This document shows positions 1 to 42,501 of a DNA stretch of 42,501 nucleotides, piece after piece. The notes under the pieces are model-generated. The model was not told the DNA's origin. It ran no database searches and worked only from the letters and a program-made list of their open reading frames with translations. Both the position numbers and the translations under genes were made by a program. The stretch is from Eubacteriales bacterium (GTDB taxonomy: Bacteria; Bacillota; Clostridia; Monoglobales; Firm-18). Positions within the stretch are counted from its first letter, which is position 1. The number at the start of each line of letters is the position of its first letter. The stretch lies in NCBI GenBank assembly GCA_028697835.1, contig JAQVDK010000008.1:1-42501 (forward strand). The letters run 5' to 3'.

Positions 1-281
1 TGCTCAGGATATTGAAAAACCAGACCCACTTTGGCTCGAACGGCTTTTAGGTCGGCTTTTTTTCCCGAAGTGTCAACGCCGTCTATATAAATCTTGCCGC
101 TGGTAGGCTTTAAAAGCCCGTTAAGGTGTTGCACAAGAGTGGATTTTCCACTGCCCGTATGACCGATAATGCCAATAAATTCACCTTTTTTTATAGTAAA
201 AGACACACCATGCAAAGCGTCTTTTTGGAAAGGTCCGCCCTGCGAATATGTGTAGCTTAAATTCTCCGCCTTAATAATCAA
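1..281 (-). CDS. ecfA2: ECF transporter ATP-binding protein EcfA2 (partial)
   Basis: This is the N-terminal 93 codons of an ABC ATPase, cut off by the left edge of the window. Translation from 281 gives MIIKAENLSYTYSQG, then a Walker A motif GHTGSGKST at about residues 37-45 and a Q-loop VFQYPEQ at the edge. The start is a TTG directly after the TGA of ecfA1; an AAAGGA lies about 10 nt upstream, inside the end of ecfA1. The nearby ATG at 285 is in another frame and meets a stop after four codons. In the family, EcfA1 and EcfA2 form the ATPase pair of energy-coupling-factor vitamin importers, with EcfT and a substrate-binding S component. EcfT would be expected next, to the left of the window. 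Calling it A2 rests on gene order (second ATPase) and on similarity. Confidence 0.88.
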   Translation of the reverse strand, partial: MIIKAENLSYTYSQGGPFQKDALHGVSFTIKKGEFIGIIGHTGSGKSTLVQHLNGLLKPTSGKIYIDGVDTSGKKADLKAVRAKVGLVFQYPE

Positions 282-1121
282 TCATTGTACATTCCTTTCA
301 AGCATGCTTTTAATTGCCTTATACCCTTCTTCAATGGTAAGAACGTCACTTGGAGCATCGAAGCCTTCCTTGCGAAGCTCATGCATAAGCTCTGCAACCT
401 GGGGAACATCAAGCCCCAGGCTTTTTATTTCATCAACACGGGAAAAAACCTGTTTAGGAGTGCCATCCATAATAATGCTTCCGGTGTTCATGACGATAAC
501 CCTGTCCGCACAAACAGCCTCGTCCATATTATGGGTAATTAGCACAATAGTTATGTTTTCCTCACGGTTTAGCTTTGAAAGGGTTGCAATAACCTCTTTC
601 CTGCCAATGGGGTCCAGCATAGCGGTAGGCTCGTCCAAAACAATGCATTTTGGCTTCATGGCCAAAACGCCGGCAATGGCAACACGCTGTTTTTGCCCGC
701 CCGATAAAAGGTGCGGTGCATGCCTTTTATATTCCGACATACCAACGGTCTCCAAAGCCCAATCCACTATTTTTCTAATCTCCTGCGATGGAACGCCCAA
801 GTTCTCCGGCGCAAAAGCAACATCTTCTTCAACAATTGTAGCCACAAGCTGGTTGTCCGGATTTTGAAAAACCATCCCTGTCATCTGGCGTATTTCATAA
901 AGAAGGCTCTCGTCAAGGGTATCCATGCCGCCAACATAAACCTTCCCCCCGGAAGGCAAAAGTATTGCGTTAAAATGCTTGGCAAGAGTGGATTTTCCGC
1001 TTCCGTTATGACCTAAAACAGCCACAAACTCGCCCTTTTCTATCTTTAGGTTAATATTGTCCAAAACCTCTTCATTGCTGCCCTCGTAATATCTAAATTC
1101 AAGATTTTCTGTTATAATCAT
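282..1121 (-). CDS. ecfA1: ECF transporter ATP-binding protein EcfA1
   Basis: ABC ATPase of an energy-coupling-factor importer, peripheral on the inner face of the membrane, powering uptake of vitamins or metals through interchangeable S components. From the chosen start it has 279 residues, with Walker [10 protein letters not shown] (about 37-45), Q-loop VFQNPDNQ, signature LSGGQKQR, Walker [13 protein letters not shown] and H-loop LITHN. The C-terminal extension after the ATPase core is typical of EcfA proteins. The start at 1121 is preferred because GGGAGAAGCT precedes that ATG. The ATG four codons upstream (1133) has no ribosome site and itself overlaps this Shine-Dalgarno. The stop is immediately followed by the TTG start of ecfA2. 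A vitamin B6 kinase gene ends 47 nt upstream on the same strand. Confidence 0.92.
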
Positions 1122-1168
1122 AGCTTCTCCCATCTTGTTTTTACCAACCCTCGGATATGCGCACTGTT

Positions 1169-2008
1169 TTAAAACCTTTCACACTTGTTTATACCGGGTA
1201 AGAACAGCTTTTCCAAAGCTTTTTCAACAAGCACGCCATATTTTAAATCATAGCCCTCATCCAAGGTTGCCAAAATGGCCGACCTTACAAATTCCGCGGC
1301 TAAAGTTGCGGCGCTTTCAACCTTCTCGCCGCGCATGATTGCGCCTGTCAAAACGCTTGCGAATATGTCGCCGGTTCCATGACATTTTACCGGTATGTAC
1401 TCCGGGTTAAGGCGCCAAAAAACATCTTCTTCTTTGTTATATATAACCACACACATCTTGCCGTCAAGCTTTGCGCTGGTTATGATAGCACAGGAAGGGC
1501 CCATGTCGCAAAGCCTTTTAAGCCATGCTTTTATGCCTTCCACGGAAGTTTCGATTTTTGCCTCGTCTAAAAGGTATTTTGCCTCTGTAACATTGGGTGT
1601 GATAATGTCGGCATGCGCCACAAGGCGCTTCATATTTTGCACAAGCTCCATGGTCATTGTGGGGTAGAGCCTGTCTTCATCGGCAAAAACAGGGTCAACA
1701 ACAACAAAAGCCTTGTCAAAAATTTCCGTAGCCCAAATAATTATATCAACCTGCTCATGGCTGCCTAAAAAACCGCTGTAAATACAATTAGGGTTTACAC
1801 TTAAGCTTTTCCAATGGTCTATGGTGTTTTTCATCTGCTCTGTTAAATCAACAATTCGATAGCCTTCAAAAACCCCCGTAACAGTTGATAAAACAGCAGT
1901 GGGCAAGGGCAATACAACACTGCCCATGGCAGATATAATAGGCATTGCTGCAGCAAGGGATGCTTTTCCGACTCCCGATAAATCATGAGCGGCGACAACT
2001 TGTTTCAA
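1169..2008 (-). CDS. pdxY: Pyridoxal/pyridoxamine kinase (PfkB-like ribokinase superfamily)
   Basis: Predicted ATP-dependent kinase that phosphorylates B6 vitamers (pyridoxal, pyridoxamine, pyridoxine) to the 5'-phosphates in the cytosol. The 279-residue protein opens with [13 protein letters not shown], typical of PdxK/PdxY, has [13 protein letters not shown] and [10 protein letters not shown] in the middle, and the catalytic/anion-hole motif [10 protein letters not shown] near residue 215, where the Asp acts as base. The start is TTG at 2008, supported by GGAGG seven bases upstream. It lies 84 nt downstream of rnfB and 47 nt upstream of ecfA1 on the same strand, so it may be transcribed with the ECF ATPases. 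The symbol is tentative: clostridial members are often called pyridoxamine kinase, and hydroxymethylpyrimidine activity cannot be excluded. Confidence 0.82.
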
Positions 2009-2057
2009 GTAACTTCCTCCAATATATAAAGGCTTTCATTAAATTTAATAACAATTA

Positions 2058-2078
2058 GGACGTATGCTCCATACGTCC
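2058..2078 (-). terminator. Hairpin downstream of rnfB
   Basis: A perfect 9-bp inverted repeat, GGACGTATG and CATACGTCC around a 3-nt loop, sits 15 nt beyond the rnfB stop. On the minus strand it is followed by TAATTGTTATT, a poor U-tract, so it may be a weak terminator, a mRNA 3' stabiliser or a processing site at the end of the rnf operon. Confidence 0.45.
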
Positions 2079-2092
2079 ATTACTTTTATATA

Positions 2093-2941
2093 TTATACAA
2101 CTTTATCTTTTATTTGGCAACCATTTCTTTCAAAATTTGAAATATTTAATAATTCTGCTTTGACATGAATGATTTTTTTAGGGCATTTTTGTTCGCATTG
2201 ACCACAATTTATACATTTTTCATAGTCGATTGATGCCAAATTATCCTCTACGGTAATTGCCTCTGTGGGGCAAACCTTTTCGCAAAGGCGGCAGGCAATA
2301 CAGCCTACAGTGCAAATGTTTTTCATAACAGAGCCTTTATCCTTCGACGAGCAAGCAACGGTATATGCCTTGTCCTTTGGAATAAGTTTTATGATATCTT
2401 TAGGACAGGTGGCAACGCACACCCCGCAGGCAGTGCATTTTTCATGGTCAACAACCGCCACCCCGTCAACTACCTTTATCGCATCAAAAACGCACTTGCG
2501 CTCACAGCTTCCAAGCCCAATGCAGCCGTAAAGGCAAGCCCTCTCGCCGCCTGCCAAAAGGCTTGCAGCGGTGCAATCCTCGACTCCGTCATATTCAAAC
2601 TTGTTTTTTGCCGCAGACTTTACCCCTGCGCACAAAACCATTGCGACCTTTTCTTCCACTGCGCCTTTTTCCAGGCCCATAATTTCGGCAATTTTTTCCG
2701 CACAAGCCGCTCCGCCAACCGGGCAGGCATTAACGGCAGCCTTGTTTTCAACAATTGCCACGGCAAGCGCACCGCAGCCCGGATAGCCGCAGCCGCCGCA
2801 ATTTGCGGCAGGCAATGCCTGGGTTATAAGCTCGATTCTTTCGTCCTGCTGGACGGACAAGTATTTAGACGCCAGCGCCAAAAGAAGTCCAAGCACCAAG
2901 CCAAGTGCCCCCAACACTAAAACTGCATTTAATATGTCCAT
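2093..2941 (-). CDS. rnfB: Rnf complex subunit RnfB (ferredoxin-type iron-sulfur protein)
   Basis: Electron-entry subunit of the Rnf ferredoxin:NAD+ oxidoreductase, thought to accept electrons from reduced ferredoxin. It is membrane-anchored by one N-terminal helix (about residues 4-26). The following 4Fe-4S domain carries Cys48, Cys51, Cys56 and Cys73 in [11 protein letters not shown]...ACPVGG. Several ferredoxin clusters follow: [29 protein letters not shown] and [13 protein letters not shown], with a further Cys group around [15 protein letters not shown]. The 282-residue length is usual for clostridial RnfB. AAAGGTGG precedes the ATG. It is the last gene of the rnf operon, after rnfA with a 29-nt gap. 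Confidence 0.95.
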
Positions 2942-2970
2942 TTATATTCCACCTTTTATTTTAAACTTTA

Positions 2971-3552
2971 TTACAGTTGAAGCCCTGCAAACCCTAAAAA
3001 CGCTATGGCAATAAGCCCTGCGGTTATAAGCGCAATGGGAAATCCTTTTAGAAACTGCGGAACATCGGAAGCTTCCAACTTTTCACGAACCCCTGCAAAC
3101 AGGAATATTGCCAAGGTAAAGCTAAGTCCGGAGCTTATTCCATAAACAAGGGCTTCTTCAAACGTATGGTCGTTTTGCACATTAAGCAGCGCAACACCCA
3201 AAACCACACAGTTTGTAGTTATTAAAGGAAGATAAATCCCAAGGGCGTTGTAAAGGGATGGAATGGATTTTTGCGTAAACATTTCAACAAGCTGCACAAG
3301 GCCTGCTATAATGAGTATAAACGACAATGTTCTAAGATATTCCAGACCTAACGGGTCTAAAACATAATTACTTACAAGCCATGTCATAACTGATGAAATA
3401 GTGATTACAAACGTCACCGCCATGCCCATTCCAACGGCAGTTCCGGTATTTTTTGAAACGCCCAAAAAAGGGCATATTCCCAAAAACCTGACCAAAACCA
3501 CATTTTCCACAAAAATAGTGGTAATGGCAAGAACAAGTAAATGCTTAAACAT
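2971..3552 (-). CDS. rnfA: Rnf complex subunit RnfA
   Basis: Integral membrane subunit of the ion-pumping Rnf complex. It has 193 residues and about six transmembrane helices. The motif NVVLVRFLGICPFLGVSK near the N-terminus and TTNCVVLGVAL in the middle are the conserved half-helix regions that hold the intramembrane iron-sulfur cluster shared between RnfA and RnfE (family knowledge; each contributes two cysteines). Here the cysteines are in LGICPF and TTNCVVL. The start ATG overlaps the end of rnfE by 8 bp and GGGGGAAG precedes it, so the two paralogous subunits are translationally coupled. Confidence 0.95.
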   Translation of the reverse strand: MFKHLLVLAITTIFVENVVLVRFLGICPFLGVSKNTGTAVGMGMAVTFVITISSVMTWLVSNYVLDPLGLEYLRTLSFILIIAGLVQLVEMFTQKSIPSLYNALGIYLPLITTNCVVLGVALLNVQNDHTFEEALVYGISSGLSFTLAIFLFAGVREKLEASDVPQFLKGFPIALITAGLIAIAFLGFAGLQL

Positions 3553-4147
3553 CGGCCTTCCCCCTTAATCTAATAAGATTAATTCCACCAAGGATAAGCC
3601 CAAATATGATAAATCCACCCGGAGGAAGAACAGCCATGATAGCAGGCTGATAGGATGAGCCAAACAGCGAAAGTCCAAACCAAGTTCCGTTTCCGATTAT
3701 CTCTCTGAAAGAAGCGATAATCACAAGCGCTCCTGTAACTCCAAGCCCCATGGCCAAACCATCAACAATACTGTCCGTAACTTTGTTTTTTGATGCGAAA
3801 GATTCTGCACGAGCAAAAATTACACAGTTTACAACAATAAGAGGGATAAAAATTCCCAAGGATTTGGAAAGCTCCGGCAAAAAAGCTTTTAACAATAGAT
3901 CAACAATCGTTACAAATCCTGCTATAACAATAACATATGCAGCAATACGGATTTTATCCGGAACCAATTTTCTTATGGCTGATATGGCTAAATTAGCACA
4001 CATCAGGACCGCAGTTACAGAAAGGCCCATGCCCAAACCATTTTTTACGGACGATGTTGTGGCAAGTGTAGGGCACATACCCAAAAGCTGCACAAACGTT
4101 GGGTTTTCTTTAAACAGACCACTTCTTAGTATATCAATTTTTTTCAA
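3545..4147 (-). CDS. rnfE: Rnf complex subunit RnfE
   Basis: Membrane subunit paralogous to RnfA, inserted with inverted topology. The 200-residue protein carries NPTFVQLLGMCPTLATTSSVKNG near the N-terminus and IPLIVVNCVIFARAE in the middle, the two cysteine-bearing half-helix motifs, followed by hydrophobic segments and a short basic tail. The start is TTG at 4147, with GGAGG about nine bases upstream. The rnfG reading frame ends inside it at 4134, a 14-bp overlap. Confidence 0.94.
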   Translation of the reverse strand: MKKIDILRSGLFKENPTFVQLLGMCPTLATTSSVKNGLGMGLSVTAVLMCANLAISAIRKLVPDKIRIAAYVIVIAGFVTIVDLLLKAFLPELSKSLGIFIPLIVVNCVIFARAESFASKNKVTDSIVDGLAMGLGVTGALVIIASFREIIGNGTWFGLSLFGSSYQPAIMAVLPPGGFIIFGLILGGINLIRLRGKADV

Positions 4148-4706
4148 TTGTCATTGCCTCCTCTGCCGCTTCTATGGCTTTTTTAATTCCCTTTCCAACA
4201 GCTTTTGATGATATGGTAGCACCCGTAAGTGCAACAACCTGGTTTTCCCCCGCATCACGCTTTACGACAGCCACGCCTTTTTTCTTTCCTATAAATTTGT
4301 CCGTATATTCCGCCTCGGCAACGCGGCTGCCAAGCCCCGGTGTTTCGCCCGAGCTGTCAATCACACTTACGCCTATAACCTCCAAATTGCTGTTTACACC
4401 TACCATTATCTCTATTGGTCCTCCATAGCCTACGGGATTAACATTAACCGCATAAACATATCCTTCGTTTGATTCAAATCTTGTGATTGATGACACTATT
4501 GAGTCGTCCTCTTGGGGCATTACAGTTGCCGTGTCCTCGTCAACCCCATCAACACCCAGTAAAACATCCTGCATTGCTTTAATCTCTGCCGCAAGCGCAA
4601 TGGCGGCTATTCTTTCCGATGTTACATGCTCTGCTACAGCCAACAATAATGTTGCAACTGCCGCAATTATGCATAATGTGCCGCCAAGTCTTATATATTC
4701 ACGCAA
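4134..4706 (-). CDS. rnfG: Rnf complex subunit RnfG (covalent FMN protein)
   Basis: Electron-transfer subunit with one N-terminal membrane helix (about residues 8-26) and an extracytoplasmic FMN-binding domain. The motif VALTGATISSKAVG near residues 157-170 contains the threonine to which FMN is attached by a phosphoester bond (family knowledge: the S/T-GAT motif). The 190-residue length is typical. The start is TTG at 4706, overlapping the 3' end of rnfD by 8 bp, with GGCGGCG upstream. FMN attachment would need an ApbE transferase, which is not encoded in this window. Confidence 0.94.
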   Translation of the reverse strand: MREYIRLGGTLCIIAAVATLLLAVAEHVTSERIAAIALAAEIKAMQDVLLGVDGVDEDTATVMPQEDDSIVSSITRFESNEGYVYAVNVNPVGYGGPIEIMVGVNSNLEVIGVSVIDSSGETPGLGSRVAEAEYTDKFIGKKKGVAVVKRDAGENQVVALTGATISSKAVGKGIKKAIEAAEEAMTIEKN

Positions 4707-5676
4707 TCTTTTTCGCCGCCTTTCCGAATGGTTTTGGAATTATATACTTGTCTAAAAGCGGAGTTAAAACATTCATTATTAAAATAGAATACGAGCCGCC
4801 CTCGGGATATCCCCCCACAAGCCTTATAATCATGGTCAAAAGACCACAGCCTATGCCAAATATAATCATTCCGCTTTCGGTAATGGGGGTGGTTGTATAG
4901 TCGGTTGCCATAAATATGGCGCCCAAAAACACTCCGCCCGTCAGAAGATGCATAAGCCAATCACCCGTAAACAATGTATCTCCGCCAAAAACCCATGCTA
5001 AAGCGGCAACCGTGCCTGCAAAAGCAACAGGGATTTTCCATGAAATGACGCCTCTTGCCAAAAGGTATATAAAGCCTATCAAAAGAGCAATTTTTGATGT
5101 TTCGCCAATACATCCTGCCAAATTTCCCAAGAACATATCAAGATACGTAGGAAGGGCCTCTCCCGATTGTTCTTTTAAAATACCAAGTGGAGTTGCCTGG
5201 GTTACAAAATCGGGGGATAAAACAGGAAAAAGCTTTGCCTGCGGCTTGGTAAAGCTTGTCATGTAGCTTGGCCACGAAGCAAGCAAGAACGCCCTTGCCC
5301 CAAGGGCAGGGTTCATGAAATTATGTCCTAAACCACCATAGGCCATTTTTATTATAACAATCATAAAAAAACTTCCCGCAACCGGCAACCAAAGAGGAAC
5401 GGTTGACGGAAGGTTAAATGCTAAAAGAATCCCCGAAACCACTGCGCTAAGGTCGCCTATTGTTGTCGGTTTTTTCAGCGCCACATTCCAAATATGCTCA
5501 AAAGCAACGGCAGACGCTATCGAAATCAAAACTATAAGTGCCGCCCGATATCCAAAAAAATATACTCCTGCCAAAAGAGCCGGCATTAGGGCTATCACCA
5601 CATCAAGCATAACAGAGCGGGTGTCGTGTTTGGTGACAATATGAGGTGCCGCCCCCACCTTTAAAACATTCTCCAT
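4699..5676 (-). CDS. rnfD: Rnf complex subunit RnfD
   Basis: Large membrane subunit related to NqrB. It has roughly eight to ten hydrophobic segments and is thought to form part of the ion path. The motif VTQATPLG near residue 160 corresponds to the region in which a threonine carries covalent FMN in the family. MNPALGARAF and TDYTTTPIT are further family signatures. The ATG at 5676 is chosen, giving 325 residues, because GAGG lies nine bases upstream. A GTG five codons earlier is also in frame, but it overlaps that ribosome site and has none of its own. The gene follows rnfC after 35 nt and overlaps rnfG. Confidence 0.94.
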   Translation of the reverse strand: MENVLKVGAAPHIVTKHDTRSVMLDVVIALMPALLAGVYFFGYRAALIVLISIASAVAFEHIWNVALKKPTTIGDLSAVVSGILLAFNLPSTVPLWLPVAGSFFMIVIIKMAYGGLGHNFMNPALGARAFLLASWPSYMTSFTKPQAKLFPVLSPDFVTQATPLGILKEQSGEALPTYLDMFLGNLAGCIGETSKIALLIGFIYLLARGVISWKIPVAFAGTVAALAWVFGGDTLFTGDWLMHLLTGGVFLGAIFMATDYTTTPITESGMIIFGIGCGLLTMIIRLVGGYPEGGSYSILIMNVLTPLLDKYIIPKPFGKAAKKIA

Positions 5677-5711
5677 GTTGTTTGACCTCACTTTGTAATT
5701 TTTTATCCTTA

Positions 5712-7043
5712 CTACTGCGCCTTTTTCATGCGCGCCCTGTCAATAACATACCTTTTCCCCACCCTAATCATTTGCAGCGGGTCTTTCCTTGCAGGGCATA
5801 TATACGAGCATGCACCACATTCTATGCAATCTGTAACATGATACTTTTTAAGCATTTCCTCATTTTCGTTTTTGGAATGCATTGCAAGCGTAACAGGAAC
5901 AAGCCGCATAGGGCAAGCTTGTACGCATTTGCCACAACGGGTACAGTTAGTGACAACATTTATACCCAAATCTTCTTTTGTCATGGCAAGAATTGCACTT
6001 GTGCCCTTAATGACGGGTAAATCTATAGAAAACACACCTTTGCCCATCATTGGCCCGCCAAGGATAATCCGCTCGGGCTCGGCAACAAATCCCCCTGCCG
6101 CCTCAATCACATTGCGAATGGGCGTTCCTATGCGCACCCTTAAGTTCTTTTTATTCTTTATGGCGCCGCCCGTTACGGTAACAATCCTTGAAATAAGGGG
6201 CATACCGGTTTTAACAGCCCTTGCTATGGAAGCGGCGGTGTCGGTGTTTGCCACAAATACTCCCACATCTGCAGGCAGCTTGCCCGACGGAACCTTTCTG
6301 CCCGTTGCAGAAAAAATTATATGCTTTTCACTTCCTTGAGGATACTTTGTTTTAACAACGACAACAGAAATGTTTTCTTCGTCCTTTAACAGATTTTCAA
6401 GGTGCCTTGCAGCATCTTTTTTGTTATCTTCCACTACTATCAGGCATTTTGGCGCACTCAAGGCCTTCATAATCGCCTTGCAGCCAAAAATAATATCATC
6501 CCCATCCTCCAGCATGGCACGATAGTCAGATGTAAGATACGGCTCGCACTCGGCACAGTTGATTATAACATAATCAATCCTTGTCCCCTCCGGCGGCACA
6601 AGCTTTACATGGGTGGGAAAAGAAGCCCCTCCCATACCTACAATACCCGCATCGCTTACAATTTGGACAATTTCTTTGTCCGTTAGCTGCTCCAGCGGCT
6701 TTGCAGGCTTTACATCTTCAAAAACATCGTATTTTCCGTCATTTTCAATAATTATGGAATCCACCATGCTTCCATTCGGATGAAAATGCGCCTCTATCGA
6801 CTTAACCGTACCGGAAACAGATGAATGATGATTTGCAGATACAAAACCTGTTTGTTTGGCTATAAGCTGACCTACTTTTACATAGTCGCCTTTTTTTACT
6901 ACTATTTCACTCGGTGCTCCGATGTGCTGTATTATTGGAAAAATCATCGTCGGCGGTGCCGGCATCTCTTCGATTGCAAAGTCCTTGGTAAACCTTTTAC
7001 AATCATTAGGATGAACTCCGCCTTTAAAGGTTTTGAGTAACAA
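5712..7043 (-). CDS. rnfC: Rnf complex subunit RnfC (NADH-binding)
   Basis: Cytosolic subunit that binds FMN and NAD(H), related to the Nqo1/NuoF fold. It begins with LLKTFKGGVHP, has the glycine-rich nucleotide loop GMGGASFPTHVKL at about residues 135-147, and a C-terminal pair of 4Fe-4S motifs, CTRCGKCVQACP and CIECGACSYICPARKDPL. The start is read as TTG at 7043, giving 443 residues: AAGGAGG lies seven bases upstream and the protein then begins at the family's usual N-terminus. An in-frame TTG ten codons further up lacks a ribosome site. First gene of the operon, about 93 nt after the predicted transcription start. Confidence 0.95.
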   Translation of the reverse strand: MLLKTFKGGVHPNDCKRFTKDFAIEEMPAPPTMIFPIIQHIGAPSEIVVKKGDYVKVGQLIAKQTGFVSANHHSSVSGTVKSIEAHFHPNGSMVDSIIIENDGKYDVFEDVKPAKPLEQLTDKEIVQIVSDAGIVGMGGASFPTHVKLVPPEGTRIDYVIINCAECEPYLTSDYRAMLEDGDDIIFGCKAIMKALSAPKCLIVVEDNKKDAARHLENLLKDEENISVVVVKTKYPQGSEKHIIFSATGRKVPSGKLPADVGVFVANTDTAASIARAVKTGMPLISRIVTVTGGAIKNKKNLRVRIGTPIRNVIEAAGGFVAEPERIILGGPMMGKGVFSIDLPVIKGTSAILAMTKEDLGINVVTNCTRCGKCVQACPMRLVPVTLAMHSKNENEEMLKKYHVTDCIECGACSYICPARKDPLQMIRVGKRYVIDRARMKKAQ

Positions 7044-7075
7044 ATTTAAAGCCTCCTTAAATACTTGGTGCAACG

Positions 7076-7127
7076 ATGCATTGTTAAAAAATTATCGTTA
7101 AAAAATTATCGTTTTTTATCAATGCAT
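7076..7127 (-). promoter_or_regulatory. rnf leader: tandem 14-bp repeats inside a long inverted repeat
   Basis: In the predicted rnf leader, the 14-mer GTTAAAAAATTATC occurs twice in perfect tandem (7083-7096 and 7097-7110), then a shortened copy GTTTTTTATC. The outer arms ATGCATTG (7076-7083) and CAATGCAT (7120-7127) are exact inverted repeats. With the adjacent A/T runs the RNA could fold into a long hairpin of about 19 bp with one mismatch. TTGTTAA at 7081-7087 matches a half site of the Rex consensus TTGTTAANNNNTTAACAA, but the second half is degenerate. A Rex or other operator, or an RNA control hairpin, is inference. Confidence 0.5.
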
Positions 7128-7142
7128 TACTACCCAACATAT

Positions 7143-7171
7143 ATTATACTATTATTATTTATTTATTTCAA
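7143..7171 (-). promoter_or_regulatory. Sigma-A promoter of the rnf operon
   Basis: On the minus strand TTGAAA (7171-7166) and a perfect TATAAT (7148-7143) are separated by exactly 17 bp. Predicted start is near 7136, giving a leader of about 93 nt that contains the tandem repeats. Confidence 0.78.
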
Positions 7172-7185
7172 TATCTATTTTTGAC

Positions 7186-7214
7186 TTTTCAAAACTATAT
7201 TTATAGTGTATAAT
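7186..7214 (+). promoter_or_regulatory. Probable promoter of the mecA-like gene
   Basis: TATAAT at 7209-7214 with TTTTCA 17 bp upstream (7186-7191). TTGACT at 7181 is a better -35 hexamer but pairs with TATAGT at 7202 at only 15 bp. The predicted leader is very short, starting about 15 nt before the gene's ATG. Confidence 0.5.
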
Positions 7215-7235
7215 TAGAATATGGGAGGTGTTAAT

Positions 7236-7841
7236 ATGAAATTTGAAAGAATTGCACCAAATAAGATTAAAATTACCCTATCCACAGAAGACCTTAAAGC
7301 ATGGAACTTAAGCTTCGAAAGCCTTGCCTACAATTCCCCGGAAGCACAAAATATGTTTTGGGATTTAATTAGGCAGGCAGAAATCGAAACAGGATTTATT
7401 GTAGATGGCTCCCAGCTTGTTGTGGAAGCGGCCCCAAGCCGCAGCGACGGATTTGTAATGATTATTACAAAAGTCGATGATGCAGACAACAACCCTCTCC
7501 AAAAATATGTAAGGCCCAAGGTTAAAAGAGACAACAAGGTCAAAAGAAAAGCAAAACGAATTCCTGCGCTGGTGTTTGAATTCGCCACCTTTGAGGATTT
7601 AACATATGCTTGTAAAACAATCTCCGACAGATTCTTCGGAGAAAGCAAATTATTCAAACACGACAACAAATTCTACCTTGTATGTGATACCGGTAACGAG
7701 TTTATAGCAGAAGATATTTCCATTATAATGTCGGAGTTTGCAAAAAGCCCTTCCTCCTCCATTTTAGTTGGAGTTTTAGCGGAATATGGGCAGACACTAA
7801 TCGACAAGGAAGCTGTTGAAACTATAAATAAGCATTTTTAG
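7236..7841 (+). CDS. mecA: MecA-like adaptor protein
   Basis: Predicted adaptor for the ClpC unfoldase. In Firmicutes, MecA proteins deliver substrates such as ComK to ClpCP and stimulate ClpC assembly. The 201-residue protein has the N-terminal domain MKFERIAPNKIKITLSTEDL, the FWDLIRQAEIETGF segment and VMIITKV. A lysine/arginine-rich linker (about 92-108) leads to a C-terminal domain beginning ALVFEFATFEDL, matching the two-domain MecA arrangement. The start at 7236 is chosen because GGGAGG lies six bases upstream; the ATG at 7221 overlaps this ribosome site. It is 8 nt upstream of the decarboxylase-like gene and is probably co-transcribed. The target substrate is unknown. Confidence 0.83.
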   Translation: MKFERIAPNKIKITLSTEDLKAWNLSFESLAYNSPEAQNMFWDLIRQAEIETGFIVDGSQLVVEAAPSRSDGFVMIITKVDDADNNPLQKYVRPKVKRDNKVKRKAKRIPALVFEFATFEDLTYACKTISDRFFGESKLFKHDNKFYLVCDTGNEFIAEDISIIMSEFAKSPSSSILVGVLAEYGQTLIDKEAVETINKHF

Positions 7842-7849
7842 GAGCAAAT

Positions 7850-9154
7850 ATGAATATCAAGCGAGGGATTGAAAAAGCACTGAAAAATAATGCTATAAGA
7901 TTCTGTATGCCGGGGCATGGGGGCTTAGGCTCCCTTGCCCTGTATTACGATGTGACCGAAATAGACGGCACGGACACCCTTCAAAACCCCAAAGAAATCA
8001 TAAAGCTTGCCCAAAACGAAGCGGCAGTTGCTTTTGGTGCAATGCAAAGTTTCTTTTTGGTCAACGGCTCAAGCGTAGGTCTTCATGCCGCAATAATGAG
8101 CGTATGCCAAAGGGGAGATTTGCTGATAGTAGATAGGGGCTGTCATATTTCCGTTATAAATGCACTGGTTTTAAACGGAATTAAGCCGGTGTTTGTGGAG
8201 CCTGAATATAATTTGGAATTTGGCGTATCGGCAGGGATAAATCCTTCCTCGGTGAAAGAGGCATACAAAAAGCACCCCCACGCCAAGGGCGCTTTAATAA
8301 CTTCGCCTACATATTACGGTGTTTGCAGCGATATTTTCGAAATTGCTGAAATTGTCCACTCCTTTGGCGGTGTTTTAATTGTTGACGAAGCTCACGGGGC
8401 GCACTTTGCTTTCAGCCCAAAGCTGCCTAAAACAGCCCTTTTTCAAGGTGCGGACATAGTGGTGCAAAGCACCCACAAAACCCTGCCTTGCATTACCCAA
8501 GGTGCAATTATGCACATTGGCACAAGCCGTGCAGACAAAAAGTGCATACAGGAAAATCTAAACATGCTGCACACCACAAGCCCATCTTATTTAATTATGG
8601 CAAGCATTGAACAGTCCGTGGAATATATGAAAAACAAGGGAAAACAGCGATTGGATTTTGTGATAGAGCAGGTAAGGCGCCTTAAAAGCATCCTCAATGA
8701 AACGGGAAAATTTCGCTGCCTTGACAGCGACGATAAAACAAGGCTGGTAATTCATGTGGGGGAAAACGCTCCTGTTGTTGCAAAAAAGCTAAGAAACCTA
8801 CATAATATAATAGTAGAAATGTGCGACGGGTTAAATCTTGTGCTTATTGCAAGGGCAACCAACGAGCATGTTGATTTTGTACGCCTTGAGCGTGCGCTTA
8901 TGTCCATTGCCCTTACGCTGCCAGCCTTAAACGACGCAAAATATCCTCCGCCGCCTCGGGGAAAGGCTGTTTTAACACCCAAAAAGGCATACTTTAGTAA
9001 GACCAAAAGCATCTTTGCAAAAGAAGCAATAGGCAAAATTGCCGCACGGGCAGTTTACAAAATGCCCCCTTGCATTTGCCTGCTTAGCCCCGGAGAGATG
9101 GTAACCGAAGAAATTGCAGATTTGATAAATCAAGATATTACAGTTGTGGATTAG
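7850..9154 (+). CDS. Orn/Lys/Arg decarboxylase-family PLP protein
   Basis: PLP fold-type I protein of the short Orn/Lys/Arg decarboxylase group found in Firmicutes (like Bacillus YaaO/SpeA). It opens with RFCMPGHGG and continues through VNGSSVGLHAAIMSV, the cofactor aspartate in VDEAHGAHF, and the Schiff-base lysine in QSTHKTLP at about residue 210. The C-terminal small domain ends with CICLLSPGEMV, where family members have the substrate-binding PPGIP-like loop. The 434-residue length fits this short group, without the wing domain of the enterobacterial enzymes. Substrate could be arginine, lysine or ornithine for polyamine synthesis; the sequence alone does not decide. It follows the mecA-like gene by 8 nt and ends in a strong terminator. 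Confidence 0.82.
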   Translation: MNIKRGIEKALKNNAIRFCMPGHGGLGSLALYYDVTEIDGTDTLQNPKEIIKLAQNEAAVAFGAMQSFFLVNGSSVGLHAAIMSVCQRGDLLIVDRGCHISVINALVLNGIKPVFVEPEYNLEFGVSAGINPSSVKEAYKKHPHAKGALITSPTYYGVCSDIFEIAEIVHSFGGVLIVDEAHGAHFAFSPKLPKTALFQGADIVVQSTHKTLPCITQGAIMHIGTSRADKKCIQENLNMLHTTSPSYLIMASIEQSVEYMKNKGKQRLDFVIEQVRRLKSILNETGKFRCLDSDDKTRLVIHVGENAPVVAKKLRNLHNIIVEMCDGLNLVLIARATNEHVDFVRLERALMSIALTLPALNDAKYPPPPRGKAVLTPKKAYFSKTKSIFAKEAIGKIAARAVYKMPPCICLLSPGEMVTEEIADLINQDITVVD

Positions 9155-9185
9155 CAGCATTTTTAATCTGCTAATCTGCTTTTTT
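9149..9185 (+). terminator. Terminator after the decarboxylase-like gene
   Basis: GATTAGCAG and CTGCTAATC form a perfect 9-bp stem with a 10-nt loop, followed by TGCTTTTTT. The stem overlaps the last codons of the plus-strand gene and the stop of the convergent membrane-protein gene. Confidence 0.82.
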
Positions 9186-9965
9186 ATTGTTTTGTATAGC
9201 AATAACCACCGCAGCAGCAGTAATTAAAATCGTCAAAGCAAAAGGAACAAACCACAAAACATTTGTTTCGGGAATAACACCCACAAAAGAAAACTGAAGA
9301 ATGCCGATGATGCCAATCACCACAAAGCCTACGGAAAAGGTAAATATGGACCATTTCCTTCTAAAGCATCTGTTTTGCTCCATTGATTTTTCAAAATTCT
9401 TTTTGTTTGCGTATTGAGCCGAATTCCTGATAGCCATATGAACAAAAAATATTGCAACAGACACTAAAACCTGAACACATGGCAGCACAAAGCAATAATC
9501 AGTACGATTTTTAAAGGTAAAATAAACCGTAGCACCGATTACTGGCAAATAAATAAGGTAAAACCACGGGGAAATGGCTCCTTTTTTATTTTCGGCAAAC
9601 ACCAAATTAACGTTTAGCTCCTTGTGGATTTTTTCCCAGTTTTCCGTCATAATTATATTTCTGATGGACATGCTGGCAGTATAAAAAAATGCAAGGCTTG
9701 AAATACAGTACCCAACCAGTGCAATAACCAAAATGTTAAAAGCGTTGGTAAAAAGAGGCAGGCTTGCAAAAACCACTCCTGCAACGATAACGGAAATGAT
9801 GTAATCCCGCTTGATTTTTTTGATTTTATAGGACTTTTGAGCATCCTCTAAAAGAGATACCCCAAAACACGTTCCTTTTCTTGAAATAAAAGGCGTTAGG
9901 GCAAATACACTAATAAGTGGTAAAAATGTACAAAAAATCGTCCACAGGAACATAATACTATCCAA
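9171..9965 (-). CDS. Multi-pass membrane protein (COG4194/DUF5808-like)
   Basis: Predicted integral membrane protein of 264 residues with about seven hydrophobic segments (roughly residues 5-25, 57-75, 80-100, 139-157, 165-182, 211-232 and 236-257). The N-terminal TPFISRKGTCFGVSL followed by a charged KIKKIKRDY stretch resembles the start of COG4194-type membrane proteins related to the DUF1648 family; I do not see the usual C-terminal DUF5808 part. Function is unknown. The start is taken as TTG at 9965, preceded by GAGGTGG; a GTG three codons upstream overlaps that ribosome site. It is transcribed divergently from sigH, from a promoter whose spacer is a perfect palindrome, so it is likely under specific control. 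Confidence 0.65.
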   Translation of the reverse strand: MDSIMFLWTIFCTFLPLISVFALTPFISRKGTCFGVSLLEDAQKSYKIKKIKRDYIISVIVAGVVFASLPLFTNAFNILVIALVGYCISSLAFFYTASMSIRNIIMTENWEKIHKELNVNLVFAENKKGAISPWFYLIYLPVIGATVYFTFKNRTDYCFVLPCVQVLVSVAIFFVHMAIRNSAQYANKKNFEKSMEQNRCFRRKWSIFTFSVGFVVIGIIGILQFSFVGVIPETNVLWFVPFALTILITAAAVVIAIQNNKKAD

Positions 9966-9985
9966 AAAAACCACCTCTTTTTAGT

Positions 9986-10014
9986 ATTATATCACAAAAA
10001 ACTCTTTTTGTGAA
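9986..10014 (-). promoter_or_regulatory. Promoter with built-in palindrome, membrane-protein gene
   Basis: On the minus strand TTCACA (10014-10009) and TATAAT (9991-9986) are 17 bp apart. A perfect inverted repeat TCACAAAAA-N4-TTTTTGTGA spans 9992-10013 and so fills the spacer and overlaps the -35. This is the arrangement expected of a repressor operator; no cognate regulator is identified. Confidence 0.62.
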
Positions 10015-10023
10015 ACATTTATC

Positions 10024-10052
10024 TTGACAAATTGTCACAAAAAAAATATAAT
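10024..10052 (+). promoter_or_regulatory. Consensus sigma-A promoter of sigH
   Basis: TTGACA (10024-10029) and TATAAT (10047-10052) are separated by 17 bp, a perfect consensus match. A 13-bp palindrome TGACAAATTGTCA (10025-10037) overlaps the -35, and the sequence TCACAAAAA recurs at 10035, repeating the arm of the neighbouring divergent palindrome. The two -35 boxes are only 9 bp apart. Confidence 0.85.
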
Positions 10053-10134
10053 GTTAGTTGTTGGCAGGGCTTTTTATTTAAAAAATGGCAAACTAAAGCC
10101 TTTTTACATATGTTGCAAAGGAGTATTTCGTTTT

Positions 10135-10737
10135 ATGACAAAGGAGTTTGTTCCTGATGAAGAACTTGTGGCCATCGCCGCTTCAGGTGATGCTTCCGCC
10201 TTGGAAGAGTTGATAGGCAGATACAAAAATCTCGTCCGGGCAAGGGCAAGGTCATATTTTCTGGCAGGTGCAGACAGTGATGACATCATACAAGAGGGTA
10301 TGATTGGACTTTTCAAAGCAATCCGAGATTTTGACCCAAGCAAGCAGGCAAGCTTTAGCGCATTTGCAGAGCTTTGCGTGACTCGTCAGATTATGACCGC
10401 TGTGAAAACTGCTACAAGAAATAAGCACACACCACTTAATACATATATTTCCCTCAATCGCCCATTATATGAAGACGAATCCGAAAGAGTGCTTATCGAA
10501 ACGGTTGCAGAGGAATTTTCCACCGACCCGGAAGAGCTGGTGCTTATGCGCGAGCGAATGAAAAGCATCGAAGCTACCATAAAAAAAGAGCTTAGTCCTC
10601 TGGAGTTTGACGTGTTGTCCCTCTATCTTGAAGGGCGCTCTTACAGTGAAATTGCTTCTGCGCTTAACACTCACACCAAGTCTGTAGATAATGCACTGCA
10701 GCGCATAAAACGAAAGCTATCTAAAAACATTAGTTAA
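10135..10737 (+). CDS. sigH: RNA polymerase sporulation sigma factor SigH-like
   Basis: Sigma-70 family factor of the SigH (Spo0H) group, which directs early sporulation and transition-phase genes in Firmicutes. The 201-residue protein has region 2 with YFLAGADSDDIIQEGMIGLFKAIRDFDPSKQASFSAFAELCVTRQI split as 2.1-2.4, including the DDIIQEG core-binding motif. Its C-terminal region 4 helix-turn-helix is LSPLEFDVLSLYLEGRSYSEIASAL followed by KSVDNALQRIKRK. The ATG at 10135 is chosen because AAAGGAG precedes it and the family N-terminus begins there. The in-frame ATG at 10024 lies inside the promoter. A zinc-ribbon gene follows after 141 nt, with no terminator between. Confidence 0.9.
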   Translation: MTKEFVPDEELVAIAASGDASALEELIGRYKNLVRARARSYFLAGADSDDIIQEGMIGLFKAIRDFDPSKQASFSAFAELCVTRQIMTAVKTATRNKHTPLNTYISLNRPLYEDESERVLIETVAEEFSTDPEELVLMRERMKSIEATIKKELSPLEFDVLSLYLEGRSYSEIASALNTHTKSVDNALQRIKRKLSKNIS

Positions 10738-10753
10738 ATTTGAAATCCTTGTC

Positions 10754-10850
10754 GGCTATATTTAAACAGCCGCTTATATAGCCCACGTAGCTCATGTAAG
10801 TTAGAGTGCTGCAGTTGACAGAGAAATCGGTGCAAATCCGGTCGTGGCGA
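10754..10850 (+). ncRNA. tRNA-like structured element upstream of the zinc-ribbon gene
   Basis: Between sigH and the zinc-ribbon gene, 10781-10850 resembles a degenerate tRNA. CCACG (10783-10787) can pair with CGTGG (10843-10847) as an acceptor-like stem. TA follows at positions 8-9, then a D-like arm GCTC-N10-GAGT (10790-10807). A T-like arm pairs ATCGG with CCGGT around the 7-nt loop TGCAAAT (10826-10842). The anticodon arm is shortened to CTG-N7-CAG (10809-10821) and no 3' CCA is encoded. Upstream, GGCTATA (10754-10760) and TATAGCC (10777-10783) form a 7-bp alternative stem that takes bases from the acceptor-like stem. It may be a tRNA relic or a leader control element; not a confirmed RNA gene. 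Confidence 0.4.
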
Positions 10851-10878
10851 AAGAAAATTTCAAAGTGAGGGGAAAAAA

Positions 10879-11148
10879 ATGTACGAAGACAAAACACTAA
10901 ACTGTAAAGACTGTGGTGGAGATTTTATTTTCACTGCGGGAGAGCAAGAATTCTATGCAGAAAAAGGCTTTCAAAACGAGCCCACACGCTGCAAGGATTG
11001 CAGAACAGCTCGAAAGGAAGCAATTCGTGCTTCAAGGGAAATGCATAGCACTACTTGTGCGCAGTGTGGAGGGGAAGCAGTTGTTCCGTTTAAACCGAAG
11101 AACGACCGCCCAATCCTTTGCAGTGAATGTTTTGCTAACTCAAAATAA
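10879..11148 (+). CDS. Small zinc-ribbon protein (CxxC repeats)
   Basis: 89-residue cytosolic protein with four CxxC pairs: CKDC (about 10-13), CKDC (38-41), CAQC (60-63) and CSEC (80-83), consistent with two zinc ribbons. The first half, LNCKDCGGDFIFTAGEQEFYAEKGFQNEPTRCKDC, split by an aromatic stretch, matches the 'probable zinc-ribbon' family (PF13451-like). Function is unknown; nucleic-acid binding is a plausible inference. GTGAGGGG precedes the ATG. It follows sigH in the same direction and is preceded by the tRNA-like element, so its expression may be controlled by that leader. A strong terminator follows. Confidence 0.8.
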   Translation: MYEDKTLNCKDCGGDFIFTAGEQEFYAEKGFQNEPTRCKDCRTARKEAIRASREMHSTTCAQCGGEAVVPFKPKNDRPILCSECFANSK

Positions 11149-11198
11149 ATTCCCTTACTTGGGTAATTTAAATCGCAAAACATAAAAGAACATTAATA

Positions 11199-11230
11199 TG
11201 TGCCTTGTCTTTTGATAAGGCACATTTTTT
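11199..11230 (+). terminator. Rho-independent terminator of the sigH/zinc-ribbon unit
   Basis: TGTGCCTT (11199-11206) and AAGGCACA (11217-11224) form an 8-bp stem with a 10-nt loop followed by six T residues. It lies 50 nt after the zinc-ribbon stop. Confidence 0.87.
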
Positions 11231-11286
11231 GTGTTTAGTGTAAAAATCCCGTTTTGCACACAGGCGCTTTTTGCATTTTTCCCTGC

Positions 11287-11733
11287 CTATATAAAATACA
11301 TAAACCCACTTTCAGATTTATAACTCTCGGCATCGTTTGCCAAATCCATAAGAGTTATGCTTTTTAAAAACTTCTCCACCGTCCTGTCAAGGGGAGCAAA
11401 AACCTCTTGTTGCATAACTTTTTCAATGTCGGGGCGGGTGCTTGTCACAGTTTCTTCGGTTTTCTCAAAAACAGAGTATTCAATAGCCGACAAAACATCA
11501 AAAACGCTTATGTCCTTCGGGTGCCTTGCCAATTGATACCCGCCTTGTGCCCCCTTTACCGCCACAACAAGCCCTGCACGCTTTATAAGTGAAAAAACCT
11601 GTTCCAAATATATTTTAGAAAAGCCAAGCTCTTTGGAAAACCTTAAAACGGTAATATTTTCCCCGCTGTTGTAATGCTGGGCAAGACAAACCATAACAGC
11701 CAGGCCATACCGTCCCTTAACAGAAATCTTCAT
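11287..11733 (-). CDS. Rrf2-family transcriptional regulator
   Basis: Winged-helix DNA-binding regulator of the Rrf2 family (IscR, CymR, NsrR relatives). The 148-residue protein begins MKISVKGRYGLAVMVCLAQ, has the recognition region ELGFSKIYLEQVFSLIKRAGLV, and the wing VKGAQGGYQLARHP. The three clustered cysteines that hold the iron-sulfur cluster of IscR or NsrR are absent: the only cysteine is in MVCLAQ near residue 16. It is therefore more likely a CymR-like or other cluster-free member. Start at 11733 is supported by AGAGG eight bases upstream. It has its own promoter between it and the membrane-protein gene; that promoter contains a small palindrome suggesting autoregulation. Confidence 0.85.
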   Translation of the reverse strand: MKISVKGRYGLAVMVCLAQHYNSGENITVLRFSKELGFSKIYLEQVFSLIKRAGLVVAVKGAQGGYQLARHPKDISVFDVLSAIEYSVFEKTEETVTSTRPDIEKVMQQEVFAPLDRTVEKFLKSITLMDLANDAESYKSESGFMYFI

Positions 11734-11767
11734 AACCACTACCTCTATAAATTTTAGTATTACATAT

Positions 11768-11796
11768 ATGATAACATAGTTAAGAAAATGTGTCAA
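11768..11796 (-). promoter_or_regulatory. Promoter of the Rrf2 regulator gene
   Basis: On the minus strand TTGACA (11796-11791) and TATCAT (11773-11768) have a 17-bp spacer. The spacer holds TAACTATGTTA, a TAAC/GTTA palindrome that could be an autoregulatory operator. Confidence 0.72.
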
Positions 11797-11801
11797 TAAA
11801 C

Positions 11802-12284
11802 TTACCGGTTTATTTTCATTATAAGGAAAGAAAACCTTCTTGCAAGATATGTAATGACATAGGACAATAAAATATCATAAAGCACCAAGCCGACAAACAA
11901 AGCACCCCATATGTACCATGGAATTTCTTTTATAAAAAGCATTGAGCCAAAAACAAAAACGCAAAAAACCAAAACTTTAATAGACCATTCCACCCAAAGG
12001 GAGTGGGCCTTTTCTATATATAGCTTTAAAACCGGATAGTATCCAAACAGCACGGCAAAGGCAATAATGCTAAGGTTTGAAGGATAAAGGAAAAGCGCGC
12101 ACAGCACCGTTGCAGCATATGCCAAAAGGGCATATCTTACTCCCGCAACCAAAACCACAGCCGCAATTGAAACATTGGACATAAAAAACAGCGACAGACG
12201 GGCAGTAGGCATTGTTGCGGACAACACCAAAAAAACTGCTGCAAGTGCGGTTAAAATTGCAGAAACCGTCAGTTTTCTAACCAT
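11802..12284 (-). CDS. Small integral membrane protein
   Basis: 160-residue protein with about five hydrophobic helices (roughly 5-27, 35-66, 70-88, 102-118 and 124-148) and a basic C-terminus. The start MVRKLTVSAILTALAAVFLVLS followed by a conserved-looking loop resembles substrate-binding (S) components of ECF transporters, but I cannot identify a ligand signature; this is only a suggestion. GAGGTGAAG precedes the ATG. It follows the J-domain gene by 19 nt and precedes the Rrf2 regulator, so it is probably the third gene of the DUF5685/DnaJ operon. Confidence 0.6.
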   Translation of the reverse strand: MVRKLTVSAILTALAAVFLVLSATMPTARLSLFFMSNVSIAAVVLVAGVRYALLAYAATVLCALFLYPSNLSIIAFAVLFGYYPVLKLYIEKAHSLWVEWSIKVLVFCVFVFGSMLFIKEIPWYIWGALFVGLVLYDILLSYVITYLARRFSFLIMKINR

Positions 12285-12303
12285 AAAGCTTCACCTCAAC
12301 AAA

Positions 12304-12900
12304 TCAGCAACAGGGAATCAAATCCCCTCCCATACATTCGCATAAGCAGTCGGCACAAATCAGATTGGCACAACAATCACAAGTATCCATTCCACCACGG
12401 TTGTAGCCATAATTATTTCCCATTGCACGATATTGGTTTGCGCCAAAAGAAAGGTTGTTTAAAGCGTTCCTGTATTCCATATTGGAAGGGTCCATTTGGC
12501 AAGCCGTGTTCAAATAATTGACAGCCGATGTAAACCAGCCTCTTTTCATTAGTATAACGCCTTTTAAATAGTTCCACTCGGCATTGCGAGGGTTTAAAGC
12601 GTCCAACATTCTTTCAGCTTCGCTTAGGCGGTTTTGGTTAATAAGAATACGGATTTGGGAAAAATCTGCGTAACCTGCGCCTTGGCTTTGGCTATAGCTT
12701 GAATTGTAGCCGCCGCCCGAACCGCCAGTCAGCATATTGTATGCATCGTTTATCTCTTTTAATTTTTCTGCTGCCAAATCACCCAAAGGATTGTCCTTAT
12801 ATTGGTCGGGATGGTATTTTTTCACAAGCTCCCTGTATGCCTTTTTTATTTCTTCCTGGCTTGCCCCCGGGCTTACGCCCAAAACCTCATACGGATTCAT
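12304..12900 (-). CDS. J-domain protein with Cys-rich C-terminus
   Basis: 198-residue DnaJ-family co-chaperone. The N-terminal J domain (about 1-65) begins [24 protein letters not shown] (shown here only to mark its first helix) and has the catalytic HPD in KYHPDQY, needed to stimulate Hsp70 ATPase. A Gly/Ser/Tyr-rich linker follows, then a TPR-like helical pair (about 85-150). The last 27 residues hold ten cysteines, including CDCC, CLCEC and a terminal CC, with MGGDLI before the end. This tail suggests metal or iron-sulfur binding. It starts inside the end of the DUF5685 gene (14-bp overlap), so the two are translationally coupled. The client is unknown. Confidence 0.85.
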
Positions 12901-13699
12901 TATTCATCACCCTATCTTGTGTATTTCTAAGCCCCAAGTAAATGATATTGCTTACGATTTCCTCGTTTTTATGGGATATTTTCTTTGCGTACTCTCCAAT
13001 TGTATATAAAGTATAACCAAGGCTTTGCTCGATTATTTCTTTGGATATTTTCGATGTGTTTATGGGATTGTATGTTTTTGCCTTTTTGTCTTTTTTCCTG
13101 TCGGCAAAGGCGTCTATAATATAAATCCATCTTCCAAGATGATACCCTAAAGACGCCATGTCATCATTTTTTGGCAAAAAAGACGGGGTAAAAAGCTTTT
13201 TTAATATATTGGCAAAGCAATGGGCAACCTGGTCAAGGTCGTCGCAGTTTTCTTTTTCCAGCTTTGAAAGCTTGTTTAAGTTTTCCTTGATTACCTCAAC
13301 CTCTGCCCTTCTGGTTTTTCTGACCCTTCGCATTGGAAGCACATATGCCAAAATCGCAAAAATTGCTTTAAGGCTAAGGTCGTCTTTAATATCGTCCAAC
13401 AATTTGTAATAAGCAAGGACAATGCTCATATCGGCAGTGTAGTTTATAATTTCGTTGTTTTTAACCACAGGCCGCTTTGAAACATGGGCAATACATCTTT
13501 CCTTTTTAATTTCAATGCCGCTATCGTTTGCCGAGGAGAGCATAAACGCTAAAAAAGTCATGTCAAAGCTAAGCCCCAGTCTTGTTAAAAGACCAAACCT
13601 TTTCCCCAAAGCTTTGCAAAGGCCGCAATAATATGCTTTAAACAAATTATACTCTTTAATTTTAAGCTCGTCTTTATATACCTTGACATAACCAAACAT
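12887..13699 (-). CDS. DUF5685 family protein
   Basis: 270-residue, mainly helical protein. The N-terminus [12 protein letters not shown] and the motif [16 protein letters not shown] (about 22-37) match the DUF5685 family, whose biochemical role is not known. Further features are [44 protein letters not shown], and an acidic D-D-D cluster near residue 100, so the helices may form a metal-dependent or prenyl-synthase-like bundle; that is speculation. No signal peptide is visible. It is the first gene of the operon, after a good sigma-A promoter, and overlaps the J-domain gene. The recurring pairing suggests a shared function, possibly handling a cysteine- or metal-dependent client. Confidence 0.72.
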
Positions 13700-13721
13700 A
13701 GCAACACCATCTTTAATAATA

Positions 13722-13750
13722 ATTATAGCGTATAAAAGAAAAAATTACAA
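13722..13750 (-). promoter_or_regulatory. Promoter of the DUF5685 operon
   Basis: Minus-strand TTGTAA (13750-13745) and TATAAT (13727-13722) with a 17-bp spacer, starting transcription about 15-20 nt ahead of the DUF5685 gene. Confidence 0.7.
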
Positions 13751-13773
13751 CCAAATTTTTGATACATTAGTAT

Positions 13774-13802
13774 TTGAGTAATACCGCAAACTATGTTATA
13801 CT
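13774..13802 (+). promoter_or_regulatory. Promoter of the GrpB-PPase-Nudix gene
   Basis: TTGAGT (13774-13779) and TATACT (13797-13802) are 17 bp apart. The predicted start lies about 25 nt ahead of the ATG at 13837. Confidence 0.58.
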
Positions 13803-13836
13803 TAAAGTAGCAACTATGATAAAGGGCGGATAAAAT

Positions 13837-15093
13837 ATGCTTGAATTAAAACAAGAACAACAATGCCTGCTTCCCCACAATCCAATTTGGAAGGAAAAAG
13901 CGAAGGAAACAGCCGCGCAGCTTTGGGAAATTTTAAAGGGCTGCGCTATTGACATCCAGCACATAGGAAGCACTTCTGTCTCTTCCGTCAAAGCAAAGTC
14001 CATAATAGACATTGCCGTAGGCATAAAATCCTTTGAGCAGGTACTTAGCCTTAAACACCGATTAGAGGAAAAAGGCTTTATGCACCAAAGGGAAAACGAC
14101 AGCCACCGGCAGCTCTTTTTTATTAAAAATTCTGACAAAGACGCTTTCGCCTGCCACATACATATGCTTATATTCGAAAGCAAAAAATGGCGAGATTTTA
14201 TAGGATTTCGCAATTATTTAAACAATGATACCGAAGCGGCTTTTGTTTATGAAAAAATCAAATCCGACTTAACCAAAACATACGAAAACAAAATAGATTT
14301 ATACGCCCAGTCCAAAAACCCATTTATACTGACCGCTGTAAGAAAAGCGCAAGCATATTATTTCCTTGGAAAAACCGTAAGAGTAACTGTTGACCGTCCC
14401 ATTGGAAGCCTTCACCCAAAAAGAGGGTTTGCCTATCCCATTAACTATGGCTATATAGAAGGTGTTATTGCTCCCGATGGCGAGGAAATGGATGTTTACA
14501 TATTAGACGAGGATAAGCCCTGCGCTGCTGTGGATGCAAAAGTTACAGCCATTATAAACAGGGCCGATGACGTGGAGGACAAACTGGTTGCAACCACAAA
14601 AGATATAATTCGCAACCAGGCGGAAATAGCCGAGCTTACACATTTTCAAGAAAAATACTATAATACCAAGGTTACAAGCATGAGCCAAAAATCCTGCGGT
14701 GTGATTGTTTTCCGAAAAAATGAGCAAGGCATTGAATTTTTACTTCTTTTTCAAAAGAATTCTCAAACATGGAGCTTCCCAAAAGGACACATCGAAGCCT
14801 TTGAAACGGACGAGCAGGCCGCTTTGAGGGAAACAAAAGAAGAAACGGGACTTTTGGTAAATCTTTTTGACGGGTTTTGTGAAAGGCTTTTTTATCCCAT
14901 TTCCGACCTTATTCAAAAAGAAGTGGTCTTGTTTCTGGCAAAATGCACAGGCAAGGTAACCATCGATAAGACCGAAATTGAAAAATATGCTTGGGTGGAT
15001 AAAAAGACAGCCACCCGTCTTCTTTTGCATAAAGAATATGAGAATATACTGGCAAAGGCATGCGATTTTATAACATCAAAAGGGTGTTTCTAA
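13837..15093 (+). CDS. Three-domain fusion: GrpB, inorganic pyrophosphatase-like, Nudix hydrolase
   Basis: 418-residue protein with three recognisable parts. Residues about 9-170 are a GrpB/UPF0157 nucleotidyltransferase-fold domain, with HIGSTSVSSVKAKSIIDIAVG carrying the GS...D.D-type signature. Residues about 175-280 resemble a small family I pyrophosphatase: VDRPIGSLHP, YPINYGYIEG, then DGEEMDVYIL and RADDVEDK, in the positions of the metal-binding acidic residues. Residues about 285-418 are a Nudix hydrolase; its box starts at G308 (GHIEAFE) and ends RETKEETGLL, with every canonical G, E, R-E and E-E residue. AAAGGGCGG precedes the ATG. It is monocistronic and ends in a hairpin. A combined role, such as hydrolysing a nucleotide and then its pyrophosphate, is inference. 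Confidence 0.85.
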   Translation: MLELKQEQQCLLPHNPIWKEKAKETAAQLWEILKGCAIDIQHIGSTSVSSVKAKSIIDIAVGIKSFEQVLSLKHRLEEKGFMHQRENDSHRQLFFIKNSDKDAFACHIHMLIFESKKWRDFIGFRNYLNNDTEAAFVYEKIKSDLTKTYENKIDLYAQSKNPFILTAVRKAQAYYFLGKTVRVTVDRPIGSLHPKRGFAYPINYGYIEGVIAPDGEEMDVYILDEDKPCAAVDAKVTAIINRADDVEDKLVATTKDIIRNQAEIAELTHFQEKYYNTKVTSMSQKSCGVIVFRKNEQGIEFLLLFQKNSQTWSFPKGHIEAFETDEQAALRETKEETGLLVNLFDGFCERLFYPISDLIQKEVVLFLAKCTGKVTIDKTEIEKYAWVDKKTATRLLLHKEYENILAKACDFITSKGCF

Positions 15094-15108
15094 AGCGAAA
15101 CACCCTTT
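15079..15108. terminator. Bidirectional terminator hairpin between convergent genes
   Basis: A perfect 12-bp stem AAAGGGTGTTTC / GAAACACCCTTT with a 6-nt loop lies between the plus-strand fusion gene and the minus-strand 142-residue gene. The plus-strand stop TAA is in the loop. The minus-strand exit is TTTTGATG, the plus-strand exit TTTGTGATTT, so both U-tracts are short. Confidence 0.72.
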
Positions 15109-15113
15109 GTGAT

Positions 15114-15542
15114 TTATACAAATTTTTTCAACTGTGAAATATTGTTTTCTTCAAACTTCAAAAGCCTGTCCATAAGCCCTTGGATATGTGAGTCGGCGTC
15201 TTTATACTTGCGAAGGTTTCTTAGCGCCTGAATAACGCCCATGGTGCTTCCTACCATCATCATTTCCGCAATATGCGAGGTTGATTTGTCGGTTAAAGTC
15301 TGCATGTTAATCATAATATAGGTTTTCATCTTTTCAAAGGCGCTGATTCCCTTTTCATCGTACCCATTTTCAGCAAGAAGCAGCTTTGCTTCCCGATTGA
15401 TAGTTTGGTATTCGTCGTGCTGGGACTGCATAAGCCTTTTAAACTCGGACTGGTCGCAAAGCTCTAACAATTTGTCAATAGTTTCAACGCCCATTTGAGA
15501 ATTTTGGTATATAAAATTAAGCAACTCTGCATTACCGTTCAT
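15114..15542 (-). CDS. Conserved helical protein of unknown function
   Basis: 142-residue soluble, almost entirely helical protein. MNGNAELLNFIYQNSQMG, KTYIMINMQTLTDKSTSHIAEMM and KFEENNISQLKKF resemble a conserved clostridial family with a ferritin-like four-helix appearance; I cannot name it and no metal-ligand set is obvious. AAAGGAG precedes the ATG. It lies 54 nt after the M20 amidohydrolase gene. The gap contains a short CGGAC/GTCCG hairpin without a U-tract, so it may still be co-transcribed. Confidence 0.7.
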   Translation of the reverse strand: MNGNAELLNFIYQNSQMGVETIDKLLELCDQSEFKRLMQSQHDEYQTINREAKLLLAENGYDEKGISAFEKMKTYIMINMQTLTDKSTSHIAEMMMVGSTMGVIQALRNLRKYKDADSHIQGLMDRLLKFEENNISQLKKFV

Positions 15543-15596
15543 CTGTCCACACTCCTTTTCGGTTAGTATGCACGGACAGACGTCCGAATATCCAAT

Positions 15597-16733
15597 TTAT
15601 CGCGTTTCCAAAAATTTCAACGCAAAATAGCACATTATTTCAACACCGGTTGCAATGCAATCCTCGTCAAAATCAAAATTCGATGTGTGAAGCGGCTCTT
15701 TTGCCCCGCCTAATTTAACATAGCACGATGGCACCCTCTGGGCAAAATAAGCAAAATCATCCCCCGTCATGTCGGGCTTTTCCATATGTATTATATTTTC
15801 CGCTCCTATGACTTGCTTCGCAGCTTTTTCAAAAAGAGCAACCATCTTTTCATCGTTTATACCCGGCGGATATAAAAATCTATAGTCTATGTCCACTGCT
15901 GCCCCTAATTTTTTTGCTTCCTCGTTTGCAATATCAACTATCATATTATATAGCTTTTGCCTTGTGTCAGGGTCCAACGCCCTTGCAGTTCCCCTTATAA
16001 GCGCAGTATCCGGAATTATGTTTTCTCCTGTTCCGCCAATAATGCTGCAAATTGTAACAAGTCCCGGTGTCTGTAATTTAATGTTATTTAGCCTTGTGGT
16101 AATTCTTGCGGCAATCTCCAAAGGGTTTATGCATTTTTCCGGGGTTGCGCCATGTCCGCCTTTGCCCGCTACGGTTATATTAAAATGGTCGGGGGAAGCT
16201 GTTATGCTGCCTGATTTTATCCCTATTGTTCCGGACGGATAATTCCAAACATGGTAGGCCGCCGCACCGTCAACAGTCGGGTTTTCCATCACTCCCTCCT
16301 CAATCATGGGAAGGGCGCCGCCCATAGCCTCTTCCGCCGGCTGGAAAACAAGCTTGACGCTTCCGCAAAAGCTGTCTTTAAGTTGACTTAATACCTTCGC
16401 CACCCCTAAAAGTATGGCAACATGCACATCGTGCCCGCAGGCATGCATTATTCCTTTTTTCCCAGATGCATACTCGAAACTGTTTTCCTCGTCCATGGGC
16501 AGGGCGTCCATATCCGCACGAATAAGCAAAGTTTTTCCCTTGCCGCTTCCGCTGATAAGCCCCACCACTCCGGTTTTTGCAACATTTGTACGAACCTGTA
16601 TGTCAAGCTTCTTTAAATAGTCCGCAATAAGCGCGGAGGTTTCATATTCTTCAAAGCCCAGCTCGGGATTCGAATGTATCTTTCGCCTTATTTGTATAAG
16701 CTCGTCTTTAATTTCAAGAATTATCTTTTTCAT
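15597..16733 (-). CDS. M20 family amidohydrolase (N-acyl amino acid/peptide deacylase)
   Basis: 378-residue cytosolic metallohydrolase of the M20D (hippurate/IAA-amino acid hydrolase, N-acyl-L-amino acid amidohydrolase) group. The N-terminus has IRRKIHSNPELGFEEYETS. The metal site is shown by MHACGHDVHVAIL with the Cys-Gly-His-Asp motif, the glutamate pair in QPAEEAMGGA, and a late histidine in KEPLHTSNFDFDED. The dimerisation domain lies at about 185-295 (GKGGHGATPEKCINPL). The ATG at 16733 is chosen because AAGGGG precedes it; an ATG twelve codons upstream lies within rsmI and lacks one. It overlaps the end of rsmI by 20 bp. The exact acyl substrate is not predictable. Confidence 0.88.
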   Translation of the reverse strand: MKKIILEIKDELIQIRRKIHSNPELGFEEYETSALIADYLKKLDIQVRTNVAKTGVVGLISGSGKGKTLLIRADMDALPMDEENSFEYASGKKGIMHACGHDVHVAILLGVAKVLSQLKDSFCGSVKLVFQPAEEAMGGALPMIEEGVMENPTVDGAAAYHVWNYPSGTIGIKSGSITASPDHFNITVAGKGGHGATPEKCINPLEIAARITTRLNNIKLQTPGLVTICSIIGGTGENIIPDTALIRGTARALDPDTRQKLYNMIVDIANEEAKKLGAAVDIDYRFLYPPGINDEKMVALFEKAAKQVIGAENIIHMEKPDMTGDDFAYFAQRVPSCYVKLGGAKEPLHTSNFDFDEDCIATGVEIMCYFALKFLETR

Positions 16734-17583
16734 ATGTATCCCCTTCTTCCGTAATGCGATTGTATTCATTGTAAACCTCTCGTTTTGGCAAGCCTAAGTT
16801 TTTCGCCGCTTGGCGAATGGCCTCTTTTTTATCCATTCCTTCGCCTATAAGCTTTTGCACACTTTCGACTACGGAGATTTCGTCTGCTTTCGAAGGAGCA
16901 GGCTCTTTATACCCTTCCACCACCAAAACAAATTCGCCCTTTGGCTCGGTTTTTTCAAAATGAGAAATAACCTCGGAAACCCTGCCACGAATAACTTCTT
17001 CGTATTTTTTCGTAAGCTCGCGGCAAACAGCAATTTTCCTATCCCCCAAAGCAGTTAAAATATCAGACAATGTCCGCCGCAGCTTGTGGGGGGCCTCATA
17101 AAAAATTAAGGTCTGGCGCATTTTTTTAATTTCCTCAAGGTGCGCAGCCCGTCCGTTTTTTCTAACCGTCAAAAAGCCTTCAAAGCTAAAGTTGGATGTG
17201 GAAAGCCCCGATAAAACCAAGGCGGTGGTAAAAGCAGTAGGCCCCGGCACCACTGTAAATTCAATATTGTTTTCAATGCACAGCCTGACCAAATCCTCGC
17301 CCGGGTCGGATATGCCCGGCATTCCTGCGTCAGACACTAAGGCAACTTTTTTTCCGTCCAAAAGCTTTTTTATAATCAATTCGCCTTTTTCACGTTTTTT
17401 ATGCTCATAATAGCTTATAAGCGGAGCTTGTATGTCAAAATGATTTAGAAGGCGCACGGTGTGTCTTGTGTCCTCTGCAGCTATAATATCCACGCTCTTT
17501 AGCACCTCAAGGGCACGCAGAGTAATATCGCCGAGATTGCCAATGGGAGTGCCAACTATATAAAGCTTTCCCGCCACATTCAT
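16714..17583 (-). CDS. rsmI: 16S rRNA 2'-O-ribose C1402 methyltransferase RsmI
   Basis: SAM-dependent enzyme that methylates the 2'-OH of C1402 in the decoding centre of 16S rRNA. The 289-residue protein starts KLYIVGTPIGNLGDITLRAL, the signature of the tetrapyrrole-methylase-like RsmI fold, followed by AAEDTRHTVRLLNHFDI, VALVSDAGMPGISDPGEDLV, VPGPTAFTTALVLSGL and FYEAPHKLRRTL. The C-terminal segment KADEISVVESVQKLIGEGMDKKEAIRQAAKNLGLPKREVYNEY (described here by its ends) is the usual helical extension. It lies 21 nt after degV and overlaps the M20 gene. Confidence 0.94.
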   Translation of the reverse strand: MNVAGKLYIVGTPIGNLGDITLRALEVLKSVDIIAAEDTRHTVRLLNHFDIQAPLISYYEHKKREKGELIIKKLLDGKKVALVSDAGMPGISDPGEDLVRLCIENNIEFTVVPGPTAFTTALVLSGLSTSNFSFEGFLTVRKNGRAAHLEEIKKMRQTLIFYEAPHKLRRTLSDILTALGDRKIAVCRELTKKYEEVIRGRVSEVISHFEKTEPKGEFVLVVEGYKEPAPSKADEISVVESVQKLIGEGMDKKEAIRQAAKNLGLPKREVYNEYNRITEEGDTYEKDNS

Positions 17584-17604
17584 TCCCCCTTGAAGATAAC
17601 AACT

Positions 17605-18444
17605 TTATAAAGCAACTATGATGCCGCCAAAATCAGCATAAATTGAAGAAATTCCTCCGGTATGGCTTATAAATATATTTTTGAAATTTTTAAGGTCTAT
17701 ATGTTCCGCCAAATCTTTTAAAAAGTTTTCCACACGTTCTACCCCTTCGCAGTGGGATATGCAAAGGGTTTTCTCCGCCATGTTTTTTGCAGCACCCGCA
17801 ACTTGCTTTGCAAGCTCACGCAAGCACTTTTTTTCTCCCACAATCTTTTGTTTAAGCTCGATTCTTCCATCCTCGTCCCTGCCCATAATGCAGCGTATGC
17901 CCAAAACGCCTGCGGCTTTTGCAACCAACGGGTTTACACGCCCTGCTTTTGCAAGGTTTGTAAGGGATTGAAGGACAAACAAAACTTTATGCTCGTCTCT
18001 AAACTGCTCGGCCTTTGAAATTATCGTTTCCATATCCGAAAAGGCGTCGCAAAGCTCAATAACCTTGACTAAGATTGCTGTTTCTCCCGCACTGGCAGAT
18101 TTGGAATTTAATATATGTATGGTTTTTTTGTTTCCATACTTGTCAAAATACATATCTTGGGCTATCTTAGCGCTTTGGTATGAGCCGCTTAAATTTTCAG
18201 ACAGCGTTATAACTATAACGTCCTCCTCCCCCTCAAAAAGGGCAAGGTAATCCTGAGGTGAGGGGCAAGCGGTTTTGAAGCTGGACATGTTTTTCAATGC
18301 TTCCTTGTATCGGGCAATATTTAGATTTTCATCATCTATATACGTTACATTGTCAATATCCACCGAAAGGGGTGCAACATGCACTCTATCTTTGTAAAGC
18401 TGCGGAACTTCACAACAGCTATCCACTATTATTTTTACTGGCAT
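17605..18444 (-). CDS. DegV family fatty-acid-binding protein
   Basis: 279-residue protein of the DegV/FakB family. Members bind a fatty acid in a deep tunnel; some (FakB) present it to the FakA kinase for phosphorylation. MPVKIIVDSCCEV at the start, FKTACPSPQDYLALF (the T-x-CPSP carboxylate-binding loop) and ITLSENLSGSYQSAKIAQDM are diagnostic. LIISHTGG-like sequence FISHTGGISSIYADFGG ends the protein. No fakA is present in the window, so a role in exogenous fatty-acid use is inferred from the family only. It has its own strong promoter and heads the rsmI-M20 operon. Confidence 0.88.
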   Translation of the reverse strand: MPVKIIVDSCCEVPQLYKDRVHVAPLSVDIDNVTYIDDENLNIARYKEALKNMSSFKTACPSPQDYLALFEGEEDVIVITLSENLSGSYQSAKIAQDMYFDKYGNKKTIHILNSKSASAGETAILVKVIELCDAFSDMETIISKAEQFRDEHKVLFVLQSLTNLAKAGRVNPLVAKAAGVLGIRCIMGRDEDGRIELKQKIVGEKKCLRELAKQVAGAAKNMAEKTLCISHCEGVERVENFLKDLAEHIDLKNFKNIFISHTGGISSIYADFGGIIVAL

Positions 18445-18472
18445 AATAAAAACTCCTTTAACATTTTATTCT

Positions 18473-18501
18473 ATTATACACTTTATAACATATTTTATCA
18501 A
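18473..18501 (-). promoter_or_regulatory. Promoter of the degV-rsmI-M20 operon
   Basis: Minus-strand TTGATA (18501-18496) and TATAAT (18478-18473) with a 17-bp spacer. The degV start lies about 22 nt beyond the predicted transcription start, after AAAGGAG. Confidence 0.76.
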
Positions 18502-18525
18502 CATATTATTTTTTTAGTAGAAAGC

Positions 18526-18547
18526 GCCCTTGGCACAAACCAAGAGC
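18526..18547 (-). terminator. Terminator-like hairpin downstream of the Rieske oxidoreductase
   Basis: On the minus strand GCTCTTGG and CCAAGGGC pair around TTTGTG (8 bp, one G-U), followed by GCTTTCTACT. It lies in the first copy of the duplicated 42-bp element and could terminate the oxidoreductase transcript before the degV promoter. The U-tract is weak. Confidence 0.45.
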
Positions 18548-18674
18548 GGTCTTTGTCCGTCAGTGCTACCGACCAACACAAAATGCCTATAGTAACACAA
18601 ACTTTAAACTCGGGCAATAAAATTTTCTCTTTGCACAAACCAAGAGCGGTCTTTGTCCGTCGGTGCTACCGACC
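18533..18674. repeat. Duplicated 42-bp hairpin element
   Basis: Two copies of a 42-bp sequence, 18533-18574 and 18633-18674, differ at one base and are exactly 100 bp apart. Each begins GCACAAACCAAGAGC and ends GTGCTACCGACC. Copy 2 contains a GTCGGT-N3-ACCGAC hairpin; the single base change breaks one pair of this stem in copy 1. Copy 2 overlaps the last three codons and stop of the Rieske oxidoreductase gene. The repeat may be a duplicated 3'-end/terminator element or a dispersed genomic repeat. Confidence 0.85.
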
Positions 18675-20108
18675 TAAGTCTTTGTTTGCGGGGTTTGACA
18701 GTAGCTTTCCTGTGTAATCAAATCGGGAGCCATGGCACGGACAATCCCAGCTTTTTTCATCAGGGTTCCACTCTACCTGACAACCAAGATGGCTGCAACG
18801 GGTGGATACAAAATAGGTTTTTTCATTTTCGTCCTTATACACCCCAATCTTTTCGCCCTCATGCTCAACCACTCCGCCATGGCCTTGGGGAATCTCGTCT
18901 AATTTTGCCTTTGGCAGTGTAAAGTTTTGCCTTATAAGCCCTTTAACAGCCTGACCTATATCCGCCGCAAGGTTCTTTACGGACGCAGAAGGCGTAAACC
19001 TTAAGGGTGAAAATACATCTGCATAAGGATTTTCAATGCCAGCTATTGCATCGGAAATTATCATGGCGGACACCATGCTGCTTGTCATGCCCCACTTGCG
19101 AAACCCTGTTGCCACATACCAGTTAGGCGTTGATGGTGAAAACTGCCCAATGTAGGGAACATCGTCCAATGTCATGCAGTCTTGGGCAGACCAATAATGA
19201 ATTTCGCTGCTTTGAGGGTAGAGCTCGGCTGCCTTGCTTCGCAAAAACTTATATTTTCCGCCGGCGCTGTTCTCTCCTGTCCTGTGACCTCCTCCGCCGA
19301 GCAAAAGCACATCATTATAGTTTCTAAATGACAAGCCCTCACCATCTACGCCAAGATACATCCCATCTAACTTCTGCGCATCCTTTAGCGCCAAAACATA
19401 GCTGCGCTCCTGGTGCATTCGTGCAAAGTAAAATCCGGGTACGTTTATAAAGGGGTAATGAGTGGCAAAAATAATATAATCTGCTGTAACCGTGCCATTT
19501 TCCGTTATAATACGGTTTTTATCCACATCAACTGCCTTTGTGTTTTCAAAAACGGTAAGGTCCTTGGCGATTGCCTGCAAAAACAAAAGAGGGTGAAACT
19601 GCGCCTGACTATCGAACTTTACCGCCCCGGCCACAGGAAACGGCAGGTTTGTTTGGGTGACAAACTCTGCGCCTATTTTCAGTCTTTTTGCAGCCTGTGC
19701 TTCTCTTTCCAGCTTTATCACGTCCTGCTGCGACTGTGAGTACAAATAAGCAGGCATCTCCTCAAAAGAGCAGTCAATACTTTGCTGGTTGATAATTTCG
19801 GCATATTTTTTAATTGCCTCCTGGTTGGCGTTGGCATATTGCTTTGCCTTTTCCTCGCCAAAATCCTTTAATAGCTTATCATAAATTAAATTGTGCTGTG
19901 ATGTAATCTTTGCAGTAGTGTTTTTCGTCTGCCCGCCACCTATTTTAGAGGCTTCCAGTACAATGGTTTTGATGTTTTTTTGGTGCAGGAAAAATGCCGT
20001 TAAAATGCCTGCCATTCCTCCGCCGATTACTGCCGCCTCCACCGATATATTACCTGATAGCCTTTCATGTTCCACACCTTTTGCAGTTTTGCTCCATATG
20101 GATTCCAT
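18666..20108 (-). CDS. FAD-dependent oxidoreductase with C-terminal Rieske domain
   Basis: 480-residue two-domain flavoprotein. Residues about 20-360 are a DAO-type FAD fold: the dinucleotide-binding AAVIGGGMAGILTAFFL with a following acidic residue in IVLEASKIGGGQT, and a C-terminal FAD contact region TLDDVPYIGQFSP...ATGFRKWGMTSS. Residues about 395-475 are a Rieske [2Fe-2S] domain with ligands in CSHLGC and CPCHGS, so two Cys and two His. The physiological substrate is unknown. Similar fusions occur in other Firmicutes. AAGGTGAAG precedes the ATG. It is flanked upstream by a palindrome and terminators, and downstream by the duplicated element, so it appears to be a single-gene unit. Confidence 0.9.
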   Translation of the reverse strand: MESIWSKTAKGVEHERLSGNISVEAAVIGGGMAGILTAFFLHQKNIKTIVLEASKIGGGQTKNTTAKITSQHNLIYDKLLKDFGEEKAKQYANANQEAIKKYAEIINQQSIDCSFEEMPAYLYSQSQQDVIKLEREAQAAKRLKIGAEFVTQTNLPFPVAGAVKFDSQAQFHPLLFLQAIAKDLTVFENTKAVDVDKNRIITENGTVTADYIIFATHYPFINVPGFYFARMHQERSYVLALKDAQKLDGMYLGVDGEGLSFRNYNDVLLLGGGGHRTGENSAGGKYKFLRSKAAELYPQSSEIHYWSAQDCMTLDDVPYIGQFSPSTPNWYVATGFRKWGMTSSMVSAMIISDAIAGIENPYADVFSPLRFTPSASVKNLAADIGQAVKGLIRQNFTLPKAKLDEIPQGHGGVVEHEGEKIGVYKDENEKTYFVSTRCSHLGCQVEWNPDEKSWDCPCHGSRFDYTGKLLSNPANKDLGR

Positions 20109-20148
20109 TTACTTCACCTTCTTTAAATACTATCGTACCTGTGTATTA

Positions 20149-20175
20149 TTTGCATAATTTAGAAAACTATGCAAA
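20149..20175 (-). promoter_or_regulatory. Palindrome upstream of the Rieske oxidoreductase
   Basis: TTTGCATA (20149-20156) and TATGCAAA (20168-20175) form an 8-bp inverted repeat with an 11-nt centre, 41 nt before the gene start. On the minus strand it includes TTGCAT, a possible -35, with AATAAT about 18 bp downstream. It is a candidate operator or promoter; no regulator is identified. Confidence 0.42.
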
Positions 20176-20209
20176 AAAAGCAGCCAAAACTTAAACAGCT
20201 CTGCTGCTT
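20173..20209 (-). terminator. Terminator-like hairpin ahead of the oxidoreductase promoter
   Basis: On the minus strand AAGCAGC and GCTGCTT pair across an 18-nt loop and are followed by TTTTTGC. It would stop transcripts entering from the guaA side, or act as a leader attenuator if transcription starts further upstream. Confidence 0.42.
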
Positions 20210-20253
20210 TCTTATATAGCTTTTTTGTGTAATAGTCTGCAGAATTTATATTT

Positions 20254-20412
20254 ATGCAAAACTCATGGCTATCGGAAAATGAAAAACTCCAAAGTGGTGA
20301 AATCACTAAAAAAGATTACGATAATTGGCGTTATCATTATCCTCGCATAAAGCTAAGCGGTTCAAAAAAGGCCTTGATTCACTTCACAAGAAGAAAAAAC
20401 AATCTAAGTAAG
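20254..20412 (+). pseudogene. Short coding relic (N-terminal part of a 78-codon ORF)
   Basis: An open frame beginning MQNSWLSENEKLQSGEITKKDY and continuing DNWRYHYPRIKLS has a protein-like, charged composition. No ribosome site precedes the ATG. After about residue 53 the frame (open to 20490) runs through the guaA terminator hairpin, so the remainder is not natural coding sequence. It looks like a fragment of a longer protein, perhaps from a mobile element, but I do not recognise the parent. The rest of 20109-20565 holds only hairpins, a palindrome and A/T-rich spacer. Confidence 0.35.
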
Positions 20413-20414
20413 CA

Positions 20415-20456
20415 AAAAACACCACTTAAAACTTTGTCGTTTTCAGTGGTGTTTTT
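20415..20456. terminator. Strong bidirectional terminator after guaA
   Basis: AAAAACACCACT (20415-20426) and AGTGGTGTTTTT (20445-20456) form a 12-bp stem; the loop can extend it with AAAAC/GTTTT after one mismatch. The minus-strand exit is TTTTTTGCTT, fitting a guaA terminator about 110 nt beyond its stop. Confidence 0.85.
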
Positions 20457-20565
20457 AAATTCTATCATTATAGGTTTGCAATATAAATAGTATTAAATTA
20501 GTATCATTACAATCTTTAACACCTCGCAAATCCAGTATTCATGCGGCCTTAAAGAGTTCATGATA

Positions 20566-22101
20566 TCATTCCCACTCAATTGTTGCCGGTGGTTTGCCGG
20601 TTATGTCATAAACTATGCGGTTTACATGCTCGACCTCGTTTACTATTCTATTTGATATTTTTTCAAGCAAATCGTAGGGAATCCTTGACCAATGTGCGTT
20701 CATAAAGTCGGTGGTTGAAACCGCCCGAAGGGCAATTGTATAATCATAAGTTCTTTCGTCGCCCGTAACACCAACACTTCTCATACCTGTCAGCACTGCA
20801 AAATATTGGTTTATTTCCTGATTCAAGCCCGAATTCATTATCTCTTCCCTAAAAATAGCATCTGCTTCTCTTAGTATTTCAAGCTTTTCTTCCGTAACCT
20901 CGCCAATCACACGGATTCCAAGCCCCGGGCCCGGGAATGGCTGGCGCCACACAAGATGCGCAGGAATACCCAGCGCAATGCCCGCTTTTCTTACCTCGTC
21001 TTTAAATAAATCCTTAAGTGGCTCAATAATTTCTTTAAAGTCGATATAATCCGGAAGCCCACCTACATTATGGTGGCTTTTTATAACAGCCTTATCTCCT
21101 ATTCCGCTTTCTATCACATCAGGATAGATGGTCCCCTGAACAAGGTAATCCACACTCCCGATTTTTTTGGCCTCTTCTTCAAACACGCGTATAAATTCCT
21201 CGCCGATTATCTTCCGCTTTTGCTCGGGGTCGGTTATGCCTTTTAGCCTATTTAAAAAGCGCTCCTTGGCATTAACACGAATCAAATTCATATCAAACTC
21301 ATGTTTAAAAACGGCTTCCACTTCATCAGCTTCATTTTTCCTCATTAGCCCATGGTCAACCAAAACGCAAGTGAGCTGTTTTCCAACAGCCTTATGCACC
21401 ATAACCGCCGCAACAGATGAATCTACTCCGCCGGACATTGCGCACAAAACCTTTTTGCCGCCAATTTTAGCCTGCAAAGCTTGAATTTCTCTGACTACAA
21501 AATCTTCCATGGTCCAATCACCGCTGCAGCCGCATATATTATACAAAAAGTTCTTTAGAATTTTAGTGCCTTGCGGGGTATGGTTAGCTTCAGGATGAAA
21601 CTGCACACCGTATAGCGCCTTTTCTTTATTTTCAAATGCGAAAACGGAAAAATCATCGGTTTTTGCAACAGCTTCAAACCCAACAGGAAGTTTTTTTACA
21701 TTATAGCCATTACATAAAAAGCAAGTTGTTTCATTATCCAAACCGGCAAACAACTTACTTGTTGTATCAATCTCCACAGTTGCATTGCCGTATTCTCCAA
21801 CGTTGCCTGGCGCAGCCTCTCCGCCCAAAAGATGCGCCATAATCTGCATACCATAGCAAACACCCAGTACAGGAATTCCAAGTTCAAAAATTTCAACACT
21901 GCACTTTGGTGCATTTTCATCATCAACATCATATGGAGCACCTATAAAAATGATGCCTTTAGGATTAAGCTTTTTTATCTTGTCGGCTGAAAGTGTGCAG
22001 GGGTGAACTTCGCAATATACATTGCAATCCCTAATGCGCCTTGCAATAAGCTGACCATATTGACCGCCAAAATCAAGTATTAAAACTAACTCGTTTTTCA
22101 A
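20566..22101 (-). CDS. guaA: GMP synthase (glutamine-hydrolysing)
   Basis: Converts XMP, ATP and glutamine to GMP, the last step of guanylate synthesis. The 511-residue protein has an N-terminal class I glutamine amidotransferase domain (about 1-190), with the nucleophile in GVCYGMQ and catalytic His-x-Glu in [10 protein letters not shown]. An ATP-pyrophosphatase domain follows (about 200-390) with the P-loop [13 protein letters not shown]. The C-terminal dimerisation domain ends with the conserved KPPATIEWE. The start is TTG at 22101 behind AGGAGGAG. It is a single-gene unit with its own promoter, next to a purine and SAH salvage cluster. No purine riboswitch is visible in the 86-nt leader region. 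Confidence 0.97.
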
Positions 22102-22135
22102 AAAATACTCCTCCTAATTTGCAACTTATATAAAT

Positions 22136-22165
22136 ATTATAAAACTAATTTTAGAAAAAGTCCAA
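22136..22165 (-). promoter_or_regulatory. Promoter of guaA
   Basis: Minus-strand TTGGAC (22165-22160) and TATAAT (22141-22136) with an 18-bp spacer, 35 nt ahead of the TTG start. Confidence 0.62.
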
Positions 22166-22175
22166 CATTTTTTTA

Positions 22176-22212
22176 CAAAAAAATGAGCAAGCCCGGGTAT
22201 TATTCGGGCTTG
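22176..22212 (-). terminator. Terminator of the purL/SAH salvage operon
   Basis: On the minus strand CAAGCCCG and CGGGCTTG form an 8-bp G/C-rich stem with a 9-nt loop, followed by CTCA and seven T residues. It overlaps the last codons of the tautomerase gene and closes the operon before the guaA promoter. Confidence 0.86.
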
Positions 22213-22430
22213 TAATTTGGTTTTTTATACAATTTATCAATATTTGCCTCAATTTCAGGGTAAAAAACTTTCTCCCCCCACACTTGGCGGTCATATTCCT
22301 CTATGGCAACGGAAATATGGTCGTCTGTACAGCCTATTGTATCTATCAATGCTTTGGACACAGCCTCGGTCATTGCCTGCTTTTGCTCCTCGGTTCTTCC
22401 TTTATACATTTTTACTACTACATGTGGCAT
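22200..22430 (-). CDS. 4-oxalocrotonate tautomerase-family protein
   Basis: 76-residue member of the tautomerase superfamily. The N-terminus [18 protein letters not shown] places a proline directly after the initiator Met, the catalytic base once Met is removed. The beta-alpha-beta core continues through VAIEEYDRQVWGEKVFYPE. Such small proteins assemble as hexamers or trimers and ketonise enols. The physiological substrate is not evident. GGGAG precedes the ATG. The gene overlaps the MTA/SAH deaminase gene by 13 bp and is the last of that operon. Confidence 0.86.
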   Translation of the reverse strand: MPHVVVKMYKGRTEEQKQAMTEAVSKALIDTIGCTDDHISVAIEEYDRQVWGEKVFYPEIEANIDKLYKKPNYKPE

Positions 22431-23713
22431 CTTATCCTATCTCCCTTCTTCTTTATTTCGTACGTTATTTGCTCAACATCAAGAGTTTTTATCTGCCCTT
22501 TTTCCATAAGGAATTTTCCGCCTACCATAACGCTTTCCACATCACTTGCCTGAACGCTGTACGCCACAAGGGCATGGGCGTTATAATAAGGCGTAAGGTG
22601 CGGCTTGTCTATGTTAATGATAATAAGGTCAGCGTTATTCCCAGCCTTTAAAACACCCGTATTTTTAAGGCCCAGTGCCTTAGCACCGTTTATTGTTGCC
22701 ATTTTTAAAGCATCTTCAGCCGAAATATCCGTTGGATTTTTGTTTACACCCTTTTGCAAAAGCGCTGCCAGGTGAATTTCCTCGAACATGTTAAGGTTGT
22801 TGTTGCTTGCGGCTCCATCTGTTCCAAGGGCTACATTTATCCCCGCCTGCATATATTTGCCAACAGGTGCAATTCCGCTTGCAAGCTTTAGATTGCTTGT
22901 GGGATTATGGACAATGTTAATATCTTTTTCTCTAAATATATTAACATCTTCGTCTGTCAAATACACACAGTGGGCGGCAATTGTTCGTGTTTTGAAAAAG
23001 CCTGCGCTGTCTAAAAGAGCAGTAGGAGTCATTCCATGCTTTTTTATGCATTCTTCATTTTCAACGAACGTTTCTGAAATATGGGTATGTACCCCTGCGC
23101 CCAATTTTCCAGCCATATTTGCGATATATTCCAAATATTTCGGAGTGTTTGTGTAAACGGCGTGAGGGGATAAGTCAATTTTTACTCTTCCATCACCGCT
23201 GCCATCAAACTCTCTGTAAAGCTCTAAGGCTTCACACATACGCTCGTCATCTTCAAAAGAGGGCTTGTCCTCAAAGCATTGAAGCCCACGACAAATATTT
23301 GCCCTCATTCCGCTTTGGATAGCTGCTTTTGCAGTCCCTTTGTTAAGGAAATACATATCCGCAAAGGCTATGGTTCCGGATTGTATCATTTCAACGCAAG
23401 AAAGCATGCTTGCCCAGTAAATATCATCCTCTGTAAAGGTGTCTTCAATGGGAAAAATTTTATCAAACAGCCACTGCTGAAGATTTAAATCATCAGCATA
23501 GCTGCGAAGCAGCGACATGGGCGTATGAGTATGAGCATTCACAAGCCCCGGCATTACAATATTACCTTTTGCATCAATAATTCTATCTGGTGTAAAGGTA
23601 TTATCCTTGCCAACAAAAGATATAGTTTGTCCCTTTATACCTATATCTCCTTTAACTATTGGACTTTCGCTGTCCATAGTAATGATAACCGCATTTTTAA
23701 TTAATATATTCAC
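22418..23713 (-). CDS. mtaD: 5-methylthioadenosine/S-adenosylhomocysteine deaminase
   Basis: Amidohydrolase-superfamily enzyme that deaminates MTA and SAH to the inosine forms, feeding purine salvage. The 431-residue protein has the metal ligands in [42 protein letters not shown] and the late Asp of [17 protein letters not shown] (named by motif). The strand [16 protein letters not shown] is typical of the composite beta domain. The start is GTG at 23713, which overlaps the ahcY stop as GTGA and has AGGAG eight bases upstream; a GTG three codons earlier overlaps that site. Adenosine, SAH or MTA specificity cannot be fixed from sequence, but its place beside ahcY supports SAH metabolism. Confidence 0.9.
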
Positions 23714-24960
23714 GCTTCCCACTCCTGTAGGTATTTTACCTGCTCGTCTGTAAGCTTGTCTATTTTAATGCCAAGGGATTCAAGCTTCACCCCTGCAACA
23801 AAGCGGTCTGTATCCTCCGGTACATTGTAAACCTTATTTTCCATGTTTTTGTGGTTTTCCAAAACGTATTTTGCGCTAAGGGCCTGAAGCGCAAAGCTCA
23901 TGTCCATAATTTCGGCGGGATGCCCGTCCCCTGCCGCAAGATTAACAAGGCGCCCCATAGCTATCAGGTTTATCCTTCGCCCGTCCTGTAAAACATAGCC
24001 TGTTATGTTGTTTCTGACTTCACTTTTCGACACAGCCAAGCTTTCAAGGTCAGGAATGGATATTTCCACATCAAAGTGACCTGCGTTGGATAAAATCGCT
24101 CCGTCTTTCATTACTTCAAAATGTTCTTTTCTTATAACATTATTACAGCCGGTAACGGTTATGAAAAAGTCGCCTATTTTTGCCGCCTGTTCCATGGGCA
24201 TAACTTCAAAACCATCCATAACGGCTTCAATAGCGCATATAGGGTCGATTTCAGTCACTATAACCTGTGCGCCAAGGCCTTTCGCACGCATTGCAACACC
24301 TTTTCCGCACCAGCCATAGCCTGCTACAACAACTTTTTTACCCGCTACAATTAAATTCGTGGTTCGATTTATCCCGTCCCAAACAGATTGACCTGTACCA
24401 TACCTGTTATCGAAAAGATATTTACACTTTGCATCGTTTACGGAAATCATAGGGAATTTAAGCTCTCCCGCTTTTTCCCTGGCCCTAAGCCTTAAAACAC
24501 CCGTTGTTGTTTCCTCACATCCGCCAAAAACAGCGGGTAAAAGCTCTTTTCTGGTTGTATGCAGAAGCTGGACCAAATCTCCGCCATCGTCTATGACTAT
24601 ATTTGGCTGTACGTCTAAAACCATGTTCAAATGCTGGAAATATTCTTCCTCCGTTGCGCCATTCCAGGCGTAAACAGGAATTCCATAGTAATCAAGGGCA
24701 GCGGCAATATCATCTTGAGTGGACAGCGGATTGCTGCCTGTTACCGCAATATTGGCACCTCCCTCAAAGAGCACCTTTGCCAAATACGCAGTTTTTGCCT
24801 CAAGATGAATGCTAAGAGCCACATTTATACCCTTAAAATATTGATTTTTTTTGAAATCCTTTGCAACGGCATTTAAGATGGGCATATTTTTGGAAACCCA
24901 CTCAATTTTTTTAACTCCCGACGGATAAAGGGACTTATCCCTAATAACACTTTCCTTCAT
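23710..24960 (-). CDS. ahcY: Adenosylhomocysteinase
   Basis: NAD-dependent enzyme that reversibly splits S-adenosylhomocysteine into adenosine and homocysteine, removing the inhibitory product of methylation. The 416-residue protein has [34 protein letters not shown], the substrate region [11 protein letters not shown] and [20 protein letters not shown], and the NAD-binding loop [19 protein letters not shown]. It is the shorter prokaryotic/thermophile type, without the internal insertion and C-terminal KPDHYRY of the long form. GAAAGG precedes the ATG at a rather long distance. It follows purine nucleoside phosphorylase by 29 nt and overlaps mtaD. Confidence 0.95.
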
Positions 24961-24989
24961 ATCTGCACAGTTTTCCTTTCTCTTTTGTA

Positions 24990-25808
24990 TTACAGCCTTT
25001 CAATCACTGCATCAATCAGCTTTGCAAAATAATCTGCGCCGTTTTTCCCCGCTTCAATTACTTCTTCGTGGGACAGTGGCTGGTCCAAAATTCCCGCCGC
25101 CATATTGGTAAGCATGGACAGTCCCAAAACCTCCAAGCCGCAGTGGGAGGCGGCTATCACCTCGGGAACGGTTGACATTCCCACAGCATCGGCGCCTAAA
25201 ATAGAAAGCGCCTTTATTTCCGCAGGGGTTTCATAGGAAGGTCCGGGCATGAAGGCATATACCCCCTCACGCAAAGTCAGACCCAAGCCATAGGCAACCT
25301 CTTTTGCCAAATCCCTAAGCCTGGGTGAATAGGCAAAGCTCATGTCATTAAAGCGTGGACCAAGCCTCTCGTCGTTTATCCCTCTTAGGGGGCTGTCTAT
25401 AACAAGCTTGATATGGTCTTTTATAACCATAAGCTGACCTACATCAAACTCCTCATTTATACAGCCGGCCGCATTTGTAACAACCAAGGTTTCTACCCCC
25501 ATAAGTTTAAGCACATATACCGGGAAAGCGGCCTGCTCCATGGAATATCCCTCATAGCAATGAAACCTGCCACACATCATAATGACATACTTGCTGCCGA
25601 TTTTACCAAACACCAACTTAGATTTATGCCCAATTGCGGTAGCTTCGGGAAAATCGGGAATCTGACTATAAGGTATTTCAATTTTTTCATCAAGCTTTTG
25701 GTGATAGTCCGAAAGCCCGGACCCTAAAATTATAGCAATCTTGGGAACTATTTTTATCTTGTTTAGTATAAAGTCGGCACTTGCCTTTGCCTTTTCATAT
25801 GACAGCAT
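24990..25808 (-). CDS. Purine nucleoside phosphorylase (PNP-I, trimeric type)
   Basis: Phosphorolyses inosine or guanosine to the base and ribose 1-phosphate. The 272-residue protein has [16 protein letters not shown] (phosphate loop), [41 protein letters not shown], and the signature [20 protein letters not shown] followed by LTNMAAG with the purine-binding Asn. AGGAGAAAG precedes the ATG. In the operon it would take the inosine made after deamination of adenosine or SAH-derived nucleosides. Activity on methylthioinosine is possible but not shown. Confidence 0.93.
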
Positions 25809-25820
25809 ATCTTTCTCCTC

Positions 25821-28800
25821 TTATTTGAAATAATTTACTCCTGATTCAAATATTTTTTGATTCTTATTGCCTGGTATATTAATAGCGATGCGCTCTCCAA
25901 CACGCTCCGAATGCCCCATTTTGCCAAGCACGCGCCCGTCCGGACTGGTAACCGCTTCAATTGCATACATAGAGCCGCTTGGGTTATACATAATATCATT
26001 TGTCGGATTTCCCTGAAGGTCAACATATTGTGCGGCGATTTGCCCGTTTTTGGCAAGGTCCCATATGGTATCTTCATCGGCTACAAACCTTCCCTCGCCG
26101 GTTGATACGGAAATCGCGTGAATATCACCCAAATTCACATTTGCAAACCAGGGTGAAAGAACGGATGTTACAGCCGTGTATGCCATACCGGCGCTGTGGC
26201 GGCCAATTGTGTTGTATGTTAAGGTAGGGCACTGCTCGCTCATGGGTCTTATTTCCCCATATGGCACAAGCCCAAGCTTTATAAGCGCATGAAAACCATT
26301 TCCTATGCCTAAAATCAAACCGTCGCGCTTGCTAAGTAAATTTTCTACCTCCTGGGCTATGCAGGAATGTCTAAAAGTTGTGGCAATAAACCTTCCTGCA
26401 CCGTCCGGCTCGTTGCCTGCGCTTGCACCGCCTGCAAGCATAAGTATTTGTGCATTTTTAATGCGTTTTGCCATTTCCTTTACTGTTTCTTCAACATCTT
26501 TGGACGTCAAGTTTTTGACAACAAACAAATCCACATTCGCCCCTGCCGCCTTAAAGGCCCAAGCTGTCTCATATTCACAGTTGGTACCGGGGAAAATGGG
26601 TATAAACACCGTAGGCTTTGAAGATTTGATGCTTGGTTTTACAGTGTTCCTTTTATCATATGCAAATTTTTCGACAATATTCCTATTATCGTCCGTTTTG
26701 GTTGGAAATACTTCTTCAAGCGTACCGCTCCAAACGGATATAAGCTTGTCTATTTCAAAGCTAAAGCCTTTGCCGCAAATACTTGCTCCGCCTGTTCTTC
26801 CTATAACCCTGCCAAATTCCACATCTTCTGTTACTTCAAGGATTATGCTTCCATAACTTGGGGCAAAAAGCTCGTCATCCTTCACATTTTCAAAAGTAAA
26901 GCCAATTTTGTTGCCGAACGCCATTTTTGAAATAGCCTCGCAAAGACCTCCGCCTGTTACCACATAGGACGAAAGAACTTTGCCGCTGTTTATAAGCCTG
27001 GTCACTTCTTCGTATTTAGATTTCAAATCATCAAACACAGGTAGGTAATTTTCGTCCTTTTCAAATTCAACCAAAACAACTTTGCTGTTTTCTTTTTTAA
27101 ACTCTCCGGAAACAACCTTCCTTGCATCAACAGCGTCAATAGCAAATGAAACAAGGGTCGGTGGAACATCCAAATCCAAAAAGGAGCCTGACATGCTGTC
27201 CTTGCCGCCAATCGATGCAATATTAAGGCATCTTTGCGCATGGTAAGCACCCAAAAGTGCACAGACCGGTTTTCCCCACCTTAAAGGCTCGTCCCCAAGG
27301 CGCTCGAAATATTCTTGGAATGTAAGGTAAGTAGTTTTGTAGTTTCCGCCTTTGGCAACCACTTTAGCCACAGATTCCACCACCGCATATAAAGCGCCGT
27401 GGAAAGGGCTCCAGCTTGAAAGGTTTGGGTTAAAGCCAAAAGCCATAACCGTTGCTGTGTTGGTGCTGGCGTTTAACACAGGAATTTTTGCGGCCATTGC
27501 CTGCTCCGGCGTAAGCTGATGTTTTCCGCCCAGGGGAAGCAGTACGGACCCGCCTCCTGCAGTGCTGTCAAACTGCTCTATCAAGCCTTTTTGGCTGCAC
27601 ACATTAAGGTCTGCCAAGGTTTCAAGCCATCTTTCCTGTACGCTTTGGGATGAAGCGTTTATAAAATAGCTGTTTTTATAGTCAACCGCAGGAACCTTAG
27701 CCCAAGCAGTTTTCTTAACACCGCTTGTATTTAAAAATTCTCGGCTGATATTGACAATTGTTTTTCCCCGCCAAGTCATGACAAGCCTTTTTTCCTCGGT
27801 AACCACCGCTACCTGTGTTGCCTGAAGGTTTTCGCTTTCGGCAAGGGAAACAAAGCGCTCTTTATCCTTTGCACTTATAACAACCGCCATTCGCTCTTGA
27901 GATTCGGATATGGCAAGGTCTGTTCCGGATAAACCTTCGTACTTTGTTGGAACTGTGTCCAAATCAATCAAAAGACCGTCAGCCAGCTCGCCAATGGCAA
28001 CAGAAACACCGCCTGCGCCAAAGTCGTTACAGCGTTTGATAAGGCGGGTAAGCTCAGGATTTCTGAAAAGCCGCTGCATTTTACGCTCCTCAATCGGGTT
28101 TCCTTTTTGAACCTCCGCACCGCACTCTAAAAGGGAATCTTCCGTGTGCGCTTTTGAAGAGCCTGTTGCGCCGCCACAGCCATCTCGCCCTGTTTTTCCG
28201 CCAAGCAGCAGTATAACGTCGCCCGGCTGCGGAACTTCTCTTACAACATTATAGGCAGGAGCCGCAGCCACCACCGCTCCCAATTCCATTCTTTTAGCAA
28301 CATAGCCATCGTGGTAAATTTCGTTTACAAAGCCTGCCGAAAGCCCGATTTGATTTCCGTAAGAGCTGTATCCTTCAGCGGCTGTTGTTGTAATTTTACG
28401 CTGCGCAAGCTTGCCGCTTAGTGTTTCCTCTATAGGCTTTCGAGGGTCACCGCTTCCTGTTATCCGCATCGCCTGATAAACATAAGCTCTGCCGGATAAG
28501 GGGTCTCGAATTGCGCCGCCAAGGCAGGTTGACGCTCCGCCAAACGGCTCGATTTCCGTTGGGTGGTTGTGGGTTTCGTTTTTAAACATAACAAGATAAG
28601 GCTCTGTTTTTCCGTCCACATCCACATCCACTTTAATGCTGCAGGCATTTACCTCCTCCGACTCGTCCAGGGCGGTCAAAACGCCTTCTTTTTTAAGCTT
28701 TTTGGCAATCATTGTCGCCATATCCATAAGGGTAACGTCTTTTTCCTTGTCACCGTAGACACCCTCTCTGTCGGATAGGTACGTATTATAAATACTTTCG

Positions 28801-29531
28801 ATTAGCTTGTCCTCGAATTTAATTTCTTCAAGCTTGGTTAAAAACGTGGTATGCCTGCAATGGTCCGACCAGTAAGTGTCCAGCACACGAAGCTCTGTAA
28901 TTGTAGGGTCTCTTTTTTCAAAATCCTTAAAATACTTTTGGCAAAATAAAATGTCTTCCAAATCCATTGCAACGCCATATCTTTTGGCAATTTCTTCAAG
29001 TCCTTCTTCATCTTCGGTGATAAAGCCGGAAACAACCTCAACATCGCCCGGCTGCCTGTAATCCATTTCAAGGGTTTGAGGCTTTTTTAGGTCAACCTCT
29101 TGAGATTCCACCGGGTTTATGTAATAGTCTTTGATTTTTTGAAATTCATCGTCTGAAACATCGCCGGTTATGGAAATTACCTTTGCAACCCTTACGGTTG
29201 GTTTTTCTTCTTTTATAAGCATTTGCAGGCACTGCTCGGCGAAATCCGCCCTTTGGTCATACTGACCGGGTAAAAAAGCCATTGCAAAGACGCGCTCCTC
29301 CTTAGAAAAGGGAAAAGCCTCGTCATATACATTGTCCACGGACGGCTCTGAAAAAACGGTCTGTCTTGCCGCCTCATAATACTTGGGGCCAAGCCCCGAA
29401 ATATCGTATCTTATAAGCACCCTAACTTTTTTAATTCCACAAATGCCAAGATTTTCCGTCAAGTCCTTTTGCATCTTTTGTGCTTCGATGTCATAGCCTT
29501 GCTTTTTTTCAACAAAGATTCGTTTAATCAT
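25821..29531 (-). CDS. purL: Phosphoribosylformylglycinamidine synthase, single-chain
   Basis: Fourth step of IMP synthesis: FGAR, glutamine and ATP to FGAM. The 1236-residue protein is the fused (large) form. It has an N-terminal PurS-like region (about 1-150), a linker with LRVLDTYWSDHCRHTTF, and two AIRS-like ATPase halves (FKNETHNHPTEIEPFGGASTCLGG marks the first). The C-terminal glutamine amidotransferase domain (about 980-1236) begins TVFIPIFPGTNCEYETAWAF. In that domain the position usually held by the nucleophile Cys reads GLILGIGNGFHALIKLG, with GNG where GCNG or CNGCQ-type motifs occur; see findings. GGGAGG precedes the ATG. Gap to the phosphorylase gene is 12 nt. Confidence 0.95.
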   Translation of the reverse strand: MIKRIFVEKKQGYDIEAQKMQKDLTENLGICGIKKVRVLIRYDISGLGPKYYEAARQTVFSEPSVDNVYDEAFPFSKEERVFAMAFLPGQYDQRADFAEQCLQMLIKEEKPTVRVAKVISITGDVSDDEFQKIKDYYINPVESQEVDLKKPQTLEMDYRQPGDVEVVSGFITEDEEGLEEIAKRYGVAMDLEDILFCQKYFKDFEKRDPTITELRVLDTYWSDHCRHTTFLTKLEEIKFEDKLIESIYNTYLSDREGVYGDKEKDVTLMDMATMIAKKLKKEGVLTALDESEEVNACSIKVDVDVDGKTEPYLVMFKNETHNHPTEIEPFGGASTCLGGAIRDPLSGRAYVYQAMRITGSGDPRKPIEETLSGKLAQRKITTTAAEGYSSYGNQIGLSAGFVNEIYHDGYVAKRMELGAVVAAAPAYNVVREVPQPGDVILLLGGKTGRDGCGGATGSSKAHTEDSLLECGAEVQKGNPIEERKMQRLFRNPELTRLIKRCNDFGAGGVSVAIGELADGLLIDLDTVPTKYEGLSGTDLAISESQERMAVVISAKDKERFVSLAESENLQATQVAVVTEEKRLVMTWRGKTIVNISREFLNTSGVKKTAWAKVPAVDYKNSYFINASSQSVQERWLETLADLNVCSQKGLIEQFDSTAGGGSVLLPLGGKHQLTPEQAMAAKIPVLNASTNTATVMAFGFNPNLSSWSPFHGALYAVVESVAKVVAKGGNYKTTYLTFQEYFERLGDEPLRWGKPVCALLGAYHAQRCLNIASIGGKDSMSGSFLDLDVPPTLVSFAIDAVDARKVVSGEFKKENSKVVLVEFEKDENYLPVFDDLKSKYEEVTRLINSGKVLSSYVVTGGGLCEAISKMAFGNKIGFTFENVKDDELFAPSYGSIILEVTEDVEFGRVIGRTGGASICGKGFSFEIDKLISVWSGTLEEVFPTKTDDNRNIVEKFAYDKRNTVKPSIKSSKPTVFIPIFPGTNCEYETAWAFKAAGANVDLFVVKNLTSKDVEETVKEMAKRIKNAQILMLAGGASAGNEPDGAGRFIATTFRHSCIAQEVENLLSKRDGLILGIGNGFHALIKLGLVPYGEIRPMSEQCPTLTYNTIGRHSAGMAYTAVTSVLSPWFANVNLGDIHAISVSTGEGRFVADEDTIWDLAKNGQIAAQYVDLQGNPTNDIMYNPSGSMYAIEAVTSPDGRVLGKMGHSERVGERIAINIPGNKNQKIFESGVNYFK

Positions 29532-29551
29532 TCAATAAATTCCTCCCGAAT

Positions 29552-30562
29552 TCATAGCAAACAGCTTGAAAATTTTTCTAAAAATTTTTCGTTGGATTTT
29601 CTGTCTTTTATTGAAATTCTTATATATTGACCGTCAAGTCCACCAAAGCTGTTGCAATTGCAAACACTTATTCCTTTGTTTGCCATTCGCTCGCAAAAGA
29701 TGGCCGACGGGATTTGCTCAAGCTCGATAAAAATAAAGTTGGCAAAGGGCTTGTACGCATTAACACCGCCTAAAGTGCTGACCATGTAGTAAAACCTTTT
29801 CGGCTCCGACAAAAGCCAAGCCTTCGTCTTTTTAATATATTTAAAATCCCTAAAAAGAGTTTCAAACGCAATAAGGGGAAGGTATCCCACAGTTCCGGGG
29901 AATTGATTTTTATGTAAAAGCTCCGTAAGGCTTTCGCAGGAGATTGCATAAGAAAAACGAAGCCCTTTTAGCGCAAAGTAATTTGACAGGGTTCTCAAAA
30001 TAATTACATTTGCATATTTGGAAATATATTTAACAGCAGATATGTCCACGCTCACAAAATCCGCATACGCTTCGTCTATAACGACATAAATCCCCTTTTC
30101 CTGGCAATAGTCAAGGATTTTAAGCAAAAGGTTTTTGGGTATAATCCGGCTTGTGGGGTTATTGGGGTTTGCCAATATAACCATATCAACACCCACTTGA
30201 GCTGATTTTTTAAAGGTTTCAAAATCCAAATCAAAATCATTTTCTTTATTTAAAAAACACGGGACCACATCAGAGCCGCTTTCCCTACAGGCCTTTGCAT
30301 ACAAAGGCGGTGAAGGAAAAACAACAAGGGTGCGCACCGGCTTTAAACACTTTAGCGCAAGGTATAAAAGCTCGCTTGTGCCGCTGCCAAGTGTTAAATT
30401 TTTGTCGCTGACGCCATGATAAGCCGAAATGGCATCCAAAGCGCCCACTTTAGCCATATCATGCCTTAAGCTAAGGTTTTTATAGGATTTTTGCATTTTC
30501 TTTTTAAAGGTTTTCGGAACTCCTAAAGGGTTAACGTTCAATGAGTAGTCTATTCTTATCAC
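29552..30562 (-). CDS. HisC/CobD-like aminotransferase-fold protein lacking the PLP lysine
   Basis: 336-residue protein of PLP fold type I, closest by motifs to histidinol-phosphate aminotransferase and threonine-phosphate decarboxylase (CobD). The start DYSLNVNPLGVP is CobD-like. ILANPNNPTSRIIP, VVIDEAYADFV and the C-terminal YIRISI (substrate-carboxylate Arg) are all present. The segment expected to hold the Schiff-base lysine reads RTLSNYFALKGLRFSY, with Asn where the family has Lys (RTLSK in HisC, RSLTK in CobD). The codon is AAT, one base from lysine. The start is GTG with a weak GAG upstream. It lies 20 nt before purL. It may be catalytically altered or inactive; a sequence error is possible. 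Confidence 0.8.
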   Translation of the reverse strand: MIRIDYSLNVNPLGVPKTFKKKMQKSYKNLSLRHDMAKVGALDAISAYHGVSDKNLTLGSGTSELLYLALKCLKPVRTLVVFPSPPLYAKACRESGSDVVPCFLNKENDFDLDFETFKKSAQVGVDMVILANPNNPTSRIIPKNLLLKILDYCQEKGIYVVIDEAYADFVSVDISAVKYISKYANVIILRTLSNYFALKGLRFSYAISCESLTELLHKNQFPGTVGYLPLIAFETLFRDFKYIKKTKAWLLSEPKRFYYMVSTLGGVNAYKPFANFIFIELEQIPSAIFCERMANKGISVCNCNSFGGLDGQYIRISIKDRKSNEKFLEKFSSCLL

Positions 30563-30596
30563 CTCTAAAGCAGTTTTATAACATTAAAATATCAAT

Positions 30597-30619
30597 CCCC
30601 CTGCATACCTCACAGGGGG
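30597..30619. terminator. G/C-rich hairpin between the zinc-ribbon and HisC/CobD-like genes
   Basis: CCCCCTG and CAGGGGG form a 7-bp stem around a 9-nt loop. The minus-strand exit ATTGATATTTT and plus-strand exit CGCTTTTAATT are both weak U-tracts. It separates the zinc-ribbon gene from the purL operon and could be a partial terminator. Confidence 0.45.
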
Positions 30620-30694
30620 CGCTTTTAATTAAGGATTTTACGCCTGCGCTGCAGATGGCTGTGCTTGCAACAGCGCTTAGCGTTGGAGCGTTTT

Positions 30695-31054
30695 TTATAG
30701 TTCTTTGCCGCATTTTGCGCAAAAAGCGCTGTCATCGCTGACCTGGGCATTGCATGAAGGGCATGCCTTAACTGATTTGATTTCGTTTAATTTCTTCCGA
30801 TATTCTTCTATTTCGGCAAGCCGCTCGTCGATATACTTGCAGTGAGCCTCTACCTCTTCCGAGGATACGGAGTTGTCCTTATATCCTTGGTAGATAAGCT
30901 TTCCTATGGATTCGTACCGTTCTTTTATGTCGCTGTTTGCCGCCGAGATTGCCAAAGTATATTTGGACTGTTCAACAACCTTGCTTGATTTTTTCATAGC
31001 AGTAGAAAAAATATTTGAAGTGGTTTTCTTTAGATTATCAAAAAAATTATCCAT
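30695..31054 (-). CDS. Zinc-ribbon protein with helical N-terminus
   Basis: 119-residue protein. The N-terminal 85 residues are charged and helical, with SKVVEQSKYTLAISAANSDIKERYESIGKL split over two heptad-like stretches, suggesting a coiled coil. The C-terminus is a single zinc ribbon, CPSC (about 97-100) and CAKC (112-115). No membrane segment. Similar small proteins occur widely in Firmicutes without assigned function. AAAGGAGG precedes the ATG, and TTGCAA-17-TAATAT lies upstream. Confidence 0.78.
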   Translation of the reverse strand: MDNFFDNLKKTTSNIFSTAMKKSSKVVEQSKYTLAISAANSDIKERYESIGKLIYQGYKDNSVSSEEVEAHCKYIDERLAEIEEYRKKLNEIKSVKACPSCNAQVSDDSAFCAKCGKEL

Positions 31055-31077
31055 TACATAATCCTCCTTTTATATTA

Positions 31078-31106
31078 ATATTATTCAAATCACACTTATA
31101 TTGCAA
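31078..31106 (-). promoter_or_regulatory. Possible promoter of the zinc-ribbon gene
   Basis: Minus-strand TTGCAA (31106-31101) and TAATAT (31083-31078) with a 17-bp spacer. The -10 matches only four of six consensus positions. It lies just outside the 70-bp repeat block. Confidence 0.42.
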
Positions 31107-31109
31107 CCT

Positions 31110-31242
31110 TAATAAAGGATATAATGAAATTCGTTTATACTCGATGAAATTCGCTTACATTCATTATATCATATCCTTTATTTAATTACGCCTTCGGCGC
31201 AATGATGGATATGATGAAATTCACTTACATTCATTATATCAC
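31110..31242 (-). repeat. 70-bp repeat family, locus 1
   Basis: On the minus strand, 31235-31166 is one complete 70-bp unit. A second unit begins at once but breaks off after about 24 bp and is followed by a degenerate copy of ATGAAATTCG. The unit matches the right-end array (42306-42501) at about 61 of 70 positions and has the same length. It contains the extended -10-like TGATATAAT, an 8-bp inverted repeat GATATGAT/ATCATATC, and the hairpin TTGCGCC-GAA-GGCGTAA. It occupies most of the non-coding interval 31055-31340. Confidence 0.9.
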
Positions 31243-31265
31243 AATAAATTTAAAAAATAAAGATA

Positions 31266-31294
31266 TTGCCAAAAAAAATATAATATTGTATAAT
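31266..31294 (+). promoter_or_regulatory. Promoter of ychF
   Basis: TTGCCA (31266-31271) and TATAAT (31289-31294) with a 17-bp spacer, about 47 nt ahead of the ATG. Confidence 0.7.
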
Positions 31295-31340
31295 ATTTAT
31301 AAAATGCTGAAATTATGAAACAGACGAAAGGACCATATTT

Positions 31341-32435
31341 ATGAAGCTTGGAATTGTTGGACTTCCCAATGTTGGAAAAAGCACTCTATTTAATGCTATT
31401 ACCAAAGCCGGGGCGGAGGCGGCTAACTATCCCTTTTGCACAATCGAGCCAAATGTGGGCATTGTAAATGTTCCCGACGGACGCCTTAAAGTGCTTGCAG
31501 AAATTAGCAGCAGCCAAAAAATTACCCCTGCAACCATTGAATTTGTGGACATTGCCGGTCTTGTCAAAGGCGCAAGCCGCGGCGAGGGCCTTGGAAACAA
31601 ATTTTTATCCCATATCCGCGAGGTTGACGCAATAGTCCATGTTGTGCGCTGTTTCGAGGATAAGAACATAACTCATGTGGACGGCAATGTTGATGCCATA
31701 CGTGATGTTGAAACCATAGCACTGGAGCTTATTTTTGCGGATTTGGAATCCATCGAAAAAAGGATTGAACGCACTAAAAAGGCAATGAAGGGCGGAGATA
31801 AAAAATACGCCATAGAGCTTTCGTTGTTTGAAAGAATAAAAGAAGCGCTGGAAAAAGGAAAGCCTGCAAGCTCGGTGGAGCTTTCCGCCGAAGAAGAAAT
31901 TATTATGAAAGAAGTATCCCTTCTTACCATGAAACCCGTAATATTTGCCGCAAACGTTTCGGAAGGCGAGCTTTTTGAATATGAAAAAAACGAGAACTAC
32001 CAAAGCCTTGCAAGGTATGCAAAAGAGCAAAACTGCGGAATTTTGCCCGTTTCGGCAAAAATCGAAGAAGAAATATCCCAGCTTGATGATAGTGAAAAGG
32101 CGGTCTTTTTGGCTGATTTAGGAATCGAAGAATCAGGGCTTGACAGACTGGTTAAGGAAAGCTACAAGCTTTTGGGTCTTATTAGCTATCTGACAACAGG
32201 TCCACAGGAAACAAGGGCGTGGACTATCAAAAGCGGAACAAAAGCACCCGCCGCCGCAGGGAAAATTCACTCTGATTTCGAGCGGGGCTTTATACGGGCG
32301 GAGGTTGTATCGTACGATGATTTGGTTGAATGCGGAAGCATGAGCAGCGCTAAAGAAAAAGGACTGGTCCGCCTGGAAGGCAAGGACTATGTTGTAGCGG
32401 ACGGGGATGTAATTTTATTCAGATTTAATGTATAA
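31341..32435 (+). CDS. ychF: Ribosome-binding ATPase YchF
   Basis: Obg-related P-loop protein that prefers ATP and binds the 50S subunit and the 70S ribosome. The 364-residue length is standard. Motifs: Walker A GLPNVGKSTLFNA at the N-terminus, the adjacent GAEAANYPFCTIEPNVG switch I region, DIAGLVKGASRGEGLGN (switch II), and FAANVSEGEL in place of the usual NKxD, as in YchF proteins. The helical coiled-coil insertion lies at about 125-195. The C-terminal TGS-like domain ends YVVADGDVILFRFNV. AAAGGA precedes the ATG. It is monocistronic, between its promoter and a strong terminator. Confidence 0.96.
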   Translation: MKLGIVGLPNVGKSTLFNAITKAGAEAANYPFCTIEPNVGIVNVPDGRLKVLAEISSSQKITPATIEFVDIAGLVKGASRGEGLGNKFLSHIREVDAIVHVVRCFEDKNITHVDGNVDAIRDVETIALELIFADLESIEKRIERTKKAMKGGDKKYAIELSLFERIKEALEKGKPASSVELSAEEEIIMKEVSLLTMKPVIFAANVSEGELFEYEKNENYQSLARYAKEQNCGILPVSAKIEEEISQLDDSEKAVFLADLGIEESGLDRLVKESYKLLGLISYLTTGPQETRAWTIKSGTKAPAAAGKIHSDFERGFIRAEVVSYDDLVECGSMSSAKEKGLVRLEGKDYVVADGDVILFRFNV

Positions 32436-32443
32436 CGTAAAAA

Positions 32444-32468
32444 AACCGGCGGTTGCCGGTTTTTTTTA
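32444..32468. terminator. Bidirectional terminator between ychF and the phosphofructokinase gene
   Basis: AACCGGC and GCCGGTT form a 7-bp stem with the loop GGTT, flanked by A-runs on the left and T-runs on the right. It therefore serves ychF on the plus strand and the convergent kinase gene on the minus strand. Confidence 0.9.
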
Positions 32469-32541
32469 ACGAAAAATTGCACTTGGACGTGAATTTGCGC
32501 TTAAAGAAGCCGCCCGGATGCCCAGATGCCTAAAGAATCTT

Positions 32542-33483
32542 TTATATTTCCAAGGGAATGACCTGGCACCCGTCCACATAACCAAAAAGCTCTACCAAAG
32601 ACGGGACTTCGTTTCCCATTTTGGTAACCTTTGCGCTTGCACAGGAGGTGCCAATTACAAGCTGTTTTGAAAAACTAACCCCTTGAAGGTGCCCATAGCA
32701 TACTCCGCTTAAAAAGGCGTCTCCCGCCCCTACGGTGGAAAAAACCTCTACAGCAGGCCCGGCAACAACATATCCTTCGTTTTTTGAAATCCCCACTGCT
32801 CCTTTTTGTCCCATGGTTACTATTACATATTCTATGCCATACCTTTCAATAATCCTGCGCCCTTCAAAAGCAATCTCCTCTATGCCAAGCCCCGATTTGC
32901 CGAGCATGCCTTCAAATTCTTTAAGGTTGGGCTTGATAAGATAAGGCCTGGCGGCAAGGCTTTCTTTCAAAACATTTCCCCCGCAGTCCAAAAACACAGG
33001 CTTGTCATATTCATGGGCTATTTTTATAAGCTCGTAATATGTAGTGTTGGCCATACCGGGAAGGAGGCTTCCGCTTATAACAACTATTTCGCTTTGCGGG
33101 AGCTTTTCCCTGTACTTATCTATAAATCTTTTATAGTCATAGTCTAAAACAGGTGTTCCACGCTCGTTTATATCTGTAAAGGATTTTGTTGACATATCCA
33201 CTATTTTAACATTAATTCTTGTGCTGAAATCTTCGGCTTTGATTAAATCATAGCTAATGTTTTCTTCGTTTAATTTGCTCAATAATATTTCCCCCACCAT
33301 GCCCCCATAAAACCCCAGGGCAAGGGTATCCAAACCCAAAAGGCGCACAACCCTTGAAACGTTTATCCCTTTGCTGCCCGCATTTAAAATAACGTGATGG
33401 GAATGGTTTACAGTGTTTTGCAAGAATTTATCTAAAATGTATGTTTTATCAATAGATGGATTTACTGTAATTGTAAGAACCAT
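32542..33483 (-). CDS. fruK: 1-phosphofructokinase family hexose kinase
   Basis: PfkB-superfamily kinase, 313 residues. MVLTITVNPSIDKTYIL at the start, NAGSKGINVSRVVRLLGLDTLALGF (the GG/GKG-like sugar-binding signature, in two parts), ISGSLLPGM, LIKPNLKEFEGMLG and the second signature VEVFSTVGAGDAFLSGV with the catalytic Asp are all present. These fit 1-phosphofructokinase or the related tagatose-6-phosphate kinase. No fructose PTS gene or DeoR regulator lies beside it, so the fruK symbol is by family only. GGAGGGAGG precedes the ATG. Single-gene unit with its own promoter. Confidence 0.83.
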   Translation of the reverse strand: MVLTITVNPSIDKTYILDKFLQNTVNHSHHVILNAGSKGINVSRVVRLLGLDTLALGFYGGMVGEILLSKLNEENISYDLIKAEDFSTRINVKIVDMSTKSFTDINERGTPVLDYDYKRFIDKYREKLPQSEIVVISGSLLPGMANTTYYELIKIAHEYDKPVFLDCGGNVLKESLAARPYLIKPNLKEFEGMLGKSGLGIEEIAFEGRRIIERYGIEYVIVTMGQKGAVGISKNEGYVVAGPAVEVFSTVGAGDAFLSGVCYGHLQGVSFSKQLVIGTSCASAKVTKMGNEVPSLVELFGYVDGCQVIPLEI

Positions 33484-33518
33484 GTCCTCCCTCCTTTTTT
33501 TGGATATATTATAATTAG

Positions 33519-33547
33519 ATTATATAATGTTTTTTATAAAAAAGCAA
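33519..33547 (-). promoter_or_regulatory. Promoter of the 1-phosphofructokinase gene
   Basis: Minus-strand TTGCTT (33547-33542) and TATAAT (33524-33519) with a 17-bp spacer. A second TATAAT-like hexamer lies 12 bp further downstream. Confidence 0.58.
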
Positions 33548-33565
33548 ACTTTTTTAAGTTTCTCC

Positions 33566-33594
33566 TTGAACTTATGCAAAAAATATATTATAAT
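33566..33594 (+). promoter_or_regulatory. Promoter of the SRP RNA gene
   Basis: TTGAAC (33566-33571) and TATAAT (33589-33594) with a 17-bp spacer. The start would fall at about 33601, exactly at the 5' strand of the SRP RNA terminal helix. Confidence 0.85.
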
Positions 33595-33601
33595 AAGTAC
33601 A

Positions 33602-33871
33602 TACCGCACTAGTCGGGGCGTTAGCGGTGCCCTGTACCCATAATCCGCTATAATGGGGACGAATGCTCATTTGAGGTATTAAAGCTTTAAGGTCTGAACT
33701 ATTATCAGCGTGTTGACGGCTCGGTCCTGTGCAACAGGATGCTGTGAACCTCGTCAGGTCGGGAACGAAGCAGCGATAAGCAGATTTTCCTGTGTGCCTC
33801 AGGGGTGCCGGGCTTGAGCGTTGATGATAGGTATCGCTTAGGGCTTTGTATCGATTTTGAGCTGTGCGGTA
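33602..33871 (+). ncRNA. ffs: Signal recognition particle RNA, large bacterial type
   Basis: RNA scaffold of the SRP, which targets nascent membrane proteins with Ffh. The 5' Alu-type part has GTTAGCGGTGCCCTGTACCC and the downstream ATCCGCT, as in Bacillus scRNA. The conserved S domain (helix 8) has GTCAGGTCGGGAACGAAGCAG near 33754-33774, closing with GTTGACGG upstream. The 5' end TACCGCAC (33602-33609) pairs with the 3' end GTGCGGTA (33864-33871), giving about 270 nt. The location directly upstream of dnaX is the same as in Bacillus. Only 28 nt separate it from dnaX, so transcription may continue into dnaX. Confidence 0.95.
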
Positions 33872-33899
33872 TATTTACATATTTTTATGGAGGCTAAAT

Positions 33900-35606
33900 A
33901 TGGCTTACCAAGTAATATACCGTAAATGGCGGCCCCTTGTGTTTGAAGATGTAGTGGGGCAAAACCATATTACGGATACTTTAAAAACTGAATTGATTAC
34001 CAAAAAGGTAGCGCATGCCTACCTTTTTTGTGGTACACGGGGAACAGGCAAAACAACCACTGCAAAAATTTTAAGCCGTGGCGTAAACTGCGAAAGACTT
34101 ACCCCAAACGGCAACCCCTGTAACGAATGTCCAAGCTGCACCGGGATTTTGCACGGCACCATTATGGACGTTATAGAAATTGACGCCGCCTCAAACAACG
34201 GTGTTGAAAACATCCGTGACCTTAGGGACGAGATAATATATACTCCGGCTAATGTTAAACACAAGGTTTATATTATAGACGAAGTGCATATGCTATCAAC
34301 AGGTGCATTTAACGCTCTTCTCAAAACCCTTGAGGAGCCGCCTGCTCATGCAATTTTTATTCTTGCAACCACAGAGCCTCACAAAATTCCCGCAACCATC
34401 CAGTCAAGGTGTCAGCGTTTTGATTTCAGGCGCATTAAAAGCAAGGATATAGCAGGCAGAATCGGGGAAATAGCCCGAAAGGACAATATCTCAATTGAGC
34501 AAGATGCCATAAATCTTATTGCAACACTTGGCAATGGCTCAATGCGTGATGCCCTTAGCATATTGGACCTTTGCATCTCCATTGAAGGCAACATTACAAA
34601 GGCAGATATTGAAAACTTGGTTGGCGTTCCAAACTCGAAGGTGCTTTTTGACACCTGCGCAGCTATTATAAATTCCGATATTTCAAGCGCCTTGCTTTGT
34701 ATTAACAATGCATCGGGCGCAGGACGCGATATTCTTAATCTGGCAGAGGAGCTTTTGGGCTTTTTTAGAGAAATACTGATTTGCAAATTAACAAAATCAC
34801 CTTCGGATATATTGGATAAATCTGATGAAGAAATCGGCAAAATGACTAATCTTGCCTCTCAAACCAGCGATGAGACGATAATTCACGCAATAAGCGTATT
34901 GTCGGAGGCTGTAGCCACATGTCGGTGGGCGTCCAATCAAAAGGTAATTTTAGAAGCTGCTTTGGTGAAAATTTGCCGTCCCGAGCTTGACTCTTCCTCT
35001 GAAGCCTTTGCGGCGAGAATCAAAAAGCTTGAAGCGGCTTTGAAATTAGGCGGATTTTCTTCAAACACAGCTAAAGAGCCTTTGAGACTGCCCAAACAAA
35101 CAGAAACAAAGAATGTCCGGGAAACTTCTAAAGAGGAATCGAATATTCCTCCCTTCCCTGAGCTTCCTCCTCCCGAGGATGAATTTCCAAAGCCTGCACC
35201 TTTTTCATTGGAAAAAGCAAAAGAGCCGACGATTCAAACGGAAACTGAGCAAAAACCGACAGAAGAGAAGGCTTTGCCTTTGGGGCAGGAGTTTGATAGC
35301 GGCAAATGGGCGGATATTGTAGCTGCTCTTAAAGTTCAGGACCCAAGCTCCGGAGCACTGCTTGAAAAAACCTCTGTCCAAATAAAAAACGATAATTTTT
35401 ATGTTATTTTTGAAATAGATTCCCTAAAGGATGTTGCCGAAAAAGATACCGTGCTGACAGACTTAATTAAAAAAGCGGTTGGCAACTATGACATTCGCTA
35501 TGTTACAAAAGAGGAATTTGGCAAAAAGAAGTTTAACCAAAAAGACCCTTTAGACGAGCTTATTGCAAAAAAAGCCGATTTAGGCGAGCAAATGACTATT
35601 TTTTAA
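33900..35606 (+). CDS. dnaX: DNA polymerase III subunit gamma/tau
   Basis: Clamp-loader ATPase of the replisome. The 568-residue protein starts MAYQVIYRKWRPLVFEDVVGQ, has Walker A GTRGTGKTTTAKI (about 44-56), a four-Cys zinc module CERLTPNGNPCNECPSC, Walker B VYIIDEVHML, and sensor/Arg-finger motifs TTEPHKIPATIQSRCQRFDF. An acidic, Pro-rich linker (about 390-455) leads to the C-terminal tau-like domain. The start at 33900 is chosen because GGAGG lies nearby upstream and the family N-terminus begins there; an ATG-like start twelve codons earlier falls inside the SRP RNA. It heads a ten-gene operon. Confidence 0.96.
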   Translation: MAYQVIYRKWRPLVFEDVVGQNHITDTLKTELITKKVAHAYLFCGTRGTGKTTTAKILSRGVNCERLTPNGNPCNECPSCTGILHGTIMDVIEIDAASNNGVENIRDLRDEIIYTPANVKHKVYIIDEVHMLSTGAFNALLKTLEEPPAHAIFILATTEPHKIPATIQSRCQRFDFRRIKSKDIAGRIGEIARKDNISIEQDAINLIATLGNGSMRDALSILDLCISIEGNITKADIENLVGVPNSKVLFDTCAAIINSDISSALLCINNASGAGRDILNLAEELLGFFREILICKLTKSPSDILDKSDEEIGKMTNLASQTSDETIIHAISVLSEAVATCRWASNQKVILEAALVKICRPELDSSSEAFAARIKKLEAALKLGGFSSNTAKEPLRLPKQTETKNVRETSKEESNIPPFPELPPPEDEFPKPAPFSLEKAKEPTIQTETEQKPTEEKALPLGQEFDSGKWADIVAALKVQDPSSGALLEKTSVQIKNDNFYVIFEIDSLKDVAEKDTVLTDLIKKAVGNYDIRYVTKEEFGKKKFNQKDPLDELIAKKADLGEQMTIF

Positions 35607-35633
35607 ACACAAACTTTTTAGGAGGTAATTTAT

Positions 35634-35972
35634 ATGGCAAAAAATAAATTTCCCGGCATGGGCGGTAACATAAACAACATGCTAAAGCAAGCTCAGAAAA
35701 TGCAAAAGCAAATGGAGCAAATGCAAGCAGAGCTTGAAGAAAAAACCGTTGAAGCAACATCCGGCGGCGGCGCGGTAACCGTTGTCGTTACAGGTAAAAA
35801 GGAAGTCAGCTCCATTAAAATAAGCCCCGACGCAATAGATTTGGACGATGTTGAAATGCTTGAAGATTTAATCCTTGTGGCGGTAAACGACGCACTTTCC
35901 AAGGTGGACGAGATGACGGCAACGGAAATGGGCAAAATCACGGGCGGGTTTAACGTCCCGGGATTATTTTAA
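35634..35972 (+). CDS. ybaB: Nucleoid-associated protein, YbaB/EbfC family
   Basis: Small dimeric DNA-binding protein, 112 residues. The N-terminal helix [20 protein letters not shown] (exactly the coiled helix of the family) leads to a beta sheet with [20 protein letters not shown], then [23 protein letters not shown] precedes the ATG. It sits in the conserved dnaX-ybaB-recR order seen in most bacteria, 27 nt after dnaX and 5 nt before recR. The family is linked to nucleoid structure and possibly recombination. Confidence 0.95.
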
Positions 35973-35977
35973 ATGCC

Positions 35978-36577
35978 ATGGATTTTTATGTAGCCCCTTT
36001 GGCAAAACTAATAGAGCAGTTTGAAAAGCTGCCCGGAATAGGTCATAAAACCGCAAGGAGATTGGCGTTTCATATTTTGGATTCTTCCGAAGACGAAGCA
36101 AAGGAATTTGCCGATGCCATTATTTCGGCAAAAAGTCTTGTAAAATACTGCAAGGTATGCCAAAACATAACAGACACCGATGTTTGCAGCGTTTGTGAAG
36201 ACGACAGGCGCGACAGGAGCATTATCTGCGTTATGGAAAGTCCAAAAGATGTTATCTCTCTTGAAAAAACAAGGGAATACAATGGGCTGTATCATGTTCT
36301 CCATGGCGCCATCTCACCAATGGACGACATTGGGCCGGAAGATATAAAAATTGCAGAGCTTTTAAGCCGCCTTGGCGACAATACCATAAAAGAGGTTATT
36401 ATGGCGACCAACCCAAACATTGAAGGCGAAGCCACCGCCATGTATATATCAAGGCTTATAAAGCCCATGGGAATTAAGGTAACCCGCATTGCACACGGTG
36501 TTCCCGTTGGCGGCGATTTAGAGTATGCGGATGAAGTCACCTTATCGAAAGCTATCGAGGGACGGAGAGAAATATAA
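35978..36577 (+). CDS. recR: Recombination mediator protein RecR
   Basis: RecFOR-pathway protein that forms a tetrameric ring around DNA and helps load RecA at gaps. The 199-residue protein has the helix-hairpin-helix [20 protein letters not shown], a four-Cys zinc finger ([16 protein letters not shown]), and a Toprim domain with [11 protein letters not shown] and [19 protein letters not shown]. The C-terminal Walker-B-like tail has [21 protein letters not shown]. It starts 5 nt after ybaB with only a weak ribosome site in the ybaB 3' end, suggesting translational coupling. Confidence 0.96.
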
Positions 36578-36578
36578 T

Positions 36579-37853
36579 ATGGATTTGCTAAACACACAGG
36601 ACACAAATGACAAGGCTGTCCTTTTTGGTATATTTAAAAATAGCAGGGATTATTTAAACGACTGCACGCAGGATTCCATGGAAGAGCTGGCACTTTTGGC
36701 GCAAACGGCAGGCGCCGAGGTTGTCGGCTCCATGATTCAAAACAGGCAGTCCCCCGAAAGTGCCACTTATCTTGGCGAGGGCAAGGTTGAAGAACTTCGC
36801 TTTTTATGTCATGACCAGGGTGCCAATTTAGTAATATGTGATGACGAGCTTTCCGGCGTGCAGGTTAGAAACCTTGAAAGCGCTTTGGATGTGCGTGTAA
36901 TTGACCGCAGTGCGCTGATTTTGGACATTTTTGCGCAGCGGGCAAAAACCAAGGAAGGTCAGCTTCAAGTCGAGCTTGCCCAGCTTCAATACTTCCTTCC
37001 CCGCCTTACAGGCTCGTTTACCGATTTGTCCCGCCAGGCAGGCGGCGGCGGAATCGGCGGCGCAAGGCGCGGACCGGGTGAAACAAAGCTGGAAACCGAC
37101 AGGCGGCACATCAGAAACAGGATACAATTTATTACAAAACAATTGGCAGAGGTTGAAAAACACCGAAACGTCCAACGCAAAAGCCGTATTAAAAAAGGAA
37201 TACAGCAAATAGCAATTGTTGGGTACACAAACGCCGGAAAATCCACTCTTTTAAACTATCTTACCAATGCAGGCGTTCTGGCGCAGGACAAGCTTTTTGC
37301 AACCCTGGACCCAACAGCAAAAAAGCTTACTCTTCCCGATGGGACAAATACCATAATTATAGATACGGTTGGCTTTATAAGAAAGCTTCCCCACCATTTG
37401 ATTAAAGCCTTTAAATCAACTCTTGAGGAGTCAACCAATGCGGATGTTATTCTTCATGTTGCGGACGCTTCCTCCCCTCATGTCAGCGACAATATAAAAG
37501 TTGCGGAAGGGTTGCTCTTCGAACTTGGAGCTTCTGACAAGCCTCGAATTACCGTCTATAATAAAATTGATTTGGCAGATGAAAGCTTTATACCCCAGGC
37601 AAGTGAAAATTCCGTTGAAATCAGCGCCAAAACAGGCTATGGAATAGATAACCTGCTCCAAAAGATATGCAGCATAATGCCTGAGAAGCGTTATAATATA
37701 AAAGTGCTTATCCCTTACTTGCAAGGTTCTTTGGTTTCAATCATTCATAAAGAGGCATTTGTTAAAACCGAAGAGCATACAGACAAGGGAACCTTGATGG
37801 AAATTGTTGCCGACAGTAAGCTTATGGCGATTGTGAGTGATTATATTGTATGA
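36579..37853 (+). CDS. hflX: Ribosome-dissociating GTPase HflX
   Basis: GTPase that splits stalled or hibernating ribosomes, 424 residues from the chosen start. The N-terminal HflX domain carries YLGEGKVEEL and the glycine-rich linker RQAGGGGIGGARRGPGETKLE, typical of the family. The G domain has G1 GYTNAGKSTLLN, G3 DTVGFI, and G4 NKID. A helical region KQLAEVEKHRNVQRKSR precedes the G domain. The ATG at 36579 lies one base after the recR stop and has GGAGA upstream; an in-frame start eighteen codons earlier, inside recR, has none. Confidence 0.95.
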   Translation: MDLLNTQDTNDKAVLFGIFKNSRDYLNDCTQDSMEELALLAQTAGAEVVGSMIQNRQSPESATYLGEGKVEELRFLCHDQGANLVICDDELSGVQVRNLESALDVRVIDRSALILDIFAQRAKTKEGQLQVELAQLQYFLPRLTGSFTDLSRQAGGGGIGGARRGPGETKLETDRRHIRNRIQFITKQLAEVEKHRNVQRKSRIKKGIQQIAIVGYTNAGKSTLLNYLTNAGVLAQDKLFATLDPTAKKLTLPDGTNTIIIDTVGFIRKLPHHLIKAFKSTLEESTNADVILHVADASSPHVSDNIKVAEGLLFELGASDKPRITVYNKIDLADESFIPQASENSVEISAKTGYGIDNLLQKICSIMPEKRYNIKVLIPYLQGSLVSIIHKEAFVKTEEHTDKGTLMEIVADSKLMAIVSDYIV

Positions 37854-38469
37854 ATATTTGACCGTCGAAAAGGCGGCCAATGCTGAATTTATTGAAAAAA
37901 AGTCGCGCTTTATTTCGCATGTTCTGCCCATTTCAAAAGAAAGCGAGGCTTTGGAGTTTATAAACTCCATAAAATCTAAATTTTGGGACGCTACCCACAA
38001 TGTTTATGCCTACATCCTTAGGGAAAACAATATACAGCGCTACTCCGACGACGGGGAGCCTTCGGGGACTGCAGGCATCCCAACCTTGGACGTTATGCGA
38101 AAGGAAAACCTTACAGATGCATGTATTGTTACAACCCGCTATTTTGGAGGTACGCTTCTTGGCGCAGGCGGTTTAGTTCGGGCTTATACAAAGTCCGCTA
38201 AGCTTGGCATAGACAGTGCGGGAATTATAAAGAAAATATACTGCTTTGAATATAAAATAACCTTAGATTATCCGCTTATGGGAAAGGTGCAAAATGCCGC
38301 CATGGAGCTTGGCGTCATTTCGGGTGACATACAGTACACCGACAATGTTGTGCTTACCTTTCTTGTTCCCCACACGGTTTGCGGCTTTAAGGAAAAAATT
38401 ATAGACATAACCCACGGAAGCTCCATTATAACTAAAAAGTCCGAAGGGAGATTTATTGATGTTAAGTGA
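37837..38469 (+). CDS. yigZ: YigZ/IMPACT family protein
   Basis: 210-residue protein of the UPF0029/IMPACT family. The N-terminal domain has [12 protein letters not shown] and then the signature [28 protein letters not shown] and [21 protein letters not shown]. The C-terminal ferredoxin-like domain (DUF1949-type) covers about 140-208. Bacterial members lack a settled function, though structural likeness to EF-G domain IV suggests ribosome or nucleic-acid contact. The start is uncertain: GTG at 37837 lies inside hflX and TTG at 37846 (giving a protein starting xYEYLTVEK) is equally possible. It overlaps hflX by up to 17 bp. Confidence 0.9.
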
Positions 38470-40126
38470 TATTGAAATAGCCCAAAGAGCAAAAATGCTG
38501 CCTATCAACAAGGTGGCACAGTCAATTGGCATAACCGAAGACGAGCTGGAGTTTTACGGAAAATACAAAGCAAAACTTAGCGAAAGTTTAGAAAAAAGGC
38601 TGAGCGGCAAAGAGGACGGAAAGCTGATTTTGGTAACCGCAATCAACCCAACCCCTGCCGGAGAGGGCAAAACCACCACAACCGTAGGGCTGGGGCAAGC
38701 ATTCGCCAAAATCGGAAAAAAAGCCGTAATCGCCCTGCGTGAGCCTTCCTTAGGACCTGTTATGGGCGTAAAGGGCGGGGCGGCAGGCGGCGGATATTCC
38801 CAAGTTGTGCCCATGGAGGATATAAACCTTCATTTTACGGGAGATATGCATGCTATAACAGCGGCTAATAATCTTCTTTGTGCCGTGATTGACAACCACA
38901 TACAGCAAGGAAACAGCCTTAACATTGATACAAGAAACATTCCATTTAAGCGTGTTTTGGATATGAACGACAGGGCGCTTAGAAATATTGTGGTCGGCCT
39001 TGGCGGAAGGGTTAACGGTGTTCCCAGGGAAGACGGCTTTATGATTACAGTTGCATCGGAGGTTATGGCTATTTTATGCCTTGCCCTTGATTTGCAGGAT
39101 TTAAAGGAGAGGCTCGGAAACATCATAGCCGCATATGATACAGACGGAAATCCAATCACCGCAAGGGATTTGGGCGCTAACGGCGCTATGGCGCTGCTCC
39201 TTAAGGACGCTATAAAGCCAAACCTTGTACAAACCCTTGAAAACACACCCTGCATTATGCACGGCGGACCTTTTGCAAACATTGCCCATGGCTGCAACAG
39301 TATTCGTGCCACAAAGCTTGCCTTAAAGCTTGGCGATTATTGCATTACGGAAGCCGGCTTCGGGGCGGACTTGGGCGCTGAAAAGTTTTTTGACATCAAA
39401 TGCCGTTTAGGCGGTTTAAATCCGGATGCGGTAGTTTTGGTAGCCACCGTTCGTGCCCTTAAATATAATGGCGGCGTTTTGAAGGCAGATTTGCAAAAAG
39501 AAAACCTGCCTGCTTTGGAAAAGGGAATTGCAAATTTAGGGGCGCATATAGAAAATATTAAAAAATATAACATTCCCTGTGTTGTGGCTATAAACACTTT
39601 TGATACGGACACCGAATCTGAGCTTGATTTTGTTTTTGAATATTGCAAAAGCCTTGGCATTGAATGTGCTCTTTCACGGGCATTTGCAAAAGGCGGGGAA
39701 GGCGCCGTGGAGCTTGCGGAAATAGTGGCAAAAACCGCCGACCGTGGCGGAAGCTTTGCTCCCCTTTATGACGATTCCCTTTCTATTAAAGAAAAAATTT
39801 ATACCATTGTAACCAAAATTTACGGTGGAAAAGACGTTACATACACACCGGGAGCGGAAAAGTCCATAGCGAAGCTTTCGCAGCTTGGTTTTTCATCAAT
39901 GCCTGTGTGTATGGCAAAAACTCAGTATTCCTTAAGCGACAACCCGGCGCTTTTGGGAAGGCCAAAGGACTTTACCGTAACGGTTAGGGAAGTTAGGGTG
40001 TCGGCAGGCGCAGGGTTTATAGTAGCGCTTACAGGGGATATAATGACAATGCCAGGGCTTCCGAAGGTGCCTTCGGCATGCAAAATAGATATTTTAGAAA
40101 GTGGAGAAATAACAGGACTGTTCTAA
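38459..40126 (+). CDS. fhs: Formate-tetrahydrofolate ligase
   Basis: ATP-dependent activation of formate to 10-formyl-THF, entry of one-carbon units for purine synthesis and, in acetogens, the methyl branch of the Wood-Ljungdahl pathway. The 555-residue protein has the phosphate loop [14 protein letters not shown] (about 60-73), [20 protein letters not shown], a [14 protein letters not shown] segment, and [19 protein letters not shown]. The ATG at 38459 is chosen, eight bases after GGGAG; it overlaps the yigZ end by 11 bp. It is unusual in this operon of information-processing genes. Its presence alone does not prove acetogenesis, as many clostridia use it for purine and serine metabolism. 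Confidence 0.97.
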
Positions 40127-40551
40127 TGAAAAAACTTGTTTCCAAATCTGAAAAAGAAACATTTGATATAGGTTTTAAAATAGGGGAAAAGCTTCATCCG
40201 GGCTCGGTTGTGGCTTTGCTTGGAGATTTGGGCTGCGGAAAAACAGCGCTTACCCGTGGAATTGGGGCATACTTTGATGTGCAAAATGTTGTAAGCCCCA
40301 CTTTTACCTTGGTTAATGAATATAAATCAACAATCCCCATATACCATTTCGATGCCTATCGTATAGATTCTGAAGGCTGGATTGATGCAGGATTTGACGA
40401 GTATTTATTTGCGGACGGCATTTGCATAATTGAATGGGCGGATAATTTAAACGGGATTCTTCCTGAAAATACTATTAAAATCACCATAACAAAAAACTTG
40501 GACAATGGCGACAATTACAGAGAAGTTACGATTGAAGGTGTGGATTTTTGA
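40126..40551 (+). CDS. tsaE: tRNA t6A biosynthesis ATPase TsaE
   Basis: P-loop ATPase that works with TsaB and TsaD in making N6-threonylcarbamoyladenosine at position 37 of ANN-decoding tRNAs. The 141-residue protein has Walker A GDLGCGKTALTRG (about 38-50), VVSPTFTLVNEY, the YHFDAYRI motif and CIIEWADN. The start codon ATG shares its A with the fhs stop (TAATG). The stop overlaps the TTG of tsaB. Confidence 0.95.
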   Translation: MKKLVSKSEKETFDIGFKIGEKLHPGSVVALLGDLGCGKTALTRGIGAYFDVQNVVSPTFTLVNEYKSTIPIYHFDAYRIDSEGWIDAGFDEYLFADGICIIEWADNLNGILPENTIKITITKNLDNGDNYREVTIEGVDF

Positions 40552-41237
40552 AGATTTTAGCAGTTGACAGTTGCTCCAACGTTGCAACCTGTGCCTTATG
40601 CGTTGATGAAAAATTAGTTGCCGAGGTTGTTTTAAACGATAAAAAGACTCACTCGGTAAAGCTTTTGCCGCAAATTGAATGCATGCTGAAAATGGCGGAC
40701 GTGGATATTACACAAATAGATTATTTTGCAGTATCCTGCGGCCCCGGCTCTTTTACGGGGCAAAGGATTGGCATAGCAACCGTAAAGGGGCTTGCACATG
40801 CCCAAAACAAGCCATGCATCGGTGTATCTTCCCTGGAGGCGCTGGCATATAATGTTCCTCTGACCCCTTACCAGGTCTGTCCGATAATGGATGCCCGCCG
40901 CCAGCAGGTCTATACGGCAACGTTTAAAAATTTAGACCGCATAAAACCTGACAGGGCAATTTCCCTTGCTAAGCTGCTTGAAGAAGTTGATGGGCAGGAT
41001 ACTGTTTTTTTAGGCGATGGTGTGGATGCGTTTAGGGATATTATAAAAGAAACTCTTGGAAGCTATGCGCACTTCCCACCCTTGCATCTTATGCACCTTC
41101 GCGCATCGAGCGTGGCGGCTTTGGCAAGTGTTCACATAAAAAACGGTAACACAGCAGATGTTCACAGTTTAGAGCCCCTGTATCTGCGGCTTTCGCAGGC
41201 AGAGCGCGAACGTTTGGAAAGGAGCAAAGGAAAATGA
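40548..41237 (+). CDS. tsaB: tRNA t6A biosynthesis protein TsaB
   Basis: Scaffold partner of TsaD in threonylcarbamoyl transfer to tRNA. The 229-residue protein has the ASKHA-fold start MKILAVDSCSNVATCAL, KKTHSVKLLPQIE, and the hallmark FAVSCGPGSFTGQRIGIATVKGL. PIMDARRQQVYTATF matches the central family motif. It begins with TTG at 40548, overlapping the tsaE stop as TTGA. TsaD is not encoded here, and RimI, which often follows TsaB, is replaced by rpiB. Confidence 0.95.
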   Translation: MKILAVDSCSNVATCALCVDEKLVAEVVLNDKKTHSVKLLPQIECMLKMADVDITQIDYFAVSCGPGSFTGQRIGIATVKGLAHAQNKPCIGVSSLEALAYNVPLTPYQVCPIMDARRQQVYTATFKNLDRIKPDRAISLAKLLEEVDGQDTVFLGDGVDAFRDIIKETLGSYAHFPPLHLMHLRASSVAALASVHIKNGNTADVHSLEPLYLRLSQAERERLERSKGK

Positions 41238-41662
41238 TTGTTATAGGAAGCGACCATGGAGGATTTGAGCTTAAAGAGGCTTTAAAAGCATACCTTGAAG
41301 GAAAAGGTAAAAAAGTTTTGGACTGCGGAACATACTCTACGGATTCGGTGGATTATCCCGACATTGCCAAAGACGTATGCTGTAAAGTGCTAAGCGGCGA
41401 GGGTGAATTTGCAATACTGGTCTGCGGAACCGGAATTGGTATAAGCATTGCCGCCAACAAAATAAAAGGAATCAGGGCGGCACTTCTTTGCAACACCTAC
41501 TCCGCGCGAGCTACAAAAGAGCACAATGACGCAAATGTCATATGCTTTGGCGGAAGAGTCACAACGCCCGAGGTTGCAATAGAGATGCTTGATGCCTATA
41601 TGAACGCAAAATTCCAAGGCGGAAGGCACCAAACCCGAATAGACAAGCTTACGGAGTTATAA
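41234..41662 (+). CDS. rpiB: Ribose-5-phosphate isomerase B
   Basis: Interconverts ribose 5-phosphate and ribulose 5-phosphate in the pentose phosphate pathway. The 142-residue protein has MIVIGSDHGGFELKEAL with the substrate-binding Asp-His, VDYPDIAKDV, the catalytic Cys in FAILVCGTGIGISIAANKIKGIRAAL (motif CGTGIG), and HNDANVICFGGR. The ATG overlaps the tsaB stop as ATGA. The related LacAB/allose isomerases share the fold, but the motifs and length fit RpiB. Confidence 0.94.
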   Translation: MIVIGSDHGGFELKEALKAYLEGKGKKVLDCGTYSTDSVDYPDIAKDVCCKVLSGEGEFAILVCGTGIGISIAANKIKGIRAALLCNTYSARATKEHNDANVICFGGRVTTPEVAIEMLDAYMNAKFQGGRHQTRIDKLTEL

Positions 41663-41713
41663 TTAGCTGCTTTGCAAGGCGTAACTTCCTATAAATTAAA
41701 AAAAGGGGGGATG

Positions 41714-41733
41714 GGCTTCATAGCTTTGAAGCC
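41714..41733 (+). promoter_or_regulatory. Hairpin in the deaminase leader
   Basis: GGCTTCA (41714-41720) and TGAAGCC (41727-41733) form a 7-bp stem with a 6-nt loop. A run of seven G residues lies just upstream (41704-41710), and the ATG is 9 nt after the stem. No ordinary Shine-Dalgarno lies close to the ATG, so the hairpin could bring the G-rich stretch near the start or act as a partial terminator. This is inference. Confidence 0.35.
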
Positions 41734-41742
41734 TTATGTTTT

Positions 41743-42231
41743 ATGGAAAGACGAGATAAACATAACTATTATTTGGATATTGCCGAAACTGTGCTGGAGC
41801 GTGGCACGTGCCTAAGGCGCAATTTTGGAGCTATTATCGTTAAAAATGACCAAATTATTTCCACCGGATATACAGGTGCGCCAAGACGCAGGAAAAATTG
41901 CATAGACCTTGGATATTGCAGGCGTGAGCAGCTGCAAATTCCCCGAGGGGAGCGATACGAACTTTGCCGCTCTGTCCATGCCGAGGCCAACTGCATTATA
42001 CACGCATCAAGGAACGAAATGTTAGGCTCTGTTTTGTATTTGGCGGGACGAGATATGCGAACCGGAGAGCTTGTGCCCGATGCTTCAAGCTGTGCAATGT
42101 GTAAAAGACTGATTATAAACGCCGGAATTGATAAGGTGATTATCCGCAACACAAAAGATAAATATACGGTTATTGAAGTTCAAAGCTGGATTGATGACGA
42201 CGACTCCCTGTCGGATACCCTTGGATATTAA
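41743..42231 (+). CDS. Deoxycytidylate/cytidine deaminase family protein (ComEB-like)
   Basis: 162-residue zinc deaminase of the dCMP deaminase group, expected to convert dCMP to dUMP for dTTP supply. The zinc site is shown by SVHAEANCIIH (His, catalytic Glu) and SSCAMCKRLI (two Cys). RNFGAIIVKNDQIISTGYTGAPRR is the typical nucleotide-binding segment, including the GYTGAP loop. The N-terminus contains HNYYLDIAETVLERGTC. A clear Shine-Dalgarno is missing; an in-frame alternative start was not found upstream. It follows rpiB after 80 nt and closes the operon. Confidence 0.88.
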   Translation: MERRDKHNYYLDIAETVLERGTCLRRNFGAIIVKNDQIISTGYTGAPRRRKNCIDLGYCRREQLQIPRGERYELCRSVHAEANCIIHASRNEMLGSVLYLAGRDMRTGELVPDASSCAMCKRLIINAGIDKVIIRNTKDKYTVIEVQSWIDDDDSLSDTLGY

Positions 42232-42305
42232 AGCTAAAAGTCGAACGCTCTCGTTGTTTGTCATAATTTTTGGAACAATAGTTCTACCATTTTTTACAAG
42301 TTTGT

Positions 42306-42501
42306 GATATAATGAGCGTAAGCGAATTTCATCATATCCATCCTTGCGCCAAAGGCGAGATTTAATAAGGGATATGATATAATGAGCGTAAGCGAATTTC
42401 ATCATATCCATCCTTGCGCCAAAGGCGAGATTTAATAAGGGATATGATATAATGAGCGTAAGCGAATTTCATCATATCCATCCTTGCGCCAAAGGCGAGA
42501 T
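42306..42501 (+). repeat. 70-bp tandem repeat array, locus 2 (runs off the window)
   Basis: A 70-bp unit is repeated perfectly, with period starts at 42311, 42381 and 42451; the third copy is cut by the right edge, so about 2.8 copies are visible. Each unit contains TGATATAATGAGCG (extended -10-like), the 8-bp inverted repeat GATATGAT/ATCATATC, and the small hairpin CGCC-AAA-GGCG. The same family, with nine substitutions and no indel, occurs in inverted orientation at 31110-31242. The stretch 42232-42305 before it has no gene that I can see. Confidence 0.93.

Follow-up and report, generated by a model that had tools for sequence, protein, structure and literature searches.

A palindromic repeat family that follows TATAA, and a candidate mode of insertion at −10 boxes, in a draft Eubacteriales genome

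Many bacterial genomes carry small palindromic repeats, whose mobilisation and choice of target are mostly obscure. PATE-like elements derived from IS200/IS605, and REPs with RAYT, are imperfect palindromes without terminal inverted repeats, in which a short 5′ target fixes the orientation and the right end is target-like. Products of single-strand transposition of the IS200/IS605 type are strictly oriented and contain hairpins but no terminal inverted repeats; their short 5′ target is left unaltered, and their right end resembles it. BOX elements, in turn, are built of modular or tandem units. MITEs with internal promoters, in-frame palindromic insertions and clustered elements have been reviewed, including the promoter-carrying Correia (NEMIS) MITEs located upstream of genes and the Rickettsia palindromic elements (RPE), palindromes of ~100–150 bp that occur as in-frame insertions within protein genes (PMC10969869). 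The sections of that review considered here describe no element as targeting the −10 box (PMC10969869), and a literature search of incomplete coverage returned no description of the present family, nor of any miniature element that targets the −10.

The array at the window end and its dispersed copies

The window (the whole stretch of DNA analysed, 42,501 nucleotides) is the entire contig C26 of a draft genome of 1.79 Mb in 116 contigs, and at its right edge an initial annotation had reported a perfect 70-bp tandem repeat. TRF recovered this repeat at 42305–42501 with a period of 70, 2.8 copies, 100% matches and no indels, copies 1, 2 and the partial copy 3 being identical in sequence. Truncation at 42501 is a contig end falling within a repeat and not biology. 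The same locus extends into contig C22, which shares 288 bp with window 42214–42501 and differs there at two positions (42341, 42411); its array has three units, after which a ParB/Noc-like gene (MEVLSLFNRSN...) begins; the true number of units may be higher, or may vary between strains. The 70-bp unit is framed arbitrarily; a natural unit runs from one TATAA to the next (Table 1), and the head-to-tail units abut at TATAA with no spacers, in line with the earlier statement that this is not a CRISPR. The inverted copy reported at 31166–31235 was also recovered: it matches the array at 88% (BLAST), and an in-register count by eye of 42311–42380 against its reverse complement gave the claimed nine substitutions and no indel. 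Its unit lies in the leader of a 119-aa gene (30695–31054, minus strand). Elsewhere in the window, 33604–33869 (plus strand) matches the bacterial large SRP RNA at 197 bits.

Table 1. Coordinates of repeat units and their parts in the window. The target at the 5′ junction is assigned by analogy with the filled and empty rplN sites described in the text.
Feature	Position	Strand	Remark
5′ junction, extended −10 TGATATAAT	42305..42313	+	target TATAA at 42308–42312; first base of element, T, at 42313
Unit 1, 65 bp	42313..42377	+	followed by TATAA 42378–42382
Unit 1, outer stem of hairpin, 5′ arm ATCATATCC	42331..42339	+	
Unit 1, inner hairpin CGCC-AAA-GGCG	42347..42357	+	
Unit 1, outer stem of hairpin, 3′ arm GGATATGAT	42370..42378	+	overlaps next extended −10
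Unit 2, 65 bp	42383..42447	+	followed by TATAA 42448–42452
Unit 3, cut at contig end	42453..42501	+	continued in contig C22
Second locus, one full unit	31169..31233	−	TATAA at 5′ side 31234–31238, at 3′ side 31164–31168
Second locus, further copy, partial and rearranged	31121..31163	−	

A search of the genome for further copies found them, and the repeat is dispersed as the initial annotation held. With 100 bp of the array as query, BLAST gave 31 matches below E 1e-4, a covariance model gave 34 at E up to 0.1, and array repeats reached E values down to 1e-98 at 20 places, which excludes chance. With the C22/C26 overlap and the scaffold-gap duplicates in C35 and C44 merged, these amount to 19 distinct loci of one to three units each. 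At C35:4027–4308 and C44:15250–15486 the same sequence flanks a run of N on both sides, a scaffolding artefact that makes copies appear more numerous than they are. Copies within an array are identical or nearly so. Two of the 19 loci (C45 and C65:24288) hold the first half of the unit only, and the copies in C21, C65, C95 and C101 are shortened in the second half and lack the 3′ TATAA; across copies, the 5′ boundary is the more regular of the two.

Members also occur in UR.bin154 (G003, Bacillota), which belongs to the same taxonomic family as the host, in Ruminococcus sp. MAG RUG12270 (G044), in Christensenellaceae OttesenSCG-928-K19 (G051) and in G048, from another family of the same order. 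Covariance-model searches of further members of the host's taxonomic family (G001, G002, G004, G005 and G007) found no copies. In the class-wide search the best 11 candidates per genome were scored, and absence elsewhere is weak evidence. A strict exact pattern had no matches in genome contigs, and a gapped one matched nine stretches, five of them true members and four chance matches, mostly coding; in viral contigs neither kind of pattern found a convincing member. A phage or plasmid origin was set aside, the unit having no match in phage or plasmid records, as was membership of the G344 matches, which have mainly the TTGCGCC/GGCG inner hairpin in common with the family and are probably a different repeat. 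Both in G003 and in RUG12270, TGGTATAAT forms the junction between the unit and other palindromic modules. One such composite, in G003 contig C8 (L039 1269–1378), is directly followed by a TPP riboswitch, and the intergenic regions beside the element in G048 (L102, L105, L108) are full of other small palindromic modules.

Unit structure, junctions and gene context

The unit plan is TATAA, then TGAGCG... (~65 bp including a covarying hairpin) ...TATGA, then TATAA. Read towards the gene, TATAA is followed by TGAGCGTAAGCGAATTTC, the arm ATCATATCC, ATCCTTGCGCC, AAA, GGCGAGATTTAATAAG, the arm GGATATGA and again TATAA, the right end of the element being TATGA or TGTGT before this last TATAA. In 25 copies from five genomes, 222 of 225 cells of the outer 9-bp stem are standard pairs (150 of 153 if only the 17 distinct arm pairs are counted), and pairing as good was found in 0 of 20,000 shuffles, which ignore relatedness. 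More than one Watson–Crick pair type occurs at seven of the nine stem positions (2, 3, 4, 5, 7, 8 and 9), and the arms in G048 (AAGCCAAAT/ATTTGGCTT) are wholly different but complementary, with the core TAATGAGCGNAGCGAATTTCA and the inner TTGCGCC/GGCG kept despite the changed arms. It is therefore the pairing that is kept. The molecule that folds may be RNA or single-stranded DNA, and the data fit either. A palindrome around the −10 was considered as the conserved structure and rejected: in first copies, conservation of its upstream arm is limited to the inner five bases, and it is the downstream hairpin that covaries instead.

The 5′ junction of the first unit reads TATAAT (16) or TTTAAT (3) at all 19 loci. 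Nearly all of these junctions are preceded by TG, and most conform to TRTGN-TATAAT, the extended −10 of Gram-positive bacteria. Hexamers resembling a −35 box are enriched 16–18 bp upstream, in the unique flank. Scored with an approximate weight matrix of our own, their mean over all 19 sites was reached by 1 of 20,000 shuffles, that over the 16 sites left after removal of three genic or antisense ones by none of 20,000, and the score at 16–18 bp exceeded that at each of 81 other offsets. Such boxes include TTGCCA-18 before mreB, TTGAAA-18 before lepA, TTGAAA-17, TTGAGT-17 and, twice, TTTACA-17 (one of these before gltX); sites C104 and C93 have no recognisable −35 in the flank. Copies in G048 have GGTAAT or GATAAT at the 5′ junction, not TATAAT.

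Genes downstream include mreB, lepA, gltX and parA/soj-like, mcsA-like, NAD-synthetase-like, veg-like and hisH-like genes, among others, the names (that of the ParB/Noc-like gene included) having been read from N-terminal sequences, with a family-library search for the TIGR03915 protein only. At the six sites between co-directional genes (C26/C22, C21, C44, C35, C42 and C101) all copies read with the genes; most other sites lie between divergent genes, which give little orientation information but again are promoter regions. Exceptions in orientation or placement are C35:1977 and C45, the latter antisense, and the orientation at C93 is ambiguous. At C101 the unit directly follows the terminal TTTAA of a gltD-like gene, and at C107 TTTAAT stands at both ends of the first unit. 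An extended −10 with hairpins, a REP/MITE-like character and local tandem amplification, all put forward initially, agree with these data; the suggested role as a nucleoid or replication site finds no support, the copies occupying 5′ leaders of housekeeping genes that have no relation to one another. As separate observations, two copies are found at chromosome-partition genes, one before the parA/soj-like gene (C70) and the other being the window array before the ParB/Noc-like gene, and the former element is immediately preceded by a parS-like palindrome, TGTTCCACGTGGAACA (L008 ~1459–1474, corresponding to C70 ~3578–3593).

Insertion sites and a candidate mechanism

Filled and empty sites could be compared between rplN and rplX in the ribosomal operon, where UR.bin154 carries a 59-bp element. 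The filled site reads GAAGTCCTATAA, TGCGAG...TTTGTGT, TATAA and GGGAAGG; the empty sites read GAAGTCCTATAA and AGGGAGG in the host genome, and GTATTATAA and GGGAGG in G005. The flanks match, and the relative shows a clean gain of 59 bp. The 5′ TATAA belongs to the coding end of rplN (Leu and stop codons) and so predates the insertion; the second TATAA represents either a 5-bp duplication of the target or the right end of the element itself. Since this site is inside an operon, what the sites share is TATAA itself and not promoter activity. This is the one clean filled/empty pair, and it is in the relative, not in the host genome. In the latter, the array C95:383–505 sits in frame within a TIGR03915 gene (E 2.4e-67), at GATATAA/TGAGCG, and adds residues missing from the homologues in G002, G010 and G011. 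It is the one exception to the earlier claim that the repeat encodes no protein, which holds in general, all other copies being non-coding or at gene ends. The copies are insertions, and their target is unusual; that insertion occurs at TATAA is supported, from sequence comparison, by the one clean site pair, the one in-frame insertion and the uniform junctions.

We consider it probable that the family is a small, non-autonomous, palindromic mobile element that targets TATAA, and hence −10 boxes, and that itself ends in TATAA. Such an element would insert in one orientation directly 3′ of TATAA (or TTTAA), and its first base, T, would complete TATAAT, the −10 box of sigma-A, so that most copies would separate the −10 from the start codon and point to the gene, the original −35 keeping its place further upstream. 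The terminal TATAA of the element would leave a −10 beside the gene and supply a new target. Re-insertion behind its own end, or recombination between identical units, could then produce head-to-tail arrays such as 42305–42501, array growth through recombination being also compatible with the data. The inner part folds as one long hairpin, with the outer 9-bp stem and an inner CGCC/GGCG stem, and this might make up the mRNA's 5′ leader, if the leader is transcribed, with a possible effect on expression, or be the single-strand substrate of a mobilising enzyme. Transposition may be active and may follow a single-strand mechanism; another enzyme that makes a 5-bp duplication would suit the data no less well. 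A Y1 transposase (PF01797, the only class searched) had no match in the host genome (95% complete) or in G003 (82%), and inspection of Y1 gene flanks in G004, G044, G001 and G051 for the element core or TATAA-bounded ends found nothing convincing. The idea of a portable promoter, raised initially, stands in so far as a second −10 is brought at the 3′ end of the element, but the 5′ −10 belongs to the target (rplN in the relative) and in most cases is part of a promoter that was already there, complete with a −35.

Other origins of the family were weighed. The array does lie at a contig end, and two loci have duplicates across N runs, as an assembly artefact might produce, but the same locus with the same flank occurs on two independent contig ends, most loci are contig-internal with unique flanks, and the genomes of relatives, assembled by others, also contain the family; an artefact is thus hardly conceivable, and the repeat family is real. 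It is very unlikely, too, that no mobile element is involved and that slippage or recombination generated the units from a duplicated promoter region, the dispersed copies being old segmental duplications: identical or near-identical copies within arrays are what local duplication gives, but not 19 places with unrelated flanks, nor the clean 59-bp gain in the relative between flanks that match the empty site.

Less easily dismissed, although still unlikely, is a regulatory leader maintained by the host, in which a cis-acting RNA hairpin linked to promoters, or else a palindromic operator, has spread by duplication and been kept for joint control of many genes. The location of copies between −10 and start codon, their orientation towards the gene, an intact 5′ end with a variable 3′ end, the covarying stem and an end-to-end, if sub-threshold, similarity to Rfam RF02952 would all suit such a leader. 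The unrelated functions downstream (mreB, lepA, gltX, parA-like, hisH-like and others) argue against it, as do copies in coding sequence, in the rplN–rplX operon and antisense at C45, and the lack of any copy in close members of the taxonomic family. A MITE of the classical kind, mobilised by a DDE transposase that duplicates a 5-bp TATAA target, we rate as improbable but marginally easier to entertain. It would explain the direct repeat of TATAA on both sides of the element at rplN and the TTTAAT on either end of the first unit at C107; the ends (TGAGCG.../...ATATGA or TGCGAG.../...TTTGTGT), however, form no terminal inverted repeats, and the target is near-invariant, whereas most duplications vary.

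The TATAA-targeting mobile element, if correct, would explain accumulation at promoters, gene-ward orientation, perfect tandem arrays and tolerance by the host in one step, and some leader 'structured RNA' families may then be insertions and not regulators. A broader version is possible but held with some doubt: a miniature element targeting the −10 box, with a 3′ end that restores the extended −10, would colonise promoters without silencing them and build tandem promoter–leader arrays by re-insertion into its own end, and related modules of Clostridia, possibly RF02952 (an Rfam 'sRNA'), would be of the same kind. The rplN–rplX site and the TIGR03915 gene are ready sites for scoring presence and absence.

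Comparison with described families

An Rfam search of the array returned nothing at gathering score. RF02952 (dfrA-dnaX RNA) aligns with the element end to end (1–76 of 76), at 26.6 and 33.9 bits, below its gathering score of 48.6. Its consensus, UAUAAuuAUUUCAuCAUA...UAUGAUAUAAU, has the same plan, a TATAA-bounded hairpin with a 3′ arm running into an extended −10, but lacks the GCG core and the CGCC/GGCG inner hairpin, and it is annotated as an sRNA gene. A literature search found no paper on RF02952, and a class-wide search with it gave no match anywhere, controls included, and is therefore uninformative. In the viral contigs, L087, a provirus contig partly similar to streptococcal satellite phages, has at 925–975 (minus strand) a hairpin resembling RF02952 rather than the window unit, which ends in TATGATATAAT shortly before a start codon.

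Like RPE, the family includes an in-frame insertion, here once, in the TIGR03915 gene, but nearly all copies are in promoters, and both sequence and hosts are different. Modular or tandem units are a likeness to BOX elements, and promoter content with a position upstream of genes is one to Correia elements; the latter carry a whole promoter of their own and terminal inverted repeats, whereas here the 5′ −10 is the target and such repeats are lacking. The element is MITE-like in being short (~65 bp), non-coding and dispersed over 19 loci, but its ends are not inverted copies of each other. It differs from REPs in having no GTAG/CGTC tag at its end, which is TATAA, GTAG occurring only inside the core of some copies, and the RAYT protein (Y1, PF01797) has no match in the host genome. 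In the IS200/IS605 type, a cognate TnpA with matching ends was not found by the Y1/PF01797 searches of the host genome and the relatives examined, and the target here, TATAA, is a difference. The likeness to this type lies in an imperfect palindrome of fixed orientation with no terminal inverted repeats and a target-like right end, in a 5′ target, TATAA or TTTAA, that the element follows at 19 of 19 loci and that was pre-existing and is unaltered at rplN, and in a subterminal hairpin, the 3′ arm of whose covarying stem reaches the right end.
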